This document shows, piece after piece, positions 1 to 64,000 of a stretch of 64,000 bases of DNA. The stretch's first letter is position 1, and every line of letters starts with the position of its first letter. Both the position numbers and the translations under genes were made by a program. Under the pieces are notes generated by a model, which was not told the DNA's origin, did not search any database, and saw only the letters and a program-made list of their open reading frames with translations. The DNA is from Granulicella paludicola (GTDB lineage Bacteria > Acidobacteriota > Terriglobia > Terriglobales > Acidobacteriaceae). The stretch covers positions 1 to 64,000 of the forward strand of contig NZ_JAGSYC010000023.1 of the NCBI RefSeq assembly GCF_025685545.1, in the 5' to 3' direction.

Positions 1-51
1 GGGGTGTGGGGAGGCGGGAATCGCTACGCTCATCCCGCCTCCCCACACCCC
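1..51. repeat. Perfect GC-rich palindrome (19-bp arms)
   Basis: Bases 1-19 and 33-51 are exact reverse complements around a 13-base loop. No T-run follows, so a simple intrinsic terminator is unlikely. It lies just before the tape-measure reading frame, which is closed by a TAA at 52-54. It may be a palindromic repeat inserted in the tail operon; the window edge hides what is on its left. Confidence 0.75.
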
Positions 52-102
52 TAATGGCGGTTATCTGAACACAGAGATAGCTGCGCTACACTAACACGCA
101 AG

Positions 103-1833
103 ATGGTTCAAAAGCTCGGGCAGGCCAAGGTGATGCTGGGCGAGCATAATCGCTATGTCCAACAAGCCGGTAGCGTACAGGATCAGTTCAACGAATCCAC
201 AAGCTATGCCCGCGCTCTTCAAACCCGTCTTGCTGAGTTGCAGCGGATGAAGAAGACCAATGAAGATACGCAGGTCTCCGCAGCAGAATCTGGCTCCGGT
301 GGTACAGCGATCCTTACTCGCTACGACGAGGAAATCAAAGCCGTCCAGCAGTTGATGAAGTGGCAGGGTCAGGAACAGCAGAACATCCAGAAGACTATAG
401 ACCTTCAAAAGCAGGAGGCTGCTACACAGACTGCGCGTGATCAGCACGAACAGGGTGTTGCGGATCATTCCGCTTCCGAGGCTGCGAACAAGGCGGCTGA
501 AGCTCGCCTAAAGGCGATGGAAGCGACGGTCAACCAGTGGAAGACAAATGCACCTGTTACCGCAAAGGCCATCAACGATTATTGGGAGTTGCAGAAGTCC
601 ACTTTCTCATCAAAGTCTAGTGAGTTCAACTCCATCGTTGCGAAGCAAGCTGACCTCGCAGAGGCAGGCGCTCGTGCTGCTCACGAGCAGATGCAGAAGC
701 TGCGCCAGTCACTCAAGCAAGACTCCACCGGTACTCCTGCGGGTATCGACCGCAACGTTGACTTCCTCGGGAACACGGCTGAATCCGCTCGGTCGCTCAA
801 TCGTGCTGGACTCACCAACGCACTCGGCGATGCTGAGGCGCAGGCCACGATTGATAAGACCAGGATCTCTATCGAACTTGCTTCAGGCTCAATTTCTAAG
901 CTGACTGCGGACCAACGCCTTGCAGCTATAGAAGCTGAGCTACACGCCAAACGTCTAGCAGACCTCAATACGCAATTGCACGACTTGCAGCAGAACTCCG
1001 GTACATACAACAGCGTGACGGGTATGTTCGGCTCGGATAGAGATCAGCAACAGGCGAACTCACTCCAGAGTCAGATGGTGAAGGAACAGGCATCTGCGAC
1101 CGTCGACGCTATGAAGTCAGCTGCTGACATCGCCGGTCAATCATGGCAAACCGCCCTAACGAATGCGAATGCTATGTGGGTGCAGAACGCACAGGACACC
1201 GCTGCACAAGTCGTGTCCATCTACCACCAAGCGATAGACGGCCTCAATGACAACCTATCAAACCTGATAGTCGGCAAGAGAGCCAACTTTGCCGGGATGT
1301 TCCAAGGACTCGGTAAGAGTCTAGGGAACGACGCGTTACAGCAGGGAGAGTCATCTCTGCTTGGCAAGTTTGGTATCTCCGCTGGCAAGCCTGACGGCTC
1401 AGCGTCAAAGCCCTTCAACGTGAGAATCGTAGGGAGCATGACGGGTGCAGCTAGTGGCTTGGGCAGTCTGTTTAGCCAGTCGTCAAGCTCCTCTACAACT
1501 CAAAGCGCGCTGGGTGGTATCGGTGGTTTCATCGCTCATCTCTTTGGTGGTGGTCGAGCTATTGGCGGAGGCGTGAGCAGTGGCACAACCTATCTAGTAG
1601 GTGAAGCTGGCCCGGAACTGTTTAGCCCTGGCACCTCTGGCACCATCATCCCAAACCATGCACTGAGTGGCGGCAATGCCTACTACAACGTTCAGGTTGC
1701 AAACGGCGTAACGCCTGAGCAGATGAACATGCACATGCAGACGGTGCTCCAGCAGTACCACGGCACTGTGATGAAGGATTCGGTTGCAGCGAATAAGAAT
1801 CACGCGCAACGTCGTCCCTCGATGGCACGGTAA
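103..1833 (+). CDS. Phage tail tape-measure protein (C-terminal part, possibly truncated)
   Basis: The product (576 aa) fits a tail tape-measure protein, which sets tail length and threads the tail tube. The first 350 residues are rich in Gln, Ala and Lys and look helical or coiled-coil. The C-terminus has a small glycine-rich hydrophobic stretch (GGIGGFIAHLFGGG, about residues 470-485). A segment of the type YLVGEAGPELFSPGTSGTII follows, which is typical of the C-terminal end of lambda-type tape-measure proteins. The length is short for the family. The frame upstream of the ATG is open only back to a TAA at 52-54, and no Shine-Dalgarno sequence precedes the ATG. The N-terminal part may therefore be separate or lost, or the true gene may be split by the palindrome at 1-51. 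The phage tail assignment is fairly sure; completeness is not. Confidence 0.75.
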   Translation: MVQKLGQAKVMLGEHNRYVQQAGSVQDQFNESTSYARALQTRLAELQRMKKTNEDTQVSAAESGSGGTAILTRYDEEIKAVQQLMKWQGQEQQNIQKTIDLQKQEAATQTARDQHEQGVADHSASEAANKAAEARLKAMEATVNQWKTNAPVTAKAINDYWELQKSTFSSKSSEFNSIVAKQADLAEAGARAAHEQMQKLRQSLKQDSTGTPAGIDRNVDFLGNTAESARSLNRAGLTNALGDAEAQATIDKTRISIELASGSISKLTADQRLAAIEAELHAKRLADLNTQLHDLQQNSGTYNSVTGMFGSDRDQQQANSLQSQMVKEQASATVDAMKSAADIAGQSWQTALTNANAMWVQNAQDTAAQVVSIYHQAIDGLNDNLSNLIVGKRANFAGMFQGLGKSLGNDALQQGESSLLGKFGISAGKPDGSASKPFNVRIVGSMTGAASGLGSLFSQSSSSSTTQSALGGIGGFIAHLFGGGRAIGGGVSSGTTYLVGEAGPELFSPGTSGTIIPNHALSGGNAYYNVQVANGVTPEQMNMHMQTVLQQYHGTVMKDSVAANKNHAQRRPSMAR

Positions 1834-1847
1834 CTCAATCAACACTT

Positions 1848-1878
1848 AGCCCCTGTTTCGGCGGGGGCTTCCTCTTTT
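1848..1878 (+). terminator. Intrinsic terminator-like hairpin after the tape-measure gene
   Basis: AGCCCC (1848-1853) pairs with GGGGCT (1864-1869), followed by a pyrimidine-rich tract ending in TTTT. It lies inside the tail operon, so it probably reduces rather than stops transcription into the next gene. The AAGG just after it may serve as that gene's ribosome binding site. Confidence 0.55.
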
Positions 1879-1892
1879 AAGGCAATCGCAAT

Positions 1893-2525
1893 ATGGCAAT
1901 CACAGGCACCTTCAACGGCGCGCAAATAGTCGCGCTTCCGATTAAGCCCAGCATCAAGCAGATCGAACTCGCGATGAACGACACCGTATCGGCCTCGCGC
2001 TCACCCTTCTCCGGTGCAACGCAGTTGCAAGTCTGGCCCGGTGCCGACTGGTGGGAAGCAAATATCACCCTGCCTCAGATGGTGGAGTCGGATGCGATGG
2101 TCTGGACAGCTTTCTTATCCGAGTTGCGCGGCATGATGAACTCTTTCTATCTTGGCGACCCTCTTCGCGTGCAGCCCAGCGGCTCAGCACTAGGTTCCCC
2201 TGTCGTGAATGGCGTAAACGCTGCGATGGCTACCACGCTGAACACACGTGGCTGGACGGCCAACTCAACTGGATTGCTGCTACCCGGTGACATGTTGCAG
2301 ATAGGTGTGCGTCTTCATCGGGTGCTGGACGCGGTAAATGCCGACGCCAATGGAGACGCCTCTATCTCTATCTGGCCTTCGATCCGCGAAGCGACTACAG
2401 ACGGACAGGCAATCATCCTCAACAATCCGCAGGGTCTGTTCCGCCTCGCAGAGAATCGCCGCTCCTCCCTCACCACAGAGACCCGCTTGAGTGGTATCAG
2501 CTTCAAGGCTGTCGAGGCACGATAA
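1893..2525 (+). CDS. Phage tail protein downstream of the tape measure
   Basis: A 210-aa protein without a signal peptide or membrane segment, rich in beta-prone residues. The segments GADWWEAN (residues about 50-57) and FYLGDP (about 87-92) resemble structural tail proteins encoded directly after tape-measure genes in siphophages and prophages. The position matches the distal-tail or DUF2460 slot of the gene transfer agent tail module. It is 3 nt from the next gene and surely co-transcribed with it. A tail role is inferred mainly from gene order; the exact family is uncertain. Confidence 0.65.
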   Translation: MAITGTFNGAQIVALPIKPSIKQIELAMNDTVSASRSPFSGATQLQVWPGADWWEANITLPQMVESDAMVWTAFLSELRGMMNSFYLGDPLRVQPSGSALGSPVVNGVNAAMATTLNTRGWTANSTGLLLPGDMLQIGVRLHRVLDAVNADANGDASISIWPSIREATTDGQAIILNNPQGLFRLAENRRSSLTTETRLSGISFKAVEAR

Positions 2526-2527
2526 CC

Positions 2528-3082
2528 ATGCCAAGAGCACTCGATAGCAACATGCAAGCGGCTCTGTCCGCTGGCGTCATTCAGCCTGCGATTCTGGCCG
2601 ATCTCACGTTCTCTACCGGCACTCAGTATGTGTGGACTGGCGTCGGCGACCTTCTCTATAACACCTTCACCTACAAGGGAGTCGGCACACTGGCCTCCCT
2701 CGGCACCATCACTGAAGGCACCGCAATTAGAGCCGATGGTACCAGCGTTGGCCTATCAGGTATCGACCCGACCTTGTATGCAGACTGTCTGAGCGAGATT
2801 CAGCTCGGCGCGCCTGCTGTGATTCGGTTGGCGCTACTTACGCAAGGCACCATCATCGGCGCTCCCTACGTGCTGTTCAAGGGACTTGTAGACAAACCCA
2901 CCATTAGTGCTGGCCCCGACGCCATCAGCATCTCTCTCGCGCTGGAAAGCCGCATGACCAATCTTCAGCGAGCGTCCCAACAGCGTTATACGTCCGCCGA
3001 TCAGCACATCAAGTATCCCGGCGATACCGGTTTCGGCTGGGTCGAAATGCTCAATGACATCGCTTTGCTGTGGGGTTCCTAA
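2528..3082 (+). CDS. Phage tail protein, DUF2163/BR0599-like
   Basis: A 184-aa protein. The N-terminus (LTFSTGTQYVWTG) and the C-terminus (SADQHIKYPGDTGF followed by an acidic/hydrophobic stretch ending LLWGS) match the pattern of the DUF2163 / phage BR0599 family, which sits between tape measure and peptidase in tail-tip modules. The C-terminal motif with SADQ, PGD and final WG is the strongest clue. It starts 2 nt after the previous stop and ends 2 nt before the next ATG, so the three genes form one tight operon. The role is thought to be in the baseplate or tail hub, but that is from family position, not from a catalytic motif. Confidence 0.6.
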   Translation: MPRALDSNMQAALSAGVIQPAILADLTFSTGTQYVWTGVGDLLYNTFTYKGVGTLASLGTITEGTAIRADGTSVGLSGIDPTLYADCLSEIQLGAPAVIRLALLTQGTIIGAPYVLFKGLVDKPTISAGPDAISISLALESRMTNLQRASQQRYTSADQHIKYPGDTGFGWVEMLNDIALLWGS

Positions 3083-3084
3083 CC

Positions 3085-3525
3085 ATGCCAATCAAACGAA
3101 CAGAACATTGGGCTACCCGCGAGCTAGATCAGTATCTCCGCGACCATGCAAAGGACGAGTTTCGGTGGGGTGTACAGGATTGCTGCTTGTTCGCTGCGAA
3201 CTCAATCGAGGCCATGACCGGCGTAGATATTGCTGACGACTTCCGGGGCAAATACAACACACAGGCTCAGGCATTCGCGCTGATAAAGAGTCTCACCGGC
3301 GGTGCCACGGTAGCTGATGCCGCAGCGCACTGCGCTACAAAGCATGGCCTCACGGAATGGTCGTCGCCACTTCTAGCTCAGCGAGGCGACCTCGTTGTGA
3401 TTCAGGACGGAGATCAGCTCATCGCTGGAATCGTTCATCTGAATGGTCGCCACGTCATCAGCATCGGTGCGGGCGGTCTCAAGAGATTGTCCATCCGCAA
3501 CGTCACTCGCGCTTGGAAGGTCTAA
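3085..3525 (+). CDS. NlpC/P60-like tail protein (DUF6950 type)
   Basis: A 146-aa protein with the motif WGVQDCCLF at about residues 29-37. This has the form of the cysteine active site of the DUF6950 / NlpC-P60-like proteins in phage tail-tip operons, where they cleave or remodel peptidoglycan during DNA entry. A histidine in GIVHLNGRHV (about residues 115-124) may be the second catalytic residue. The ATG at 3085 is chosen because it sits 2 nt after the upstream stop; an in-frame GTG at 3070 would overlap the previous gene. Gene order supports the tail-peptidase reading. I have not verified a complete catalytic triad. Confidence 0.6.
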   Translation: MPIKRTEHWATRELDQYLRDHAKDEFRWGVQDCCLFAANSIEAMTGVDIADDFRGKYNTQAQAFALIKSLTGGATVADAAAHCATKHGLTEWSSPLLAQRGDLVVIQDGDQLIAGIVHLNGRHVISIGAGGLKRLSIRNVTRAWKV

Positions 3526-3549
3526 GCCCTCCCTCTATCAATCTTCACC

Positions 3550-3579
3550 AAGCCGCCTATCCGGGCGGCTTTTTCTTTT
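3550..3579 (+). terminator. Intrinsic terminator
   Basis: AAGCCGCC (3550-3557) pairs with GGCGGCTT (3564-3571) around a 6-base loop, followed by TTTCTTTT. It separates the peptidase-like gene from the large tail-tip gene. A TAAGGA just after the hairpin is the likely ribosome binding site of the next gene. Confidence 0.75.
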
Positions 3580-3591
3580 AAGGATCACCCC

Positions 3592-6435
3592 ATGTCAAAA
3601 GCCATAGAGGGAGCTGCGCTCCTCGGAGGAGCACTCATCGCTGCAACTGCCGCTGCGATCTATGACCCCGCACTCTTCTTCACTTCACCTCTGTTTGACC
3701 ACGCTCTTGAGTCGATGGTGCTGATGGGCGTGTCGATGGAAGCTGGTGCTATCGCAGGCGCTCTCACGGCAAACCGTGGCATGAACATCACCACGCGTCA
3801 GCCAGCGTCCTTCAGACAGATCGTCTATGGAACTCAGCGTATTGGTGGTGTTGAGGTCTATCGCTCCACAACGGGAAGCCATAAGGATCAGTTCAATTAC
3901 GTCATCGTTCTGGCGACGCATGAAGTGGCTGGCATCACCGGTCTCTATCTCGATGGACGCAAGGTCAACTTCGTCAACGATACGAACCATGGGACTACCA
4001 CTAGCTCTGGTGGCGTAACTTTTGGCGGCAATGCCGACTCGAACACCTACACCGGGCCGAATGGCGCACAGTACAACTTCGGCGGGGCTGTCTACTGCGA
4101 AGCCTACTACGGTACTCAGACCAGCGCACCGAACACTACTTCGGGTGGCGGCTTCTCTACCGGTTTACAGGCCAATGACCCCACTTGGTCACCAACGTCA
4201 GCGGGTACTCCGTACCTCGGTGGCTGCACGTATGTATATCTGAAGATCGAGTACAACACCACCCTGTTTCCGGGTGAACCAGAGATACGTTTCGACGTGC
4301 TGGGCAAGCCCGTATACGATCCCCGCACTCAGAGGACTGCCTACTCGTCGAACTGGGCACTCATCGTCAACGATGTTTTGACCGATCCTGTCTTTGGTCT
4401 AGGTGACTCCAGCGTCAATCAGGATCAGCTTATCGCTGCTGCCAACGTATGCGACGAACTCGTGACCCTAGCTGCTGGTGGAACAGAAGCCCGCTACGGC
4501 TGTCATTACCACTACGACACATCACAGGCACCCGGCGACGTTCTCAACACCATCATGTCTGCCGCAGCCGGAAGACTCTCGCGCATCGGTGGCGAGTGGT
4601 ATATCTGGCCTGCTTACTATCAAGGCCCGACGGCCTCGTTTGATGAAAGCTCCCTCACCGCTGCTGTTCAGTGGATGCCGACTCGCTCCTTCCACGAACT
4701 CATCAACCGGGTGACCGGAACCTACGTTGCACCGAACTATCCATACAACACGGCGGGCAATCTCTACGACGCGAACGGCTGGTATGACGGCACAATCGCC
4801 AGCACGTTTAATTTGGCTTTCCAACCTACTAACTTCCCGCAGTATGCTGCCGACGTTCTCCACGGCTATGCTGCTGACGAATATCTGACGCAGGACGGTG
4901 GTGTTGAGCTACCGCATGAGATGGGTCTGCAATGCGTTCTGTCTGTGGCGCAGGCACAACGTCTCGCGAAGATCACGCTGCTTCGGAACCGTCAGCAAGG
5001 CACCGGAACCTTTCAGATGTCTCTGGCAGCTTTCCAACTTCAGCCTTGCGACACGTTCAACATGACGTTCGCGCAGAATGGTTGGGCTGGCAAGCTGCTG
5101 GAGGTCTCATCTGTTCAGTTCAAGGTGGACTCGCAGAGCGGCCAAGCCCCGCAAATCTCTCTCACGGTAGGCGTCAACGAAACGGACGCCTCAGTGTATG
5201 AGTGGAGCGCGGCTGAAGAGCTTACGATCTATGACGTTCCAGCTCTATCCACTCAGGCTCCGTACACCCCGGCTCCGCCTACAAACATGGTCGTCACTTC
5301 CTCCTCAGCAACTGCCTTAGTGGGAGCGGATGGCATCGTGACTCCCCGCTTGCAGGTGTCCTGGGATACGCCTTTGGACATCCGCGTTACCGGCATCCAG
5401 CTTCAATATCAGTTGGTCGGTTCCGGCGCGTGGCTCGATGGTGGCACCGCTGACGTGAGCCTGAATGCTGCCTTTATCGGCCCGGTCGTTGCCGGTCAGC
5501 AGTACAACGTCCGCATTCGTTCCGTTCGTGCTGCTGGCACAACGTCCGCTTGGGTCGAGGTAGACGGCAGCACCGCTGGTTTGGTTCTGTCGATTACAAC
5601 CACTTCGGGTATTGGTATCGGCTCCATCGTTGGTGAAGCCTATACGGATGGCACGGCTGGTATCGAGTGCAACCCGTTCACGGCAATGCTTGGCAATGCG
5701 TCAGTATCGTACTTCCCCTCTGGCCCGGTTCCGCTGTATGGGCTGACTCAACAGACGCTCTATTACGTGTATGTGGTCGACCCAAACATCACAGGCGGCA
5801 ACCTCACACCGATAGCGACGACGAATCAGTCGGACTATCTCGGCAAGCTCGGTTACTTCTTGATTGATTCGACGGTGACACCATACGCGGCGAAGGCTGG
5901 TTCAAGCTCAAGTGGTTCGTTGTATTACCCGACGACCTCAAACGACTTTGGGACACGTACCACGCTGACTCCTGACAGTGCGTTCGATGGCGACTTGAAC
6001 ACGTTTGCGAGTGTCTCTGGTTCTTATATCCAGAGACCCACAACCACTCCGACTCAGCCGGACGAGCCAAGCTCCGACGGCATTTCCGCACAGGTCGAGT
6101 CTTCTCCGACTGATACACCCACGTATACGACTGGCGACTGCACATGGTCAGGGTGGCCGACTATGACCCTCACCGCAGCATCTACGCTGACGGTTGTTGC
6201 TGCGGCCACTGTCTTCAACGGTGGTGAGCTAACGATCACGGCTTTGGTCGGCAACAGCACAACCATCATGGCCGATCTCACAACTACTACCGCACAAGCA
6301 ACGTACACGCTATCCGTCGCGGCTGGTGTTGACCTCAGCACTCTCACTGTCGAGTGCTCGGCTTCGGCTGATAGCCCGACAGGGACGAGTGCGACCTGCT
6401 CTCTGCGGGTCTACGAGATTTACGTGCAGAGCTAG
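3592..6435 (+). CDS. Phage tail-tip / host-specificity protein (gpJ-like)
   Basis: A 947-aa protein. The N-terminus carries a hydrophobic Ala/Gly-rich stretch (residues about 8-25), and residues 75-130 (RQPASFRQIVYGTQRIGG and following) look like the start of tail-tip or hub proteins of the TipJ/gpJ type. The region around residues 560-660 (PPTNMVV, a WDTPLD segment, YNVRIRSVRAAG) reads as a fibronectin type III domain. The last 250 residues are rich in Thr and Ser, as in receptor-binding tips. Its place after the tape measure, DUF2163-like and peptidase-like genes supports a central fibre or host-recognition role. It starts 13 nt after a terminator with its own TAAGGA site. The stop codon overlaps the start of a lysozyme remnant in another frame. 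Confidence 0.7.
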   Translation: MSKAIEGAALLGGALIAATAAAIYDPALFFTSPLFDHALESMVLMGVSMEAGAIAGALTANRGMNITTRQPASFRQIVYGTQRIGGVEVYRSTTGSHKDQFNYVIVLATHEVAGITGLYLDGRKVNFVNDTNHGTTTSSGGVTFGGNADSNTYTGPNGAQYNFGGAVYCEAYYGTQTSAPNTTSGGGFSTGLQANDPTWSPTSAGTPYLGGCTYVYLKIEYNTTLFPGEPEIRFDVLGKPVYDPRTQRTAYSSNWALIVNDVLTDPVFGLGDSSVNQDQLIAAANVCDELVTLAAGGTEARYGCHYHYDTSQAPGDVLNTIMSAAAGRLSRIGGEWYIWPAYYQGPTASFDESSLTAAVQWMPTRSFHELINRVTGTYVAPNYPYNTAGNLYDANGWYDGTIASTFNLAFQPTNFPQYAADVLHGYAADEYLTQDGGVELPHEMGLQCVLSVAQAQRLAKITLLRNRQQGTGTFQMSLAAFQLQPCDTFNMTFAQNGWAGKLLEVSSVQFKVDSQSGQAPQISLTVGVNETDASVYEWSAAEELTIYDVPALSTQAPYTPAPPTNMVVTSSSATALVGADGIVTPRLQVSWDTPLDIRVTGIQLQYQLVGSGAWLDGGTADVSLNAAFIGPVVAGQQYNVRIRSVRAAGTTSAWVEVDGSTAGLVLSITTTSGIGIGSIVGEAYTDGTAGIECNPFTAMLGNASVSYFPSGPVPLYGLTQQTLYYVYVVDPNITGGNLTPIATTNQSDYLGKLGYFLIDSTVTPYAAKAGSSSSGSLYYPTTSNDFGTRTTLTPDSAFDGDLNTFASVSGSYIQRPTTTPTQPDEPSSDGISAQVESSPTDTPTYTTGDCTWSGWPTMTLTAASTLTVVAAATVFNGGELTITALVGNSTTIMADLTTTTAQATYTLSVAAGVDLSTLTVECSASADSPTGTSATCSLRVYEIYVQS

Positions 6436-6659
6436 AGCTAACCCAAGCTGAGTTTGACAGGCTGGTGGACTTCGCCTTGAATGCTGATATTGGGGCCTTC
6501 TTGGGCTCCACTCGGCTGAAGGATCTTAAAGCTGGCAAGATCGTCGAGGCCGAGGCGCAGTTCGAGGCGTGGGATAAGGTCTCGGGTAAGGTGGTGGCTG
6601 GTCGGTTTCGTCGGAGGCTGGCGGAGGAGCGGCTGATTGAAGGTACGGCTGCTGCGTAG
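6435..6659 (+). pseudogene. 3' remnant of a GH24 phage lysozyme (endolysin)
   Basis: In this frame the translation runs ELELTQAEFDRLVDFALNAD and then a GAFLGSTRLKDL segment and GKVVAGRFRRRLAEE. This is the second half of phage lysozymes of the GH24 family (F-N-x-G-x-GAF, ST-LL-x-LNAG, GKV-x-GL-x-RR-x-E). The N-terminal half with the catalytic glutamate is missing, and the frame enters directly from the 3' end of the tail-tip gene. I read this as a deletion that removed the start of the lysozyme and anything between it and the tail gene. If so, the prophage has lost its lysis function. A GTG at 6465 could start a 64-aa product, but it would lack the active site. Confidence 0.7.
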
Positions 6660-6685
6660 AACGCAAGTGAAAAGAAACGATGAGA

Positions 6686-6709
6686 CTCCGGTGATGAGCC
6701 GGAGCCTTT
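6686..6709 (+). terminator. Weak terminator-like hairpin
   Basis: CTCCGG (6686-6691) pairs with CCGGAG (6699-6704), followed by CCTTTC. It lies between the end of the late plus-strand genes and the convergent minus-strand accessory genes, where a terminator is expected. Confidence 0.4.
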
Positions 6710-6757
6710 CATTGACATTCTTGCCACAGCTTTGCGTTTAACGCGCCGACAAAATGA

Positions 6758-7813
6758 TCAATTAATCCATTGGGAAAGCTCGGCAAACTTCCTACCGAGC
6801 ACGCGCTGAACATTCGCATGACCAATCGCGATGCCTACACTCGTGAGAGTCATCTTGCCGATAATTGACGCTGTCCAAACTTCAAAAAGATCTTTCAAGT
6901 ATGGACGCACACTTTCGCATTTTGTTCTTATCTCCGGTCCACTCATCTTGTTCTTGTCGAATAAAGTCTTGATTTGAGCAGCGACTTCATGAGGGATAGA
7001 TTGAGTTGATAGTTCGGCGGTCAGCGACACTCCATTTAGTGCATTCACTTGGATCTTTGTCGGATCATTTAGGCATTGGATGAAAAACATTTTCTTAGCG
7101 ATAGCCGAGAGTCCCGAAGGTATATCGCTGTTGTCGAACCCTTTGCAGAACAGGCCTTGGTATGTCACGGCAATTTGATTAGAGAGTGAGTTGTCCATCA
7201 AGCCGTTGATGGATGCGCACCCCGTGAACGCGATGTGCTGATAGCAAGCATCACTTCGCACAATCTTAGGAATGAACGGCAGTACATGATCGTCCAGATA
7301 AAGGCCGAAATTAGCGTGGTTAGTACTCGCATGGTTCATCGTATTGCGGAAAAGAAAGACTAGCGCGAGGGCGGCAAGTTGGCTTTCGGTAAGCTTCGGA
7401 GCAGTGTTAAGAGCTTCATTCAAAACAATCTGAATGATTTCTCGCTTCTCTTGCTTACTTCGATCTACCAACAGTTCTACCAGCAAATCTCCTAACTCTT
7501 TATTTCCGCTACGAGCGTACTCTTTTTGGACAGTCAGCAGCGCGTACTGAAAGTCAGGATCCTGAGACTCCCCTATTCCTGCCGGATTGTCCTTCTGAAG
7601 CTTTTCTAAAAACTGATCTGTAATCTCTTCTGCGCGAGCAGACGCGATCTCTCCCGCTTTATTCGCGAGTTTGTAGAAGTTCGCATGAAACGTGTCAAGC
7701 GCGATGTCACGTACTTCAGAATATGACAGGCCGCTTTCAATTGTTACATTGCCTCCTGATTGGATAGCGAGGCCGCCAGCCGCGACCTTTTGATTTTGAT
7801 CGCTATTCGCCAT
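6758..7813 (-). CDS. Prophage accessory protein, LPO_1073/Vpar_1526-like
   Basis: A 351-aa soluble protein. The N-terminus has a glycine-rich segment (GGLAIQSGGNVTIESG, residues about 13-28), followed by a helical region (SYSEVRDIALDTFHANFYKL and on to about residue 95). The rest is helix-rich with no enzymatic motif that I can name. From memory this start resembles the LPO_1073/Vpar_1526 family, which has no assigned function; I cannot confirm that here. It overlaps the upstream 84-aa membrane protein by 11 nt, so the two are translationally coupled. Both carry a similar (I/V)Q(A/S)GG(N/D)V motif. The place in a prophage accessory region suggests a phage-defence or toxin-type role, but this is inference. 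Confidence 0.6.
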   Translation of the reverse strand: MANSDQNQKVAAGGLAIQSGGNVTIESGLSYSEVRDIALDTFHANFYKLANKAGEIASARAEEITDQFLEKLQKDNPAGIGESQDPDFQYALLTVQKEYARSGNKELGDLLVELLVDRSKQEKREIIQIVLNEALNTAPKLTESQLAALALVFLFRNTMNHASTNHANFGLYLDDHVLPFIPKIVRSDACYQHIAFTGCASINGLMDNSLSNQIAVTYQGLFCKGFDNSDIPSGLSAIAKKMFFIQCLNDPTKIQVNALNGVSLTAELSTQSIPHEVAAQIKTLFDKNKMSGPEIRTKCESVRPYLKDLFEVWTASIIGKMTLTSVGIAIGHANVQRVLGRKFAELSQWIN

Positions 7814-8057
7814 CTCGTCCCCTTGTTATATTCCCGACTCTTACATCTCCCCCTGCTTGAACGCCGATTGCAGACTTAGCCACCTTTTGACGTTGCTGCG
7901 TGCGTTCAGTTCGACGTTTGACTCCAACGAAAGTGGTGGCAAAGGTAGCGAGCGCGGCGAACGCCGCGAAGACTGAGTCATATCCGGGTCGCTGATGAAC
8001 CCATGCTAACGAAATAATGAACGCAATTGCGGCGGTGATTCTTACGTAAACAATCAT
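7803..8057 (-). CDS. Small two-TM membrane protein, partner of the 351-aa protein
   Basis: An 84-aa protein with two predicted membrane segments (about residues 5-20 and 28-46), a basic stretch (VKRRTERTQQRQK) and a C-terminal tail with GVQAGGDVRVGNI. The tail motif is close to the AIQSGGNVTIES motif of the overlapping downstream protein. This suggests the two interact or share a common glycine-turn beta element. The coding ends overlap by 11 nt. A small membrane protein coupled to a soluble protein is common in immunity and toxin modules, but nothing here proves that. Confidence 0.6.
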   Translation of the reverse strand: MIVYVRITAAIAFIISLAWVHQRPGYDSVFAAFAALATFATTFVGVKRRTERTQQRQKVAKSAIGVQAGGDVRVGNITRGRDGE

Positions 8058-8108
8058 CTTAATGACCTTTAGGATAGGGAGAAGTCAGTCTACATCGGCT
8101 GGAGGGTT

Positions 8109-8861
8109 TTAGGCACTATTCAGCGGTAGCCCTGGAATCGGCTGCGGACATTCCAGCATCTCCGGCCCATTGTTCTTCACATTGCCCACCAGTGGATTGC
8201 AAGGGTTCATCTCCATCAGGTCTGACTCGTAAGGTCTGAGTAGGTCGATAGGTGGCTGCTCTGTCACCGTGCGGTCTAGCCACCGCGCCCAATCCCTCTC
8301 ATGGAGTATCACCGGCATACGGGTGTGAATCTCGCTCATCAACTCATTCGCTTCCGTCGTGATGATGCTAAAGGATTGCAGCCATGTGTCCGGCGTGTGC
8401 AGCGTGGAACCGGCTGGCTTCGGTTCCTTCCATGCGTCCCATAGGCCAGCGAAGGCGAACGGCTCACCGCTCTTCAGGCTGATCGCATAAGGCTGCTTCA
8501 CCGGCTTCTTCGCACCTGTATCGAGGGTCTTCCACTCATAGAAGAGATCAGCCGGAACAATACAGCGGCGAGACTTAAATGGGCCGCGCCATGTTGCACT
8601 GCTGGTAATGGTCTCGGCCTTGGCATTGATCGTGCTGAAGCCTTTCCACTCAGCTAGCGACTTAGCGAAGAACGGAACCAATCCCCATCGCAGTTTCACC
8701 ATCTCCCGCTCGGTAGAGTCTCGCTCCTCACGGATGACCGGCTGGAACGTGGATGGCGCAATGTTGTAGTTCGCTGTGAATGGTTCCTCGAAGATCTTCC
8801 CTACGTGGAAGGCCTCAGCGATCTGCTGCTTCTGTCGTCGGGTTGCATATCGTCCACACAT
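8109..8861 (-). CDS. yedK: SRAP-domain abasic-site protein (YedK/HMCES family)
   Basis: A 250-aa protein starting MCGRYA, in which Cys2 becomes the N-terminal residue that crosslinks to abasic sites in single-stranded DNA. Other family motifs are visible: NIAPS (residues about 33-37), the NAKAET segment, RCIVPADLFYEW (about 99-110) and IHTRMPVIL (about 179-187) with the conserved His. Length and architecture fit the family. The strong AAAGGAGG ribosome binding site 8-10 nt upstream supports the start. It lies in the prophage next to a 90-aa partner gene; SRAP genes often travel with SOS-inducible and phage genes. Function by homology is protection of stalled replication forks. Confidence 0.93.
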   Translation of the reverse strand: MCGRYATRRQKQQIAEAFHVGKIFEEPFTANYNIAPSTFQPVIREERDSTEREMVKLRWGLVPFFAKSLAEWKGFSTINAKAETITSSATWRGPFKSRRCIVPADLFYEWKTLDTGAKKPVKQPYAISLKSGEPFAFAGLWDAWKEPKPAGSTLHTPDTWLQSFSIITTEANELMSEIHTRMPVILHERDWARWLDRTVTEQPPIDLLRPYESDLMEMNPCNPLVGNVKNNGPEMLECPQPIPGLPLNSA

Positions 8862-8915
8862 GGATCGAGGTCCTCCTTTTGAGACTGAAATGCTATCGCG
8901 AACAAAGCGTCGGTG

Positions 8916-9188
8916 TCATGGCACAGTGTCCTCATCTGTTGGCATGTGCCAAGCAATGTCCTTGTGTCTAAAGAATTCTGGCTTACGTCGAGTCGCTGCG
9001 TCGAGCAATCGACTAGCGATCTTTACCGCAAAATCAAGCTCTGCCTCCCAATCTCTGTTCGAAAGATTCTCACTGTACTCAGGCGGACGCTTGGCAGTAC
9101 GTATCGCAAGGATGATGCTGGCCGAGATCATCAGGGTGGGGCCTAACCTCTCAAGGTCGATCTCTCTGTTGTATCCGCCGACCTTCAT
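8916..9188 (-). CDS. Hypothetical 90-aa prophage protein
   Basis: A 90-aa soluble, charged and mostly helical protein: an N-terminal hydrophobic helix (LGPTLMISASIILAIRTAK, residues about 15-33), then NRDWEAELDFAVKIASRLL, then an aromatic/charged end. The amino-acid make-up looks like a real protein, and it reads in the same direction as yedK, ending 55 nt before it. I do not recognise the family. Its ATG is preceded by AGGATGG, a moderate ribosome binding site. The opposite strand is also open here (from 8776), but that reading is a weak shadow. Confidence 0.5.
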   Translation of the reverse strand: MKVGGYNREIDLERLGPTLMISASIILAIRTAKRPPEYSENLSNRDWEAELDFAVKIASRLLDAATRRKPEFFRHKDIAWHMPTDEDTVP

Positions 9189-9279
9189 GGCTCACCATCC
9201 TGCGAACAGCATAGGAGAATATAAGGCGAAAGTCATCAACAACGTTTTCCGCACCTGCAACCCCTTCATTCCACTTCAC

Positions 9280-9753
9280 ATGACCTCTCAGAAAGGCCCA
9301 GCCACCAATGGACACATCATGCTATTCGCTCCCCCATCACTGATGAGCATCATCAGCACCGCCGTCACAACAGTTCTCTGCCCTCTCATTGTTTGGGCCG
9401 TCCAGAAGCTCGTCCATCTCCTCGACCAGTTCACCATTCTTGAGGATCAGTTCATATCCATGCGCCAGGAGGTGAAGGCCCTCCAAGAATCGGACAAAGC
9501 CTCTGACCGCAAGTTGATCCTCCTGGAGGAAGCGATCACCGAGATCTCGGCGTTACGTGAACGCACCGATGAGCAGTTCTCGGAGATCAAAGCCGATCTC
9601 AAACAGCTGCCGCGCATCCTGACATTGCTAGAACAGTATGGTCAGGCAATCGCCAGCAGTGTTCCCCGCAACGAAGTGGAATCACGGCTCAGAGCCACTG
9701 AGGATCGGATACGCATGGTTGAGCAAGACATCAGAACGGGCAAGCAGAAATAG
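9280..9753 (+). CDS. Membrane-anchored coiled-coil protein (unknown)
   Basis: About 157 aa from the ATG at 9280. A hydrophobic segment (MSIISTAVTTVLCPLIVWAV, residues about 22-41) is followed by a long charged helix (about 45-150) with heptad-like Leu spacing and many Glu, Arg and Gln. The frame is open much further upstream, but that part runs antisense to yedK and the 90-aa gene and reads as noise. Starts at 9187, 9280 and 9319 are all possible; none has a strong ribosome binding site. It is the only plus-strand gene among the accessory genes. The shape (one membrane segment plus periplasmic or cytoplasmic coiled coil) could fit a lysis accessory or an anchor protein; I do not assign one. 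Confidence 0.55.
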   Translation: MTSQKGPATNGHIMLFAPPSLMSIISTAVTTVLCPLIVWAVQKLVHLLDQFTILEDQFISMRQEVKALQESDKASDRKLILLEEAITEISALRERTDEQFSEIKADLKQLPRILTLLEQYGQAIASSVPRNEVESRLRATEDRIRMVEQDIRTGKQK

Positions 9754-9772
9754 AAAAATAGTTGAGTTGGAA

Positions 9773-11752
9773 TCAACCTCGATATGCCTGCTTTTGTCGA
9801 GCCTCTTCTGACTGCGGGTCGATCATCCAATTCATTAGATCTTCGAGAACGAGTACTTCGAAAATAGGTTGAGAAGATCCATCAACGAACGCTTTATGTG
9901 TTGATCCAAAGATTTGACGAGTCGATCCCTCATCTCCAACCAACAGAGATTCAAGCGTGAATCGTTCTCGGTATGCTTTACCAGCGGTCCAGCACACAAC
10001 GAAATTGATGTGTTGCACGAACTTCAACTCTTTACCGAAGTCCGCCACTAGTCCATCAAGGGAGAATTTATATTCGAGAGTCTTTGGTTCAGTTTGGCCT
10101 TCTGGGAAATCACGGCTGATACCAAGACGCTGGGACTGACTTTCCCAGTAGATTGAGTCTTCTTTCCTGTAGTCCATCATGAAAAGTGAGTCATATCTAT
10201 CGATTGGAGATGTTGCGAAGAACCTAAAGCCTCTTAGCGTTTGCGCTCCTACCAATTCATGAAACAAGGCAATCACATCTTGCTCTTGCTGCGGCGTCGA
10301 TAAGAGGCTGATAGCGGTATCGGTAGACCTTCTAACAAGAGGGTGCTCATCGCGAAATCTTTCTTGCTCTCTCTTCCAATCGTAAAGAGCTTTATCGGGC
10401 GTTATTGATTGTGCTCCAGAATCTGCCCGAAGATGCGATATAAATCTTCGAAAGATTGTCACTACACGTTTGGCAAGTTCTTCAGCGAGATCAGTAAGCT
10501 CTGGTTGGAATACCTTTCTTCCCATATCTGGACTTCCGTCCTGAAAATGGACAATGATGTGAGAGTTGTTTTGATATCCAATCGCGCTTGTCAACGGGAT
10601 CACACTCACTTCACCTTGAGCCATGTTGTCCGAAGCTAATTGCATTCCCCCGTGCATGATTCTAAGTGCTTTTCTCAACCCGAGTACTTCGTCGTTAAGC
10701 CGATTCCACGTCTTCGCAGTGCTCAGGAATGCACCGTAAATCGCCACGTTATGCTTCTCGATGAGTTCGCGACCTTTCTCGTCTATAGCTGAGCCGAAAT
10801 CGGAGTCGTCTGCAAGGAGTGCATCTTTGTCCCAAATTTCCCAGATACAATCAAGTCGTTTAAATTCTTGCGGAAGACTCTTGAATTTGGTGCTGGCGTC
10901 TCCTTTAACAAGATTCTGTGATCGGATGATGTCTTCCAACTGTTGGACTTTCATGTCCGGAATTTCGTGAGGATAGTAGTACTCGGCTCTGTTCGTTTGA
11001 ACCACCGTGGGTTCGGCTTTCGACGCTATCACTTTGATCTCAATTTGAGGAGCAAAAGCGATACCGGAAAGGTACACCCCGCCAAGTGGAGTCTTGATTC
11101 TGAGCACATCAAGCCACTGCTTAGCTGAATAAGCACCGATCCAGGTGAAATCTCTGGGGCGCTCACCAGGGGCCTTGCCGCAAATGATTTCGAGACAAGT
11201 TCCTGACGGCTCGTTGACGAGTTCTGGTACGGCAAAGCCTTGAGACTCAAATGTGGGGCGTGGTATTACGCCTCTCTCGTCCTCTGCCCATTGTCGTCCC
11301 TGACGCAAAATTGCAGCCAACTCAGAGCCGTTCTTCTTGCTTTGAAGAGAAATGAATGAGAATCCATAAGCCAAGAAGGTTGCTCCGACGCCCTTCTCGC
11401 CGCGAACATTGGCTTGTTTCTTAAAGCTCACGTTCGGTCGAAAGCAGTACTTAAACTGATCCAAATCCATTCCCACACCATTGTCGACGATGCGGAAACT
11501 AGAGCCTGGTATGTCAATGGTGATCCAAATCTTCGGGGAGTAGCGTTCGCCTCTCTCCCTAGAAGCGATCTCCACGGCATCGAGAGAATTCTGAATGGCT
11601 TCAGAAAATAGATCGTAGAAGCCCGTATAGCTTCTTAGAATGTTGTGGACTACTCGCTTCGTTGCGTCCTCGAAGATCGCAGAGCCGCCACTGATCGTTT
11701 CATCCCCATGAGATAGTAGTGGATCAAAACCCTTCAAATCTTCCGTTGCCAT
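9773..11752 (-). CDS. GHKL-type (Hsp90/MutL-like) ATP-binding protein
   Basis: A 659-aa protein. The N-terminal Bergerat fold is clear: N box with E51, N55 and D58 (EAIQNSLDA), G1 box DNGVGM at 90-95, and the ATP lid RGEKGVGATF starting at 117. The following 500 residues are soluble and match no domain I can name. GHKL ATPases of this shape occur in MORC-like proteins, in stand-alone defence proteins and in restriction-associated genes. There is no histidine-kinase dimerisation domain, so it is not a signalling kinase. A GAGGG site 5 nt before the ATG supports the start. Its position between a tail module and the integrase makes a phage-defence cargo role plausible. Confidence 0.75.
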   Translation of the reverse strand: MATEDLKGFDPLLSHGDETISGGSAIFEDATKRVVHNILRSYTGFYDLFSEAIQNSLDAVEIASRERGERYSPKIWITIDIPGSSFRIVDNGVGMDLDQFKYCFRPNVSFKKQANVRGEKGVGATFLAYGFSFISLQSKKNGSELAAILRQGRQWAEDERGVIPRPTFESQGFAVPELVNEPSGTCLEIICGKAPGERPRDFTWIGAYSAKQWLDVLRIKTPLGGVYLSGIAFAPQIEIKVIASKAEPTVVQTNRAEYYYPHEIPDMKVQQLEDIIRSQNLVKGDASTKFKSLPQEFKRLDCIWEIWDKDALLADDSDFGSAIDEKGRELIEKHNVAIYGAFLSTAKTWNRLNDEVLGLRKALRIMHGGMQLASDNMAQGEVSVIPLTSAIGYQNNSHIIVHFQDGSPDMGRKVFQPELTDLAEELAKRVVTIFRRFISHLRADSGAQSITPDKALYDWKREQERFRDEHPLVRRSTDTAISLLSTPQQEQDVIALFHELVGAQTLRGFRFFATSPIDRYDSLFMMDYRKEDSIYWESQSQRLGISRDFPEGQTEPKTLEYKFSLDGLVADFGKELKFVQHINFVVCWTAGKAYRERFTLESLLVGDEGSTRQIFGSTHKAFVDGSSQPIFEVLVLEDLMNWMIDPQSEEARQKQAYRG

Positions 11753-11863
11753 TCTTACCCTCTATGTACTCGTTGTCATTACAACACAGCATAGTTGAGC
11801 CACTATGCACATTCACACAATCTCAGCGTTGCTGAGCGTGTGTGTCGGGTCTGGGAAGCTGCT

Positions 11864-12709
11864 TTACCATTTCGACAATGCTGAGACGAGGTTGTAAAAA
11901 TACCAGCCTTCGTCCATCATTCCTAGCTTGCTCGGAATGAACACCTTCCCAGGGCCGTGGTTTCCATGTATTCCGAAGCCGTCAACAAACGACTCAAAGC
12001 GCAAGATGGAAGGGTAGGGGAGACGAAAATTTCTGTGCTGGCCGCTGTAAATGATGGACTTCGTTGTGATCACCATCAAGCCATCATCAATCGGCACAAG
12101 GCCTGTCTGGGACGTTCGCGGCTGTGACATTCCTACACGATAGTAGAGGCCTCCGCCAATGGGGAGACCTACCGACTGGAAGCTTCGTCCAGTAGGTATA
12201 GATCGATATTCAGCCAAGGTGGCGTAGCGGCGAAGGATAGGAAACTCATCATGCTGGAAATTGAAGTCATCAAAACCGCCGGGTTGCGCGTATGGAACCT
12301 GACCGTGAAGTACCTGATAAAGAGTGTTCGCATGTAGTGCCGAAAGGAAACCGGGGAAGTTTGCTCGTTCCTTAATGTCCCGCTCTGACCACTTTGAATC
12401 TGCTGCGCTGTAGTAGCTTCCTAGCCGTTCAAGTTCGTCATCACTGATGGGTTTCGATAAGACAGCTTCCAGAATCGCTGCATCCGATGAACGAAGCATC
12501 AACTTGCGAACCTCCTCTTCGAGGAGACGACCTTCGAACTGAAGCCTCGCTATAACGGGCGCTATCTTCGCCGGTTGCTTCCCTGTGGCTACTGCCATTT
12601 TCACAGCGTCTGCAATTTGCCTACGCGCAGCTTCAGCCTCTGCGGCGCACGCCGTGTGTTCACTCTTAAACAGTCCTGCTTTCTCGCGACAGTAGGTACA
12701 ATTTGCCAT
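11864..12709 (-). CDS. Hypothetical protein with N-terminal CxxC and C-terminal PH-like region
   Basis: A 281-aa protein. The N-terminus has CTYC (residues 4-7) and a further H and C (EHTAC, about 17-21), which may bind zinc. Residues 60-110 are helical. The last 75 residues (VITTKSIIYSG, FRLPYPSILRFE, KVFIPSKLG) resemble bacterial PH or SHOCT-linked domains that carry a 'TxxxIxY' strand pattern. A 6-bp hairpin (11822-11836) lies just after its stop. No enzymatic residues are visible. It is the last accessory gene before the integrase, likely cargo. The name is descriptive only. Confidence 0.6.
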   Translation of the reverse strand: MANCTYCREKAGLFKSEHTACAAEAEAARRQIADAVKMAVATGKQPAKIAPVIARLQFEGRLLEEEVRKLMLRSSDAAILEAVLSKPISDDELERLGSYYSAADSKWSERDIKERANFPGFLSALHANTLYQVLHGQVPYAQPGGFDDFNFQHDEFPILRRYATLAEYRSIPTGRSFQSVGLPIGGGLYYRVGMSQPRTSQTGLVPIDDGLMVITTKSIIYSGQHRNFRLPYPSILRFESFVDGFGIHGNHGPGKVFIPSKLGMMDEGWYFYNLVSALSKW

Positions 12710-12747
12710 CTCTACGCTCCTACGCTAGTTGCAGAGATCATACCGAC

Positions 12748-13914
12748 TCAAGCTGCCTTATGGTTCAACACAGCCATAGCGTCCAAGACCTGAGACGGCG
12801 CAAAGTGAGCGTACCGCATCGTAGAGGCGATGCTGCTGTGGCCCGCTGCCTCTTGTACGACCTTCAGATGAACCCCAGCTTGGACCAGCCGCGAGCAGAA
12901 TGTATGCCGATTGTCATGCCAGCGGTAGTTCTCGATCTTCGCCTGTCTTAGAGCCTCAGCCCACCACTTCTTATTCTCACCCTTGGCAAAGACTGAATCC
13001 TTTGGTGCTGTACTAGGCTGTTCTCTGGATCGCCCCCGACGTTCAAGGCTCAATAGCAATAGTTCATTTAGCGCCTTTGCTACATCGTCAATGATGTATG
13101 CGTTCCTGGGCTTCCCATTCTTCGTCACCCGCAGTCGCATCACACGCCGATTGAAGTCGATATCGGGCCAGACTAGGTTGTATTGCTCACTCTTACGAAT
13201 ACCTGACTTGACGGAAACTTCGAACTCCAGAAGACGCTGGATCGCCTCTTTACGAAGCTGGGGATGTTGTTCTGGATCATACTGCTCTATCCAGCCATTC
13301 AGGACCGCCCGAAGGCGCTCTTCTTCATCAGCTGACAGGAATCGTTCAACGCCATTCCCTACATGCTTCAGCGGTACGTCAACCGCCGGATTCACATCAA
13401 CCTGGTCCTTACGTCTGCCATGCCTATAAATCTTGGAGAATGTGCCGCGCAGTTTATTTATCGTGGCGTTTGCGAGTTCCCTGTCCTCCTGAACCGCATC
13501 GAGCCAGTCCTCAATTTCGCTAGACTTGATGCTTGCGGCTGGCCGATCCCCAAACTCATCCTTGATTTCCCGAATGCGTCGGGGAGGGTTCTTCTGATCG
13601 CGGTACTCCTCAGGATGGGCCTTCACATAGGCAAGGAAGTCATCACAGAGTTTGCCTAACGTAATCCCGGTGGCGTGGCGGTTCAGCTCTGTGAAGGTCA
13701 GAACATGTTTCTTGGCGCTGCGAGGGAGAACGCCCTCGCCAGATCGCCTGATAGTTCGAGCTTTCTCCGCATAGGAGACAGCAGCAGCATGATCCTCGCC
13801 GAAGGATTTGCGGACCCATTTCCCATCTACGCGGTAGCGGGCATACCAGTTGCCGCTTCCCTCAGGCCTCTCATAGACCCCTTTCACTTTCAGGTGCTTC
13901 CGACCTCTCGCCAT
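12748..13914 (-). CDS. int: Tyrosine recombinase (prophage integrase)
   Basis: A 388-aa site-specific recombinase. The N-terminal arm-binding part (residues 12-40, GNWYARYRVDGKW) is followed by a core-binding SAM-like domain (about 85-180). The catalytic domain carries Arg240 (SGIRKSEQ), a beta-hairpin Lys in VTKNGKPR (about 264), His333 and Arg336 (HDNRHTF), His359 (GHSS) and nucleophile Tyr368 (MRYAH). All catalytic residues are present, so it may be active. It lies about 190 nt from the attR copy of tRNA-Lys(UUU), the usual arrangement of integrase and its target. A CGGAG site lies just before the ATG. Confidence 0.95.
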   Translation of the reverse strand: MARGRKHLKVKGVYERPEGSGNWYARYRVDGKWVRKSFGEDHAAAVSYAEKARTIRRSGEGVLPRSAKKHVLTFTELNRHATGITLGKLCDDFLAYVKAHPEEYRDQKNPPRRIREIKDEFGDRPAASIKSSEIEDWLDAVQEDRELANATINKLRGTFSKIYRHGRRKDQVDVNPAVDVPLKHVGNGVERFLSADEEERLRAVLNGWIEQYDPEQHPQLRKEAIQRLLEFEVSVKSGIRKSEQYNLVWPDIDFNRRVMRLRVTKNGKPRNAYIIDDVAKALNELLLLSLERRGRSREQPSTAPKDSVFAKGENKKWWAEALRQAKIENYRWHDNRHTFCSRLVQAGVHLKVVQEAAGHSSIASTMRYAHFAPSQVLDAMAVLNHKAA

Positions 13915-13940
13915 TGTTCTCCGACGCCTCCATGCTCCTT

Positions 13941-13968
13941 AATTGTGGCATGAAACTGTGTCACAATT
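13941..13968. promoter_or_regulatory. Inverted repeat upstream of the integrase
   Basis: AATTGTG (13941-13947) and CACAATT (13962-13968) form an inverted repeat 27 nt upstream of the integrase start. It could be an operator or an integrase arm-type binding site within attP-derived DNA. No sequence evidence separates these options. Confidence 0.3.
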
Positions 13969-14107
13969 GAGTCACTTTTTGCAGGTAGTTCCGGCGACGC
14001 TGTGCGACACGAGGCGACAGAAGAATTGTCATATACCATTGATTAATATAGGGTTATTTGCATTGATTGCCGACGGGTGCAACAGAGTGCTGTCACCAAT
14101 TTTCGTC

Positions 14108-14152
14108 CTTTTAAGGCGCTGGTCCTGGGTTCGAACCCCAGCCCGCTCACCA
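14108..14152 (+). other. attR: 3' half of tRNA-Lys(UUU)
   Basis: The sequence is the 3' part of a tRNA: anticodon loop CTTTTAA (14108-14114, anticodon TTT), stem strand GGCGC, a 5-nt variable region, T-stem CTGGG (14125-14129) and CCCAG (14137-14141) around TTCGAAC, acceptor strand CCCGCTC, discriminator A and CCA (14150-14152). The matching 5' half (GAGCGGG and so on) is absent upstream. It is therefore a duplicated 3' fragment left by prophage integration into a tRNA-Lys(UUU) gene, with the crossover at or near the anticodon loop. The rebuilt full gene should be at the left prophage end. Confidence 0.85.
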
Positions 14153-14185
14153 CTTTCCCATTTCCAATTAAACCCGCAAAGCGGA

Positions 14186-15400
14186 TCAGGACGTCGGCTT
14201 GTCCGGCACGTCCATTCGCGTGCAGAACTCGTCCAGAAATCGCTGGCTGTACGCGTCTAGCAGCGCCTGGACTTTCTCTGCCGACGATGACTTTACGATC
14301 AGACCAGCGTGATGGTGTTTGTGCATCCGCAACACCACCTCCAGCGCATCGTAGCTCGAAATATCCGGCGTTTCCTGCTTAGCAAGACAAATCACGCTGC
14401 CCGCGTAGTCGGCGCTCAGGAGTGGCAGCTGATAGACCTCGCCGCGCAGCTCAGCGACCTCGATCTTCGCCCACTCTGCCCAGGGATTGACGCCTGCCGC
14501 AAACTCCACGACCTCGGCAATGTAGGCCCCGCCCACGCGGGCAGCTGTCTCCAGGAAGTAAAACCTGCCGTCGGTATGAGCTCGGATGAACTCGGTATGC
14601 GTAATACCTGTGACAGCGCCAAGAGCAGCAATCGTCTGAGCATGAATCGCAAACAAAGCCTTCGCCTCTTCGCCTTCACGGTCGAGCGTACGCGTGGTGA
14701 ACACACCGCCTTCGTGCATCGTCTGCATCGGAGGTCGCCCGTACTTATGAGCAGCGGCAAACTTCAGCTCGCCATGCCACCAGATGGCGTCTACGTGGAA
14801 GACCTCACCTGGCACAAAGCTTTCCAGCAGGTGATGGCTTGCCTCATCACCAAGCTGCTCCAGCACCGGCCAGATCTCCGCTTGGCTGGCGATCTTCTTG
14901 ATGCCGATGGCCGAAGCGCTCGAGCGTGGCTTCAATAACCATGGGCCGCGCACTTTCTCCATGAACGCCCACAACGCATGATGATTGGCCACGGACGAAA
15001 ACGCCGGCACTGCGATGCCTCCGCGCAGGGCGCCCTCGCGCATCGCCAGCTTGTCGCGAAAGAACCTCGTCGCCGTCTGTCCCATGCCCGGCAGCCGCAG
15101 ATGCTCGCGTACCAGCGCGGCCAGCTCCAGGTCGAACTCATCGAGCGCCACCACGCGCCCATAGTTGTTATGCCGAAACAGCCGCGTGACAAAGGCAAGT
15201 GCCTCATCCAGATGCTCGAAATTGTCTGGCATGAAGTGGACCTGGCTCAGCGAATCCCACGGCCAGTCCGCGTGGCGCAGTTTCTCCACTGTCAACAGTG
15301 TCACAGGTACACCTGTCTGCGCTGCGGCGCGAAGAAACGCCTGTCCTTTTTCGTAGGTACTAATGCAAAGAATTCCCGGCTGCTTCTGCTCTTCCACCAT
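14186..15400 (-). CDS. ATP-grasp enzyme
   Basis: A 404-aa protein of the ATP-grasp superfamily, which joins a carboxylate to an amine or thiol through an acylphosphate. The central region has [16 protein letters not shown] (residues about 153-168, the ATP lid and Lys), an [12 protein letters not shown] stretch, and metal-binding residues near THTEF and [10 protein letters not shown] (about 295-320). The N-terminus looks like the nucleotide-binding pre-ATP-grasp fold. The substrate is unknown. It starts after GGAGG with a 7-nt spacer and follows hldE by 20 nt, so it is the last gene of the LPS-type operon. A carbohydrate or peptide ligase role is possible but not shown. Confidence 0.8.
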
Positions 15401-15420
15401 CGCAACGCCTCCGAAGTTGT

Positions 15421-16890
15421 TTACGTATTCTCCGTCATCTTTTTCACGATACTGGTCGTCGAAAAGCCCTGTACAGTTGGGACAATCGCGACACGACCAC
15501 CCGCGGCAATCACAAGCTCATGGCCGACCACCGTCTCCACGCTGTAGTCGCCGCCCTTTACGAGGACGTCCGGCTTCAGCGCTGCGATCAGCTCCAGCGG
15601 AGTATCTTCGTCGAACAATACCACGGCATCGACCGCGGCTAAAGCGGACATCACGCGTGCCCTTTCGCGTTCACCAACAACTGGTCGCGTCGGCCCTTTT
15701 AGCCTCTGCACCGAAGCATCCGTATTCAGCCCAAGGACCAGCTTCGATCCAAAGCCGCGACATTCTTCAAGTAACGTCACATGACCGACATGCAGGAGGT
15801 CGAAGCAACCGTTGGTGAAGACGATGGTCTCGCCCGCTGCGCGCCACTCAGCCACGCGACGCGACGCCTGATCGATCGTCAACACCTTTTCACCGCTGCG
15901 AATGCCGCTCGAAGGCGTCAGCGCAGCCACCAGTTCATGACTGGCAATCGGAACGGTGCCGACCTTGCCGACGACGATGCCTGCGGCAAGGTTGGCAAGC
16001 TCGACTGCCGACTCCATCGGCAGACCGCCAGCCATCGCTGCTGCCAGAGTTGCGATCACCGTATCGCCCGCGCCGGAGACATCGAAGACCTCGCGCGCGC
16101 GGGCTGGCGATTGATGCACACCAGATTCCGACAGCACGCGAATGCCCTTCTCGCTCATCGTCACGGTGAGGTACTCAATGCCATGATTGAGTCGCTGGAT
16201 TTCACCAGCCACCATGAGGGCATCGAGGCGGTGCGCGTCCACGTCGGTCGCCAGCGCAAGTTCGCCGAGGTTGGGGCAGACCATCGTCGCACCTGCGTAC
16301 TTGCCGAGATCTGGCGTCTTCGGGTCAGCAAAAACCGGGACTTTCAGCTCGCGAGCTTTTTCGATGATGCCCGCGCACAGCTCACGCGTCAGAACGCCCT
16401 TGGCGTAATCAGACAAGATGACGGCGTCAACCTTTTCGAGCAGCGGATTCAGTCGCTCCCACAAGCGTCGACGATCCTGCACGGCGGGCTGCTCGCGGCT
16501 TTCGATATCCAGCCGCAACAGCTGCTGTCTGCGGCCTACGATGCGGGTCTTCGAGATCGTCGGCAGTGAGGTTGTTACGACGCCGACAGTGTCGACCTTG
16601 GCTTCTTCGAGGATGGCTGCGAGTTCATGTTGTTCACCGTCGTCGCCCCAGAAGCCGGCCAGCATCGCCTGGCAGCCGAGACCTGCGAGGTTCATGGCGA
16701 CGTTTGCGGCTCCGCCTGCGCGCTCGTAGCGCTGTGCGTGGCGCAGGACAGGAACTGGCGCTTCAGGCGAGATACGATCGACTTCACCGAGAATGTAGCG
16801 GTCGAGCATGAGGTCGCCGACGACCAGCACCTTCAGGTGGCTGAAGCCAGATTCCAGCAACCCGAGCACTGCATGAACGTCCTTCAGCAT
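15421..16890 (-). CDS. hldE: Bifunctional heptose-7-phosphate kinase / heptose-1-phosphate adenylyltransferase HldE
   Basis: A 489-aa fusion for ADP-heptose synthesis, the precursor of the LPS inner core. The N-terminal PfkB-type kinase (residues about 15-325) shows ANVAMNLAGLG and the catalytic DVSGAGDT (the Asp is the base). The C-terminal nucleotidyltransferase (about 350-480) shows TNGCFDLLHVGH with the HxGH signature. Length and domain order match HldE. It follows a heptosyltransferase by 42 nt, consistent with one LPS core operon. Confidence 0.95.
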   Translation of the reverse strand: MLKDVHAVLGLLESGFSHLKVLVVGDLMLDRYILGEVDRISPEAPVPVLRHAQRYERAGGAANVAMNLAGLGCQAMLAGFWGDDGEQHELAAILEEAKVDTVGVVTTSLPTISKTRIVGRRQQLLRLDIESREQPAVQDRRRLWERLNPLLEKVDAVILSDYAKGVLTRELCAGIIEKARELKVPVFADPKTPDLGKYAGATMVCPNLGELALATDVDAHRLDALMVAGEIQRLNHGIEYLTVTMSEKGIRVLSESGVHQSPARAREVFDVSGAGDTVIATLAAAMAGGLPMESAVELANLAAGIVVGKVGTVPIASHELVAALTPSSGIRSGEKVLTIDQASRRVAEWRAAGETIVFTNGCFDLLHVGHVTLLEECRGFGSKLVLGLNTDASVQRLKGPTRPVVGERERARVMSALAAVDAVVLFDEDTPLELIAALKPDVLVKGGDYSVETVVGHELVIAAGGRVAIVPTVQGFSTTSIVKKMTENT

Positions 16891-16932
16891 TCGATCCGTC
16901 TCCGTTCACCATCATCGCATCTGCGAGGATTC

Positions 16933-18042
16933 CTAGTGCTTTGGCGCGACCATCTCCAGAGCGACGCGCACCTGATCCATTACCTCGTCCACCGTGATCG
17001 AGAGCAGGCAACGCTTGCCTTCGTCGACGCAGGTCTCCAGACCGCAGCCTGCGCACTCGACCTTGTGATAGATCACGCGATGCTGCGCGCCCATTGGAAA
17101 CCATTGGCCCGGGATGTTTCTAGCTGCGAACAGAGCGACGCAGGGCGTGCCAACGGCGGCGGCGAGATGCATTGGGCCGCTGTCGTGGCCGACGAAGATC
17201 TGCGCCAACTGCAGAGCAGCTGCGCTCTGGCGCGGGCTGAGGCGGCCGCAGAGGTTGACGACTGGACCGCCGCCGTTCAATCGCCACGCTGTGGCGGCGA
17301 ACTCGCTTGCGGCAGACTCTTCGGGAGCGCCAACTAGCAGCAGCGTGCGGCGCGGGTATTCGTCTGCGATGCGTCCGACCAGCGTGCGCCAGTTCTCTAC
17401 GCCCCAATCCTTTGCCTGGACTTTGGTGCCAACGCAGACGGCGAGGGGACGCTTTTCGAGAGCCTCTGCGCCGATCTGGCGGCGCGCTTCGGCGTTTTCC
17501 TTGTCGTCGAGGTGAAGGTCCCAGCTGGAGATATTGTCGACGCGGGCGTCGCCGAGCTCGCGGATGCAGCGGGCGAGGCGCTCGGCTTCGGGTTCCCAGT
17601 TGTCGACGCATTCGGCGTCGGTGTCGGCGCCGTAGAAGTTGCGCTGCGTGGCTTCGGTTGAGGGAAGTCCGATGATCTGCTTTACGCCGCACCAATCGAA
17701 GAACTTTGCGTCGCGCTCGACTGTTTCGAGGCCGCGCGCGGGGCCGAGGTAGATCACGACCTCCGGTTTCCAGCGGCGGATCGACCAGACCAGCTTCGCG
17801 AGCTCGAACCAGCTGCGCGTGCCTGCGGGATAGCCGAAGTAGCCGCCGATGAGGCCGATTCCACCGAGGACGGCTTCGGCTGCGGGAGCCTTCGAATGGA
17901 CGGGAAGGTTGGTCAGCAGGCGACGATCGGCGTCAGGAAATGCGCGCGCGATGAGGTGCAGGCTGGGGAGCGCAACGACCATATCGCCGAGGCTTCCGAG
18001 GCGATAGATGAGTACGCGGCGCGGCTTCGTACCGATCTCCAA
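16933..18042 (-). CDS. Glycosyltransferase family 9 (heptosyltransferase-like)
   Basis: A 369-aa GT9 enzyme, which transfers heptose from ADP-heptose to the LPS core at the inner membrane. The N-terminus RLGSLGDMVVALP (residues about 14-26) and the C-terminal GHDSGPMHLAAAVGTPCVALF (about 288-308) are hallmark motifs. The best start is a TTG at 18042, because GGAGGGGGG lies about 8 nt upstream and there is no in-frame ATG before the conserved RxGSLGD motif. It is the first gene of the operon with hldE. It could act as WaaF- or WaaC-type; the acceptor cannot be told. Confidence 0.9.
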   Translation of the reverse strand: MEIGTKPRRVLIYRLGSLGDMVVALPSLHLIARAFPDADRRLLTNLPVHSKAPAAEAVLGGIGLIGGYFGYPAGTRSWFELAKLVWSIRRWKPEVVIYLGPARGLETVERDAKFFDWCGVKQIIGLPSTEATQRNFYGADTDAECVDNWEPEAERLARCIRELGDARVDNISSWDLHLDDKENAEARRQIGAEALEKRPLAVCVGTKVQAKDWGVENWRTLVGRIADEYPRRTLLLVGAPEESAASEFAATAWRLNGGGPVVNLCGRLSPRQSAAALQLAQIFVGHDSGPMHLAAAVGTPCVALFAARNIPGQWFPMGAQHRVIYHKVECAGCGLETCVDEGKRCLLSITVDEVMDQVRVALEMVAPKH

Positions 18043-18485
18043 ACAGGTATCCCCCCTCCCCCCCCCTACTTAGTGGCCCAAAGTCTTGATTCGGGGCAGG
18101 ATAGGTCTGGAGAGTTGTGCGCGTAAGAAAGCCGCCAGGTCGTGGAGGCCGGCGGCTGCTCTGTTGCTCTATTTCTATTATAGCGAGCGGGAGAGGGTGA
18201 ACATGCAATTACTTTTGGGCGCGAAAAGCCGCATGGTTGCTGGGGATTTCGAGTTTTCCGAGTTTTGCGGGGGTTGACAGCGTTTGGAGGTAGCGGCGGG
18301 TCGAGATGCAGATTCCTCCGCTTCGCTACGGAATGACAACAAAAAAGCTGCGCTACCGAAGGACAACAAAGCTTCGCTACGGAAGGACGACAAAGCTGCT
18401 ACCGAAGGACAACAAAGAGGGGGGCGAGGGATGGGTTCGTCGCCCACGTCTCAGAAGCGAGACGTGGGGCACCCGAGTGGTTGGC
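18043..18485. other. Intergenic region between the LPS operon and alaS
   Basis: No gene is supported here. The first 80 nt hold a C-rich tract that acts as ribosome binding site and leader for the heptosyltransferase. The middle contains GATTCCTCCGCTTCGCTACG-type repeat sequence followed by a short tandem array (separate entry). The remainder, up to the alaS stop, shows no clear promoter or terminator. Confidence 0.6.
18320..18416. repeat. Tandem array of four ~24-nt repeats
   Basis: Four adjacent units start at 18320, 18347, 18371 and 18395. The consensus is GCTKCGCTACSGAAGGACAA followed by CAAA. The first unit is slightly longer (extra A residues) and the last lacks a few bases. Units differ by a few bases in an alternating fashion (GGAAGG / CGAAGG). 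There are no spacers, so it is not a CRISPR. The left flank (GCAGATTCCTCCGCTTCGC) looks like an interspersed repeat I associate with acidobacterial genomes. Confidence 0.75.
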
Positions 18486-21400
18486 TTAGCCGAGGAGGTC
18501 GCTGACGATGTCTTTGGCTGCCGAGAGGGTGGCGTCGAGGGCAGAGGTATCGCTGCCGCCGGCTTCGGCGAGGTCGGGACGACCGCCGCCTTTGCCGCCT
18601 ACCTTGGCGGCGAGAGCGCCGACGATCTTGCCGGCCTGCAGCTTGCCAGTGAGGTCCTTGGAGACGCCGACGATGAGCGAGACCTTGCCTTCGTTTGCGG
18701 CACCGAGGATGACTACGCCGGAGCCGAGCTTGCCGCGCAGTTCGTCGACGAGGTTGCGCATCTGGGACTTGTCGAGGCCGTCGACGCGCTGGGCGAGGAC
18801 CTTGATGCCCTTGACCTCAACGGCTGAGCCTGCAGCGTCAGCGGTTGCGGCGGAGGCGCTCTTCATCTTGAGCTGCTCCAGCTCGCGGCGGAGCTTCTTC
18901 ATCTCTTCTTCCTGCGCGTTGACGCGGGAGCGAAGAGCTTCGGCGCTGAGATCACTGCCGCCGACGAACTGGCTGGCGACCTTTGAGACTTCGGCATCGC
19001 GACGGAAGAGATCGAGAGCACCGGTACCGCTGACGGCTTCGACGCGACGGACGCCAGAGGCGACGGCACCTTCGCCTACCAGCTTGATGAGACCGATCTC
19101 GCCGGTGGCGGAGAGATGGGTGCCGCCGCAGAGTTCGGTGGAGAAGTCGCCGATCTTGACGACGCGGACACGGTCGCCGTACTTTTCGCCGAAGAGGGCC
19201 ATCGCTCCGTACTCGTGAATGGCTTCGTCGATTGGAACATCGACAAAGGTCTGCACGGTGGAGTTTTTGAGGATCTGAGCGTTCACGATTTCTTCGATCT
19301 CGCGCAGCTCTTCTTCGGCGACGCCGGTGAAGTGCGAGAAGTCGAAGCGGAGACGATTGGGGTCGTTGAGCGAGCCAGCCTGCTTGACGTGGGTGCCGAG
19401 CACCTGACGCAGAGCGGCGTGCAGGAGATGGGTGCCGGTATGGTTGCGCATGACGGCGGAGCGGACCTCGCCGTTGACCTGGGTGTCGACGGTGTCGCCG
19501 ACGGCGATGGTCTGCTTGGCGATGACAGCGTGGGCAAAGACGCCCTGGACGGGCTTTTTGCAGCCGGTGACCTCGGCGACGATGGTGTTGTGGTCGCCGG
19601 AGTAGAGCCAGCCGACATCGCCGACCTGACCGCCGGAGTCGGCGTAAAAGCTGGTGGCGTCGAGGACGACCTCGCCGGTTTCGCCGGGCTGGAGGGTGGC
19701 GACACCGACGCCTTCTTTGACGAGAGCGAGGACCTTCGCGCCATCGACGCGGAGGGCGGAGTAGCCTTCGAATTCGGTCTTGGGGAGTTCGCGGTAGACG
19801 GGGGCTGCGGACTTTTGATTGCCGCCTTTCCAGGAGGCGCGGGCACGGGCTTGTTCTTCTTCTTTGGCGCGCTCGAAGCCTTCGAGGTCGAAGTCAAGAC
19901 CCGCGTCACGTGCGGCATCCTGAATGAAGTCAAGGGGAAGCCCGAACGTTTCGTAGAGATTGAAGGCGTCTTTACCTGCATAAACAACGGGCTCACGCAG
20001 GATGTGATTCGTGCCTCCTTCATCGCCCCAATATTCACCGTTGAAGTCCGGTTGGTACTTCTCTTGAATGTTGTAATAGGCCTTATTCAGCGCGCTTACT
20101 TTTGCAACCTGCTCTTGAGATGAATCCTCTCCCGGTTTCGGGTGAGGTCCCGCTTCGTGAGCCGCTTCGGCGCGCTTGAACTCATCAAATAGTTTCTTGC
20201 GCTCGATCAATGCCTCTAATTGCTCATCGAGTTTTCCAAGAGCAGATGCAATCACCCGCGCGAACTGCTGCTCTTCTGCGAGGACGACCTTGGCCACGCG
20301 CTCTGCTGATTCCTTCAACTCCGGATACGCCGCAGCCATCTCATCGCGGACGGCGTAGACCATCTCGTGCATGAAGGGCTTTTCCTGACCGAGGAGGCGA
20401 CCGTGGCGGATGCCGCGGCGGAGGATCTTGCGCAGGACGTAGCCGCGGCCTTCGTTGGCGGGGAGCACGCCGTCGGAGATGAGGAAGGTGCTGGCACGGG
20501 CGTGGTCGGCGATGATGCGGAGCGAGGCTGCGTGCTTGTCGTCGGAGACGGCGAGGTGGGCGATGTCGGCGGGGGTGAGGGTGGCAGAAAGCGGTTGGGT
20601 GGTGGCGGCGCGGTCATGAGCGTCGGGGTTCTTCGACTGCGCGTCACGATGAAGCTGTGACGCTTCGCCCAGAATGACGGCATTCGTGGGGGTGTCGGCA
20701 GGGGAAAGTCCCTCAGGGGCTAAAGCCCCTCCTTCAGGTTGCGCAGTAACGGACGGGCTGAAGCCCGTCCCCTTCAAAGCGGGCGAAGTCCCGTTACCTG
20801 CGCCGGAGTGGGTGAGGCGGGCGGCGGCGGCGATGAGGGGGGTGAAGAGGTCAGACTCGTAGTTGGAGAGCTTGCCCTGGAGAACGGCGCTGAGGCGTTC
20901 GAGGCCCATGCCGGTGTCGATGCTGGGCTTGGGCAGTGGGGTGAGGGTGCCGTCGGAGCTGCGGTCGAACTGCATGAAGACGAGGTTCCAGATTTCGACG
21001 TAGCGCTGGTCGTCCTGCGGGAAGGGTTTGTCTTCACCTGTTTCGCTGGCAGCGAAGCCGAGGTCGTAGAAGATTTCGCTGCAGGGGCCGCAGGGGCCGG
21101 TGTCGCCCATCTGCCAGAAGTTGTCCTTGGCGGACATCTCGAAGATGCGTTCCTTGGGGACGCCGATTTCGATCCAGAACTGCTCGGCCTCGTTGTCGCG
21201 CGGGACAGAGTCTGTGCCTTCGAAGATGGTGACGTAGAGGCGGTCCTTGTCGATGGCGAACCAGTCGGGCGAGGTGAGGAGCTCCCAGGCGAAGGCGATG
21301 GCGTCGCGCTTGAAGTAGTCGCCGAAGCTGAAGTTGCCGAGCATCTCGAAGAAGGTGTGGTGGCGGCGGGTGAAGCCGACGTTTTCGAGATCGTTATGCT

Positions 21401-21623
21401 TGCCGCCGGCGCGGACGCACTTCTGGCTGGTGGCGGCGCGGGAGTAGGGGCGGACCTCGGCGCCGAGGAAGACGTCTTTGAACTGGTTCATGCCAGCGTT
21501 GGTGAACAGCAGCGTCGGGTCGTTGGTGGGAACGAGGGAGGACGAGTGCACGCGGCGGTGCTGCTTGGTTTCGAAAAACCTCAAAAACTCTTCACGAATC
21601 TGGTTGCCGCTCAAGTTGCGCAT
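18486..21623 (-). CDS. alaS: Alanyl-tRNA synthetase with two large insertions
   Basis: A 1045-aa AlaRS, which charges tRNA-Ala and proofreads Ser and Gly. The start at 21623 ([13 protein letters not shown]) matches the family; a TTG 33 nt upstream is unlikely. Visible parts: class II catalytic core with [12 protein letters not shown] and GMGLERL, tRNA-recognition part ([25 protein letters not shown]), editing site (HTGTHLLHA and ELCGGTHL) and C-terminal coiled coil with a glycine-rich end. The protein is about 170 aa longer than the usual ~875. One insertion (residues about 274-339) is encoded by palindromic repeat DNA; a second (about 474-549) sits in lower-GC, differently coded DNA. Both keep the frame open. 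Confidence 0.95.
20607..20804. repeat. Palindromic repeat element inserted in-frame in alaS
   Basis: Three hairpin-forming palindromes lie within this stretch: GCGTCAC/GTGACGC (20641-20647 and 20657-20663), AGGGGC-TAAA-GCCCCT (20715-20730) and GGACGGGCT-GA-AGCCCGTCC (20751-20770). The first, with flanks, resembles an intergenic copy near 30,409-30,431. The region is read through in alaS as a low-complexity, Pro/Ala/Gly-rich segment absent from typical AlaRS between the catalytic core and tRNA-recognition helices. Exact borders are estimated from the protein break points. Confidence 0.75.
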
Positions 21624-21705
21624 AGAGATTAAGTTTATCAGTGCAACGGATGGCAAAAACTTCCCCGAGACTCTTCGCGTTCAGGTAGCGTCATATCCAT
21701 TAGCT

Positions 21706-22452
21706 ATGATCCTGGCCCCTCACGCGCTCGCTTTCCTACTCGCCGCACCGGCGGCTCATGCTTCTGCGGCGCACCATGGCGGCAATTCTTTTGTGCATTT
21801 TCTGTTTCGGTTTGGGCTGTTCGGGTTGCCGTTGATTTCGGCGGTGGACAGCTCGTTTGTGCCGCTGCCGATTCCGGGTGTGACGGATATCTTGATCATC
21901 GTGTATGCGGCGAGCAAGGCAAACCTGTTCCTACTGGTGGCGCTCGCGACGATCGGGTCGGCGGCGGGTGGGCTGTTTTCCCATGCGGCGGGGCGGGCCG
22001 GTGGGCTGGCGTTCCTGGAGAAGCATGTGTCACCCGCGATATTGAAGCGGGTGACGGAATGGATGGACAAGCACGCGATCCTGGCGGTGGCTCTGCCGGC
22101 GCTGCTGCCGCCGCCGATGCCGCTATCGCCGTTTGTGCTGGTGGCGGGGGCGGCGCATATGTCGCGCAGGAAGTTCATGACGGCGTTTACGATCAGCCGC
22201 TTTGTGCGGCACTGCCTGGCGGCGTGGATCGGCGTGCATTATGGGCGGCATGTGATCCATCTGTGGAACCAGTTTTCGGCAAAGTGGGGCGTGACGATTC
22301 TGGTGGTGCTGTGGACGACGATCATTCTGTTTACGGCGATTGCGATCTGGCAGCTGTATAAGACGTCGCGGGATTTGAAGCAGGGTGGGGCTTCGAGTGG
22401 AGCCGGTTCGCAAGGAGCGAAGTCTCAGGGAGCTAAGCCGCAGCAGGCATAG
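21706..22452 (+). CDS. DedA/VTT-type membrane protein
   Basis: A 248-aa integral membrane protein with a likely N-terminal membrane segment and four or five more (residues about 35-60, 75-95, 120-150, 165-190, 200-225). The segment FGLPLISAVDSSFVPLPIPG and the glycine-rich stretch GSAAGGLFSHAAGRAGG fit the VTT (DedA/YqaA) family, which is involved in lipid flipping and membrane homeostasis. The start at 21706 is chosen as the first ATG after the alaS promoter region; reading from further upstream runs antisense to alaS. The C-terminal tail is Gly/Ser/Gln-rich and overlaps the convergent next gene by 20 nt. Confidence 0.75.
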   Translation: MILAPHALAFLLAAPAAHASAAHHGGNSFVHFLFRFGLFGLPLISAVDSSFVPLPIPGVTDILIIVYAASKANLFLLVALATIGSAAGGLFSHAAGRAGGLAFLEKHVSPAILKRVTEWMDKHAILAVALPALLPPPMPLSPFVLVAGAAHMSRRKFMTAFTISRFVRHCLAAWIGVHYGRHVIHLWNQFSAKWGVTILVVLWTTIILFTAIAIWQLYKTSRDLKQGGASSGAGSQGAKSQGAKPQQA

Positions 22453-23122
22453 GGGTTCGGGGGGCGAACTTGCGCTTGTAGTAGGCGGTGGTGAGGACGA
22501 TGGCGGGGACTCCGAGGGCGGTGGGCCAGAGCCACAACCACAGATGGTTTCCGAAGAGGCGAGGCAGCGTGACGACGCTGAAGGCTGTCCACGCTGCGAT
22601 GTAGCTGCCGATAAAGTTGCCGAGGTGGGTGTACCACCAGAACATCTTTTCGGTGGGTTTGCGGAGAAAGCTTTTCATCTGGACGAAGGCGAGGCGCATG
22701 CCGAGCAGGCCGAAGACGATGGCAACGGGGCCCATGTTCTGGACGACGGCGTTGTGGAAGGCTCCGAGATAGGCGAGCAGGAAGCTGGAGGCAAAGGTGA
22801 GGCCGCCGGCGATCCAGTCGATAGGTTTGGCGTGGCCGCCGCGGGTGAGGTCTTTGAGCTTGAGCACGCGATAGCCGGAGAACGCGGCATAGAAGCTGAA
22901 GACCGCAACCATCGCAAGGAAGAGCACAGGACGATAGAGCGCCATGGGGAGCGCGGTGATGGCGACGCCGCCCATCGCCCAGAGATAGACCATGCCCCAG
23001 CGCTTATGCAGCTTGCCGCCTTTGGCGGTGGCCAGCGCGACGGGTGCGAGCAGGAAGGAGCCGAAGCCGCAGGCGATGTGTATGGCTAGCAAGGTCTTCA
23101 TCCAGAGTGGATCGGATGCCAT
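22433..23122 (-). CDS. Predicted multi-pass membrane protein (DUF2306-like)
   Basis: A 229-aa protein with about six or seven membrane segments. The first helix (LLAIHIACGFGSFLLAPVAL, residues about 11-30) followed by GGKLHKRWGMVY has the pattern of DUF2306-type membrane proteins (H-x-x-x-G and H-R-x-x-G). A basic C-terminus (YYKRKF) follows the last helix. Its function is not known. It is convergent with the DedA-like gene and its 3' ends overlap by 20 nt. It starts about 80 nt from the SRP RNA gene, on the opposite strand. Confidence 0.65.
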   Translation of the reverse strand: MASDPLWMKTLLAIHIACGFGSFLLAPVALATAKGGKLHKRWGMVYLWAMGGVAITALPMALYRPVLFLAMVAVFSFYAAFSGYRVLKLKDLTRGGHAKPIDWIAGGLTFASSFLLAYLGAFHNAVVQNMGPVAIVFGLLGMRLAFVQMKSFLRKPTEKMFWWYTHLGNFIGSYIAAWTAFSVVTLPRLFGNHLWLWLWPTALGVPAIVLTTAYYKRKFAPRTPMPAAA

Positions 23123-23200
23123 GGTTCACCTCGGGTGTTCGGTGTGCGGCTGTCTGCAGACACTATATCCACAAACGTGGGCAATGCTAAACTTGTCCAT

Positions 23201-23298
23201 GTGCCGGGTCCTACGCGACGTATTCCCGCCAACCCCGCCAGGTCCGGAAGGAAGCAACGGCAACGGGCCAATATGGGTGCAGTAGGGAAACCCGGTAC
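23201..23298 (+). ncRNA. ffs: Small signal recognition particle RNA (4.5S type)
   Basis: A 98-nt RNA. The ends GTGCCGGGT (23201-23209) and ACCCGGTAC (23290-23298) pair almost perfectly (one G-U). The conserved domain IV is present: CCAGGTCCGGAAGGAAGCAA with the GGAA tetraloop and the Ffh-binding internal loop, closed by strands with GGGTGCAG and AGGGAAACC. A TAAACT box about 7 nt upstream may be the -10 element. It is the universal RNA of the SRP, which targets nascent membrane proteins. Confidence 0.95.
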
Positions 23299-23465
23299 AC
23301 TTCCCCCAACTACAATTTCAGCTTTCATGCCGTTTCGGTGCCTCGGGGTTATCGACAGGATGAGGCTGTGTGGTCCTTGTTGAGCAGCGTTGAGTGGTCG
23401 GAACGCGATACCATTCACATTGTTGTTCTTTTGCCTAATGCTGTTTGTACCTGGAGGTTGAAGTT

Positions 23466-24482
23466 TTGAGTCTGTCGTTGAAGCCCCGCCACTCGGTCCG
23501 TGCCAAGATTTCAGCTGTCGGAGCGTATGTTCCGCCTCGCCTGCTCACCAATGCGGACCTGGAGAAGATGGTGGCCACCAACGATCAGTGGATTACTGAG
23601 CGGACCGGCATCCGGGAGCGGCACATCGTCGAGCCGGGAACGCCGACGAGCGATCTGGCGACGGAGGCGGCGAAGATCTGCCTGGCGAACCGCGGGATTG
23701 GGGCGGAAGAGGTGGATGCAATCATCGTGGCGACGGTGACGCCGGACATGATGTTTCCGGCTACGGCCTGCCTGGTGCAGGCGAAGCTGGGAGCTACGAA
23801 GGCCTGGGGTTTCGATCTGTCGGCGGCGTGCTCGGGGTACCTGTACGCGCTGCAGATGGGGGCGAAGCTGGTGGAGTCGGGCGCACACAAGAAGGTGCTG
23901 GTGATCGGAGCGGACGTGATGAGCTCGATCATCGACTATACGGACCGATCCACGTGCATTCTGTTCGGCGACGGTGCGGGAGCGACTCTGATTGAGCCGT
24001 GCGAAGAGGGTGAGGTCGGCTTGATCGATTACCTGCACGAGGTGGATGGCTCCGGCGCGAGCGCGCTGAATATGCCGGGTGGCGGCAGTCTGCATCCGGC
24101 GACGCATGCGACGATCGATGCCAAGCAGCACTTTGTGCATCAGGATGGCGGCTCGGTATACAAGGTGGCGGTGCGCAAGATGGCGGAGCTGGCTGAAGGC
24201 GTGCTGAAGCGGAACGAGATTACGGGCTCAGACATCGACTGCTTTATACCGCACCAGGCGAACCGCCGCATCATCGAGGCGACTGCAGACCGGCTGGGGA
24301 TGCCGCTGGAGCGGGTGGTGATCAACATCGACCGCTACGGCAACACAACGGCGGCGACGATTCCTCTCGCGATGGATACGGCGATCAAGGAAGGCCGCCT
24401 GAAGAAGGGCAGCCTTGTGCTGCTGGCCAGCTTTGGTGGCGGATACACGATCGGGTCGACGCTGCTGCGCTGGGAGTTCTAG
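23466..24482 (+). CDS. fabH: Beta-ketoacyl-ACP synthase III (FabH)
   Basis: A 338-aa condensing enzyme that starts fatty-acid synthesis from acetyl-CoA and malonyl-ACP. The Cys of the active site is in [11 protein letters not shown], the His in PHQANRR and the Asn in [14 protein letters not shown]; the C-terminus ends in [14 protein letters not shown]. Start: TTG at 23466 with GGAGG at 23453-23457 (8-nt spacer). An in-frame TTG at 23445 would lie upstream of this binding site. It lies downstream of ffs, on the same strand. Confidence 0.95.
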
Positions 24483-24549
24483 CGTCGCGTCGGTAGAGTA
24501 TTTGCATTTTGGGTCGGACCTTCGGCCCTCTGGTTCCGTTGCGACTCTG

Positions 24550-24572
24550 AACCCAGGCCTGCGGCCTGGGTT
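24550..24572. terminator. Palindromic hairpin between fabH and the MutS-like gene
   Basis: AACCCAGGCC (24550-24559) and GGCCTGGGTT (24563-24572) are exact inverted repeats with a 3-nt loop, between two convergent genes. No long T-run follows on either strand. It may act as a bidirectional terminator or be one of the short GC-rich interspersed palindromes seen elsewhere in this window. Confidence 0.5.
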
Positions 24573-24628
24573 GTTATGTGACCGCGCCGTTGGCGCTAAA
24601 CAAAAAAATCCGACTCGTCGAGCATGGG

Positions 24629-26419
24629 CTATTCCATCAGACCCAGCAGGCGCACTATCGCCAGAGCGTTGGTAGTGCGGTTGACGCCGGGTTTGAGCAG
24701 GTAGTCGAAGCCCAGCGGGTCGTCCTCGTTGGGGCTTGCCATGTGGACGTTGCTGCCGCGCAGTTCTTTGATCTCGGCGAGTTCTGCCAGGGCGAGATCG
24801 TGCGTGGAGAGAGCGCCGATAGCTCCAGTGTGGAGCAGGCCGCGAACGACGGCTCCAGCTGCTTCGCGCCGGTCGGCAGAGTTGGTGCCACTCAGGATTT
24901 CATCGATCAGGAAGAGACATTGCGAGGGGTTCTCGCGAGCGAGAGTAAGCAGAGAGCGAAGGCGTTCGACCTCGGCGAGGAACTTGGATTTGCCTTCGGC
25001 GAGCGAGTCGCGAACGGCGAGGGAAGCTCCTACGCGCAGGACACTGAGGCGCAGCTTTTTTGCAGGGACTGGAGCGCCTGCGAGGCCTAGCACCGTATTG
25101 ATGCCCACGGTGCGGAGCAAGGTGGATTTGCCTGCCATGTTGGAGCCTGAGATGAGCAGGAATTGCGTGTCGCCGCTGAGACGGACGCTGTTTGCCACCG
25201 CCTTACCACGCGGCAGCAGAGGGTGCCGCATAGCGACGGCGTCGAAGACAGCAGAGCCTTCGACGATTTCGGGGTAGACGTTTTGATCGTGTTCTGCGGC
25301 GTAGGTTGCGAGGGCGAGCAGGGCTTCGAATTGAGACCACGCTGCGACCCATTGCCGCATCGGTTCGCCGTAGCGTGCCTTCCAGTGGCGAAGCGCGTAG
25401 GCGGCGTGCGTGCCTCCGCAGAGGATGACGGATAGCGTGGAGAACCATTCCTTGTCGCGATGCTCGACGACCATCAGCCAGCGTTCGAGGTAGCGGAGCA
25501 CCTCGTCCTGATTGACGCAGGCGCGTTGCAGTTCGAGGAGCAGGTCCGATTCGAACCTGGCTTCCTGCAGAATCTTAAGGCCACGGCGAAGGATGGCGGT
25601 TTGTCCGAGGAGTTTCTTGGCTGCCTTGAGTTCCTTGACGACGTCGGGCTTGAGCCAGAGGCACAACATGCCCTGCGCCAGCAGCAGCGATTCGATGAAG
25701 CGGAGATACTTTGTGAAGGCTCCATAGCGAAGTTCGCCGAGCAGGAGAAGCGAGATCCAGGCGATGTTGACGGCGACCAGCAATGGGCGAATCCATGGCG
25801 CGGGAGCGGGGGTTTCTACGTCGAGCCACTGCTCGTAGGTCTCTGCGGGGATCTCTTCGAACTTCGAGGCACCGAGCAGGGCGACGCGCTCGCGTAGATC
25901 GAGCGCAGGGGTTAGTTCTTTGACGGCTTCTTGTCGGCGGCGCGTCTCCGCTGCGGTGGTGGAATCGAGCAGCAGACCGACGAGCGCCTTCTGGCCGATG
26001 GCGGTGCGTGTCGTTGCCAGCAGACCTACGAGAGACTCGGGGCCGACGACATCGAGATCCCAGGCGCAGAGATGGTCGTAGGAGACGAGAGCTTCGCCAG
26101 TATGTCCGCTCTGGGTTTCGACTTCGTTGACGCGGTCGAGCGCGGTTCCGTAGAGGCTCGAGAGGCGCATGGCCTTCTGCTCCTGCGCGCGGAGCATGCG
26201 CCAGTAGATGCCCACGGCCGCTAATGGTACGAGGACCGCGAGAACGGCCCAGTAACTGCCGTGCGCGAAGATCGCAAGGTAGCCCTGTCGGCAGGCCATC
26301 GCTACGAGTATCGCTACGCCGAAGCCATACATATCACCTCGGGTCTTAAGCCGCGCAAACTCTCCGTTCGCAGCCGACCTGCGCCGCTCGTACTCACCAA
26401 CGATCTGTTCTGCCATGTG
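24629..26419 (-). CDS. Membrane-anchored MutS-family ATPase
   Basis: A 596-aa protein with the MutS core and ATPase domains. Two hydrophobic stretches near the N-terminus (residues about 31-48 and 51-70) suggest membrane anchoring, unlike MutS1 or MutS2. The C-terminal ATPase has Walker A (GSNMAGKSTLLRTVG), the DSLAEGKSKFLAE segment, Walker B (LFLIDEILSGTN) and the STHD signature. The mismatch-binding domain and Smr endonuclease domain are absent. The start at 26419 is the ATG of MAEQIVGEYE; an upstream in-frame extension is poorly conserved in style. Such proteins are annotated simply as MutS-related, and their role is not known. Confidence 0.8.
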   Translation of the reverse strand, partial: HMAEQIVGEYERRRSAANGEFARLKTRGDMYGFGVAILVAMACRQGYLAIFAHGSYWAVLAVLVPLAAVGIYWRMLRAQEQKAMRLSSLYGTALDRVNEVETQSGHTGEALVSYDHLCAWDLDVVGPESLVGLLATTRTAIGQKALVGLLLDSTTAAETRRRQEAVKELTPALDLRERVALLGASKFEEIPAETYEQWLDVETPAPAPWIRPLLVAVNIAWISLLLLGELRYGAFTKYLRFIESLLLAQGMLCLWLKPDVVKELKAAKKLLGQTAILRRGLKILQEARFESDLLLELQRACVNQDEVLRYLERWLMVVEHRDKEWFSTLSVILCGGTHAAYALRHWKARYGEPMRQWVAAWSQFEALLALATYAAEHDQNVYPEIVEGSAVFDAVAMRHPLLPRGKAVANSVRLSGDTQFLLISGSNMAGKSTLLRTVGINTVLGLAGAPVPAKKLRLSVLRVGASLAVRDSLAEGKSKFLAEVERLRSLLTLARENPSQCLFLIDEILSGTNSADRREAAGAVVRGLLHTGAIGALSTHDLALAELAEIKELRGSNVHMASPNEDDPLGFDYLLKPGVNRTTNALAIVRLLGLME

Positions 26420-26561
26420 CTCAGGATAGCCTTTATGGCGAAGACAGATGCAAACGCAGAACCCCCTTCGGGGATGACGAGCAAAGATGACAAACAAAAA
26501 GCGAGGGCAAGAGCGCCGGGAACGCTTGCCTGTTTCGAGAGGAAACACATACCCTTGCGCC

Positions 26562-27596
26562 ATGCGATTGTTCCTCTTACCGCTGGCCCTTTGCGCAACG
26601 TCTGCGCTTGCTCAGGATGTCCACGTGAAAGTCGATCCGAACGGCGGCGGCAGCATTGCCAGCACGGATAACTTCCCTACGATTCAGAATGCACTCGATC
26701 ATCATCCGTTTGCGCCGCCGGGGTATCGCGTGGTCATCTCGATTGCGCCGGGGGTGTATCACGAGCGCATCGTTGTGACGCAGAACCATAGCGACATCAC
26801 GCTGATCGGTCTTGGGAGGTCGCCGGAGGATGTGGTGATTACGAATTCGCTGAATGCGAAGACGGCTGGCGGCACGTATGTGACGGAGACGGCCGAGATC
26901 AATGGCACGGCGTTCGAGGCGGATAATTTGACGTTCGAGAACGCTGCGGGGAACACCGGGCAGGCGGTGGCGATTGCCGTGCGGAGTGATCGTGCAGTGT
27001 TCAAGCATGTGCGCTTTCTGGGGCACCAGGACACGCTGTTCGCCGACTATGGGCGGCAGTATTACGTGGACAGCTACATCGAGGGTGGGGTGGATTTTAT
27101 CTTCGGCAATGCGGCTGCGGTATTCGATCGCTGCGAGATTCATGCGAACGGCCCAGGGTATCTGACGGCGCAGTCTCGCACCGATGACAAGCAGTCAACG
27201 GGGTATGTGATTACGCACTCTCGGGTGACGACCTCGCTTGAGGCGACGCCTCCTCCGGCTGCAGGAGAGGCTGGTGCGGCGTCTACTGCTGCGGCGAAAA
27301 ACATGACGGCACTGGGTAGACCGTGGCGACCATTTTCGAGGGTGGTGGTGATGCATACGGAGCTGCCAGCGCAACTGAATCCGGCAGGGTATACGGTGTG
27401 GAAGCGTGGCGATGCGGAGCCTCCGCAGGCGTATTACGCGGAGTATCAGAACTCTGGCGATGGGTGGCAGCCGGAGAAACGCGTGAGCTGGGAGCACATG
27501 CTGACTGCGAAGGAGGCGGCTGCTTTCGAGCCGCGGGTATTTCTTCGTGGCAGCGACAAGTGGGACGCCGTTGCTGCGGCGGCGAAGCTGCCTTAG
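26562..27596 (+). CDS. Pectin methylesterase (CE8), secreted
   Basis: A 344-aa enzyme that de-esterifies pectin. The N-terminus MRLFLLPLALCATSALA is a signal peptide. Family motifs of the beta-helix active site are present: GQAVAI (conserved Gln), GHQDTLF (catalytic Asp), VDFIFGNA (second Asp) and LGRPWRPFS (conserved Arg/Trp). The start at 26562 is chosen for the signal peptide; a GAGAGG lies about 20 nt before it, so a few upstream codons are possible. It is not in an operon with other pectin genes here. It fits a plant-litter degrading acidobacterium. Confidence 0.9.
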   Translation: MRLFLLPLALCATSALAQDVHVKVDPNGGGSIASTDNFPTIQNALDHHPFAPPGYRVVISIAPGVYHERIVVTQNHSDITLIGLGRSPEDVVITNSLNAKTAGGTYVTETAEINGTAFEADNLTFENAAGNTGQAVAIAVRSDRAVFKHVRFLGHQDTLFADYGRQYYVDSYIEGGVDFIFGNAAAVFDRCEIHANGPGYLTAQSRTDDKQSTGYVITHSRVTTSLEATPPPAAGEAGAASTAAAKNMTALGRPWRPFSRVVVMHTELPAQLNPAGYTVWKRGDAEPPQAYYAEYQNSGDGWQPEKRVSWEHMLTAKEAAAFEPRVFLRGSDKWDAVAAAAKLP

Positions 27597-27680
27597 GCTG
27601 CCAGAATCTGGTAGAAATGCAGAAGGCAGGAAGCAGACCTCTATTGCATGCTTCTTGTTTGCTACGCCCTGTTTCCGCTT

Positions 27681-28004
27681 ATGCATCACATTATTGCCGC
27701 TATCAAATCCGGAACCGATCCTGTTGCGCCGCTTCCGCCGGGAGCCTTTACGCGTCAGCTTGATGAGGCGATTTACTGCCCGAAGTGCAGCGTGTATTAC
27801 CTGCTGCATGCCGACTATGAGGCCTCGGTGAACCGATTCTTCGAGCAGGAGACTCGGCGGCATCTTTCGATTCTGAAGAAGGCTGTGATGATGGGTCACG
27901 AACTCGATCATCGCGTGACGCACTTCGAGACGAATGGCGTGACGGTGGTTCGGCATGTGCCAGAGAAGATCGAACTGCCACCGATGCCTCGGCGGGTGAT
28001 GTAG
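27681..28004 (+). CDS. Small conserved-looking hypothetical protein with CxxC
   Basis: A 107-aa soluble protein. It has a CPKC motif (residues about 33-36) followed by an aromatic stretch (SVYYLLHADYE), a helical middle (ETRRHLSILKKAVM) and a basic Pro-rich end. A single CxxC could bind zinc with other residues, but no full zinc site is seen. The ATG at 27681 and one at 27648 are both possible; the latter would add a hydrophobic leader. I do not recognise the function. Confidence 0.5.
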   Translation: MHHIIAAIKSGTDPVAPLPPGAFTRQLDEAIYCPKCSVYYLLHADYEASVNRFFEQETRRHLSILKKAVMMGHELDHRVTHFETNGVTVVRHVPEKIELPPMPRRVM

Positions 28005-28024
28005 GGTGTTGGATCAGGAAGTGT

Positions 28025-28135
28025 CTAACGAATCGTTGCGACCTCAATGGTGGGTCCAGCCGCAGCTGTCGCAGACTGTTGGGCTACGGCACTTCCGCCA
28101 AGAGTCAACGTCAACGCCAACAACATCATCCGCAT
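28025..28135 (-). pseudogene. Truncated 5' remnant of a secreted TIGR03435-like gene
   Basis: On the minus strand an ATG at 28135 preceded by GAGG starts a signal peptide (MRMMLLALTLTLGGSAVA) followed by QQSATA and PTIEVATIR, then a TAG at 28025-28027. The last residues match the start of the mature TIGR03435 soil-associated proteins (FEVATIKPS type), a large secreted family in acidobacteria as I recall it. The gene is cut off after 36 residues, and the following DNA is antisense to the 107-aa gene. It is most likely a decayed copy whose 3' end was lost. Confidence 0.5.
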
Positions 28136-28261
28136 CCGCACACCTCACTTCTACTCTAAGACGCGCAGGAGCGGCATCGGTCTCTTATCGGGACGGAGGC
28201 ACCCGTCCGCAGGGATCGTTCGAACACGAAACCCATATAAAACCTGCTAAAATAAACCTCT

Positions 28262-29857
28262 GTGAGCCTTACCCCCACCCTCGAAATCCCAGTCGCAGAG
28301 TCTGAGCAGAAAGCCCGCCCCAAGGTCGGCTTCGTCTCCCTCGGCTGCCCCAAGAACCTCGTCGACTCCGAGGTCATGATGGGCCTGCTCCATCGCGGTG
28401 GCGCGGAACTGACGCCGCGTGCGGAGGATGCCGAGATTCTGGTGGTGAACACCTGCTCCTTCATCGACTCTGCCAAGCAGGAGTCCGTCGACACCATCCT
28501 GGAGATGGTGCAGCACAAGATTGGGAATGGCGGCAAGGCGCAGAAGCTGATCGTTGCAGGCTGCCTGGTCGAGCGCTACCGCGACGAGATCCGCAAGAAC
28601 ATTCCCGAGGTCGATGCGGTGGTGGGCACCGGCGAGCTGGAGGCGATCCTGGAGGCTGCAGGGTTGAACCGGCCAACGGCTGCCGAGAACAACTCGCCTT
28701 TCGCGATTTTGACGACCGCTCAAATTGAGCGCCATGCTTCTGCGGTGAATCAACATTCGCGGCCTGAAGGCACCGGCGACCAGATCGTCAACGAGACCTC
28801 CAGCCGGCCCGAGGGCGATGCCCGCGAACAGGCTGGCCGCTTCTCTCGCGAGGCTTGGGATGGTGCGACGGCGGCCCTGCCGAGCTACCTGTACTCAGAC
28901 GAGACGCCGCGTATTTTGACCACGCCGCGCGCTTCGGCGTACATAAAGATCGCGGAGGGCTGCGATCATCCGTGCAGCTTCTGTATCATCCCGCAGCTAC
29001 GCGGGAAGTTCCGATCGCGGCCGCTTGCCTCGATCGTTGCTGAAGCAAAGTCGCTGATTGCGCAGGGCGTTCGCGAGATTACGCTGATCGGTCAGGATAC
29101 GACCTGCTACGGCGAGGACCTGCCGAAGAGTGAGACTACCGGGAAGCGGCCGGAGCTGGCGGACCTGCTCGACGCGCTGGCGCCGCTGCCGGGGCTGAAG
29201 TGGCTGCGCTTCTTGTACGCGTATCCGAACAAAGTCACCACGCGCCTGCTGGAATCGATTGCGAAGCACGACAGTGTCGCGAAGTATCTGGATGTGCCGC
29301 TGCAGCATGCGAGCGCGAATGTGCTGCGTCGCATGAAGCGCGGAGGCTCTGCGGATCGCTTTCTGCAGATCATCGAGAAGGCGCGTTCGATCGTGCCAGG
29401 CCTGGTGCTACGGACGAGCTTTATCGTCGGCTTCCCAGGCGAGACCGAAGACGACTTCGAAGAACTGATGGCGTTTATTCAGGCAGCGAAGATCGACTGG
29501 CTTGGCGTGTTCAGCTACTCGGATGAAGAAGGTGCGGGCGCGTTCGAGTTGGACCAGAAGGTGCCGAAACGGACGATTGAATCGCGCCGCCGCAAGTTGA
29601 TGAAGTTGCAGCAGAAGATCAGTAAGAAGGCACGCAAGCAGTGGATTGGGCGTGAGCTCGACATCCTTGTTGAGGGCGAGAGCGAAGAGACGGAGCTGCT
29701 GTGGCAGGGCCGCTCGCTCGATCAGGCACCGGAGATCGATGGCAAGGTGCTGATCAACGATTTTGGGCCGCATGAGGTGCTGGTACCCGGCACGTTCTAC
29801 CGCGCCGAGATCACTGAGTCGCATGATTACGATGTTGTGGCTCGCATCATCGAGTAG
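28262..29857 (+). CDS. rimO: Ribosomal protein S12 methylthiotransferase RimO
   Basis: A 531-aa radical-SAM enzyme that methylthiolates Asp of ribosomal protein S12. The N-terminal cluster cysteines are visible (GFVSLGCPKN, NTCSFID, AGCLVERY). The radical-SAM CxxxCxxC is in GCDHPCSFCI, and a TRAM domain ends the protein. The start is GTG at 28262, directly before the conserved N-terminus. It is about 80 aa longer than the usual ~440-450: residues about 140-215 hold a Ser/Gln/Glu-rich insert between the first domain and the radical-SAM core. Confidence 0.93.
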   Translation: MSLTPTLEIPVAESEQKARPKVGFVSLGCPKNLVDSEVMMGLLHRGGAELTPRAEDAEILVVNTCSFIDSAKQESVDTILEMVQHKIGNGGKAQKLIVAGCLVERYRDEIRKNIPEVDAVVGTGELEAILEAAGLNRPTAAENNSPFAILTTAQIERHASAVNQHSRPEGTGDQIVNETSSRPEGDAREQAGRFSREAWDGATAALPSYLYSDETPRILTTPRASAYIKIAEGCDHPCSFCIIPQLRGKFRSRPLASIVAEAKSLIAQGVREITLIGQDTTCYGEDLPKSETTGKRPELADLLDALAPLPGLKWLRFLYAYPNKVTTRLLESIAKHDSVAKYLDVPLQHASANVLRRMKRGGSADRFLQIIEKARSIVPGLVLRTSFIVGFPGETEDDFEELMAFIQAAKIDWLGVFSYSDEEGAGAFELDQKVPKRTIESRRRKLMKLQQKISKKARKQWIGRELDILVEGESEETELLWQGRSLDQAPEIDGKVLINDFGPHEVLVPGTFYRAEITESHDYDVVARIIE

Positions 29858-29883
29858 GCGATTCGGAGTAAGCTGAGCAGACC

Positions 29884-30345
29884 ATGGCTGACCTCTCTTC
29901 GAGCTTTCGCGATCTTCCTATGTTTCGGCTTGCGGGGATTCGCCGTTTCCACGATCTGGCGACTGCGCCTGCGACGATTCCCGATCAATGGCACGACCTG
30001 CACGCGAGTGGACTGCCCGGGCTGGCTGACGCGACCGTCACCTATGGCGCTACGTGCCAGGTGGATATGCCGAACCAGCGGCTGGAATATCTTGCAGGGT
30101 ACGAGGTGCTGGACTTCGAGAACATTCCGGTGGATGCACGCATGATCGTCCCAGCGGCGCACTATGCAGTCTTCGAGATCGCGACGGTGGCGGAGGTTCG
30201 GCCGTTCTGGCAGCAGTTTTTTGAGGAGTGGCTGCCGGCATCGGGTCATCAGCCTGCCGATACGCCCAACTTCGAGCGCTATGACGAGCGGTTCGATCCG
30301 GTGACGCGCGGGCCGTTTGAGATTTGGATACCGATCCAGCGGTGA
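29884..30345 (+). CDS. GyrI-like effector-binding domain protein
   Basis: A 153-aa protein. The sequence GIRRFHDLATAPATIPDQW, the YEVLDFENIP strand pair and the C-terminal RGPFEIWIPI with Pro fit the GyrI-like / AraC-type effector-binding fold, a small-molecule binding beta-barrel. There is no DNA-binding domain. The gene sits 26 nt downstream of rimO on the same strand and may be co-transcribed. The ligand is unknown. Confidence 0.65.
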   Translation: MADLSSSFRDLPMFRLAGIRRFHDLATAPATIPDQWHDLHASGLPGLADATVTYGATCQVDMPNQRLEYLAGYEVLDFENIPVDARMIVPAAHYAVFEIATVAEVRPFWQQFFEEWLPASGHQPADTPNFERYDERFDPVTRGPFEIWIPIQR

Positions 30346-30360
30346 GGTTTTGGGGACAGG

Positions 30361-30450
30361 CTCGTGCTTCGCACATCGCTACTGCAAATACTGAGGTTTC
30401 TCCACTGCGCATCGCGATGAAGCTGCGATGCTTCGGTCGAAATGACAGGC
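30361..30450. repeat. Interspersed palindromic repeat, related to the alaS insert
   Basis: GCATCGC (30409-30415) and GCGATGC (30425-30431) pair around the loop GATGAAGCT. The same loop, with a stem carrying paired changes, occurs in alaS (20641-20663). The flanks ACTGCGC on the left and CTTCG and AATGAC on the right are shared. The left part (30361-30400) reads as TGCTTCGCACATCGCTACTG, which is not in the alaS copy. The element is in noncoding DNA between convergent genes. Confidence 0.7.
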
Positions 30451-30499
30451 TTATGGGAAGAGGAGGAAGTCAGCTTTCACTCTTCACAAAGTGGAAAAG

Positions 30500-30525
30500 A
30501 AAGGCCCCCATTTGGGGGGGCCTTT
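30500..30525 (-). terminator. Intrinsic terminator of the 112-aa gene
   Basis: AAAGGCCCCC (30500-30509) pairs with GGGGGCCTTT (30516-30525). On the minus strand the hairpin is followed by CTTTTCC, giving a U-rich tail directly downstream of the minus-strand gene. Confidence 0.7.
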
Positions 30526-30555
30526 CTCACATCTCAACTTCGCTTTGCAGCGAAA

Positions 30556-30894
30556 TTACATGCCACCGTTGCCGGTGTTGTGAGCTACAGCTGCCTTGTA
30601 GCCCTGGGTGAAGGTGCTGCGGTATGCATCCTTGTCAGCTCCCTTTACGGGCGGGTGGTTGTAGAGGTAGCTCTTGGAGGCTTCGACGGGGCGCTTGGCA
30701 ACCGTGTCCAGCTTGGCGGCTTCGATGCCGTCCTTGTAAGCCTGTGCCTGCTCTGAACCTGCGGGGGGCGTCATCCAGTCTTCCTGGGCCGCTGCCTGTG
30801 TCTGGTTCTGAGAGCTCTGGGCCGCCATCATCATCGGGGCGGTCATCATCGTCACTGCCATCAGTGACGTAGCGATACGGGTCATCATCTTCAT
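30556..30894 (-). CDS. Small secreted protein (unknown)
   Basis: A 112-aa protein with an N-terminal signal peptide (MKMMTRIATSLMAVTMMTAP and MMMAA, Met-rich, cleavage near residue 25), then a Gln/Ala/Ser-rich mature part with a Lys-Asp-Ala pattern (GADKDAYRSTF). The motif SKSYLYNHPPVKG (about residues 73-85) may be a conserved core. An AAAGG site 8 nt before the ATG supports the start. It is monocistronic with its own terminator. No function is recognised. Confidence 0.7.
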   Translation of the reverse strand: MKMMTRIATSLMAVTMMTAPMMMAAQSSQNQTQAAAQEDWMTPPAGSEQAQAYKDGIEAAKLDTVAKRPVEASKSYLYNHPPVKGADKDAYRSTFTQGYKAAVAHNTGNGGM

Positions 30895-31177
30895 GGGTCT
30901 TGCCTTTTACTGCATTGATACCGTCGACGTCGTGGTCGAGGCTTGTTGCTGGGCGGTGATCTGCACAATCAAACAGACGAAAGATACGCCCGCAGAGTTG
31001 CCATTTGCAAGTGGAATCTCAGTAAGAAACACTCTTTTAATGCAAAAGGCTTCGCAGTAATCGTCTCGCGATGCGATTTAGCGATTGCGGCTGGACTCTA
31101 TTCCGATCTGGGCGACGTGGATTATCCTTGTAGATGCCGTCGCGGGTGCCTCCCTCCTGCGACCTTAGGAAATCGCC

Positions 31178-31408
31178 ATGCCAGCTACTAAGCCTATCTT
31201 TTGCCCCATTTGCCGAAAACTCGTTGAGCCAACGAACGAGGACTTTCCGTTCTGCTCCGACCGATGCCGCGTGATCGATCTGGGCAAATGGGCCTCCGGA
31301 GACTACAAAATCAGCTCGCCGATCCTCGATCCCGACCTTCTAGAAGATCTGGAGCATGCGCAGCAGCAGAACCACCCGTTTTCGGACGATTCGAAGTGGA
31401 AGAATTAG
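31178..31408 (+). CDS. yacG: Zinc-binding DNA gyrase inhibitor YacG
   Basis: A 76-aa protein with four zinc-ligand cysteines: CPIC (residues 9-12) and CSDRC (about 28-32), followed by RVIDLGKWASGDY. This is the YacG family, which binds gyrase B. An AGGA site 8 nt upstream supports the start. It overlaps the following pgpA by one base, so the two form an operon. Confidence 0.9.
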   Translation: MPATKPIFCPICRKLVEPTNEDFPFCSDRCRVIDLGKWASGDYKISSPILDPDLLEDLEHAQQQNHPFSDDSKWKN

Positions 31409-31902
31409 TGGCTACCCCGGTCGCAATCGGTCGTAAGACTCGCTGGGCATGGCTCACGGGGACATTCTTTGGCGCGGGCTATCTGAAGCCTGGGCCGGGC
31501 ACCTATGGCAGCGTCGCCGCGATGCTGCTCTGGTATGCGGCGGCGCACGCGATTCCGTCGAGCGCGACGGCGCTTTCGATCGCGACGGCAATTTCTGCTG
31601 TGGTGGTGACGCTGATCGGGATTCCGGCTTCGACGATCGTCGCCCGGGAATCGGGGCGCGAGGATCCTGGCTTTGTGGTCGTGGACGAGGTGGCGGGGCA
31701 GCTTATTGCGCTGATCCCGATGCACGCAGACTGGCGGCATGCGCTGATCGGGCTGCTGTTGTTTCGGCTTCTGGACATCTTCAAGCCGTGGCCGATACGC
31801 CGTTTCGAGGCGCTGCCGGATGGGACCGGGATTATGCTCGATGATGTGGCTGCCGGGTTGATCGCGCTGGTTCTGGGGGCGGTGGCGCAGCACTACGCCT
31901 GA
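31408..31902 (+). CDS. pgpA: Phosphatidylglycerophosphatase A
   Basis: A 164-aa membrane enzyme that removes phosphate from phosphatidylglycerophosphate to make phosphatidylglycerol. Motifs: GTFFGAGYLKPGPGTYGS (residues about 19-36), the catalytic-type Asp/Glu cluster ESGREDPGFVVVDEVAGQ, and DIFKPWPIRRFE with DDVAAG later. Two or three membrane helices are present. The start is the GTG that overlaps the yacG TAG. Starting further upstream would add an unlike, charged N-terminus. Confidence 0.85.
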   Translation: MATPVAIGRKTRWAWLTGTFFGAGYLKPGPGTYGSVAAMLLWYAAAHAIPSSATALSIATAISAVVVTLIGIPASTIVARESGREDPGFVVVDEVAGQLIALIPMHADWRHALIGLLLFRLLDIFKPWPIRRFEALPDGTGIMLDDVAAGLIALVLGAVAQHYA

Positions 31903-32037
31903 CAATCACAGGCTAGGGTTGAATTTTCTCCGCCGCAGGCCTAGACTGTTACTAGCAGACGAGTTTGTTCTGCCGCAGTCGTCCAAAGTATCGGCGACAT
32001 AGCCGTGAACGCACCGGCAAAAACGGCGGAGTAGATG

Positions 32038-32063
32038 AGTGAGCGAAAGCTCACTTTTTGTTT
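32038..32063 (+). terminator. Intrinsic terminator upstream of rimP
   Basis: AGTGAGC (32038-32044) and GCTCACT (32049-32055) pair around a GAAA tetraloop, followed by TTTTGTTTG. It ends the yacG-pgpA transcript or acts as an attenuator in the leader of rimP-nusA-infB. A mini-ORF of 11 codons (32035-32070) overlaps the hairpin. Confidence 0.85.
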
Positions 32064-32145
32064 GCTCTAAAGACTGTTTTCATTCCGGCTGCCGATGCCG
32101 GAGAGTTCGAACAAATCGGCAAGCACCCGCACCACAAGACGACCC

Positions 32146-32727
32146 ATGGCCCTGCAGATAGAGACAATTCGCGCCACCGCCGACCGCGTAGCGGCATCCT
32201 TCCACCTCGACGTCGTCGACATCGAGTTCACCGGCGGCAGCAAGCACCGCACACTCCGCGTGTTCCTCGAGAAGGACGCCGAGGCGCGGGCCAAGTTTGC
32301 TGCTGAAGCCGCAGCGAGCGAAGAGGCTGGTTTGCCCAAAGGCGTGCCGGTCGAGCAGCTTTCGTTCGTTACCCATGAGGACTGCGCTGATTTCGCTCGC
32401 GACTTTGGCACAGTGCTTGACGTGGAAGACCTGATTCCAGGCGCGGAGTACACGCTCGAGGTGAGTTCCCCGGGCCTCGAACGAAAGCTGTTGAAGCCCG
32501 CAGATTACACCCGGTTTATCGGTTCGATCGCGAAGCTGCAGACCTTCACGGCAGTGGAGAATAATCGCCACTTCACCGGCCGCATTACCGCCTTCGCGGA
32601 TCAGACCGTTACGCTCGACCTGAGTGCGGTCAAGCAAAAGGGCAAGAACAAGAAGGCGCCCGCCCAGCATTTGGTTAATCTGCCTCTCGCCAACATCGAG
32701 AAGGCCAACCTGGTCGCTGAAATTTAG
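32146..32727 (+). CDS. rimP: Ribosome maturation factor RimP
   Basis: A 193-aa protein needed for 30S subunit maturation. The pattern VVDIEFTGGSKHRTLRVFLE (about residues 22-41) and EVSSPGLERKLLKPADYTRF (about 105-124) are the family's two conserved parts. About 25 residues between them (EAAASEEAGLPKGVPVEQ) form an extra loop. The ATG at 32146 (MALQIETIR) fits the family; an in-frame ATG at 32095 would add a charged leader. No strong ribosome binding site precedes either. It starts the rimP-nusA-infB operon. Confidence 0.88.
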   Translation: MALQIETIRATADRVAASFHLDVVDIEFTGGSKHRTLRVFLEKDAEARAKFAAEAAASEEAGLPKGVPVEQLSFVTHEDCADFARDFGTVLDVEDLIPGAEYTLEVSSPGLERKLLKPADYTRFIGSIAKLQTFTAVENNRHFTGRITAFADQTVTLDLSAVKQKGKNKKAPAQHLVNLPLANIEKANLVAEI

Positions 32728-32852
32728 AACGAGTTGTCTATTCTCAGTTCCCAAGAAAGCAATTCAACACTGAGAACTAGCAACTGAGAACTGACTATCG
32801 GAACACCGCATCACACAATTTCATAGCCGCACCACAGAAACGAGAACACATT

Positions 32853-34481
32853 ATGGCAAGTCCGCTATACCAGTCCATCGAGCTCCTGAGCCGCGAGAAG
32901 AGCATCGATCCCGAGATCGTCGTCACCGCCGTTGAAGATGCAATGGCCCTGGCCACGCGCAAGTTTTACAAGACCGTCGAAAACATGCGCGGCGAGCTCG
33001 ATAAGGAAACCGGCGAGATCCGCGCCTACGTCTACAAGACCGTCGTTGAAACGCCGGAGCTGGTCGAAGATCCTGACAACCAGCTGACGCTGGAGCAGGC
33101 GCGCGAGATTGCGCCCGAAGTTGAAGTCGGCAGCGAACTGCGTTTTTACAAGGACACCACTCCGCTTGGCCGCATCGCTGCCCAGATGGCGAAGCAGGTG
33201 ATCTTCCAGAAGGTCCGCGAGGCAGAGCGCGATACCGTATTCAACGAGTACGGCAGCCGTACGGGCGAGATTCTGAATGCGACCGTCAAGCGCCTTGAGC
33301 CGATGGACGTGATCTTCGATATTGGTAAGGCGGAGGCACGCATGCCCAAGCGCGAGCAGTCGCGCCTGGAGCAGTTCGCTATCGGCGAGCGCGTTCGCGT
33401 GGTGCTGCTGCGCGTCGATCGCGCGGCCAAGGGACCGCAGGTGATCGTCTCCCGTGCCGCGCCGGCGCTGGTGCAATCGCTCTTCCAGAGCGAAGTGCCC
33501 GAGATCTACGACGGCACCGTCAGCGTGCGTGCCATCGCACGTGAGGCCGGCGAGCGTACGAAGATCGCTGTCCAGAGCCGCGATAAGGACGTCGACCCGG
33601 TCGGCGCCTGCGTGGGTATGAAGGGTATGCGAGTGCAGTCCATTATCCGCGAGTTGCGTGGCGAGAAGATCGACATCATCGAATTCTCGGAAGAGATTAC
33701 GACGTTCGCCGAGAAGGCTCTGCAGCCTGCAAAGGTCAGCCGCGTCAGCATCACTGACCTGGCGGAGAAGCAGCTCGAAGTGATCGTCGATGATACGCAG
33801 CTTTCGCTGGCCATCGGCAAGAAGGGGCAGAACGTCCGTCTTGCTGCCAAGCTGCTGCAGTGGAAGATCGACATCAAGAGCGAAGAAGAGAAGCGCCAGG
33901 AGGTCGAACAGCAGATGTCCGGCATGGGCGGCGGACCTTCGACGCCCATCGAGCAGGTCGTCGAGCTGGGCGAGTCTGTAATGGAGAAGCTGATCGCGGC
34001 GGGTATCACCACGGTCGAGAGCCTCGCCGACATGACTGCCGAAGAGCTGGGAGAGATCCCGGGCATCGGTGAGAAGACGGTCGAGAAGATTGCTGTTGCT
34101 GTTCGCCACTACTTCGGTCAATACGAAGAGGGCGAAGAGCGTCCGGCAGCTCCGACTCCGCTGGTTGAGCCGACGCTCGCAGCCGGTGAGGAGGCGATTG
34201 CCGCCGCAGCTTCTGACGGTGAAGTCGCATCTGATAGCCCTGAGGTGCATTCCATGACACACACGCCCGAAGAGATCCTCGCCTCGCACGCCGGTGAGGG
34301 CACGCTCGAAGAGATCGATACCGTTTCGTCGGAAGATATTGCCGACGAAGAGGACCGCGAATCCCTCTCCGACGCGAACGACGAGAACGATGCGCGCGAA
34401 GAGCGCATCGAGCAGGACAACGACACGATCGATACGCTGGTCGACGAGGCGCAGGAAAACTCGAACGAAGGCATCGACTAA
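32853..34481 (+). CDS. nusA: Transcription elongation/termination factor NusA
   Basis: A 542-aa protein: N-terminal RNA-polymerase-binding domain (1-125), S1 (about 130-200, NATVKRLEPMDVIFDIGKAE), KH1 and KH2 (about 200-350, GMKGMRVQSIIRELRGEKID and LAIGKKGQNVRLA), then a helix-hairpin-helix segment (LADMTAEELGEIPGIG, about 390-405). A very acidic, low-complexity tail (about 450-542) follows and is not part of the core. It is the second gene of the operon and a likely autoregulator of it. Confidence 0.95.
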   Translation: MASPLYQSIELLSREKSIDPEIVVTAVEDAMALATRKFYKTVENMRGELDKETGEIRAYVYKTVVETPELVEDPDNQLTLEQAREIAPEVEVGSELRFYKDTTPLGRIAAQMAKQVIFQKVREAERDTVFNEYGSRTGEILNATVKRLEPMDVIFDIGKAEARMPKREQSRLEQFAIGERVRVVLLRVDRAAKGPQVIVSRAAPALVQSLFQSEVPEIYDGTVSVRAIAREAGERTKIAVQSRDKDVDPVGACVGMKGMRVQSIIRELRGEKIDIIEFSEEITTFAEKALQPAKVSRVSITDLAEKQLEVIVDDTQLSLAIGKKGQNVRLAAKLLQWKIDIKSEEEKRQEVEQQMSGMGGGPSTPIEQVVELGESVMEKLIAAGITTVESLADMTAEELGEIPGIGEKTVEKIAVAVRHYFGQYEEGEERPAAPTPLVEPTLAAGEEAIAAAASDGEVASDSPEVHSMTHTPEEILASHAGEGTLEEIDTVSSEDIADEEDRESLSDANDENDAREERIEQDNDTIDTLVDEAQENSNEGID

Positions 34482-34492
34482 CCCAGTATTTG

Positions 34493-34520
34493 AAGGGGAC
34501 GGACTTCGGTTCGTCCCTTT
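34493..34520 (+). terminator. Stable cUUCGg hairpin between nusA and infB
   Basis: A 12-pair hairpin (34493-34504 with 34509-34520) closes on a C(UUCG)G tetraloop and ends in TTT. The U-tract is short, so termination is probably partial, or it acts as an RNA-processing site in the operon between nusA and infB. Confidence 0.55.
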
Positions 34521-34694
34521 CATGCCCTGAAAGCGTGGGGCAGACCCGGATTCCCGGCCTTAATTGGCTGAAATCTTAATCATTTCAAGGGATAATAGCC
34601 TTGAACCCAACTTCTGCTCGATTGAGGCTCTATGAATAGCTAAGTGCCGCAGGAACAGACATCGCCCGGCTAACGCCGGAACCAGAAGGATTGA

Positions 34695-37600
34695 ATGAGC
34701 AAAGTTCGCATCAACGATCTTGCACGAGAGCTGGAAGAAAAAAGCAACGCCATTCTCGATGCACTCAAAGCGGTAGGCGTCACGGAAAAGAAGACGCACT
34801 CCAGCTCCATCGAGGCTGATGAGGCCGAGAAGGTGCGTGGCTACTTCAAAGGCGGATATCGCCAGACGGCCAATCGGGCACCTGCCGAGCCCAAGAAGCT
34901 TGACCTCTCTGCCGCTTCCAAGCCCGGCGACATTGCGCGCGCCATCCTTGAGCGCAAGCAGCAGGCAGAGGCCGCAAAGAATGCCCCACCGCCGCGGCCG
35001 TCCGTCGCTGTCGTCGCTCCCGGCAGGCCTCCTGTCGCTGTCGTTCCTCCAGCTTCCGTGCCCGCTGCTGCCGCAACATCTCAGACCGCTCGGCCTGTAG
35101 TTTCGGTGGCTCCGCCGCCCGCAGGTTCCACGCAGACGCCCGATGGCCCACCGCCGCCGCGGCGTATCGTTCCCATTCCGCGTCCACCTGCGCCGGTCTA
35201 TACCGTTGCGCCGCCTCGGCCCCCTGCTGTTGTGGTTCGGCCTGCCGCTCCGGCGGTCGCTTCGACCACTCCCACGGCACCTGTCGTCGTGAAGCCAGCG
35301 GCTCCCGCACCGACAGCTCCGGTCGCAAGCGCAGCTCCGGCGGTCGTTCCCTCCGTCGCAGCAGCAGGGACATCTGCTCCCGCAGCTCCGGCTGCGCCTG
35401 TGGCCCCATCGACGCCGGCGGCTGAACCCGCTGCCGCAGCCCCTGCGGCTCCGGTCGCACCCGCAGCGCCTGTCCGTCGCGTCATCATGCCGCAAACCGG
35501 CCCGCGCCCCTCTTATAACGCTCCCCCGCCGCCTCCGGGTGGTCCGCGCACGCCGATCTTTCAGCGTCCGCGCCCCGGCTTTGCAGGTGGTCCTGGCGGA
35601 CCCGGCGGTCCCGGTGCACGTCCTGGAATGGGCGGCAGCATGGCTCCCGGCGCTCGCCGCCCCATGCACCCCACACGTACCTTCCCGGGCGGCCCTGGTG
35701 CTGGTCCTGGAGGTCCCGGTGCACGTCCTGGCTTCGCGCCCGGCGGTCGTCCCGGCTTCCCGCCGCGCCCCGGCTTCGGTGGTCCGCGTCCTGGAGGCCC
35801 AGGTGGCCTGCTACCGCCGACCGAAGGAGCTCCGGCACCCGGTCGTCCCGCTCGTCCCGGCCCAGGCCGTGGCGGTCGTGGAGCACCACGCTACGAAAAG
35901 AACAAGGAAGTCGCGCTCAAGGGCTATGCCCCGAGCCGCGGTGCTGCGCACATCCCGATGGGCGAAGTGCCTATCACCAAGACCATCACTGTCACGGAAG
36001 GCATTTCGGTAAAGGATCTCGCCGAGAAGTTGGAAGTTCGCGGTAAGGACCTAATCGCCACTCTTCTTATGAAGGGTGTCATGGTCACGGTGAACCAGTC
36101 GCTTGACGGCGAACTGGTGAAGGAAGTCGCCCGCCAGTTCGGCGCCGACGCTACCGTCATCTCCGTAGAAGATCAGCTCGAGAACGAAGCTCTCGAAGGT
36201 CTTCTGCAGGACACCACCGGCCTCGTCGAGGTTGTGCGCGCGCCTGTGGTCACCATCATGGGTCACGTCGATCACGGTAAGACCTCGCTGCTCGATGCCA
36301 TTCGTTCCACCGACGTCGCCGCTGGCGAAGCCGGAGGCATCACCCAGCACATCGGTGCCTACAAGGTCCACGTGACGAAACCCGATTCGCCGGCCTTCGG
36401 TCGCGAGATCGTCTTCCTCGATACACCGGGTCACGAGGCCTTCACCCGCATGCGTGCTCGCGGAGCGAAGATCACCGACATCGTCGTGGTCGTGGTCGCT
36501 GCCGATGACGGCGTGATGCCCCAGACGCTCGAGGCCATCGATCACGCTCGCGCTGCGAAAGTCCCCATGATCGTCGCCGTGAACAAGATCGATAAGCCCG
36601 AAGCCGATGCCTCCCGCGTGATGCAGCAACTGGCCGCTCGCGGTGTGCAGGCTACCAGCATGGGTGGCGACATCGAGTTTGTCGAAGTCTCCGCGAAGAA
36701 GCGTCTCAATCTCGACGGACTGGAAGAGATGATCTGTCTCGTTGCCGATACGAATGAGCAGAAGGCTACGCCGGATCGTCCCGCAGTCGGAACGGTCATC
36801 GAAGCCAAGCTCGATCGTGGTCGCGGTGCAGTTGCGTCGATCCTTGTGCAGAACGGAACTCTTCGCCTGGGAGACAGCTTCATCGTCGGCAACACCTTCG
36901 GCAAGATCCGCGCCATGTTCGACGATCGCGGTAAGGAGATCAAGGAAGCCGGACCCTCGACCCCCGTCGAGATCCTCGGCCTCGAGTCCATCCCGGATGC
37001 GGGCGATACCTTCCTCGTCATGGCCGATCGCGATCGTGCCAAGGAGATTGCCAAGTACCGCAGCATGAAGGAACGCGAAGCTATGCTCGCCAAGTCCTCT
37101 CGTGTTTCGCTCGAAGGCCTCGCCGAACAGATCAAACAGGCGGGCGTCAAGGACCTCAACCTCATCCTCAAGGGCGACGTGCAGGGCTCGGTCGAAGTGC
37201 TGGCCGATTCGCTGCAGCGCATGTCGACCGAAAAGGTACGCGTCAAGGTGCTGCACTCCGGTGTGGGTGCCATCACAGAATCCGACGTGCTGCTGGCGAC
37301 GGCTTCGAACGCTGTCATCATAGGCTTCAACGTCCGCCCCGACCGCAACGCTGCGGAAGTGGCTGCCCGCGAGAACGTCGAGATTCGTCTGCACTCGATT
37401 ATCTACGAGCTGCAGGACGAGATCACGAAGGCGATGTACGGCCTGCTCGATGCCGTCTACAAGGAGAACTATGCGGGCCGTGCAGAAGTCCTGCAGGTCT
37501 TCAAGATCACCAAGGTCGGTCAGATCGCAGGTTGCATCGTTCGCGATGGTCTCATCAAGCGCGACGCGCAGGTACGCGTTCTCCGCGATGGCACGGAAGT

Positions 37601-37868
37601 CTGGAAGGGCAAGATCTCCAGCCTCAAGCGCGTCAAGGAAGATGTGTCCGAAGTCCGTCAGGGCGTCGAGTGCGGTATCGATCTCGCCGGCTTCAAGGAC
37701 ATCAAGGCAGGCGACGTCATCGAGGCCTACACCACGGAGAAGCTGGCCGACGAGCTCGGTCGCAACTCCGCGGAAGCCAAGAAGGAACGCGATGCCGAGG
37801 CGCTCAAGGCTGCGAAGGATGCAGCCAACGAGGCAGCCAGGGCCGCGGAAGAGACTGCCAACGCCTAA
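34695..37868 (+). CDS. infB: Translation initiation factor IF-2
   Basis: A 1057-aa GTPase that brings fMet-tRNA to the ribosome. N-terminal IF2_N domain (about 1-55, [20 protein letters not shown]), then a long low-complexity linker (about 90-400): first Pro/Ala-rich, then Gly/Pro/Arg-rich (GGPGG, RPGFAGG). The second IF2_N part starts about 430. The G domain shows [12 protein letters not shown] from about 523, DTPGHEAF and NKID; the C-terminal domains follow ([18 protein letters not shown] near 860). AAGGA lies 6 nt before the ATG. The linker is unusually long and Gly/Pro-rich. Confidence 0.95.
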
Positions 37869-37886
37869 AGCATCACAACTACATAA

Positions 37887-37924
37887 CAGGAAGGGCCGGG
37901 ATACTCTCCCGGCCCTTCCTGTTT
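37887..37924 (+). terminator. Strong intrinsic terminator after infB
   Basis: A 15-bp perfect stem, CAGGAAGGGCCGGGA (37887-37901) with TCCCGGCCCTTCCTG (37907-37921), followed by TTTG. It ends the rimP-nusA-infB operon. Confidence 0.8.
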
Positions 37925-38202
37925 GCGTCGCGGCCAAGGGCGCTCTTGTGGACTCAGCCCTCTTCGGAAGCAAAGATAACAGCAACTTCGAAGATCTCGA
38001 GGATCAGAGTATTGCTGGGTTTATGGCATCACGCCTGGCTTTGGCGTGAACAGCGGCGTGGAAACAGGATTGGGGGGCGCCGGTGACCTCCGTCATGGAC
38101 GAGTTGCCCTGGTTGGCGACCCACACGAATTTCAGAGGGTCTAGAGATGTCCGGGCGGCGGCTGCTCCAATGCAAGCGAGCAGCTCCGACTCGTCAGGCT
38201 AT

Positions 38203-39840
38203 TTAGCTTTTTTTCTTCTTTGCCGGAGCGACCGCGGCTACGAGCGCCGCGATGATTCCTGTACCGATGGGTGTGCCGAGGCCGGTGCAGGCGTCCCAGC
38301 CGGGGCCAGCGCTGAACGCGCCATTGTTACCCGAGGTGATGTCACGAAAAGCTTTCTTAGCGCTCGCCGCGTAGAGCACAGGATTCACAAAACCGACGGG
38401 GGTCTTGCTCTGGGCGTTCGCTAAGGCGATGAGCCCCGCCCAGAGCGGGGCCACAGCGCTGGTGCCGCCGATAACGGTGGTAGAACCGTCTACACGGACC
38501 ACGTAACCTGAGGCAGGATCGGCATCTCCGGCAACATCCGGCACACCGCGGCCGCCACCAGCTGCGGAAGCCGCCGGCACTCCTGCGTTCGCTTGCCACG
38601 CGGGCAGTGGAAAGATGGTGCTGACACCGCCGCCCGTTGCGCCTTCGTTGGAAGCGAGCTCGTTCCAAACGACCTCGCTGGTAATCGTGGAACCTGAGCC
38701 GGCGATTTTAGTGCCACCGCAGGCCAGGACATTCGGGCTGGACGCCGGGAAGTCTACGTTGTTGCCGGTGCCACCATCAGTAGAGCCGTCATCACCGGCG
38801 GCCACTGTAATCGTGACCCCCAAGGCTGCGGCTGCCTGGCAGGCGGCGTTCAGTGACTGGATGGATTGCGACGTCCAGCTGGCTTCAGGGCCTCCCCAGC
38901 TGATGGAGATGACGCTGGGCTTGTTGGTCGTGTCATGCACGGCGGTAGTGATGGCGTCGATAAAGCCCTGGTCCGTGTTGGGAGCGAAGTAGACGGCAAG
39001 GTTGGCCCCCGGAGCGACGGCAGCGGAGACTTCGATGTCGAGCATCACCTCACCGTCGGCTCCGCTGGCGGTGCTGGGGGAGTTCTTGCCACCATCAACG
39101 GAGATAGCAACAACCGAGGGCGCCGTCTGCCCTAGGGTCTTGAAGTAGGCGGTGAGGTCAGCCGTCTTATAGCCGCCGCCCAGCTCAATCAGGCCGATGG
39201 TCTGCCCTTTCGCGGAGGCTCCGGCGGGGAAGCCGTAGAGCTGCGCGATCTGGACGGGAGTAAACGAGTTATTGGTCGCCTTTTTGCCGGCCTGTCGAAA
39301 GTGCGGTTTCGCCTGCGGACGGTTGTCCAGACCAAGGACAGCCAGCACGAGGCCGTCGAGCGACTGCGGAACGTACACGACACCTTCGCGGACACGAAAG
39401 GTTCCCTCGTTCGTCGACACTTGCGACAGCGTGACACCGAAGGCTTTCTGGATGTTGGCAGCAGTGCCCTTCACCTGCACGATACAAGGTCCAGGGCCAT
39501 TGGTTGCTGTGAGCCCAAACTCTTTCGCGAAGGACTTCACGAGCTTGACCGAAGCCGGATCAGCGCCGTAATTCTTCGCGAACGCCGCGCGCGACATGCG
39601 TTCGGAAGGAGTTCCCTTCTTCAGCTTCAGCTGGTCTTTGGGGTTCAGCACCAGCGATACCGTGATGCTGCCTGAAATTTTCGCGACTTTGGGGCTGATC
39701 CCGCCAAATGCTGGCTTGTCGCTGCCTTCGATTGCTACCTTCGCCTGTGTCGCAAAGCTTGCTGCCGCTGCCTTTTTCGCTGGGCTTTTCTTCGCTGCAC
39801 TCGTCTTCACAGACTTCTTCGCCGCCACCTTTGTCGCCAT
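38203..39840 (-). CDS. S53 peptidase (sedolisin/kumamolisin-like) with a histone-H1-like N-terminus
   Basis: A 545-aa acid serine peptidase. A pro-domain (about residues 45-185, GSITVSLVLNPKDQ) precedes the catalytic domain. The catalytic region shows the Glu/Asp pair in DGEVMLDIE (about 278-286), the oxyanion-type VTVAAGDDG strand and the Ser in GGTSAVAPLWAG (about 470-481). Instead of a signal peptide, residues 1-30 are Lys/Ala-rich (KVAAKKSVKTSAAKKSPAKK). Start: ATG at 39840 with GGGAGG 8 nt upstream; an earlier in-frame start would sit before this site. S53 peptidases are normally secreted, so this tail is odd. Confidence 0.9.
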   Translation of the reverse strand: MATKVAAKKSVKTSAAKKSPAKKAAAASFATQAKVAIEGSDKPAFGGISPKVAKISGSITVSLVLNPKDQLKLKKGTPSERMSRAAFAKNYGADPASVKLVKSFAKEFGLTATNGPGPCIVQVKGTAANIQKAFGVTLSQVSTNEGTFRVREGVVYVPQSLDGLVLAVLGLDNRPQAKPHFRQAGKKATNNSFTPVQIAQLYGFPAGASAKGQTIGLIELGGGYKTADLTAYFKTLGQTAPSVVAISVDGGKNSPSTASGADGEVMLDIEVSAAVAPGANLAVYFAPNTDQGFIDAITTAVHDTTNKPSVISISWGGPEASWTSQSIQSLNAACQAAAALGVTITVAAGDDGSTDGGTGNNVDFPASSPNVLACGGTKIAGSGSTITSEVVWNELASNEGATGGGVSTIFPLPAWQANAGVPAASAAGGGRGVPDVAGDADPASGYVVRVDGSTTVIGGTSAVAPLWAGLIALANAQSKTPVGFVNPVLYAASAKKAFRDITSGNNGAFSAGPGWDACTGLGTPIGTGIIAALVAAVAPAKKKKS

Positions 39841-40107
39841 GATGAAACCTCCCGTTCTCTGTATTGGTAGAGCTGAATCATAGACGCTGAGAGTCATGCA
39901 ACCAGGAACGGACAGCAGGTCCTACCCTGCGGTCAGGATGCCGCTTCCATCCGTTCAAGACGATAACTGCAACAGAGACTACCTATGAAACGTGCCCTAG
40001 TAAGTGAGGACCCGCCGAACATCGGACATTCGGAGACTACACCACCCTTGGATGCCACGCACCAGAAAGAAGGGAGACCGGACGCACCTGTCTCCACTTC
40101 CTCCACC

Positions 40108-40842
40108 CTACTTCAACTGATTCATGGTCTCGATCACGGTGCGTTCGGGAGTTTCTCCGAGAGCGACCTTGAGGATTTGCGCCTGCATCCATAGGTAATC
40201 TTTGCCAGTGGAATCTTTCTGATAATGCTGGTTGAAGTAGGTCGGCACATCCTGCCCTTCGGGTACGGGACTCGGCTCCTTATCGAGCGCGGCCGCGATG
40301 ATTGTGAGCTTCGCAACGACCTCGGGATCGTGCTCTTTCCAGTAGGCCAGCGCCACGCGAACGCCCGCGAGCTCGCGCTGGTAGGGCGTCAACTTCAGGG
40401 TAAGGTTCTTGCAGTTCTCCCACCAGTGCACGGTTTCGGCAACGACGATCCACTGGTGCGCGTAAACATCGAAGAGTTCCCTGGCCTGCGCCTCGGTGGC
40501 TCCAGCTCCGGCCAGGTTATAAAACACCGCGGACTCCTCAGGCTTCAACTGCTTCCAATCGGGGGTCACAAGGGTGTCCGTAACTTTTTCGTATTCGCCG
40601 AAGAGCGGTGTATCGGCGACCACAATTCCCGGCGCAGGGAGGCGACAGTAGAAGCCGTCCTCACCGATACGATCGATGAAGGCGTCGCGGACGTCGATGC
40701 TGGTCTGCAGGGTCTGTGGGTTCTTGAACGCGTACTGCGGTTCTTTGGGGTTCTTCATCTTGTCAGAAAACTGCCCATAAAGTGCAGCGCTACATCCCTG
40801 AACCAATACCGTCGCAATTGCAATCCCGCGCAACCAATTCAT
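40108..40842 (-). CDS. Hypothetical exported protein
   Basis: A 244-aa protein with an N-terminal signal peptide (NWLRGIAIATVLVQGCSA, with a possible lipobox VQGC). The mature part is soluble, with an aromatic cluster (QWIVVAETVHWWENCKN, about residues 129-145) and a charged helical end. GAGG lies 9 nt before the ATG. No catalytic motif is recognised. It stands alone, followed by about 210 nt of noncoding DNA. Confidence 0.55.
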   Translation of the reverse strand: MNWLRGIAIATVLVQGCSAALYGQFSDKMKNPKEPQYAFKNPQTLQTSIDVRDAFIDRIGEDGFYCRLPAPGIVVADTPLFGEYEKVTDTLVTPDWKQLKPEESAVFYNLAGAGATEAQARELFDVYAHQWIVVAETVHWWENCKNLTLKLTPYQRELAGVRVALAYWKEHDPEVVAKLTIIAAALDKEPSPVPEGQDVPTYFNQHYQKDSTGKDYLWMQAQILKVALGETPERTVIETMNQLK

Positions 40843-40975
40843 CCAACAACACCTCGCTAAACCTTCTACTACCTACAACTCTTAGATGCATCTTCGCCCA
40901 ATCTCATCGCTGTCATTTCCAGAACCGAACAGGGAACCTCACTGGTCACCCCTTGCGCCGGTACAATCGAAACCG

Positions 40976-42166
40976 ATGAACCTCGAAGCCCTGCAAACCG
41001 CTCTGCGTGACGCCAACCTCGACGGCTGGCTTTTTTACGACCACCATCACCGCGACCCCATTGCGTACCGTGTACTCGGCCTGGACGAAAATAGCTTCGT
41101 TTCGCGGCGCTGGTTCTATTTTGTGCCTCTTACGGGCGAGCCGAAGAAGCTTGTCCATCGCATCGAATCGAGCAAGCTCGACACACTGCCCGGGAGTAAA
41201 GATGCTTACTCCAGCTGGCAGGAGCTCGAGAGCAAGCTCGAAGCGATGCTTGGCGGGTCGACGACGATCGCGATGCAGTATTCGCCCCGGAACGCCATTA
41301 TGTACGTCGCCATGGTCGACGCGGGTACGGTTGAGCTAGTGCGCGGATTCGGCAAGACGGTGGTCAGCTCTGCTGATCTGGTTAGCCTCTTCGAGGCTGT
41401 TCTGACGGAGGAACAGATCGATTCGCATTACGCCGCACAGCAGAAGGTCGACGCGATTCTTGCCGCCGGCTGGCGACGTATCGGCGACAGCGTCCGCGCA
41501 GGCACTGCTATTGGCGAGATCGACGTGGTGAACTTCTTCCTCGACAGCTTCCAGCGTGAAGGCTTGTTCACCGATCACGGCCCGAACTGCTCGGTGGGCA
41601 ACAATTCGGCGGATTCGCATTATGAGCCAACGAAGGAGACATCCCGCCTGATCAAGGCAGGCGACTTCGTCCTCATCGACATCTGGGCGAAGATCAGCTC
41701 GCCCGAGGCCATCTGGTACGACATCACCTGGACGGGCGTAGTCGGCCGCGAGCCCTCCGAACGCGAGCACCTGATCTTCAACACCGTGCGTGATGCCCGC
41801 GATGCAGCCATCACTACCGTGCAGGAAGCCTATGCCGCAGGCAAGGCCATTGCTGGCTGGCAGGCGGATGACGCGGCACGCAACGTCATCCGCAACGCTG
41901 GTTTTGCGGATGCCTTCACGCATCGAACGGGTCATAACATTGAGGTTTCGCTGCACGGCAACGGAGCTCACCTAGATAACCTGGAGACGCACGACGAGCG
42001 GCTGCTGCTGCCGAACACCTGCTTTTCGGTCGAACCGGGACTCTATTTTCCAGGTGCCGCAGGCGATCCCAATGCCTTCGGCGTGAGGAGTGAGGTCGAC
42101 ATGATTACGCGGCCCGGGAAAGCGGTTGTGACCGGTCCGGCGCAGTCTGCGCTGCTTCGCATCTGA
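40976..42166 (+). CDS. M24 metallopeptidase (Xaa-Pro aminopeptidase-like)
   Basis: A 396-aa two-domain peptidase. The C-terminal pita-bread domain has the five metal ligands: Asp in VLIDIWA, Asp in YDITWTG, His in GHNIEVSLHG, Glu in SVEPGLYF and Glu in RSEVDM. The N-terminal creatinase-like domain is present (from NLDGWLFYDHHH). The ATG at 40976 is chosen because the upstream stretch is antisense-like. The likely reaction is removal of an N-terminal residue before proline; it is probably cytosolic. Confidence 0.85.
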   Translation: MNLEALQTALRDANLDGWLFYDHHHRDPIAYRVLGLDENSFVSRRWFYFVPLTGEPKKLVHRIESSKLDTLPGSKDAYSSWQELESKLEAMLGGSTTIAMQYSPRNAIMYVAMVDAGTVELVRGFGKTVVSSADLVSLFEAVLTEEQIDSHYAAQQKVDAILAAGWRRIGDSVRAGTAIGEIDVVNFFLDSFQREGLFTDHGPNCSVGNNSADSHYEPTKETSRLIKAGDFVLIDIWAKISSPEAIWYDITWTGVVGREPSEREHLIFNTVRDARDAAITTVQEAYAAGKAIAGWQADDAARNVIRNAGFADAFTHRTGHNIEVSLHGNGAHLDNLETHDERLLLPNTCFSVEPGLYFPGAAGDPNAFGVRSEVDMITRPGKAVVTGPAQSALLRI

Positions 42167-42200
42167 AGCTCCACCGTTCGCACTGATAGAATCATCCTCG

Positions 42201-42623
42201 ATGGCCACTCCAGCTCCCCTCACCGCGAAACCGCTCGCCACGAAGAAGAACTCGTCCTTCCCGATGATAGTACTGCTTGCCGGATGGCTTGTACCCGGCC
42301 TCGGTCATCTGCTTGTTGGGAAAAAGATTCGTGCGTTGCTACTCTTCGCCGCAATCGTGCTGATGTACATCATCGGTATCTCGCTGGCGGGCAAGGTCTA
42401 CACGCCGAGCACCGGCGATTATCTCGATCTGCTAGGTTTCGTCGGGCAGTTGGGGCTTGGCCTGCTGTACGTTATTGCCCGCGCCTTCGGCCTCGGAGCT
42501 GCCGCTGCCGTGAGCACGATTGGCGACTATGGCACCAAGGCGCTGCTCATTGCGGGGCTGCTCAATGTCATCACCGCGGTGGATGCGCACTCGCTGGCTA
42601 ACGGCAGAAAGGCTTCGTTCTAA
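42201..42623 (+). CDS. Small membrane protein (DUF6677-like)
   Basis: A 140-aa protein with three or four membrane segments. The motif GWLVPGLGHLLVGK (residues about 28-41) resembles TM2 or DUF6677 membrane proteins seen in acidobacteria. Its stop overlaps the ATG of the next small gene (TAATG), so they are coupled. It follows the M24 peptidase at a 34-nt distance. Confidence 0.65.
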   Translation: MATPAPLTAKPLATKKNSSFPMIVLLAGWLVPGLGHLLVGKKIRALLLFAAIVLMYIIGISLAGKVYTPSTGDYLDLLGFVGQLGLGLLYVIARAFGLGAAAAVSTIGDYGTKALLIAGLLNVITAVDAHSLANGRKASF

Positions 42624-42793
42624 TGACGCACTTTCCTGCTGTCCTGCTCTTCGCTCTCTGCATCTCGGTGGTCTTTGGCATCACGCAACGCGCTGAACCC
42701 AAGATGATGATCCGCTTTGGAGCCTACTGCTTTGCGCTGTTCGTGGGCAGCGTCATCGTGATCAGCTGGCTGATGTGGGCCATCAAGCACTAA
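42623..42793 (+). CDS. Small two-TM protein, coupled to the DUF6677-like gene
   Basis: A 56-aa protein: a hydrophobic helix (VLLFALCISVVFGI), a short loop (TQRAEPKM) and a second helix (CFALFVGSVIVISWLMWAI). The ATG overlaps the upstream TAA by one base. Its size and coupling suggest a real small membrane protein; the function is unknown. It converges with the pseudopilin gene, 27 nt away. Confidence 0.6.
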   Translation: MTHFPAVLLFALCISVVFGITQRAEPKMMIRFGAYCFALFVGSVIVISWLMWAIKH

Positions 42794-42820
42794 GCAATTA
42801 CGACTTCAGCTAGATGACGC

Positions 42821-43738
42821 TTATGGGAACGGGTTGGTCGATCCGGTGCTTCCGGTCGAGCCCATAATCCCTGTTGAGCCCGTGCTGCCTGTTGAACCGA
42901 AGGCACCGCTGGTTGAGTTCGACTGGCCGTTCAGCCCGACGCCGAAGCTACTTGCAGCCTGCGAGGATATGCCGCCACCGGTGATGTTGACGGACTTCCG
43001 TAGCAGTTCGATGCGAGGGTCGTACCAGAACTCCCAGGTGTCATAGGTCGTCTGCTGATTCGGGTTGGTGATGGAGTTGCCGCTGCGCGCGGTGTCGACG
43101 CCGACGATGATGCCACCCGCGCCGCTATCGCCGAACATGCCGGTGCCGCTGTCAGAACTGCCGGTGCTGCCTGTACTACCCGTCGACCCAGCTGTACCTG
43201 TCGTTCCACTGGCTCCCGAAGCTCCGACTGTGGTTGCACCGCCAAAGCCCGCGTTGAGCGCATTCGTGCTGCTGACGGTGGACGAGCCAAAGCCGCTGGC
43301 ACCGGCGGCTGGAGAGGCGATTCCCGCGGCCGAGCCAAGCCCAGCAGAGACCTCGGCAAGCTCCTTGCCAAAGAAGACGTGAATTTTAGTTTTCTGCTCG
43401 CCTTGATGTATGAGTTTCCAGTCCGACTTGCCTGTCAACGGATCGACGTACTTCTGACGCAGGAAGCGAACGTTGTTCGTCTTCTCCAGAGCCTTAAGCG
43501 ACCCTGGATAGCTGCCCACCTTGCGGTAGTAGAGCTGGATGGCCCGCACGTACTGGTTGGCCCGACGCTGACTTTCCAGCTCCTTGTCGCGGCGCAGATC
43601 CTTGGCAATCTCCGGTGCGGCGATTGCCAGGGCTACAAGGACCAGAGCAACCATCACCACCACAGCAAGCAGCATGTAGCCCTCTTCACCAGTAGATGGG
43701 TTAAGAACCGGTTTTTCGGTCTGTGCGTGTGATCGCAT
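42821..43738 (-). CDS. Pseudopilin with a Gly-Ser-Thr repeat tail
   Basis: A 305-aa protein with a class III prepilin-like N-terminus: GEEGY then MLLAVVVMVALVLVALAIAA, with cleavage likely at G/Y. The usual Phe at +1 is Tyr. Then a charged coiled helix follows (EIAKDLRRDKELESQRRANQ) and a globular part with LYYRKVGSYPGSLKALEKT (GspG-like). Residues about 175-215 and 275-305 are GST/GSTG repeats (GSTGSTGSTG), forming a triplet tail. It is the last gene of the pil/gsp operon. Confidence 0.75.
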   Translation of the reverse strand: MRSHAQTEKPVLNPSTGEEGYMLLAVVVMVALVLVALAIAAPEIAKDLRRDKELESQRRANQYVRAIQLYYRKVGSYPGSLKALEKTNNVRFLRQKYVDPLTGKSDWKLIHQGEQKTKIHVFFGKELAEVSAGLGSAAGIASPAAGASGFGSSTVSSTNALNAGFGGATTVGASGASGTTGTAGSTGSTGSTGSSDSGTGMFGDSGAGGIIVGVDTARSGNSITNPNQQTTYDTWEFWYDPRIELLRKSVNITGGGISSQAASSFGVGLNGQSNSTSGAFGSTGSTGSTGIMGSTGSTGSTNPFP

Positions 43739-43771
43739 TTTCAGGGTCCTTCTACTCCCTGTTCCTTGCTC

Positions 43772-44449
43772 TTAGTTCGTCTGAAGCGGGAGCGTCTGGG
43801 TGTTCGTGTTCGAGAGGTCTTCGACCTTGACGCCGCTCGCTGTGATGCTGACAATTTTATATCGTCGAGCGACTATATCACCTTCCGACGCCATGTATAC
43901 GTCGTCGTCATGCAGAAGGAACGCCTGTCGCTGTCCGTTAGACTGCACAACCGTGCCAAAGTACTTCAGGTTGATTGGAGCGCAGGTTGGCGGGCAGGTT
44001 GGCGGAGGTGGGGGTGGCAGAGGAGGTCCTGCCGGAGCGGTGTTGCGCGGATTTGGCAGGTTTTTGGGCTGCTCAGCGACCGGCACATAGGCTGCCTGCG
44101 AGAAGATATTGCGACCATTACCGGCGTAGACGAGGCTTTCGGTGCGCAGCATGGCGCGCTCGTCGAGCGTAGGGTCGAGACTGCTTGAGGTGCTCGCCAT
44201 TTTCGTAGCAGCGACGCCAGCGGCCACGCCCGGACCGCTGTTGGGAGTTCCCGTCTGGCTTCTTGTCGCCACGACAGGCTTGTTTGCCTCCGCCGGGTCG
44301 ATCGGACGCTGCACCGTCGTTTGTGGAGCCGGTGAATTATCGGCAAAGTTCGTCTCGTACTCGTAGATGCCGACGCCGAGGAACACCAGACCGAAGGCAA
44401 CGTACGCGATCAGCTTCTTGCGCTCTTCCTGCTGCTGAGGACTGCTCAT
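43772..44449 (-). CDS. PilP/GspC-like pilus assembly protein
   Basis: A 225-aa inner-membrane protein with one N-terminal membrane helix (LIAYVAFGLVFLGVGIY, about residues 13-29), a long disordered Pro/Thr/Ala-rich part with a PPLPPPPPPTCPP stretch, and a C-terminal domain (INLKYFGTVVQSNGQRQAF and GDIVARRYKIVSI) that looks like the PilP/GspC HR-type domain, which links the inner-membrane platform to the secretin. It overlaps the upstream pilO by 4 nt. Confidence 0.7.
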   Translation of the reverse strand: MSSPQQQEERKKLIAYVAFGLVFLGVGIYEYETNFADNSPAPQTTVQRPIDPAEANKPVVATRSQTGTPNSGPGVAAGVAATKMASTSSSLDPTLDERAMLRTESLVYAGNGRNIFSQAAYVPVAEQPKNLPNPRNTAPAGPPLPPPPPPTCPPTCAPINLKYFGTVVQSNGQRQAFLLHDDDVYMASEGDIVARRYKIVSITASGVKVEDLSNTNTQTLPLQTN

Positions 44450-45138
44450 CGGGCACCTCCCTTCGCGTCGCCATCCGTGGCGGGCCCGGAGGCGGTGTCC
44501 GACATGCTCTCCCGCACAGTCTGCGTGCGGAGGTAGGTGGTCATCGTCAGCCTCAGGTTGACCTGCCCTGTCTGCTGGCCCGAGAGATTGATACCGCGGA
44601 TAACAAAGAAGAGCTTGTCGCGTTCCACTGCGTTGATGAACTGCACGATCGGGCGATAGTCGCCGGTTACGTTTGCGTCAAGCCGCAGCTCGGTCAGCGC
44701 GTAGTTGTCTTTGAGCACCGGGCTCTGCGCATACTGCACGTGCATCAGACGCACGCCCGACTTCTTCGTCAAGAGGCCGAGCTCTGTCAAAACCTGTGAG
44801 TAAGCGAAGGGCAGGCGGTCCTGGTAGAACCTGTCGGCGTCAGCCGTGGAGGCAGCAAGTTTGCCGTCGAGGCCACGCAGTGGCTTTGCTGCTATCTCCG
44901 CGGCTTTCATCTGCGCGCGAGCCTGGTCCATCGCGGCGTCGTTACGGGAGTTCAATCCCTGCCACACAAACAGTAGCTGCGCGCCGAGATAGAGCGTCAG
45001 GATGGCGAGCGCCGCCACACCGGCGAAATGAAGGTTCAGCTCTGTTACCAGTGCTTTGGCGCGCTCGGTCATCTGCGGCACGCGTCGCAGCAACGAGTTA
45101 TTGCTATCCGGAGAAGGTGTCGTCACAATCGTGCTCAC
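44446..45138 (-). CDS. pilO: PilO-like inner-membrane protein
   Basis: A 230-aa protein with a single N-terminal membrane helix (GVAALAILTLYLGAQLLFVW, about residues 40-59), followed by a coiled segment and a ferredoxin-like C-terminal domain (YALTELRLDANVTGDYRPIV). This is the architecture of PilO/GspM. Its start overlaps the upstream pilN stop by 4 nt. Confidence 0.8.
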   Translation of the reverse strand: MSTIVTTPSPDSNNSLLRRVPQMTERAKALVTELNLHFAGVAALAILTLYLGAQLLFVWQGLNSRNDAAMDQARAQMKAAEIAAKPLRGLDGKLAASTADADRFYQDRLPFAYSQVLTELGLLTKKSGVRLMHVQYAQSPVLKDNYALTELRLDANVTGDYRPIVQFINAVERDKLFFVIRGINLSGQQTGQVNLRLTMTTYLRTQTVRESMSDTASGPATDGDAKGGAR

Positions 45139-45998
45139 GCCACACCTCCGCTCTGGAACTCGCTTTGCATCAAGTAGAACGCGGGCATCTGCAAACTGGC
45201 TGCAGGACTTTGCCCGGTCGGGGTTTGCGGACTTGGCTTATGCGGCTGGACAGGAGGGTGAGGCTGCATGGGCGGCATCTGCTGCAGGATTACACCCGGC
45301 CGACCTGCGGGCGCAGCATTTGTATGCTGCACCGGCTTAGGCTGGGTCAGCAACTTCGGCGAATCTGCGAGTTCAGCAGCCGCCTTGATTCTTGGAAAGG
45401 ATTCACCCTCCGGCAAGGGGTTGTAGTTGGCTAGAATTTCGAACTCGACGTTGCCTGCGGCCATCGCCGCGCTGGCCTGCGACTGATCCTTGGCTTGCAC
45501 GGCTTCGCTGTTCAAGCGAGGCTGCAGGAAGCGCTTCGAGTGCTCAAGGTTACGCACCAGCTGCACGGCGCGATCACGATCGCCGGCCACGCGCAGACGG
45601 ATGATGACATCTCCATCGGCTGTGACGGAGGGTTCAATCGAGGTGACCTGCACGCCACTAGGCAGCACCGTCTCAAGATCCATCATGACCGCCGTCCAGG
45701 AGAAGCTCTTACGCAGGAAGGTCGTGTTAAGGAAGTGTGCGCGGTCGAGTACAGCAGCGTTGGCAGGCTGGCGCATTCGGCGCTCGTTAGCCTGCTTTTC
45801 GCTGACAGCGGCGTTTGTCCGCGATTGGATCGCGTTCATCTTTGCCTGAGCGTCGTCAAACTGTTTTTGCAACACATGCGAGGTCACAATCAATGCCACC
45901 GAGGCGATCGCAAGGCCCCCCATGATCCAGCGCAGCCGCAGGATGTAGGGCCGCATCTCAACAAAAGGGCGTGTCGCAAGATTGACTTGAATCTTCAT
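45135..45998 (-). CDS. pilN: PilN-like inner-membrane protein
   Basis: A 287-aa protein beginning KIQVNLATRPF, like the INL motif that binds PilM, then a membrane helix (WIMGGLAIASVALIVTSHVL, about residues 24-43), a coiled segment and a C-terminal fold. The last 80 residues are Pro/Gln-rich (PMQPHPPVQPHKPSP), longer than in usual PilN. It starts immediately before the pilM stop. Confidence 0.8.
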   Translation of the reverse strand: MKIQVNLATRPFVEMRPYILRLRWIMGGLAIASVALIVTSHVLQKQFDDAQAKMNAIQSRTNAAVSEKQANERRMRQPANAAVLDRAHFLNTTFLRKSFSWTAVMMDLETVLPSGVQVTSIEPSVTADGDVIIRLRVAGDRDRAVQLVRNLEHSKRFLQPRLNSEAVQAKDQSQASAAMAAGNVEFEILANYNPLPEGESFPRIKAAAELADSPKLLTQPKPVQHTNAAPAGRPGVILQQMPPMQPHPPVQPHKPSPQTPTGQSPAASLQMPAFYLMQSEFQSGGVA

Positions 45999-46991
45999 CT
46001 AAGCTCGCAGCGCCCCCGTCACACTCGACAGCCACGCTCGCGATACAGCGGTCGCATCTGCCAGCAGGGCTGAGGTATCGACGAGTTCACGCACCGTAAG
46101 TCCGTCCTCTGGCCCGACGCCAGCTTCGCGCAACATCCTTCCCAGACGCTCTGCACCGAGCGGGCCGGCGCTCAGCACGAGCGCGGGCGACTTTGCCAGG
46201 GTATCTTCGAAATAAGCAGCGGCCACGCTCACAGACTGCGCAATCTCAGTTCCCAAAGACACCTTCTGCAGATCTCTTGCTGCCTCTTCGGCAGAGACCT
46301 CCTCAATGCCTTCGAGGATCTCACCTTCGTGGTGCTGCAGGTCCACGCTGCGATGCAGCAGCAGGATACCGCTCTGCACAATTGCCGCGGTCACGCCTGT
46401 CTTATTTGCATTCACCAGCAGAGAGGTCTCCTCGCCATCCAGCGCGGCGAGAGCGGCAAGTGTACTGGGGATTACCGATCCCGGCTCGAAGCCTGCCTCG
46501 CGCACGGCTGTTTCATACTCGCTCAACACATCGCGTGGAATTGCCACGGCCAGCACGCGGACAAGGCCGCGGCTGGAGCTCATGATCTGGTAGCTCACCA
46601 TGGCCTCATCGGCATCGAAAGGCAACAACTTCTTCAACCGGAAGCGCACGAGAGGGAGTGCCTCAGCCTGCTTCGTGGTCAGTGAATCGAAGTCCAGCAG
46701 CAACACACGCACCGCCGGATCTGGAATGACGAGCGTGATGTCCGCATTGCGCGAGTTCGGCTTCGCGTCGATGCTTTCGAGCGCACGCCGCACCGCTGCC
46801 GCTACGGCCACACGGTCCACGACATTGCCCGGACGCAGGCTTGGAACCACCGCCCCCTCAGCGAGGTCGACGCGCGCCACCGCCGCCAGGGGTGACGAAG
46901 CGTCTGCGGAGCGCGCCGCGACGACACCTTGCGGCGTAATCTCGCAGGCCACGCGCGGCCGGTTTCCTGAGGCTGTGGGAAGTAGGTTCAT
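45999..46991 (-). CDS. pilM: PilM-like actin-fold protein
   Basis: A 330-aa cytoplasmic protein with an actin-like fold. Motifs are VACEITPQGVVAARS at the N-terminus (like the phosphate-1 region), VSIPRDV-type strands, LLVNANKTGVTAAIVQSG (phosphate-2-type, about residues 190-207) and ALVLSAGPLGAERLGRML. It links the ATPase and PilN. It heads the pilM-N-O-P-pseudopilin run. Confidence 0.8.
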   Translation of the reverse strand: MNLLPTASGNRPRVACEITPQGVVAARSADASSPLAAVARVDLAEGAVVPSLRPGNVVDRVAVAAAVRRALESIDAKPNSRNADITLVIPDPAVRVLLLDFDSLTTKQAEALPLVRFRLKKLLPFDADEAMVSYQIMSSSRGLVRVLAVAIPRDVLSEYETAVREAGFEPGSVIPSTLAALAALDGEETSLLVNANKTGVTAAIVQSGILLLHRSVDLQHHEGEILEGIEEVSAEEAARDLQKVSLGTEIAQSVSVAAAYFEDTLAKSPALVLSAGPLGAERLGRMLREAGVGPEDGLTVRELVDTSALLADATAVSRAWLSSVTGALRA

Positions 46992-47084
46992 GAAGCTCTA
47001 TCTAGAGTACCTTGTGCAAGGAAATGAGGGCAGCCCTTGTGCTTGGACGTTTCAGATCCCGTGTCGTTTAGGGCACGCCGCCGC

Positions 47085-48722
47085 TTATCTTCCTGTCTCG
47101 ATAAACGTGACCTTGTTGATCTCTTTCAAGGTCGTAATGCCATCGCGTACGCGCTCCAGCGCCGAATCGCGCAGGAAGGCCATACCTTTTTCCTTGGCTT
47201 TTTTCCGGATTTCCGAGCCAGGACGCTTCTCCAAGAGCATCTCGCGAATCTCGTCGTCCAGTTCCAGCAACTCGTGGATTGCGGAACGACCGCGATAGCC
47301 GGTGCCGCCGCACTCGATGCAGCCTGTGCCTTCTTTGAAGGCGACGCCCTGCCACTCGGAAGGGATCAATCCGTTTTCGACCAGTTCTGCGTCTGAGTAG
47401 AAGACATCGCGCACGCAGAACTCGCACACCTGGCGGACGAGACGCTGGGCAAGGATGCAATTAAGCGCGGAGACGAAGTTATAGGGTTCGACGCCCATGT
47501 TCAAGAAGCGACCGAGCACGTCGACTACGTTGTTGGCGTGGACGGTGGTGAACACGAGATGGCCCGTGAGAGCGGAGTTGATGGCAATCTGGGCCGTTTC
47601 TGCGTCACGGATTTCGCCGACGAGGATCTTATCGGGGTCGTGACGCAGAATCGAGCGCAGTCCACGCGCAAAGGTGAGGCCCTTCTTCTCGTTCACCGGA
47701 ATCTGGGTAATCCCGCGAATCTGGTACTCGACCGGATCCTCGATGGTGATGATCTTATCTTCTTCACTCTTGATCTCGTTCAGCGCGGCATAGAGCGTCG
47801 TTGTCTTGCCTGAGCCCGTCGGTCCCGTGACGAGCACCATGCCGTACGGCTCTTTGATGTAGCGACGGAAGCGCACGAGGTCCTTCGCGGCGAAGCCCAC
47901 CACGTCGAGTGAGAGCTTGGTGAACTTCTCCGACATAGATTCTTTATCGAGCACGCGGAGTACAGCGTTTTCGCCATGCACGGTCGGCATGATCGAGACA
48001 CGGAAATCGATCAGACGGCCTTTGTAGCGCACACGGAAACGACCGTCCTGCGGTACGCGACGCTCAGCAATATCAAGTTCGCTCATAACCTTGATGCGCG
48101 ACAGGATTGTCTGGTGGTGCTCACGCGCGATAGGAGCCATCGCTTGCTGCAGCACACCGTCGATACGGTACTTCACAAGTAGCGAGTCGTCGAAGGTTTC
48201 GAGGTGAATATCCGAGGCGCGGCGTTCGAGTGCGGTGAAAATCGTGGTATCCACCAGGCGGATGATCGGCGAGATATCGTCGTCGGCAGTCAGCTTCTGG
48301 ATGGAGAGGGTCTCGTCAGGATTGTCCTCGTTCGTGAGCACGTCAAAGGCGAGGCCTTCGCTGGCTTCATCGAGCACGCGCTGCGACTGCTCGTTTTTCT
48401 TCAACAGGTCGGTGATCTGGCTGAGCGTGGCCACGCGCGTAACAATGCGCGCACCCAGCAGACCAGCGATCTCGTCGATCACCATGAGCTTCGAGGGGTC
48501 GGCAACGGCGATGGCGAGCTTGCCTTCGCTTTGTTCGAGTGGCACAAAGTTATAGCGGAACATCATGTCCACCGGCACGCTCTTGAAGAGCTCGTGCTGG
48601 ATCTTGAAGTTTTTGAGGTCGACGAACTCTGCGTGATAGCGGCGGGCCAGCATCTGCGCGCGCTCGGTCTCGTTGAGCGGATCGCCGCTGTACGGAACAA
48701 TCATCGGAACTGTACTTGCCAT
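47085..48722 (-). CDS. pilB: PilB/GspE-type assembly ATPase
   Basis: A 545-aa hexameric ATPase that powers pilus or pseudopilus assembly. N-terminal MshEN/T2SSE domain, then Walker A (GPTGSGKTTT), Asp box (IEDPVEYQI), Walker B (KILVGEIRD), His box (FTTVHAN) and the tetra-Cys zinc site (CEFC and CIEC). The ATG at 48722 is preferred because AGAGG lies 6 nt upstream; an ATG at 48728 abuts that site. Confidence 0.92.
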   Translation of the reverse strand: MASTVPMIVPYSGDPLNETERAQMLARRYHAEFVDLKNFKIQHELFKSVPVDMMFRYNFVPLEQSEGKLAIAVADPSKLMVIDEIAGLLGARIVTRVATLSQITDLLKKNEQSQRVLDEASEGLAFDVLTNEDNPDETLSIQKLTADDDISPIIRLVDTTIFTALERRASDIHLETFDDSLLVKYRIDGVLQQAMAPIAREHHQTILSRIKVMSELDIAERRVPQDGRFRVRYKGRLIDFRVSIMPTVHGENAVLRVLDKESMSEKFTKLSLDVVGFAAKDLVRFRRYIKEPYGMVLVTGPTGSGKTTTLYAALNEIKSEEDKIITIEDPVEYQIRGITQIPVNEKKGLTFARGLRSILRHDPDKILVGEIRDAETAQIAINSALTGHLVFTTVHANNVVDVLGRFLNMGVEPYNFVSALNCILAQRLVRQVCEFCVRDVFYSDAELVENGLIPSEWQGVAFKEGTGCIECGGTGYRGRSAIHELLELDDEIREMLLEKRPGSEIRKKAKEKGMAFLRDSALERVRDGITTLKEINKVTFIETGR

Positions 48723-48768
48723 AGTCATCCTCTGCAGAAGTCGATCTGAAATCCGCTACGTCCGCGGT

Positions 48769-49965
48769 CTAGCTACCACCCACGCCGTTCAAGCTGAAGA
48801 TCGGCAGATACAGTGCAATCAATACGACGACCACCACCAGGCCCATGCCGATCAGGATCAACGGCTCAATCAGGCTCATGATCGCCGCTAGAGACGCCTG
48901 CACGTCTTCTTCGAAGAACTCGGCGACAGAATTTAGCATCTGCGGCAGCGCGCCGGTGCTCTCGCCGACTTCGATCATTTCAATGGCAAGCTCGGGGAAG
49001 ACCTTGGTTTCGTCCAGGCTGACCGAAAGACCCTTGCCTTCGCGCACGGTCTCAACCGAGTTATATACGGCCTTCGCGATTTGCTTCGATTCGATGGACT
49101 TGGCCGCCGTCTCCAGACTCGGCACTAGAGGAAGACCGCCGGTCAGCAGCGTCGCCAGGGTTCGCGAGAAGAGCCCAACCTGGTACTTGAGCCACACACC
49201 ACCGAGTACAGGGGTGGCGATTCGGACGCGGTCCACAAAGCTGTTGCCAGCTTCGGTCTTCGTCCAGCGCATCAACAGCCAGATCAAACCAGCGATCACC
49301 GGAGCTACGAAAAGGCCGTAGTGCTGCATGTCCTGACCGAGTTGCAGCAGCCACACCGTAAGTGTCGGCAGCTTGGTGCCGAGCTGGTTATAGAGGTCGG
49401 CAAAGCGCGGGACGACGAAGGTAATCAGGAAAATGAAGAGGCCGATCACCATCACGATCAGGAACGCGGGATAGATGAGACTGGCTTTCAGCTTCTTGCG
49501 AAAGGTGAGCGAGACGCGCTGGAAGTCGAGGAAACGCTGCAACACCTCTTCCAGATTGCCGGAGCGCTCGCCCGCCAGCAGGGTCGTGGTGTAAACGACA
49601 GGCATCGTGCCCTGCGCTTCAAAGGCCTCGGAGAGCGATTGACCTGTCTTTACACGCACGGTCACATCTTCCAACTGCGCGCGGAAACCAAGGTCTTTCT
49701 GGCGCCTTGCCAGCAGGTCCAGCGACCCGAGGATCGGCAGACCTGCCTTGATCAGCGTAAGAAACTGCTGGTTGAAGACCAGGAAGACATCGAGCTTGAT
49801 CTTTTTCTTGCTGGAGCCACCAATCGCCGATCGCGCCTTGACTGAATAAACGAGATACCCGGACTGAGTGAAACGAGAATGCAGCTCTTCCGCTGTCGCA
49901 GCGGCGTGAATCTGCTCCTGGATGCGTCCCCGTTCGTCGGCGAGTTTTACGGTGTATTCAGTCAT
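48769..49965 (-). CDS. pilC: PilC/GspF-type inner-membrane platform protein
   Basis: A 398-aa protein with two T2SSF domains, three membrane helices (about residues 161-185, 210-230 and 365-390) and the family segments FLVFNQQFLTLIKAGLPI, GRFLDFQ-type loops and EPLILIGMGLVVVVVLIALY. The ATG at 49965 (MTEYTVKLADE) fits homologues; one at 49983 would add six residues. It starts the operon with pilB. Confidence 0.88.
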   Translation of the reverse strand: MTEYTVKLADERGRIQEQIHAAATAEELHSRFTQSGYLVYSVKARSAIGGSSKKKIKLDVFLVFNQQFLTLIKAGLPILGSLDLLARRQKDLGFRAQLEDVTVRVKTGQSLSEAFEAQGTMPVVYTTTLLAGERSGNLEEVLQRFLDFQRVSLTFRKKLKASLIYPAFLIVMVIGLFIFLITFVVPRFADLYNQLGTKLPTLTVWLLQLGQDMQHYGLFVAPVIAGLIWLLMRWTKTEAGNSFVDRVRIATPVLGGVWLKYQVGLFSRTLATLLTGGLPLVPSLETAAKSIESKQIAKAVYNSVETVREGKGLSVSLDETKVFPELAIEMIEVGESTGALPQMLNSVAEFFEEDVQASLAAIMSLIEPLILIGMGLVVVVVLIALYLPIFSLNGVGGS

Positions 49966-50057
49966 GACAGCTTGTCTCGCCAATGGTCGGGTATAGCACT
50001 CTACTGGTTGTACCTGACCGTTAGACGAGTAAAGATGAAAAGCGCTTTCACTCCGCC

Positions 50058-51791
50058 CTAAGCTAGTTCAATCTCGATCTTCTTGGCTTCCAGATCGAGT
50101 GTTTTGATCTTGAAGCTGCGAATCTGTCCGGCAGATAGCGGCTCCGGCGCACTGCCTGGGGCAGCAGCTCCGGTCTTCCACTTGTTGTTCAGCATCGAGG
50201 TTAGGGCCGACAGATCGAGCCCTCCGGTGGCAGGTTTTGCTTCTGCAGGTGCAGCCGCGACGATCTTGCAGGTCGCGACAATTCCCTCACCCAGCTCAAC
50301 GAATGCGACATCGCCGCGAACATCCACCACACGACCCGAAACGGCATCGCCGACCTTGTGCTCTTCGAGGTACTCACCCAGACCCGTGGGCAACAGCTGC
50401 TTCATGCTCAGCTTGATCTGGCGCTTCTCGCTGTCGATAGCCAAAACCTGAGCTTTAACGACCTGGCCAATGCGGACCTCGTCCGACGGATGATTGACAC
50501 GCTTGTCGGCGACCATCTCGCTGATGTGAACGAGGCCTTCGATGCCCTCAGCTACCTGCACGAATGCGCCAAACTTCATCAGCTGCGTGACGGGGCCTTC
50601 AATTTGCGAGCCGACCGGGAACTTCAGTGCGACATCGCTCCACGGATCGCCCAGCGTCTGCTTCAAGCCCAGCGAGATGCGCTTCTCTGCCACATCCACC
50701 TTCAGCACGGCGACCTCGACCTGCTCGCCCACCTTCAGGATGTCTTCAGGCTTGCGAACCTTCTTGACCCAGGACATCTCGGAGACATGGATCATGCCCT
50801 CAACGCCCGGCTCCAGCTCGACGAAGGCGCCGAAGTCCATCAGGCGGGTGACGGTGCCAGTGACACGCTGGCCGACGATGTAGCGATCTGCCGCGCCATC
50901 CCACGGTTCAGCTTCGAGCTGCTTCAGGCCGAGCGAGACTCGCTTCGCGTCTGCGTCCACCTTCAAAATCTTCAGCGTCAGTTGCTGGCCAACCTCGAGC
51001 ACATCCTCAGGCGCGTTGATACGGGTCCAGGAGATGTCGCTCACGTGCAGCAGACCGTCCATGCCGCCGAGGTCGACGAACGCGCCGTAGGTGGCGAGGC
51101 TGCGCACCGTACCGCTGACGATATCGCCTTCGCGCAGAGTCGCAAACCGTGCCGCCTCGTGCTCCTTGGCCTCAGCCTCTACAATCGAGCGGCGGTCGAC
51201 AACGACGTCCTGCTCTTCGGTATCGAGCTTGATGATGTTGCAGGTGATCGTCTGGCCGACGAGCTTCTCCATCTCTGCGGCATCGCGCGTGCCCGTACGA
51301 GAAGCGGGCATGAAGGCGCGCACTCCGACGTCAACGGTGATACCACCCTTCACAACGCCAGTTACCACACCGGAGACAGGCGTCTTCTCAGCAAACGCCT
51401 GCTGAAGTGAGGTCCAGTCGGTCGGCTGCGCCACACGAATCCGCGACAGTTCGTAGTAGCCTTCGCTGCGGCCACGGACCGAGACCAGCATGCGATCGCC
51501 AACCTTTACGTCCTCCGCGTTGTTCGGGAAGGTTGAGCGTGCGAGGATTCCCTCAGTCTTGAAGCCGATGTCGAGCACGACATTCTCTGCGTCGATAGTC
51601 ACGACTGTGGCGTCGATCTGCTTGCCATCTTCGGCCTTGCGCTTATTGGAGCGTTCGAACTCGGCAAAGGCATCCCCGAACGACTCGATCTCCTCGGGCG
51701 AGGTCCCGGTGGCGCTGGTTGCGGATTCCGTGGCAGCTGTGGCAGCTTCTTCAACGATGGGCGAGGTGGGTTCGAAGGTCTCTTCAGGCAT
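50058..51791 (-). CDS. rpsA: 30S ribosomal protein S1
   Basis: A 577-aa RNA-binding protein with six S1 repeats (starting about residues 57, 137, 222, 307, 392 and 480). The third to fifth carry the GAFV-x-L segments (YGAFVDLGG, FGAFVELEPG, FGAFVQVAEG) and HVSDISW/HVSEMSW, the strongest RNA-binding repeats. The N-terminus is a Ser/Thr/Glu-rich acidic leader. Upstream is a terminator belonging to erpA. Confidence 0.93.
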   Translation of the reverse strand: MPEETFEPTSPIVEEAATAATESATSATGTSPEEIESFGDAFAEFERSNKRKAEDGKQIDATVVTIDAENVVLDIGFKTEGILARSTFPNNAEDVKVGDRMLVSVRGRSEGYYELSRIRVAQPTDWTSLQQAFAEKTPVSGVVTGVVKGGITVDVGVRAFMPASRTGTRDAAEMEKLVGQTITCNIIKLDTEEQDVVVDRRSIVEAEAKEHEAARFATLREGDIVSGTVRSLATYGAFVDLGGMDGLLHVSDISWTRINAPEDVLEVGQQLTLKILKVDADAKRVSLGLKQLEAEPWDGAADRYIVGQRVTGTVTRLMDFGAFVELEPGVEGMIHVSEMSWVKKVRKPEDILKVGEQVEVAVLKVDVAEKRISLGLKQTLGDPWSDVALKFPVGSQIEGPVTQLMKFGAFVQVAEGIEGLVHISEMVADKRVNHPSDEVRIGQVVKAQVLAIDSEKRQIKLSMKQLLPTGLGEYLEEHKVGDAVSGRVVDVRGDVAFVELGEGIVATCKIVAAAPAEAKPATGGLDLSALTSMLNNKWKTGAAAPGSAPEPLSAGQIRSFKIKTLDLEAKKIEIELA

Positions 51792-51840
51792 GATGTCCCT
51801 TCTATTTTGTCACGAACACGCTTCTTTCCCGCAGATGCAG

Positions 51841-51866
51841 AAAGGCCTCGCCGAGGCGAGGCCTTT
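51841..51866 (-). terminator. Terminator between erpA and rpsA
   Basis: AAAGGCCTCGC (51841-51851) and GCGAGGCCTTT (51856-51866) form an 11-bp stem with a 4-nt loop. It lies downstream of erpA in the minus-strand direction. The U-tract is short (CCTTTC). Confidence 0.65.
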
Positions 51867-51889
51867 TGCAAGCTCAAAGCGGGAAAGAT

Positions 51890-52276
51890 CTATACGCTGA
51901 AGCTCGATCCGCAGCCGCAGGTCGACTTCACCTGGGGATTCTCGAACTTGAAGCCGGCAGCCTCGAGCGTTTCCACATAATCCACCGTGCAGCCGTTCAG
52001 GTACATCGCGCTGGTCGCGTCGACGAACACCTTCAGGTCACCCACGCGGACAACCTTGTCCATCATGCCCGCAGCGTTCTCGAAGCTCATGGAGTACTGG
52101 AAGCCCGAACAGCCACCACCCACGACACCGATGCGCAGACCGGCCGGAATCGGCTCCTGCGTCGCCATAATTTCCTTCACCTTTGTAACAGCAGCCGGTG
52201 TCAGAACAACGGGTGCCGTCGAGGTTGCGGGCGCGTTGACAACTTCAACATTCGGGGTCGTTGCGGCAGTAGCCAT
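51890..52276 (-). CDS. erpA: Iron-sulfur cluster insertion protein (ErpA/IscA family)
   Basis: A 128-aa A-type carrier protein that inserts Fe-S clusters. Cys ligands are in GGGCSGFQY (about residues 61-69) and CGCGSSF (about 121-127). The start is ATG at 52276 with AAGGAGA 9 nt upstream; reading further upstream adds an unlike stretch. A Thr/Ala-rich N-terminal tail (about 25 aa) precedes the domain. Confidence 0.88.
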   Translation of the reverse strand: MATAATTPNVEVVNAPATSTAPVVLTPAAVTKVKEIMATQEPIPAGLRIGVVGGGCSGFQYSMSFENAAGMMDKVVRVGDLKVFVDATSAMYLNGCTVDYVETLEAAGFKFENPQVKSTCGCGSSFSV

Positions 52277-52445
52277 GGTCTCAATCTCCTTCGTCCTGCA
52301 CCTCAGTCTTGCGGACTGAGCAGGTCGCATATTCAATAGTCTAGTCCTCACCGAAGGTCTCAGCAAGCGGGATTCTTCATTCGATGCCAACCGGTTCCTC
52401 AGCGATTCGGCAAGCGGTTGGAATTCAACGGAGTACCATCAGAAA

Positions 52446-52610
52446 ATGCGGCTATTGGAAGCTCTTGCGTCTGCTTTTATCAACACCTTTGGCATCACCC
52501 AACCGACCGAAAAGACTCGCAGGCAGGTGGCCTGGTTCATTCTTGGCCTGCTGGTCCTCGTATTTGCGGGTTTGCTTGCTGTTGGCTTCCTGCTGCTCCG
52601 CATCCTCTAA
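52446..52610 (+). CDS. Small single-TM protein
   Basis: A 54-aa protein: an N-terminal amphipathic stretch (MRLLEALASAFINTFG), a charged linker (TQPTEKTRRQ), then a membrane helix (AWFILGLLVLVFAGLLAVGF, about residues 29-48). The composition is typical of real small membrane proteins of this group. No clear ribosome binding site is seen (AAAA before ATG). Function unknown. Confidence 0.5.
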   Translation: MRLLEALASAFINTFGITQPTEKTRRQVAWFILGLLVLVFAGLLAVGFLLLRIL

Positions 52611-52836
52611 ACTCCCGAATCTCTTCGTTTTTATGGCTTGATTCCCGAAATCTGCCCGGCATTCCCGCCGTGTGGGACAGTCGCGAGTACATTACTTCAG
52701 TTTTTCCCGAATTTGCTATCGCTTTTCGATTTCTCAGAGTACTTTTGTACCGCTAGCCTGAATCAACTTTGCCACCCCTTCTGAAAGGGTCTCTGAAGAT
52801 GTTTCGGCTGCAACCTCGTATCTTTGGGAGATTCGT

Positions 52837-53118
52837 ATGAACGCTCTTTCCGTACTCACCGTCCTCTGGAGCCTTACCGCTGCGGTCTTCGTCGGCCTGA
52901 TGGTGTACCGAGCCAATCTGGCAAACCATGAAACCGATCAGCTTTTCCTCAACGACGAAGAGACTGTTTCGGCAACCCACCAGGAAAACGACCGCGTCGT
53001 TCACCAGCTCGACGTTCTTTTGCCCCTCTGCAAAGGCACCGGGGGAGCGGCGGCTCTGCTCTCGATCGCGATCGCCGGCATCTGGCTCTCGCAACTGCTT
53101 GCCGTCCGCGGCGCTTAG
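52837..53118 (+). CDS. Small two-TM membrane protein (paralog 1)
   Basis: A 93-aa protein: TM1 (about residues 6-24), a conserved loop NLANHETDQLFLND then VSATHQENDRVV, and TM2 (about 69-88). It shares nearly all loop residues with the next gene (53352), so the two are a tandem duplication. The loop is charged and His/Asp/Glu-rich. Function unknown. It stands 226 nt downstream of the 54-aa gene. Confidence 0.7.
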   Translation: MNALSVLTVLWSLTAAVFVGLMVYRANLANHETDQLFLNDEETVSATHQENDRVVHQLDVLLPLCKGTGGAAALLSIAIAGIWLSQLLAVRGA

Positions 53119-53351
53119 AACCTTCGTTTCATTCAAATTCGGCCCGCTCACACCTCTTGGGCGGGCATCGCTTTGTCTGAACGCGCATAGACGTTGACCC
53201 TATGCGAGCTGTCAAATAAATCTTCCCTCGCAGCATTCTCCCGGCGTATAGTTCTTCGCAACTGGCCCAGCCTACCCCGAGCCCGCGCCAAACGCGGACC
53301 CGCTCGGTATCCGGGACCTCTTGCAGATTTTTAGATCTCTGGGGGCTTCTC

Positions 53352-53624
53352 ATGAATGCATTTACCGTCGTTGCAACTATCTGGGGCATCGTCGCTGTCG
53401 CCTTCATCATCGTCATGGTGTACCGCGCGAGCCTCGCTAACCACGAAACAGACCAACTCTTTCTAAACGACGTCGGGACAGTCTCCTCCACCCATCAGGA
53501 GAACGATGAAATTGTCCGCCGACTCAACTCGCTTGCCCCAGTGTGCAAGAGTCTGGGTGGCGTCACTGTTCTGCTTACCCTGGCTGTCGCGGGTATGTGG
53601 GTTTCCAGCATCCTGCCAAAGTAA
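53352..53624 (+). CDS. Small two-TM membrane protein (paralog 2)
   Basis: A 90-aa protein with the same layout as the gene at 52837: TM1 (about 5-23), the shared loop SLANHETDQLFLND and THQENDEIV, and TM2 (about 69-86). The intergenic stretch holds a short hairpin (GCCCGC at 53142-53147 with GCGGGC at 53161-53166), so each copy may have its own transcript. Duplicated small membrane proteins often act as heteromers; that is inference. Confidence 0.7.
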   Translation: MNAFTVVATIWGIVAVAFIIVMVYRASLANHETDQLFLNDVGTVSSTHQENDEIVRRLNSLAPVCKSLGGVTVLLTLAVAGMWVSSILPK

Positions 53625-53658
53625 GAACGTTTGCCTGCTTTTCCCTTTCTGCTCAATG

Positions 53659-53692
53659 CACAACGCCCGTCTCCTGAGAGACGGGCGTTGTG
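53659..53692. terminator. Bidirectional terminator between paralog 2 and gnd
   Basis: A 15-bp perfect stem, CACAACGCCCGTCTC (53659-53673) with GAGACGGGCGTTGTG (53678-53692), and loop CTGA. It lies between convergent genes. Confidence 0.75.
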
Positions 53693-53705
53693 AGCCTTTG
53701 GTCGG

Positions 53706-55169
53706 CTATGCGTTATATGTCGTCGACGAGACCCTGCCACCGCGCCCAGTCCAGTTGGTGTGGAAGAACTCACCGCGTGGTTTGTCGAGGCGTTCATAGG
53801 TGTGGGCTCCGAAGAAGTCACGTTGCGCCTGAAGCAGATTTGCAGGCAGACGCTCTGTGCGATAGCCATCGTAGAACGCCAGCGCCGTAGAGAACGCCGG
53901 AGTCGGCACGCCGAGCTCAATCGCATGGATCAACGCCTTGCGCCAGCTCGCCTGATACTTGTTCAGCGCGCCGGAGAAAAAGTCGTCGAGCAAGAGGTTC
54001 GTCAGCTTCTCATCCTTGTCGAAGGCCTTTTTTATGTCGCCCAGGAACGCCGAACGGATGATGCAGCCGCCGCGCCACATCAACGCGACGCCGCCCATGT
54101 TCAGCGTCCAGCCCTGCACCTTCTCGGCCGAGCGAAGCAGCATGTAGCCCTGCGCATAGCTCACCATCTTCGAGCAGTACAGCGCGCGGCGCACTTCTTC
54201 AATGAACTCGGCTTTGTGCTCTGCCGGGATCTTCTCCTGCTTGGGTCCGTGCAATACCTTACTCGCCACGACGCGCTCGTCTTTCAGCGCGCTCAGGCAG
54301 CGAGCGAAGACGCTTTCACCGATTAGCGTTACGGGCATGCCATTGTCCAGCGCGTCGATCGCAGTCCATTTGCCGGTGCCCTTCTGTCCCGCGGTATCGA
54401 GGATCTTGTCGATGATCGGCTGACCGTCGTCATCCTTCTTGCCAAAGATCGTCGTCGAGATCTCGATCAGGTAGCTGTCGAGTTCACCCTTATTCCACTC
54501 AGCAAACACGGCCTCAAACTCATCGGCCGTCAGACCGAGCCCGTCCTTTAGCAGCTGGTAGGCCTCGCCGATCAGCTGCATATCGCCATATTCGATACCG
54601 TTGTGCACCATCTTCACGTAGTGGCCTGCGCCGCCTTCGCCAACCCAATCGCAGCAGGGAGTGCCGTCCTCGACCTTGGCCGCAATCGCCTGAAAAATTG
54701 GCTTCACCGCTGGCCATGCCGCAGGATCTCCTCCGGGCATGATCGACGGACCGAACCGCGCGCCCTCTTCGCCGCCCGAAACTCCAGTGCCGATGTAATG
54801 CAGGCCCTTTTCGGCGAGCTCCTTCGTGCGGCGGTTGGAATCCGTAAACAACGAGTTGCCACCGTCGATGACGATGTCTCCCTTTTCGAGGTATGGCAGC
54901 AGGCTTTCGATCGTCTTATCGACGACGTCTCCAGCCTTGACCATGATCATCACGCGGCGCGGCGTCTTCAACTTCGAGCACAGTTCTTCGAGCGAGTGCG
55001 CCCCCTCGATCTGCGTCCCCTTCGCCTCATCGGCGAGAAACTCATCCACCTTGCTCGTCGTGCGGTTGAAGACGCACACCTTGAAGCCGTGATCGTTCAT
55101 ATTCAGCACAAGGTTCTGGCCCATCACTGCGAGGCCGATCAAACCGATGTCACATGTAGCTTCCGCCAT
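53706..55169 (-). CDS. gnd: 6-phosphogluconate dehydrogenase, decarboxylating
   Basis: A 487-aa enzyme of the pentose phosphate pathway: 6-phosphogluconate + NADP to ribulose-5-phosphate + CO2. N-terminal Rossmann motif GLAVMGQNLVLN (about residues 11-22), the substrate segment GTGVSGGEEGARFGPSIMPGG (about 128-148), catalytic Lys in YVKMVHNGIEYGDMQ and the C-terminal tail. AGGAGA precedes the ATG by 8 nt. Length is normal for the long form. Confidence 0.95.
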   Translation of the reverse strand: MAEATCDIGLIGLAVMGQNLVLNMNDHGFKVCVFNRTTSKVDEFLADEAKGTQIEGAHSLEELCSKLKTPRRVMIMVKAGDVVDKTIESLLPYLEKGDIVIDGGNSLFTDSNRRTKELAEKGLHYIGTGVSGGEEGARFGPSIMPGGDPAAWPAVKPIFQAIAAKVEDGTPCCDWVGEGGAGHYVKMVHNGIEYGDMQLIGEAYQLLKDGLGLTADEFEAVFAEWNKGELDSYLIEISTTIFGKKDDDGQPIIDKILDTAGQKGTGKWTAIDALDNGMPVTLIGESVFARCLSALKDERVVASKVLHGPKQEKIPAEHKAEFIEEVRRALYCSKMVSYAQGYMLLRSAEKVQGWTLNMGGVALMWRGGCIIRSAFLGDIKKAFDKDEKLTNLLLDDFFSGALNKYQASWRKALIHAIELGVPTPAFSTALAFYDGYRTERLPANLLQAQRDFFGAHTYERLDKPRGEFFHTNWTGRGGRVSSTTYNA

Positions 55170-55436
55170 GCTCTCGTCTCCTGCCCACAGCTGCGTGAGT
55201 CGCAGGCGGGCTTTGAATTTGAAGTGGTTGCGTTTTGTCTCGCGACAGAATTCTGAAGACTGCCCGGCCTCTCTGCGCTTTCACCACGCAGGAAGGTGCT
55301 CTGCCTCAAGCGCCAACACCCTACCTGCATAGACCGGCGACTGTAAAGACATCGCGTCAACAAATCGCCGCAGCGCGTCCCGCCTATGCGAGAATCCCAG
55401 TATCCTCAATCACGCCAGCACAGGAGCCACCAAGCC

Positions 55437-56597
55437 ATGCCGAACGCATCCACTCTCTGTAGCCCTCCAACCGGTTCCACCTCGCGCCGCTCCTTCCTTC
55501 GCTTAGCCGGGCTCGCCGCCTCCCTGCCGGTGCTCACCGAAAGCCGTCTGGCCTGGGCCGCCATGGCCGACGTCTCTCCCGCCACAGCGCTGGATCCCGC
55601 CAAAGCCGTAATGATCAATGCCAACGAGAATCCCCTCGGCCCCTGCGAAGCCGCGCTCAATGCCATCCGCGCCGCAGCCGCCACCGGAGGTCGATATGAC
55701 GCCTCCAACTCCATCCCAGAGCTTTACTCCGTCTTCTCCAAGCAGCTCGGTCTGCCCGAAAACTACCTGACGATCTATGGCGGCTCCAGCGACCCGCTTC
55801 AGTTCTCCGCCGCCGCCTTCACAAGCGCGGATAAGCCCTTTGTCGCAGCCGATCCCAGCTATGAGGCCGGTTACTGGGGTGCCAAGGCCGCCGGACACGC
55901 CATCAAGCTGGTCCCTTTGACAAGCACCTACGCGCATGACGTTAAGGCAATGGTCGCCGCCAGTCCCAACGCGGGTCTGCTCTATATCTGTAACCCAAAC
56001 AATCCGACCGGCACTCTTACCCCGAAGGAAGACATTCTGTGGGCGGTACAGAACAAGCCGAAGGGTTCCATCATCATCGTCGACGAGGCCTATATTCACC
56101 TCTCCGAGGCTCCGAGCTGCATCGACCTCGTGAAGGCGCACCAAGACGTCATTGTGCTGCGCACCTTTTCCAAGGTCTACGGCATGGCTGGTATCCGCTG
56201 TGGCGCGGCAATCGGCCGCCCTGATCTGCTCGAAAAGCTGAAGCAATACGGCGGCGACAACCCTCTGCCGATCACCGGCATTGCAGCCGCTATCGCCAGC
56301 CTGAAGGACAAGGACCTTGTCCCGACGCGCCGCAAGATCATCGCCGATACCCGCAATCAGACCTTCGCCTGGCTCACAGCCAAAGGCTATAAGTTCATCC
56401 CATCGGTTTCGAACTGCTTCATGATCGACGTAGGCCGGCCCGGCAAAGAGGTCATCAAGGCGATGGCAGACCGAAACGTCTTCATCGGTCGGAGCTGGCC
56501 GGTGTGGCCGAACTATGTGCGCGTCAGCGTAGGAACGCCTGCCGAGATGGCAGCGTTCCAGACTGCCTTCGCGGATGTGATGTCAAAGCCCGCCTAG
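55437..56597 (+). CDS. Tat-exported HisC-like aminotransferase (PLP fold type I)
   Basis: A 386-aa aminotransferase with an N-terminal twin-arginine signal (SRRSFLRLAGLAASLPVL, residues about 17-34), which is unusual for this family. The PLP Lys is in TFSKVYGMAGIRCG (about 246-259); NENPLG and NPNNPTG are the family's substrate and cofactor motifs, and RVSVGTP carries the C-terminal Arg. The start at 55437 has AGGAG 11 nt upstream. The fold resembles HisC (histidinol-phosphate aminotransferase), but the substrate is unknown. Confidence 0.85.
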   Translation: MPNASTLCSPPTGSTSRRSFLRLAGLAASLPVLTESRLAWAAMADVSPATALDPAKAVMINANENPLGPCEAALNAIRAAAATGGRYDASNSIPELYSVFSKQLGLPENYLTIYGGSSDPLQFSAAAFTSADKPFVAADPSYEAGYWGAKAAGHAIKLVPLTSTYAHDVKAMVAASPNAGLLYICNPNNPTGTLTPKEDILWAVQNKPKGSIIIVDEAYIHLSEAPSCIDLVKAHQDVIVLRTFSKVYGMAGIRCGAAIGRPDLLEKLKQYGGDNPLPITGIAAAIASLKDKDLVPTRRKIIADTRNQTFAWLTAKGYKFIPSVSNCFMIDVGRPGKEVIKAMADRNVFIGRSWPVWPNYVRVSVGTPAEMAAFQTAFADVMSKPA

Positions 56598-56610
56598 CTA
56601 AATCTGAGGC

Positions 56611-56652
56611 AAGCGAAAGCGGCACCTTCTATAGAGGGTGCCGCTTTCGTTT
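56611..56652. terminator. Bidirectional terminator between the aminotransferase and pheA
   Basis: CGAAAGCGGCACC (56614-56626) pairs with GGTGCCGCTTTCG (56637-56649), extended by A/T pairs on both sides (AAG and TTT). It sits between convergent genes with T-runs on both strands. Confidence 0.75.
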
Positions 56653-56667
56653 GGACCGCCGAGATGC

Positions 56668-57537
56668 TCAGGCTGCTTTATAACGTCCCAGCTCTTTCAC
56701 CATGCCGCAGTGGGGCCGCAAAGCAGCGATGGCAGTGTCAGCCATCGCATTGTCCGCGATCCTGAGATCGACATAGAACACGTACTCCCACGGCTTGCCC
56801 GGCACTGGCCGCGACTCAATCTGAGTGAGATCGACGCCGGCCTGCGCCAGCGCCTGCAACGCGGCTACCAGCGTTCCAGGGCGATGCTCCACCGCAAAGG
56901 AGACGCTCATCTTGTCCGGCTGAGGCAGCCCGGCCTCGCGCGGGTCGCTTGCCCGGCGCAGCAGATGAAAGCGTGTGAAGTTCTGAGCGTGATCTTCGAT
57001 GCCGCGGACAAGTACGTTTGCTCCATACTCTTCGGCAGCGAGTTCAGGCGCGACGCCTGCAGTATCGCGCAGACCCTCCGACATCACATGCTTCACGCTG
57101 CCTGCAGTGTCGTAGAACGGGATTGACCTTACTTTGCGAGTTGCGGCCAATTCAGTCAGATAACGGCGACACTGACTGAGCGCTACCGGATGACTAAGAA
57201 CATTGCGCAGCTCATCCAACGTCACTCCTGGCGCGGCAATCACATTGTGCCGGATTCGGAGCAGGCTCTCGCGGTCGATACGCACGGGTTGCTCCATAAG
57301 CAGATCGTAGTGCTCGGCCACCGAGCCGTGCAGGCTGTTTTCAATCGGCAGAACCGCTGCATCAACGCGCCCGGTGACCACGGCCTCCACCACTTCAGCA
57401 GAGACACTGCATGGAATGATCTCTACCGTTCCGAGCATCTCCAGAGCCGCCATATGGCTGTTCGATCCACGCTCTCCCTGGATTGCGATGCGCAGTGATT
57501 TTGCGTGCAAGGTTGCCTGCCCCTCAGCAATATTCAT
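56668..57537 (-). CDS. pheA: Prephenate dehydratase
   Basis: A 289-aa enzyme of phenylalanine synthesis (prephenate to phenylpyruvate). N-terminal PDT domain with IQGERGSNSHMAAL (about residues 19-32), LPIENSLHGSV (about 78-88) and FYDTAGSVK (about 141-149). C-terminal ACT domain (from about 205) with the LTQIESRP motif (about 240-247), the Phe-feedback site. No chorismate mutase domain is present. The start MNIAEGQAT is kept because the upstream DNA is noncoding. Confidence 0.92.
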   Translation of the reverse strand: MNIAEGQATLHAKSLRIAIQGERGSNSHMAALEMLGTVEIIPCSVSAEVVEAVVTGRVDAAVLPIENSLHGSVAEHYDLLMEQPVRIDRESLLRIRHNVIAAPGVTLDELRNVLSHPVALSQCRRYLTELAATRKVRSIPFYDTAGSVKHVMSEGLRDTAGVAPELAAEEYGANVLVRGIEDHAQNFTRFHLLRRASDPREAGLPQPDKMSVSFAVEHRPGTLVAALQALAQAGVDLTQIESRPVPGKPWEYVFYVDLRIADNAMADTAIAALRPHCGMVKELGRYKAA

Positions 57538-57772
57538 CCTTCGTCTGGCCTTTCTATACGTCGCCTTTTGGACTTACAACCATATCTTGTAAGCAGGACA
57601 ACCAACCCACTCGGGTCGGCAACTTACCATACTGTGTGTAAACGTGCAGTACCTGCTGAAGATTGCATCTACACGTAACGATACGCAAAGATGCATCGGC
57701 ATGCACCTCGTTTCATAAGGGTTTACGCATCACGCAGTCTCAGGTTGGCTAACTTAAGGGAGATCGAACGCA

Positions 57773-57922
57773 ATGCTCTGGACAATCACCGTCATTCTTG
57801 TACTGCTCTGGCTCGTAGGCCTCGTCGGCTTCCCCGCTCTCGGCATGTGGATTCATATCCTGCTCGTGCTGGCCATCGTCTCACTCATCTTCAATCTTTT
57901 GAGCGGGCGCAGAGCTCTATAG
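57773..57922 (+). CDS. Small membrane protein, Lmo0937 family
   Basis: A 49-aa protein: LWTITVILVLLWLVGLVGF (TM1), a short turn, IHILLVLAIVSLIFNLL (TM2), and a basic end SGRRAL. This matches the small Lmo0937-type membrane family. AAGGGAG lies 10 nt before the ATG. The CsbD-like gene follows downstream. These families often occur together in stress islands. Confidence 0.75.
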   Translation: MLWTITVILVLLWLVGLVGFPALGMWIHILLVLAIVSLIFNLLSGRRAL

Positions 57923-58053
57923 CGGCAGTTGAAGCTTTAGCTCAACTTAGGTTTGCGCGGTTGCACTTTTAGCTGTGATCCAAACTTGCACTCTCTCTTT
58001 CGGCGATGCCGACTAAAGACATTTCTTCATATATCAACCCAAGGAGATACTCC

Positions 58054-58341
58054 ATGACGACCACCACTACCGTACACGGCAAGATTGATGAAGGCACGGG
58101 CAAGTTGAAGCAGACCGTTGGCGAGGTGTCCGGCAACGAAAAGCTGGCGAACGAAGGCGCGGCCCAACAGATCAAGGGTCACGTTGAGCAGGCGTGGGGC
58201 TCGATCAAGGAAGCGGTGAAGGAATCCCACGACCGCCACGAACCTGAACGTCACGACATTCGAGAGAAGCTCGTTTCGACCGCACAAAACGTAAAGGAAA
58301 AGATCCAGCACGCCGTGAGCCCCGACAATAAGGACGTTTAG
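58054..58341 (+). CDS. CsbD-like stress protein
   Basis: A 95-aa protein of the CsbD family (general stress response). The core KIDEGTGKLKQTVGEVSGNEK and the GAAQQIKGHVEQAWG segment are the family signature. A charged, helical C-terminus follows. AAGGAG lies 8 nt before the ATG. A longer reading from 58006 is not needed. The function in this organism is unknown, but the family responds to envelope or osmotic stress. Confidence 0.85.
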   Translation: MTTTTTVHGKIDEGTGKLKQTVGEVSGNEKLANEGAAQQIKGHVEQAWGSIKEAVKESHDRHEPERHDIREKLVSTAQNVKEKIQHAVSPDNKDV

Positions 58342-58374
58342 TCGAAGATCTAACTTGTTATTACCTATCGATTG

Positions 58375-58405
58375 AAGGGCCCGCTGAATAGCGGGCCCTT
58401 GGTTT
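58375..58405. terminator. Bidirectional terminator between csbD-like gene and ubiA-like gene
   Basis: AAGGGCCCGCT (58375-58385) pairs with AGCGGGCCCTT (58390-58400), followed by GGTTTTAG. It lies between convergent genes. Confidence 0.75.
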
Positions 58406-58433
58406 TAGTAGTGATTCCTGAACTCTGTACTCA

Positions 58434-59300
58434 CTACCTTTTAATAAATACATCCGCAGCCACAGCAAGAAAGAAGACCACCGAGATGATTCCGTTCAGC
58501 GTGAAGAAGGCCGCATTCATTCTGCGCAGATCCTTCGGGCTGATGATCGAGTGTTCATATGCCAGGAGCAAGGTCACTATGCACATACCTGCAAGTGCAA
58601 TCGACCCAAGAGCAAACGCATGGATCAGGATGAAGATGAGCACCACTGCGGCCAGATGCATCACACGCGCAATCCAGAACGCTCTCTCGAGTCCGAAAGT
58701 TGCTGGCACACTGAATAATCCGACACGGCGATCGTAATCGAAATCCTGGCACGCGTAGAGCACATCGAAGCCGCCAACCCACAGCATCACGATCGCAGTA
58801 ACAAGCAGCATCCGCACATCGTAACTACCGCGCACAGCAATCCACGCTGCCGATGGAGCGATACCCAGAGCCAACCCCAGCACCAGATGCGACCAGCGTG
58901 TCAAACGCTTCATATAGCTGTAAGCGAGCACCACCAGTAGCGCGATCGGCGCCAATTCCAGTGTTAGCCGATTCAACATTGCAGCTGAGCCAATGAAGAT
59001 CGCTGCTGCAAGCGCGGTGAAGGCTGCGACGAACCCGGAGGAAAGCTGTCCCGCAGGGATTGCGCGCATCGCCGTCCGCGGGTTCGCCGCGTCAATCTTT
59101 GCATCGACCAACCGATTGAACGCCATCGCCGCTGAGCGCGCGCTGACCATACACACCAAAATCCAGCCTAATACCGGCAGCCGAGGCCAGCCACCCGCTG
59201 CAAGCACAGCCCCAGTAAGAGCGAACGGCAACGCGAAGATCGAGTGCTCCCACTTGATCATCTCCAGCGTCACGCGCGTATTTCGTAGAACGCTTTCCAT
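58434..59300 (-). CDS. ubiA: UbiA-family prenyltransferase
   Basis: A 288-aa integral membrane enzyme with about eight or nine membrane segments. The two Asp-rich motifs of the family are present: FNRLVDAKIDAANPRT (first, about residues 61-76) and ACQDFDYDRRVGLFSVP (second, about 183-199), which bind prenyl diphosphate via Mg. It transfers a prenyl chain to an aromatic acceptor, most likely in quinone synthesis. Whether the acceptor is 4-hydroxybenzoate or another ring (menaquinone-type pathway) cannot be told. Confidence 0.85.
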   Translation of the reverse strand: MESVLRNTRVTLEMIKWEHSIFALPFALTGAVLAAGGWPRLPVLGWILVCMVSARSAAMAFNRLVDAKIDAANPRTAMRAIPAGQLSSGFVAAFTALAAAIFIGSAAMLNRLTLELAPIALLVVLAYSYMKRLTRWSHLVLGLALGIAPSAAWIAVRGSYDVRMLLVTAIVMLWVGGFDVLYACQDFDYDRRVGLFSVPATFGLERAFWIARVMHLAAVVLIFILIHAFALGSIALAGMCIVTLLLAYEHSIISPKDLRRMNAAFFTLNGIISVVFFLAVAADVFIKR

Positions 59301-59343
59301 ACCTCTATGTTAGCCCCGCACGCGCTTCCGCGCGCAAAGGCCG

Positions 59344-62300
59344 CTAGCGGTACCGTTTGCGAATCTTGTAAACGATAGAGAAGACGCCATTTTCATCTCG
59401 GGTCAGCACCAGCGCGGTGCTCTGGTTGATCTGATATGCCACCTGGATCAGTTCCTGCGCCGTCTGATTCACATTGGTCGCAAACGTCAGCGTCACCTGC
59501 TTGGAGATCGGCTCTACCACCGTAATTCGCGCAGACGAACCGCCCAAAGTGCCTACATATGTAGGATCGATCTTCACCGAGCCTGCACCGAAGAGCTTGT
59601 TTACCCGACTCAACACTGTCGCGTTCAACGCTCCGCCCAGCACAGCGTTTGTTGTTGAATCCGAACCTGCCTGCTGCTGTTGCTGCTGATAGATCTGCGC
59701 CTCTTCCTGCGTGCGGCCCAGCGCCAGCAGGTTGAAGATATCCGCTTCCGTCAATGGTGGCTGCGAGCGATAGGTTGGATGCAGGCTGTTCATCGTTCCG
59801 TGCAAACCAATCGTAATGTCATAGGTCTCGACGCGGGCCTGCGCATCGAGATCGATCACTGGATCGATGCGCACGGGATTGCTGAACGTGATGCTGCCTC
59901 GCGTCAGCTCATAGCTGGTGCCTGCGAAGGTCGCCTTACCCTCGGTGATCTGGATGCGGCCGAGGATCGACGGGATCGCGACGGTTCCTCGCACGGTCAG
60001 GTCAACCGAACCAGCCAGCTTCGCATAGGAGTTTTGAAAGTCGAGTTGCGGCGCACTCTTTACTCGAACGTCGAGATGGATCTTGTTGGTCGCCGCGTCG
60101 GGAGATGGCGGGATCGACGGCCCGGAGTTGAATGCAGAGAAGTCAACGTCTGGTCCAATGCCGAAGCGGGTGACAAGCACGTTGCCAGAGAGCTGCATGG
60201 ACTGCGGAGTTCCCTGCAGCCGCAGGTTCGCCGTCGCGGTAGAACTGAGCCCATAGAGGCGAACGCGCACCGCTTCGCCCGTCGCAGTGAGGTCTGCGAA
60301 CAATCCCTTTTGATACGCGAGGTAGCCACCTATCTTTAATTGTCCGCCGCCGGTTGTCGCCGTGAGGTTCTCCACATTGAGGCGGTCTTCGTTGAACGCG
60401 AGCGTACCGTTCATATTGCTGAGGCCGTTCGCGACGCCGTCAACGGCCAGGTTTACATTCTGCACCTGCACGTTGCCTGTCAGCTGCGGCTTCTTCATGC
60501 GCCCCTGCACTGCCATCTTGAACGTCAATTTGCCTGACGTAATCAGATCGGGGTCGAAGCTGTGCGCAAGCGCCGTGTTGACGTTGCCGCTGGTGCTGAT
60601 ATTCAACACGCCACCCTGGGGGTTCGTGTCGCCAAACACATGCGCCGTGCCTGAAGCGCGAAGGTCCGTATCCTGCCCGGTGATGTGCAGTGCATTCAAG
60701 GTCAGCGTTCCGCTGTTCAGGCTCGCGCGCAGGGGTTCGGCCGATTTCAGCTCGACGCCAGCCAGCGTCACATCGATGTTCTGAAACTCTGCTGTACCCG
60801 AGAGCTGCTGCGGCTTAGCCAGCGGACCGCTTACGGTCACGGTACCTGAGAGATCTGAGCTGCCTTTGATTGAATCCGGCGCGAAAACTGCAATCGCGTT
60901 CGCTATGTTAAGTCCGCTGAGCGTTAACTTCGCCTGCGTCTGATAGTCGCCGGTCACGTTTGTCTGACCAGTCGCTGCAACCTGCGCGCCAATCAAGGTC
61001 GAGTGCAGCTCGTAGTTCACATTCGAGCCTGTGCTCGTTGCTGTCGCAGTCAAGTTGCCGAGTGCTTTTCCGTCCGTCACCACATTGTCGAGTTTCAAGT
61101 TTGCCTTCAGTCCCGGTTGCTCGAGGGTTCCGTTGGCTGAAACTGTAAAGCTCAGCGATCCATCGGCGTTCGCATTTAGTTTGTTATACGCAACAAGCTT
61201 GGAAAGCTGAATCTGATTGCCCGATAGCTGCGCCCGGATGATCTTGCTATCGAGGTTGTAGCCGCCGCTGCCGGTGACGGTCATGTCGTGTGCGCGCACG
61301 GTGAGCTTACTGACATCGATCTGTTGACCTTCCATTCCCAGGTCCACCGACACCAGTTGATAGGGCTCGTCATACGCCACGCCGTTGGCGAGCGTCACAC
61401 TTCCGGTGCCGTGAATATCTTTGACCGTACCCTGCGCATGAGCGTTCAGGTTGACAGTTCCGGTGACCGGGATTTTCTGCTGTTGGCCCGCCATCGTCAA
61501 CAAGTCGATGGCCTGCGCATTCGCCAGCTTTGCGGTTACGTCCATCTCACCCTGATCGTCCCACACGTAATCTACTGTGCGGCGTCTCGTCACGACCTTA
61601 TGCGGTTTGTACGAACCGGCTACATTGAGCACGGTCTTGCCCTGCGTCACAGTAGACGACGCTACAGCTATGCCTGCAAAGGGCGAGTACTCCGCATCGG
61701 CGATGACGTTGTCGATATGAATGTCAGCCTCTGTGCCCAGCTTGACGGCTAGGTTGTCCGCGCCAAGATGCCCCTTCACATCAAGATTGCGGATCGGCCC
61801 TTTCGCAGTGCCCGCAAAATTCATCGTGCCGTGGAGCACAACAGGGATAGCCGCCGATCCCTTCTTGCCGTTCGCCTCGAAGCCCAGCGTTTGCAGCAAC
61901 TGATCGAACTCGCCCAGGTCGCGTGCCTGCAAATCGGCCTGCAAGTTCGTCAGAGGATCGCCGTCACTCACACCGAGAACGCCGCTTGCCTTCAACGTAG
62001 TCTGCGGTGTCTGAAACAGCACCTGCTGGATGTTTACGACTTCCGTTCTACCGAGGTACTTGGCAATCACGGAGCCGGAGACAGGAATGTTCGATAGCGC
62101 GCCTTTGCGTCTCGTCCCTGTTGGCGAAAGAGCCAGATTGGCCCCCACCTGCACCGTCGTTGAAACATTCGGCACAGCACCGATCCATTCAACCGACACA
62201 GGTCCAGTGATCGAGGTATCGAAGCCGAGGTCACCATAATGCTCCGGAGCTGTGACGTCCATGATGGTGCGTAATGGGATCCTCGTCACCGTCGCATTTA

Positions 62301-63606
62301 CATAGGCATGATTTGGCGCTGGTACCACTTTGCCTTCGAGTGAGCCATGCGTTGCGTCGACTGGAGCCGTACCTAGCCAGTTCTCGATACGCAGCGACCC
62401 CTGTGCCTCACCGCCCGTTGGAAACACACCAAGCAAATCCGGGAACGCAAGGGTCTCCGGTGTGATGTGCAGGACAGCATGACCGTTAATGCCGTGCAGT
62501 CGCACATCCTCGGTCACATAATCGGCACCATGCAGCAGGATGTTCCCGCTCACCAAGTAGGCAGTGTTGCAATCAGGCGCGGCGGCTGGAACCTTGCTCG
62601 CCGGTATCGTCGCTTTGCGTTTTTGCCAAAAGTGGGGCTTCTTTGCGGGCGCAGGCGGGCTCGCCAGGCAGGTGTGTCCCTGCATGTCGATGTCTGCAAG
62701 GCCGCCGTTTAATCCATCGACGTCCGCAAGATATCCCACCTGCTTCAGGTCGACCTTGCCCTTCGCAAACACCTTCCACGCTGGTTTATTGAAGTGGTTC
62801 AAACTCCCAGCGATCGTCAGCTTCGTATCCGTGCCGGAAGCGAAGGTGAGCGTCTTCAAGTCGGCCGCGTCGCGACCCACTTCCGCAGAGAGATGCAATC
62901 TGGACTGGACCTCGGGCTTCACTGCCATCTGCGTGCGCAGGTTGCCAAGATCCACCGTGATGCCATAGCGATCCGACTTGCGGATGTATGCTACCTCCGC
63001 TTGCAGGTCGTTTGCGGCGAGGTTTAGTGGGATTGCCTTGTCGTTCACCACAGTAATGCCGTTGACCAACTCCACCTTCGTTGCCTGCAAATCGAGCAGC
63101 GTGTCTTGAATGGGCTCTGTACTGGCGCTGGGGTGCTTCGGTACCGGTGCGTTCGTGTGCCCGTCTTTATCCACGATCAGGTGGAAGTGAGGCTGCTCTA
63201 CGCGAAGCAAATTTAAGCCGATGCGCGAATGCACCGTCTGGCCCGCAACGTGATTCATGAAGGTGTTGATCTTCACGCGAACAAGAATTTTGCCGACCGA
63301 CAGGTAGGGCGATTCACCAGCGGGCTCGCTGCCGTGGACGACGAGGTTGTCCGCTTCGATTGCAAGGTGCCACAGGCTGAACTCGATGCGACCAAGTTCT
63401 ACGTGGCCTCCCAGTGAATCTTCCAGAAGGCTGGTCACCTCTTTTCCAACGCGACGCTGGAAATCATCTGTGGTGGTATAGAGAGCCGCCGCTCCCAGAA
63501 GCACCACGATGCCTCCGACCACCCACGCGAGTAAGGTCAGCACACGCCGAGTTACAGAATGCGTGGGCGGAGTCGCGTTCGAGTTAGTCTCCGGTGTCTG
63601 AGTCAT
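59344..63606 (-). CDS. tamB: TamB/YhdP-type outer-membrane lipid transport protein (DUF490)
   Basis: A 1420-aa protein with an N-terminal signal anchor (VLTLLAWVVGGIVVLLGAAA, about residues 22-41), an AsmA-like start and a very long beta-rich body of repeating strands. The C-terminal DUF490 (TamB) domain begins about residue 1060 and ends with GRTQEEAQIYQ, the segment SVKIDPTYVGT and LVLTRDENGVFSIVYKIRKRY. TamB forms a bridge for lipids to the outer membrane. It overlaps the upstream SurA-like gene by 4 nt, an operon. Confidence 0.88.
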   Translation of the reverse strand: MTQTPETNSNATPPTHSVTRRVLTLLAWVVGGIVVLLGAAALYTTTDDFQRRVGKEVTSLLEDSLGGHVELGRIEFSLWHLAIEADNLVVHGSEPAGESPYLSVGKILVRVKINTFMNHVAGQTVHSRIGLNLLRVEQPHFHLIVDKDGHTNAPVPKHPSASTEPIQDTLLDLQATKVELVNGITVVNDKAIPLNLAANDLQAEVAYIRKSDRYGITVDLGNLRTQMAVKPEVQSRLHLSAEVGRDAADLKTLTFASGTDTKLTIAGSLNHFNKPAWKVFAKGKVDLKQVGYLADVDGLNGGLADIDMQGHTCLASPPAPAKKPHFWQKRKATIPASKVPAAAPDCNTAYLVSGNILLHGADYVTEDVRLHGINGHAVLHITPETLAFPDLLGVFPTGGEAQGSLRIENWLGTAPVDATHGSLEGKVVPAPNHAYVNATVTRIPLRTIMDVTAPEHYGDLGFDTSITGPVSVEWIGAVPNVSTTVQVGANLALSPTGTRRKGALSNIPVSGSVIAKYLGRTEVVNIQQVLFQTPQTTLKASGVLGVSDGDPLTNLQADLQARDLGEFDQLLQTLGFEANGKKGSAAIPVVLHGTMNFAGTAKGPIRNLDVKGHLGADNLAVKLGTEADIHIDNVIADAEYSPFAGIAVASSTVTQGKTVLNVAGSYKPHKVVTRRRTVDYVWDDQGEMDVTAKLANAQAIDLLTMAGQQQKIPVTGTVNLNAHAQGTVKDIHGTGSVTLANGVAYDEPYQLVSVDLGMEGQQIDVSKLTVRAHDMTVTGSGGYNLDSKIIRAQLSGNQIQLSKLVAYNKLNANADGSLSFTVSANGTLEQPGLKANLKLDNVVTDGKALGNLTATATSTGSNVNYELHSTLIGAQVAATGQTNVTGDYQTQAKLTLSGLNIANAIAVFAPDSIKGSSDLSGTVTVSGPLAKPQQLSGTAEFQNIDVTLAGVELKSAEPLRASLNSGTLTLNALHITGQDTDLRASGTAHVFGDTNPQGGVLNISTSGNVNTALAHSFDPDLITSGKLTFKMAVQGRMKKPQLTGNVQVQNVNLAVDGVANGLSNMNGTLAFNEDRLNVENLTATTGGGQLKIGGYLAYQKGLFADLTATGEAVRVRLYGLSSTATANLRLQGTPQSMQLSGNVLVTRFGIGPDVDFSAFNSGPSIPPSPDAATNKIHLDVRVKSAPQLDFQNSYAKLAGSVDLTVRGTVAIPSILGRIQITEGKATFAGTSYELTRGSITFSNPVRIDPVIDLDAQARVETYDITIGLHGTMNSLHPTYRSQPPLTEADIFNLLALGRTQEEAQIYQQQQQQAGSDSTTNAVLGGALNATVLSRVNKLFGAGSVKIDPTYVGTLGGSSARITVVEPISKQVTLTFATNVNQTAQELIQVAYQINQSTALVLTRDENGVFSIVYKIRKRYR

Positions 63607-64000
63607 GGCGCTGGCTGTCCTGGGTGAAAGATGACGACACCGCCCTGAGCACGCAGGGTCTGCAGCCAGTCGTTCAGAAGCTTCGAAACCTCCTGCTCGA
63701 TGAGCACTTGCGCGATACGGTCCTGCACCTTCTCTAGCGGCGGTGCCTGCGCCTTCGCGGCTTTATAACGCGGCAACATCGTCTTCTCGTAGTAGTCCGC
63801 AACGGTCTTGTCGTCGACTCGAACGCCGCTGCGGAACCGCGCCTCGATGAACGAAAGCACCTGCAAGCGCAGTCGCCATTGATCCCGAAAACTAGCTGCG
63901 GTAAACCCCTGAGTGTTCAAGTATTGATTCCAATTTGTGTCGCTGTCGCATTGGTGTTGCGAACACGCTGGAATCGTCTGCCGCAACAAACCAATCTGTT
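63603..64000 (-). CDS. SurA/PpiC-like peptidyl-prolyl isomerase, partial (C-terminal end)
   Basis: Only the last about 130 residues are in the window; the frame stays open to the edge, so the gene continues beyond 64000. The visible part has the LNTQGFTAASFRDQWRLRL helix pair, a parvulin-family linker (EARFRSGVRVDDKTVADYY) and the C-terminal helix with IAQVLIEQEVSKLLNDWLQTLR, as in SurA-type chaperones of the periplasm. A TTG at 63989 gives a 128-aa product, but that is not the real start. Its coupling with tamB fits outer-membrane biogenesis. Confidence 0.7.
   Translation of the reverse strand, partial: QIGLLRQTIPACSQHQCDSDTNWNQYLNTQGFTAASFRDQWRLRLQVLSFIEARFRSGVRVDDKTVADYYEKTMLPRYKAAKAQAPPLEKVQDRIAQVLIEQEVSKLLNDWLQTLRAQGGVVIFHPGQPAP

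Follow-up and report, generated by a model that had tools for sequence, protein, structure and literature searches.

Two Families of Palindromic Repeats in an In-Frame Insert of Alanyl-tRNA Synthetase in Granulicella, One of Them Linked to RAYT-Like Transposase Genes

Previously, RPEs have been described as palindromes that lie in frame within conserved protein genes of Rickettsia, as well as between genes, and are tolerated there (PMC2229807, in the passages on these elements). REPs have been reported inside ORFs of several bacteria outside the phylum considered here, including ORFs for tRNA synthetases and tRNA pseudouridine synthases, and two Xanthomonas recB genes carry them at about the same site. 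The same source lists acidobacterial TIRYT genes, i.e., tyrosine transposase genes with their own inverted repeats, and gives GGGGWSAS as a motif common to only some TIRs (PMC3733652, sections drawn on here). Furthermore, TnpA-Y1 classes and REPtrons, in which an HuH/Y1 gene lies between hairpin repeats, have been set out along with REPs in frame in genes, and class 3 TnpA-Y1 of Acidobacteria shows atypical structures (PMC6006769, relevant sections). Granulicella aggregans appears in a table of PMC12306157. In-frame palindromes in Rickettsia and intragenic REPs in other phyla are, thus, already established. The present study describes an insert in the alanine--tRNA ligase (AlaRS) of Granulicella paludicola whose DNA consists of such repeats.

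An insert in AlaRS and the DNA that encodes it

The window, i.e., the whole stretch of 64,000 nucleotides analyzed here, carries alaS on the minus strand (18486..21623), identified from its ORF and family matches. The frame is uninterrupted from 21623 to 18486 and gives a product of 1046 aa that matches tRNA-synt_2c, tRNA_SAD, and DHHA1 (gene names throughout denote NCBIfam/Pfam matches, or are by eye where so marked). It is the one full alaS found in this genome (G000, 4.96 Mb); another match covers residues 647-932 with only 29% identity. Between the motifs ESDLFTP and RIIAD, this AlaRS has 118 aa, versus 43-70 aa in those members of the GTDB genus, sampled by 28 genomes, in which both ends are readable (they are unreadable in G019 and G006). 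The protein is about 70 aa longer than that of most genus members between the catalytic and the tRNA-recognition parts. This lineage-specific insert (about residues 273-350; 20574..20807, minus strand) is absent or replaced in the genus members examined, none of which shares it.

Five residues of E. coli AlaRS (272-276 of PDB 3hxu) correspond to residues 273-364 here, and the insert site is where the E. coli enzyme has a short connector leading from the catalytic part to the tRNA-recognition helices. In an AlphaFold2 model built from 41 sequences (mean pLDDT 82, pTM 0.55), the longest stretch with pLDDT below 50 comprises residues 275-346, flanked by modelled helices at 261-271 and 351-359; pLDDT of the insert is about 30. 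The insert is predicted to be disordered and is probably a floppy loop.

The insert DNA consists of two palindromic repeats of different families, type A and type B, both antisense to alaS. Type A (53 nt; 20627..20679, plus strand), recognized by nhmmer, copies, and covariation, is read approximately as residues 314-333 and holds one hairpin at 20641..20663 on the plus strand, with stem GCGTCAC/GTGACGC (arms 20641-20647 and 20657-20663). Type B (about 77 nt; 20708..20784, plus strand), recognized by copies and covariation, is read as residues 282-305 and holds two plus-strand hairpins: one at 20715..20730 (AGGGGC/GCCCCT; arms 20715-20720 and 20725-20730) and one at 20751..20770 (GGACGGGC/GCCCGTCC; arms 20751-20758 and 20763-20770). 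Only 1 of 200 dinucleotide shuffles folded as well as the insert strand (z -2.93). With default settings, an inverted-repeat search found no pair within 20300-21100, the hairpin arms being just 6-8 nt. The palindromes are unconvincing by themselves; copy number and covarying stems are convincing. In Rfam, a search of 18000-32000 of the window found no family at the insert, its only match being the bacterial small SRP RNA at 23202-23300 on the plus strand.

A first-pass annotation made from these letters had proposed an insert of about 65 aa translated from a palindromic repeat element. The insert is present with about 70 extra aa, and the repeat is indeed a repeat, but two of different families instead of one. 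Its three palindromes are the three hairpins above, the frame stays open as it stated, the position between catalytic and tRNA-recognition parts is borne out by the alignment with 3hxu, and its guess of a surface loop agrees with the predicted structure.

A second hypervariable AlaRS segment lies at 19990-20220 of the window (about residues 469-544). It is single copy in the genome and spans 49-129 aa between the same flanks in the genus rows, several of which are wholly different. A repeat origin was considered for this segment and rejected, as 19960-20260 matched itself only.

Repeat families and their RAYT-like neighbors

The alaS copy of type A matched the repeat near 30,361-30,450 (nhmmer E 1.6e-6), an intergenic type A copy at 30393..30447 on the plus strand; this is the resemblance that the first-pass annotation had pointed out, and further copies could be mapped for both families. 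Type A has at least 21 matches in this genome (40 of 42 candidates scored). The stem differs by copy, GCGTCAC/GTGACGC in alaS and GCATCGC/GCGATGC near 30,393, and 5 of 7 pairs have two-sided changes among 14 aligned copies (from 21 rows, minus one duplicate core and six rows whose length differed).

A covariance model, applied to 150 candidates per genome (of 1213 in this one), gave type B at least 82 matches here and detected it at least once in 24 of the 28 genomes of the genus. Across 17 copies, 82.4% of cells are paired in the first hairpin and 98.5% in the second, where three pairs have two-sided changes. For each of the two families, none of 500 shuffles reached the covariation score, although these shuffles leave the relatedness of the copies in place. 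Among the 38 copies of at least 65 nt that were examined, 22 lie outside confirmed genes, eight are ambiguous, and eight lie in conserved genes. Type B is, as REPs are, a short, high-copy, mostly extragenic palindrome. The tetranucleotide GT[AG]G or CGTC at the hairpin foot is absent from the 17-copy consensus (by eye); therefore, type B is not classed as a canonical GTAG/CGTC REP. The TIRYT motif GGGGWSAS is also absent from it, the complement of type B being GGGGACGG (by eye). A partial type B copy lies at 34489-34540 of the window on the minus strand (E 2e-4). A third palindrome, type C, was recognized by repeat matches just past the alaS stop (18442..18479, plus strand); its family also occurs inside alaS of another genus member, G011, which has 24 matches.

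The genome has three Y1_Tnp matches. One Y1 ORF (L151:2109-2684) has inverted type B copies on both sides, carries the motifs DHIH and YIRKN, and lies between a tyrS-like and a phytoene-desaturase-like ORF (both names by eye). At a second locus (L152), a B-like copy lies about 70 nt off, with E 0.03 by single query and 1.4e-8 by profile. Separately, 50 Y1 loci were sampled in the genus and in five other genera, and the 38 with full flanks were analyzed. The zone made up of the Y1 match and 300 nt to either side, 27% of the area, received 26 of 38 merged B-type matches (p 1.3e-7; 13 of 38 loci) and 9 of 11 type C matches (p 2.5e-4; five loci), p values that count tandem copies as independent. 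The Y1 genes are of several kinds, and 25 of the 38 loci have no type B nearby. Specifically, the Y1 genes C36:71858-72157 of G109 and C106:7004-7294 of G140 are flanked by the variant found in their own alaS, and the G011 Y1 gene C45:84987-85301 has on each side a copy of the type C present in alaS of that genome. Types B and C are linked to RAYT-like Y1 genes, and movement of type B by a RAYT would be in keeping with this arrangement. A RAYT link was rejected for type A: the 50 loci hold one match, more than 1 kb distant, and none lies in or within 300 nt of a Y1 match at the 38 fully flanked loci. Separately, at L151:2537-2684 the 3′ end of the RAYT-like ORF reads through the downstream type B copy, which would be its C-terminus.

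The alaS loop and other conserved genes in relatives

Two genus members, G005 and G010, have a type A copy at the alaS site, sense in orientation where the copy here is antisense, and type A is multi-copy in both (27 and 40 matches, respectively); G011 carries type C at this site. G006 was considered as a further type C carrier and rejected. Its alaS match stops at residue 271 and is followed by type C and type A copies, and the rest of the gene was found neither on its contig nor elsewhere in this incomplete genome. Either the contig was misjoined in assembly or the gene is broken, and this alaS was, therefore, left out of the carrier count. At 1720-1830 of L166 (G006:C232), the type C copy and the type A copy come directly after the end of the match.

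In a family survey, 143 of 160 genomes had an alaS match. Loop length was surveyed at 110 alaS loci, five of them from the genus including our own, and 100 were measurable; the measuring pattern failed at L297, L302, L307, L308, L327, L337, L342, L354, L359, and L364. The loop has 41 aa at 34 of the 100 loci and exceeds 50 aa at 15. A type B variant (G[HN]D[FL]SR...) is present in five of these 15 long loops, all in other genera: G060, G074, G109, G140, and G156, whose genomes have 59, 37, 45, 20, and 28 matches to the variant family, respectively. The alaS copy itself is among the matches listed in four of them, and G074 was placed by its sequence. Long loops L326, L339, and L343 hold GC-rich palindromes of further kinds (by eye), and in L299, L300, and L368 no repeat was seen by eye. 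A type C-like piece lies inside a short loop of 41 aa in G089 and G039. On a quick tree of 117 rows, built from the flanks only (about 225 residues) and with our own A + B row labelled B, six type B carriers need six changes, three type C carriers need three, and two type A carriers need two; the pieces of G089 and G039 are alike, as are those of G005 and G010, and each pair could be a single event. The G140 loop (L260) also contains a 15-aa unit, TVSGHDFSRSDSDTS, in two full and one partial tandem copies.

Besides alaS, seven other conserved genes of this genome carry type B within the protein or between its domains, with positions given in the stop-to-stop frame of family-matched proteins. 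These are valS (750-774 of 1096), metG (407-433 of 839), hemC (446-470 of 574), moeA (241-265 of 479), ligD (626-650 of 972), and, in opposite orientation, mnmG (273-298 of 735) and a nei/fpg-type protein (104-128 of 363). Three synthetase genes, alaS, valS, and metG, are thus included. Relatives have in-gene type B in queA (two elements), glmS, mnmG (G003), hemC, mnmE, rimO (two in G026, one in G012), hemD (two genomes), an LHR-type helicase, and a hydantoinase/carbamoylase-type amidase. The translated type B profile by which they were found matches in 17 of 28 genus genomes and, being translated, is biased toward one frame. Several ORFs with type B were set aside: L223, L225, and L155 matched no family and are uncounted; in L224 (PP2C), L164 (RsmI), and L247 (RibF) type B precedes the family match and could lie outside the gene; the L242 (MiaB) copy lies beyond the match; and L158, L239, and L252 have weak family matches. 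The family-library matching left out L162 and L257. By eye, an A-like peptide, ISAVILSEAAEPRSRRTP, accompanies the two type B copies in RimO of G026 (L163:746-2803). Four genomes share the short repeat peptide SASQQVS, also by eye: two have it in MnmG beside type B, and the other two in AlaRS (L161, L162, L283, L288).

The two halves of type B stand in one register in all seven measurable in-gene copies, versus 8 of 20 others (Fisher p 0.007), a small test in which gene-breaking copies would fall among the others. All seven are within the DNA-based match list; the eighth in-gene copy was unmeasurable, and the eight ambiguous copies, left out of the test, were in register in 4 of 7 measurable cases. 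Since in-gene copies are recognized via their open frame and other registers can also be open, this agreement fits selection for translation of in-gene type B rather than proving it.

Origin of the insert and comparison with known systems

We consider, with a probability of roughly 85%, that two small interspersed palindromic repeats left the insert as their in-frame remnant, that type B was moved by a RAYT, and that the insert is tolerated as a disordered loop. Type B, with its two hairpins, would be a non-autonomous REP-like element, most likely mobilized as single-stranded DNA by the RAYT-like HuH/Y1 transposase encoded beside it. Type A, with one hairpin, would have entered the same alaS loop besides type B. 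The landing site of both would be the loop that follows the final catalytic-part helix and precedes the tRNA-recognition helices. Frame-keeping copies would have survived as a disordered loop while alaS remained functional. The full-length AlaRS, insert included, is presumably translated, and the loop would be near-neutral.

Alternatively, recruitment might have turned the repeat into a useful peptide, with a loop that improves or regulates AlaRS through tRNA contact or partner binding and a site refilled by selected insertions. Repeated filling of one loop would suit such recruitment, with B-type in six, C-type in three, and A-type in two of the 117 rows and as many changes as carriers, as would type B in alaS, valS, and metG. 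However, the loop sequences differ and occur in both orientations (type A antisense here, sense in G005 and G010), short loops are the rule (41 aa in 34 of 100, above 50 aa in 15), and the insert is predicted by AlphaFold2 to be disordered; we regard recruitment as unlikely. It appears very unlikely that the insert goes untranslated, whether cut out of the RNA or passed over by ribosomes bypassing a hairpin. Yeast mitochondria do have hairpin bypass elements, and the insert strand folds better than nearly all of its shuffles (1 of 200 as good). On the other hand, no Rfam family lies at the insert within 18000-32000, and a skipped element would not need the one register seen in 7 of 7 in-gene copies versus 8 of 20 others, although recognition of in-gene copies by open frames makes register no clean test of skipping.

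An old lineage-specific AlaRS domain with a chance likeness to repeats is, in our view, extremely improbable. The single-copy segment at about residues 469-544 also differs among relatives, and AlaRS is thus variable in this group; this would leave room for such a domain. Against it, repeats present in many copies in this genome match the insert DNA, and the site in relatives holds other sequences or short loops. Of the two outcomes that would have spoken against the first-pass annotation, an ancient domain and a conserved insert common to all close relatives, neither was found; the insert was seen in none of the other genus members examined. Judged from sequence, the insert appears to be a REP-like element read in frame and not an ancient domain; it is called REP-like because type B flanks RAYT-like Y1 genes.

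A broader proposition is that in Acidobacteriaceae RAYT-driven palindromes generally supply new in-frame segments: types A, B, and C would have entered the AlaRS loop independently, in both orientations and in at least seven genera, with conserved translation, tRNA-modification, and haem genes repeatedly taking such repeats up. We hold the chances of this to be evenly balanced. With our findings, protein-coding palindromes become known in a large soil-bacterial family, one such repeat family is tied to a transposase gene, and a natural series becomes available in which a single essential enzyme loop is filled by different repeats. Two questions thereby become testable: are in-frame selfish repeats neutral or of use, and why do genes for translation, tRNA modification, and repair keep appearing as targets?

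As RPEs do, type B lies in frame within conserved protein genes, and the parallel with Rickettsia palindromes in an essential gene, drawn by the first-pass annotation, is seen at the DNA level. This likeness concerns in-frame position and palindromy. In contrast, RPEs are 105-146 bp long, and type B (about 77 nt) and type A (53 nt) fall outside that length class; the passages on RPEs name no mobilizing enzyme (PMC2229807), whereas type B is RAYT-linked and occurs in Acidobacteriaceae. Like the repeats in the sections of PMC3733652 drawn on here, type B is a palindrome in many copies that occurs close to tyrosine transposase genes and, in some cases, inside ORFs; the gene classes named there overlap the translation, tRNA-modification, and repair targets. 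Unlike those REPs, type B has no GTAG or CGTC tag. Neither an acidobacterial intragenic repeat nor AlaRS is named in these sections, and they describe no loop that different families have entered in different genera. A palindrome in AlaRS is unmentioned in the titles and abstract openings returned by our literature searches. By its motif, YIRKN of the L151 ORF is nearer the class 2 patterns (e.g., YIxxNP) than class 3 as given in the relevant sections of PMC6006769. What is new here is an untagged, RAYT-linked repeat family in Acidobacteriaceae and a single AlaRS loop entered by different families.
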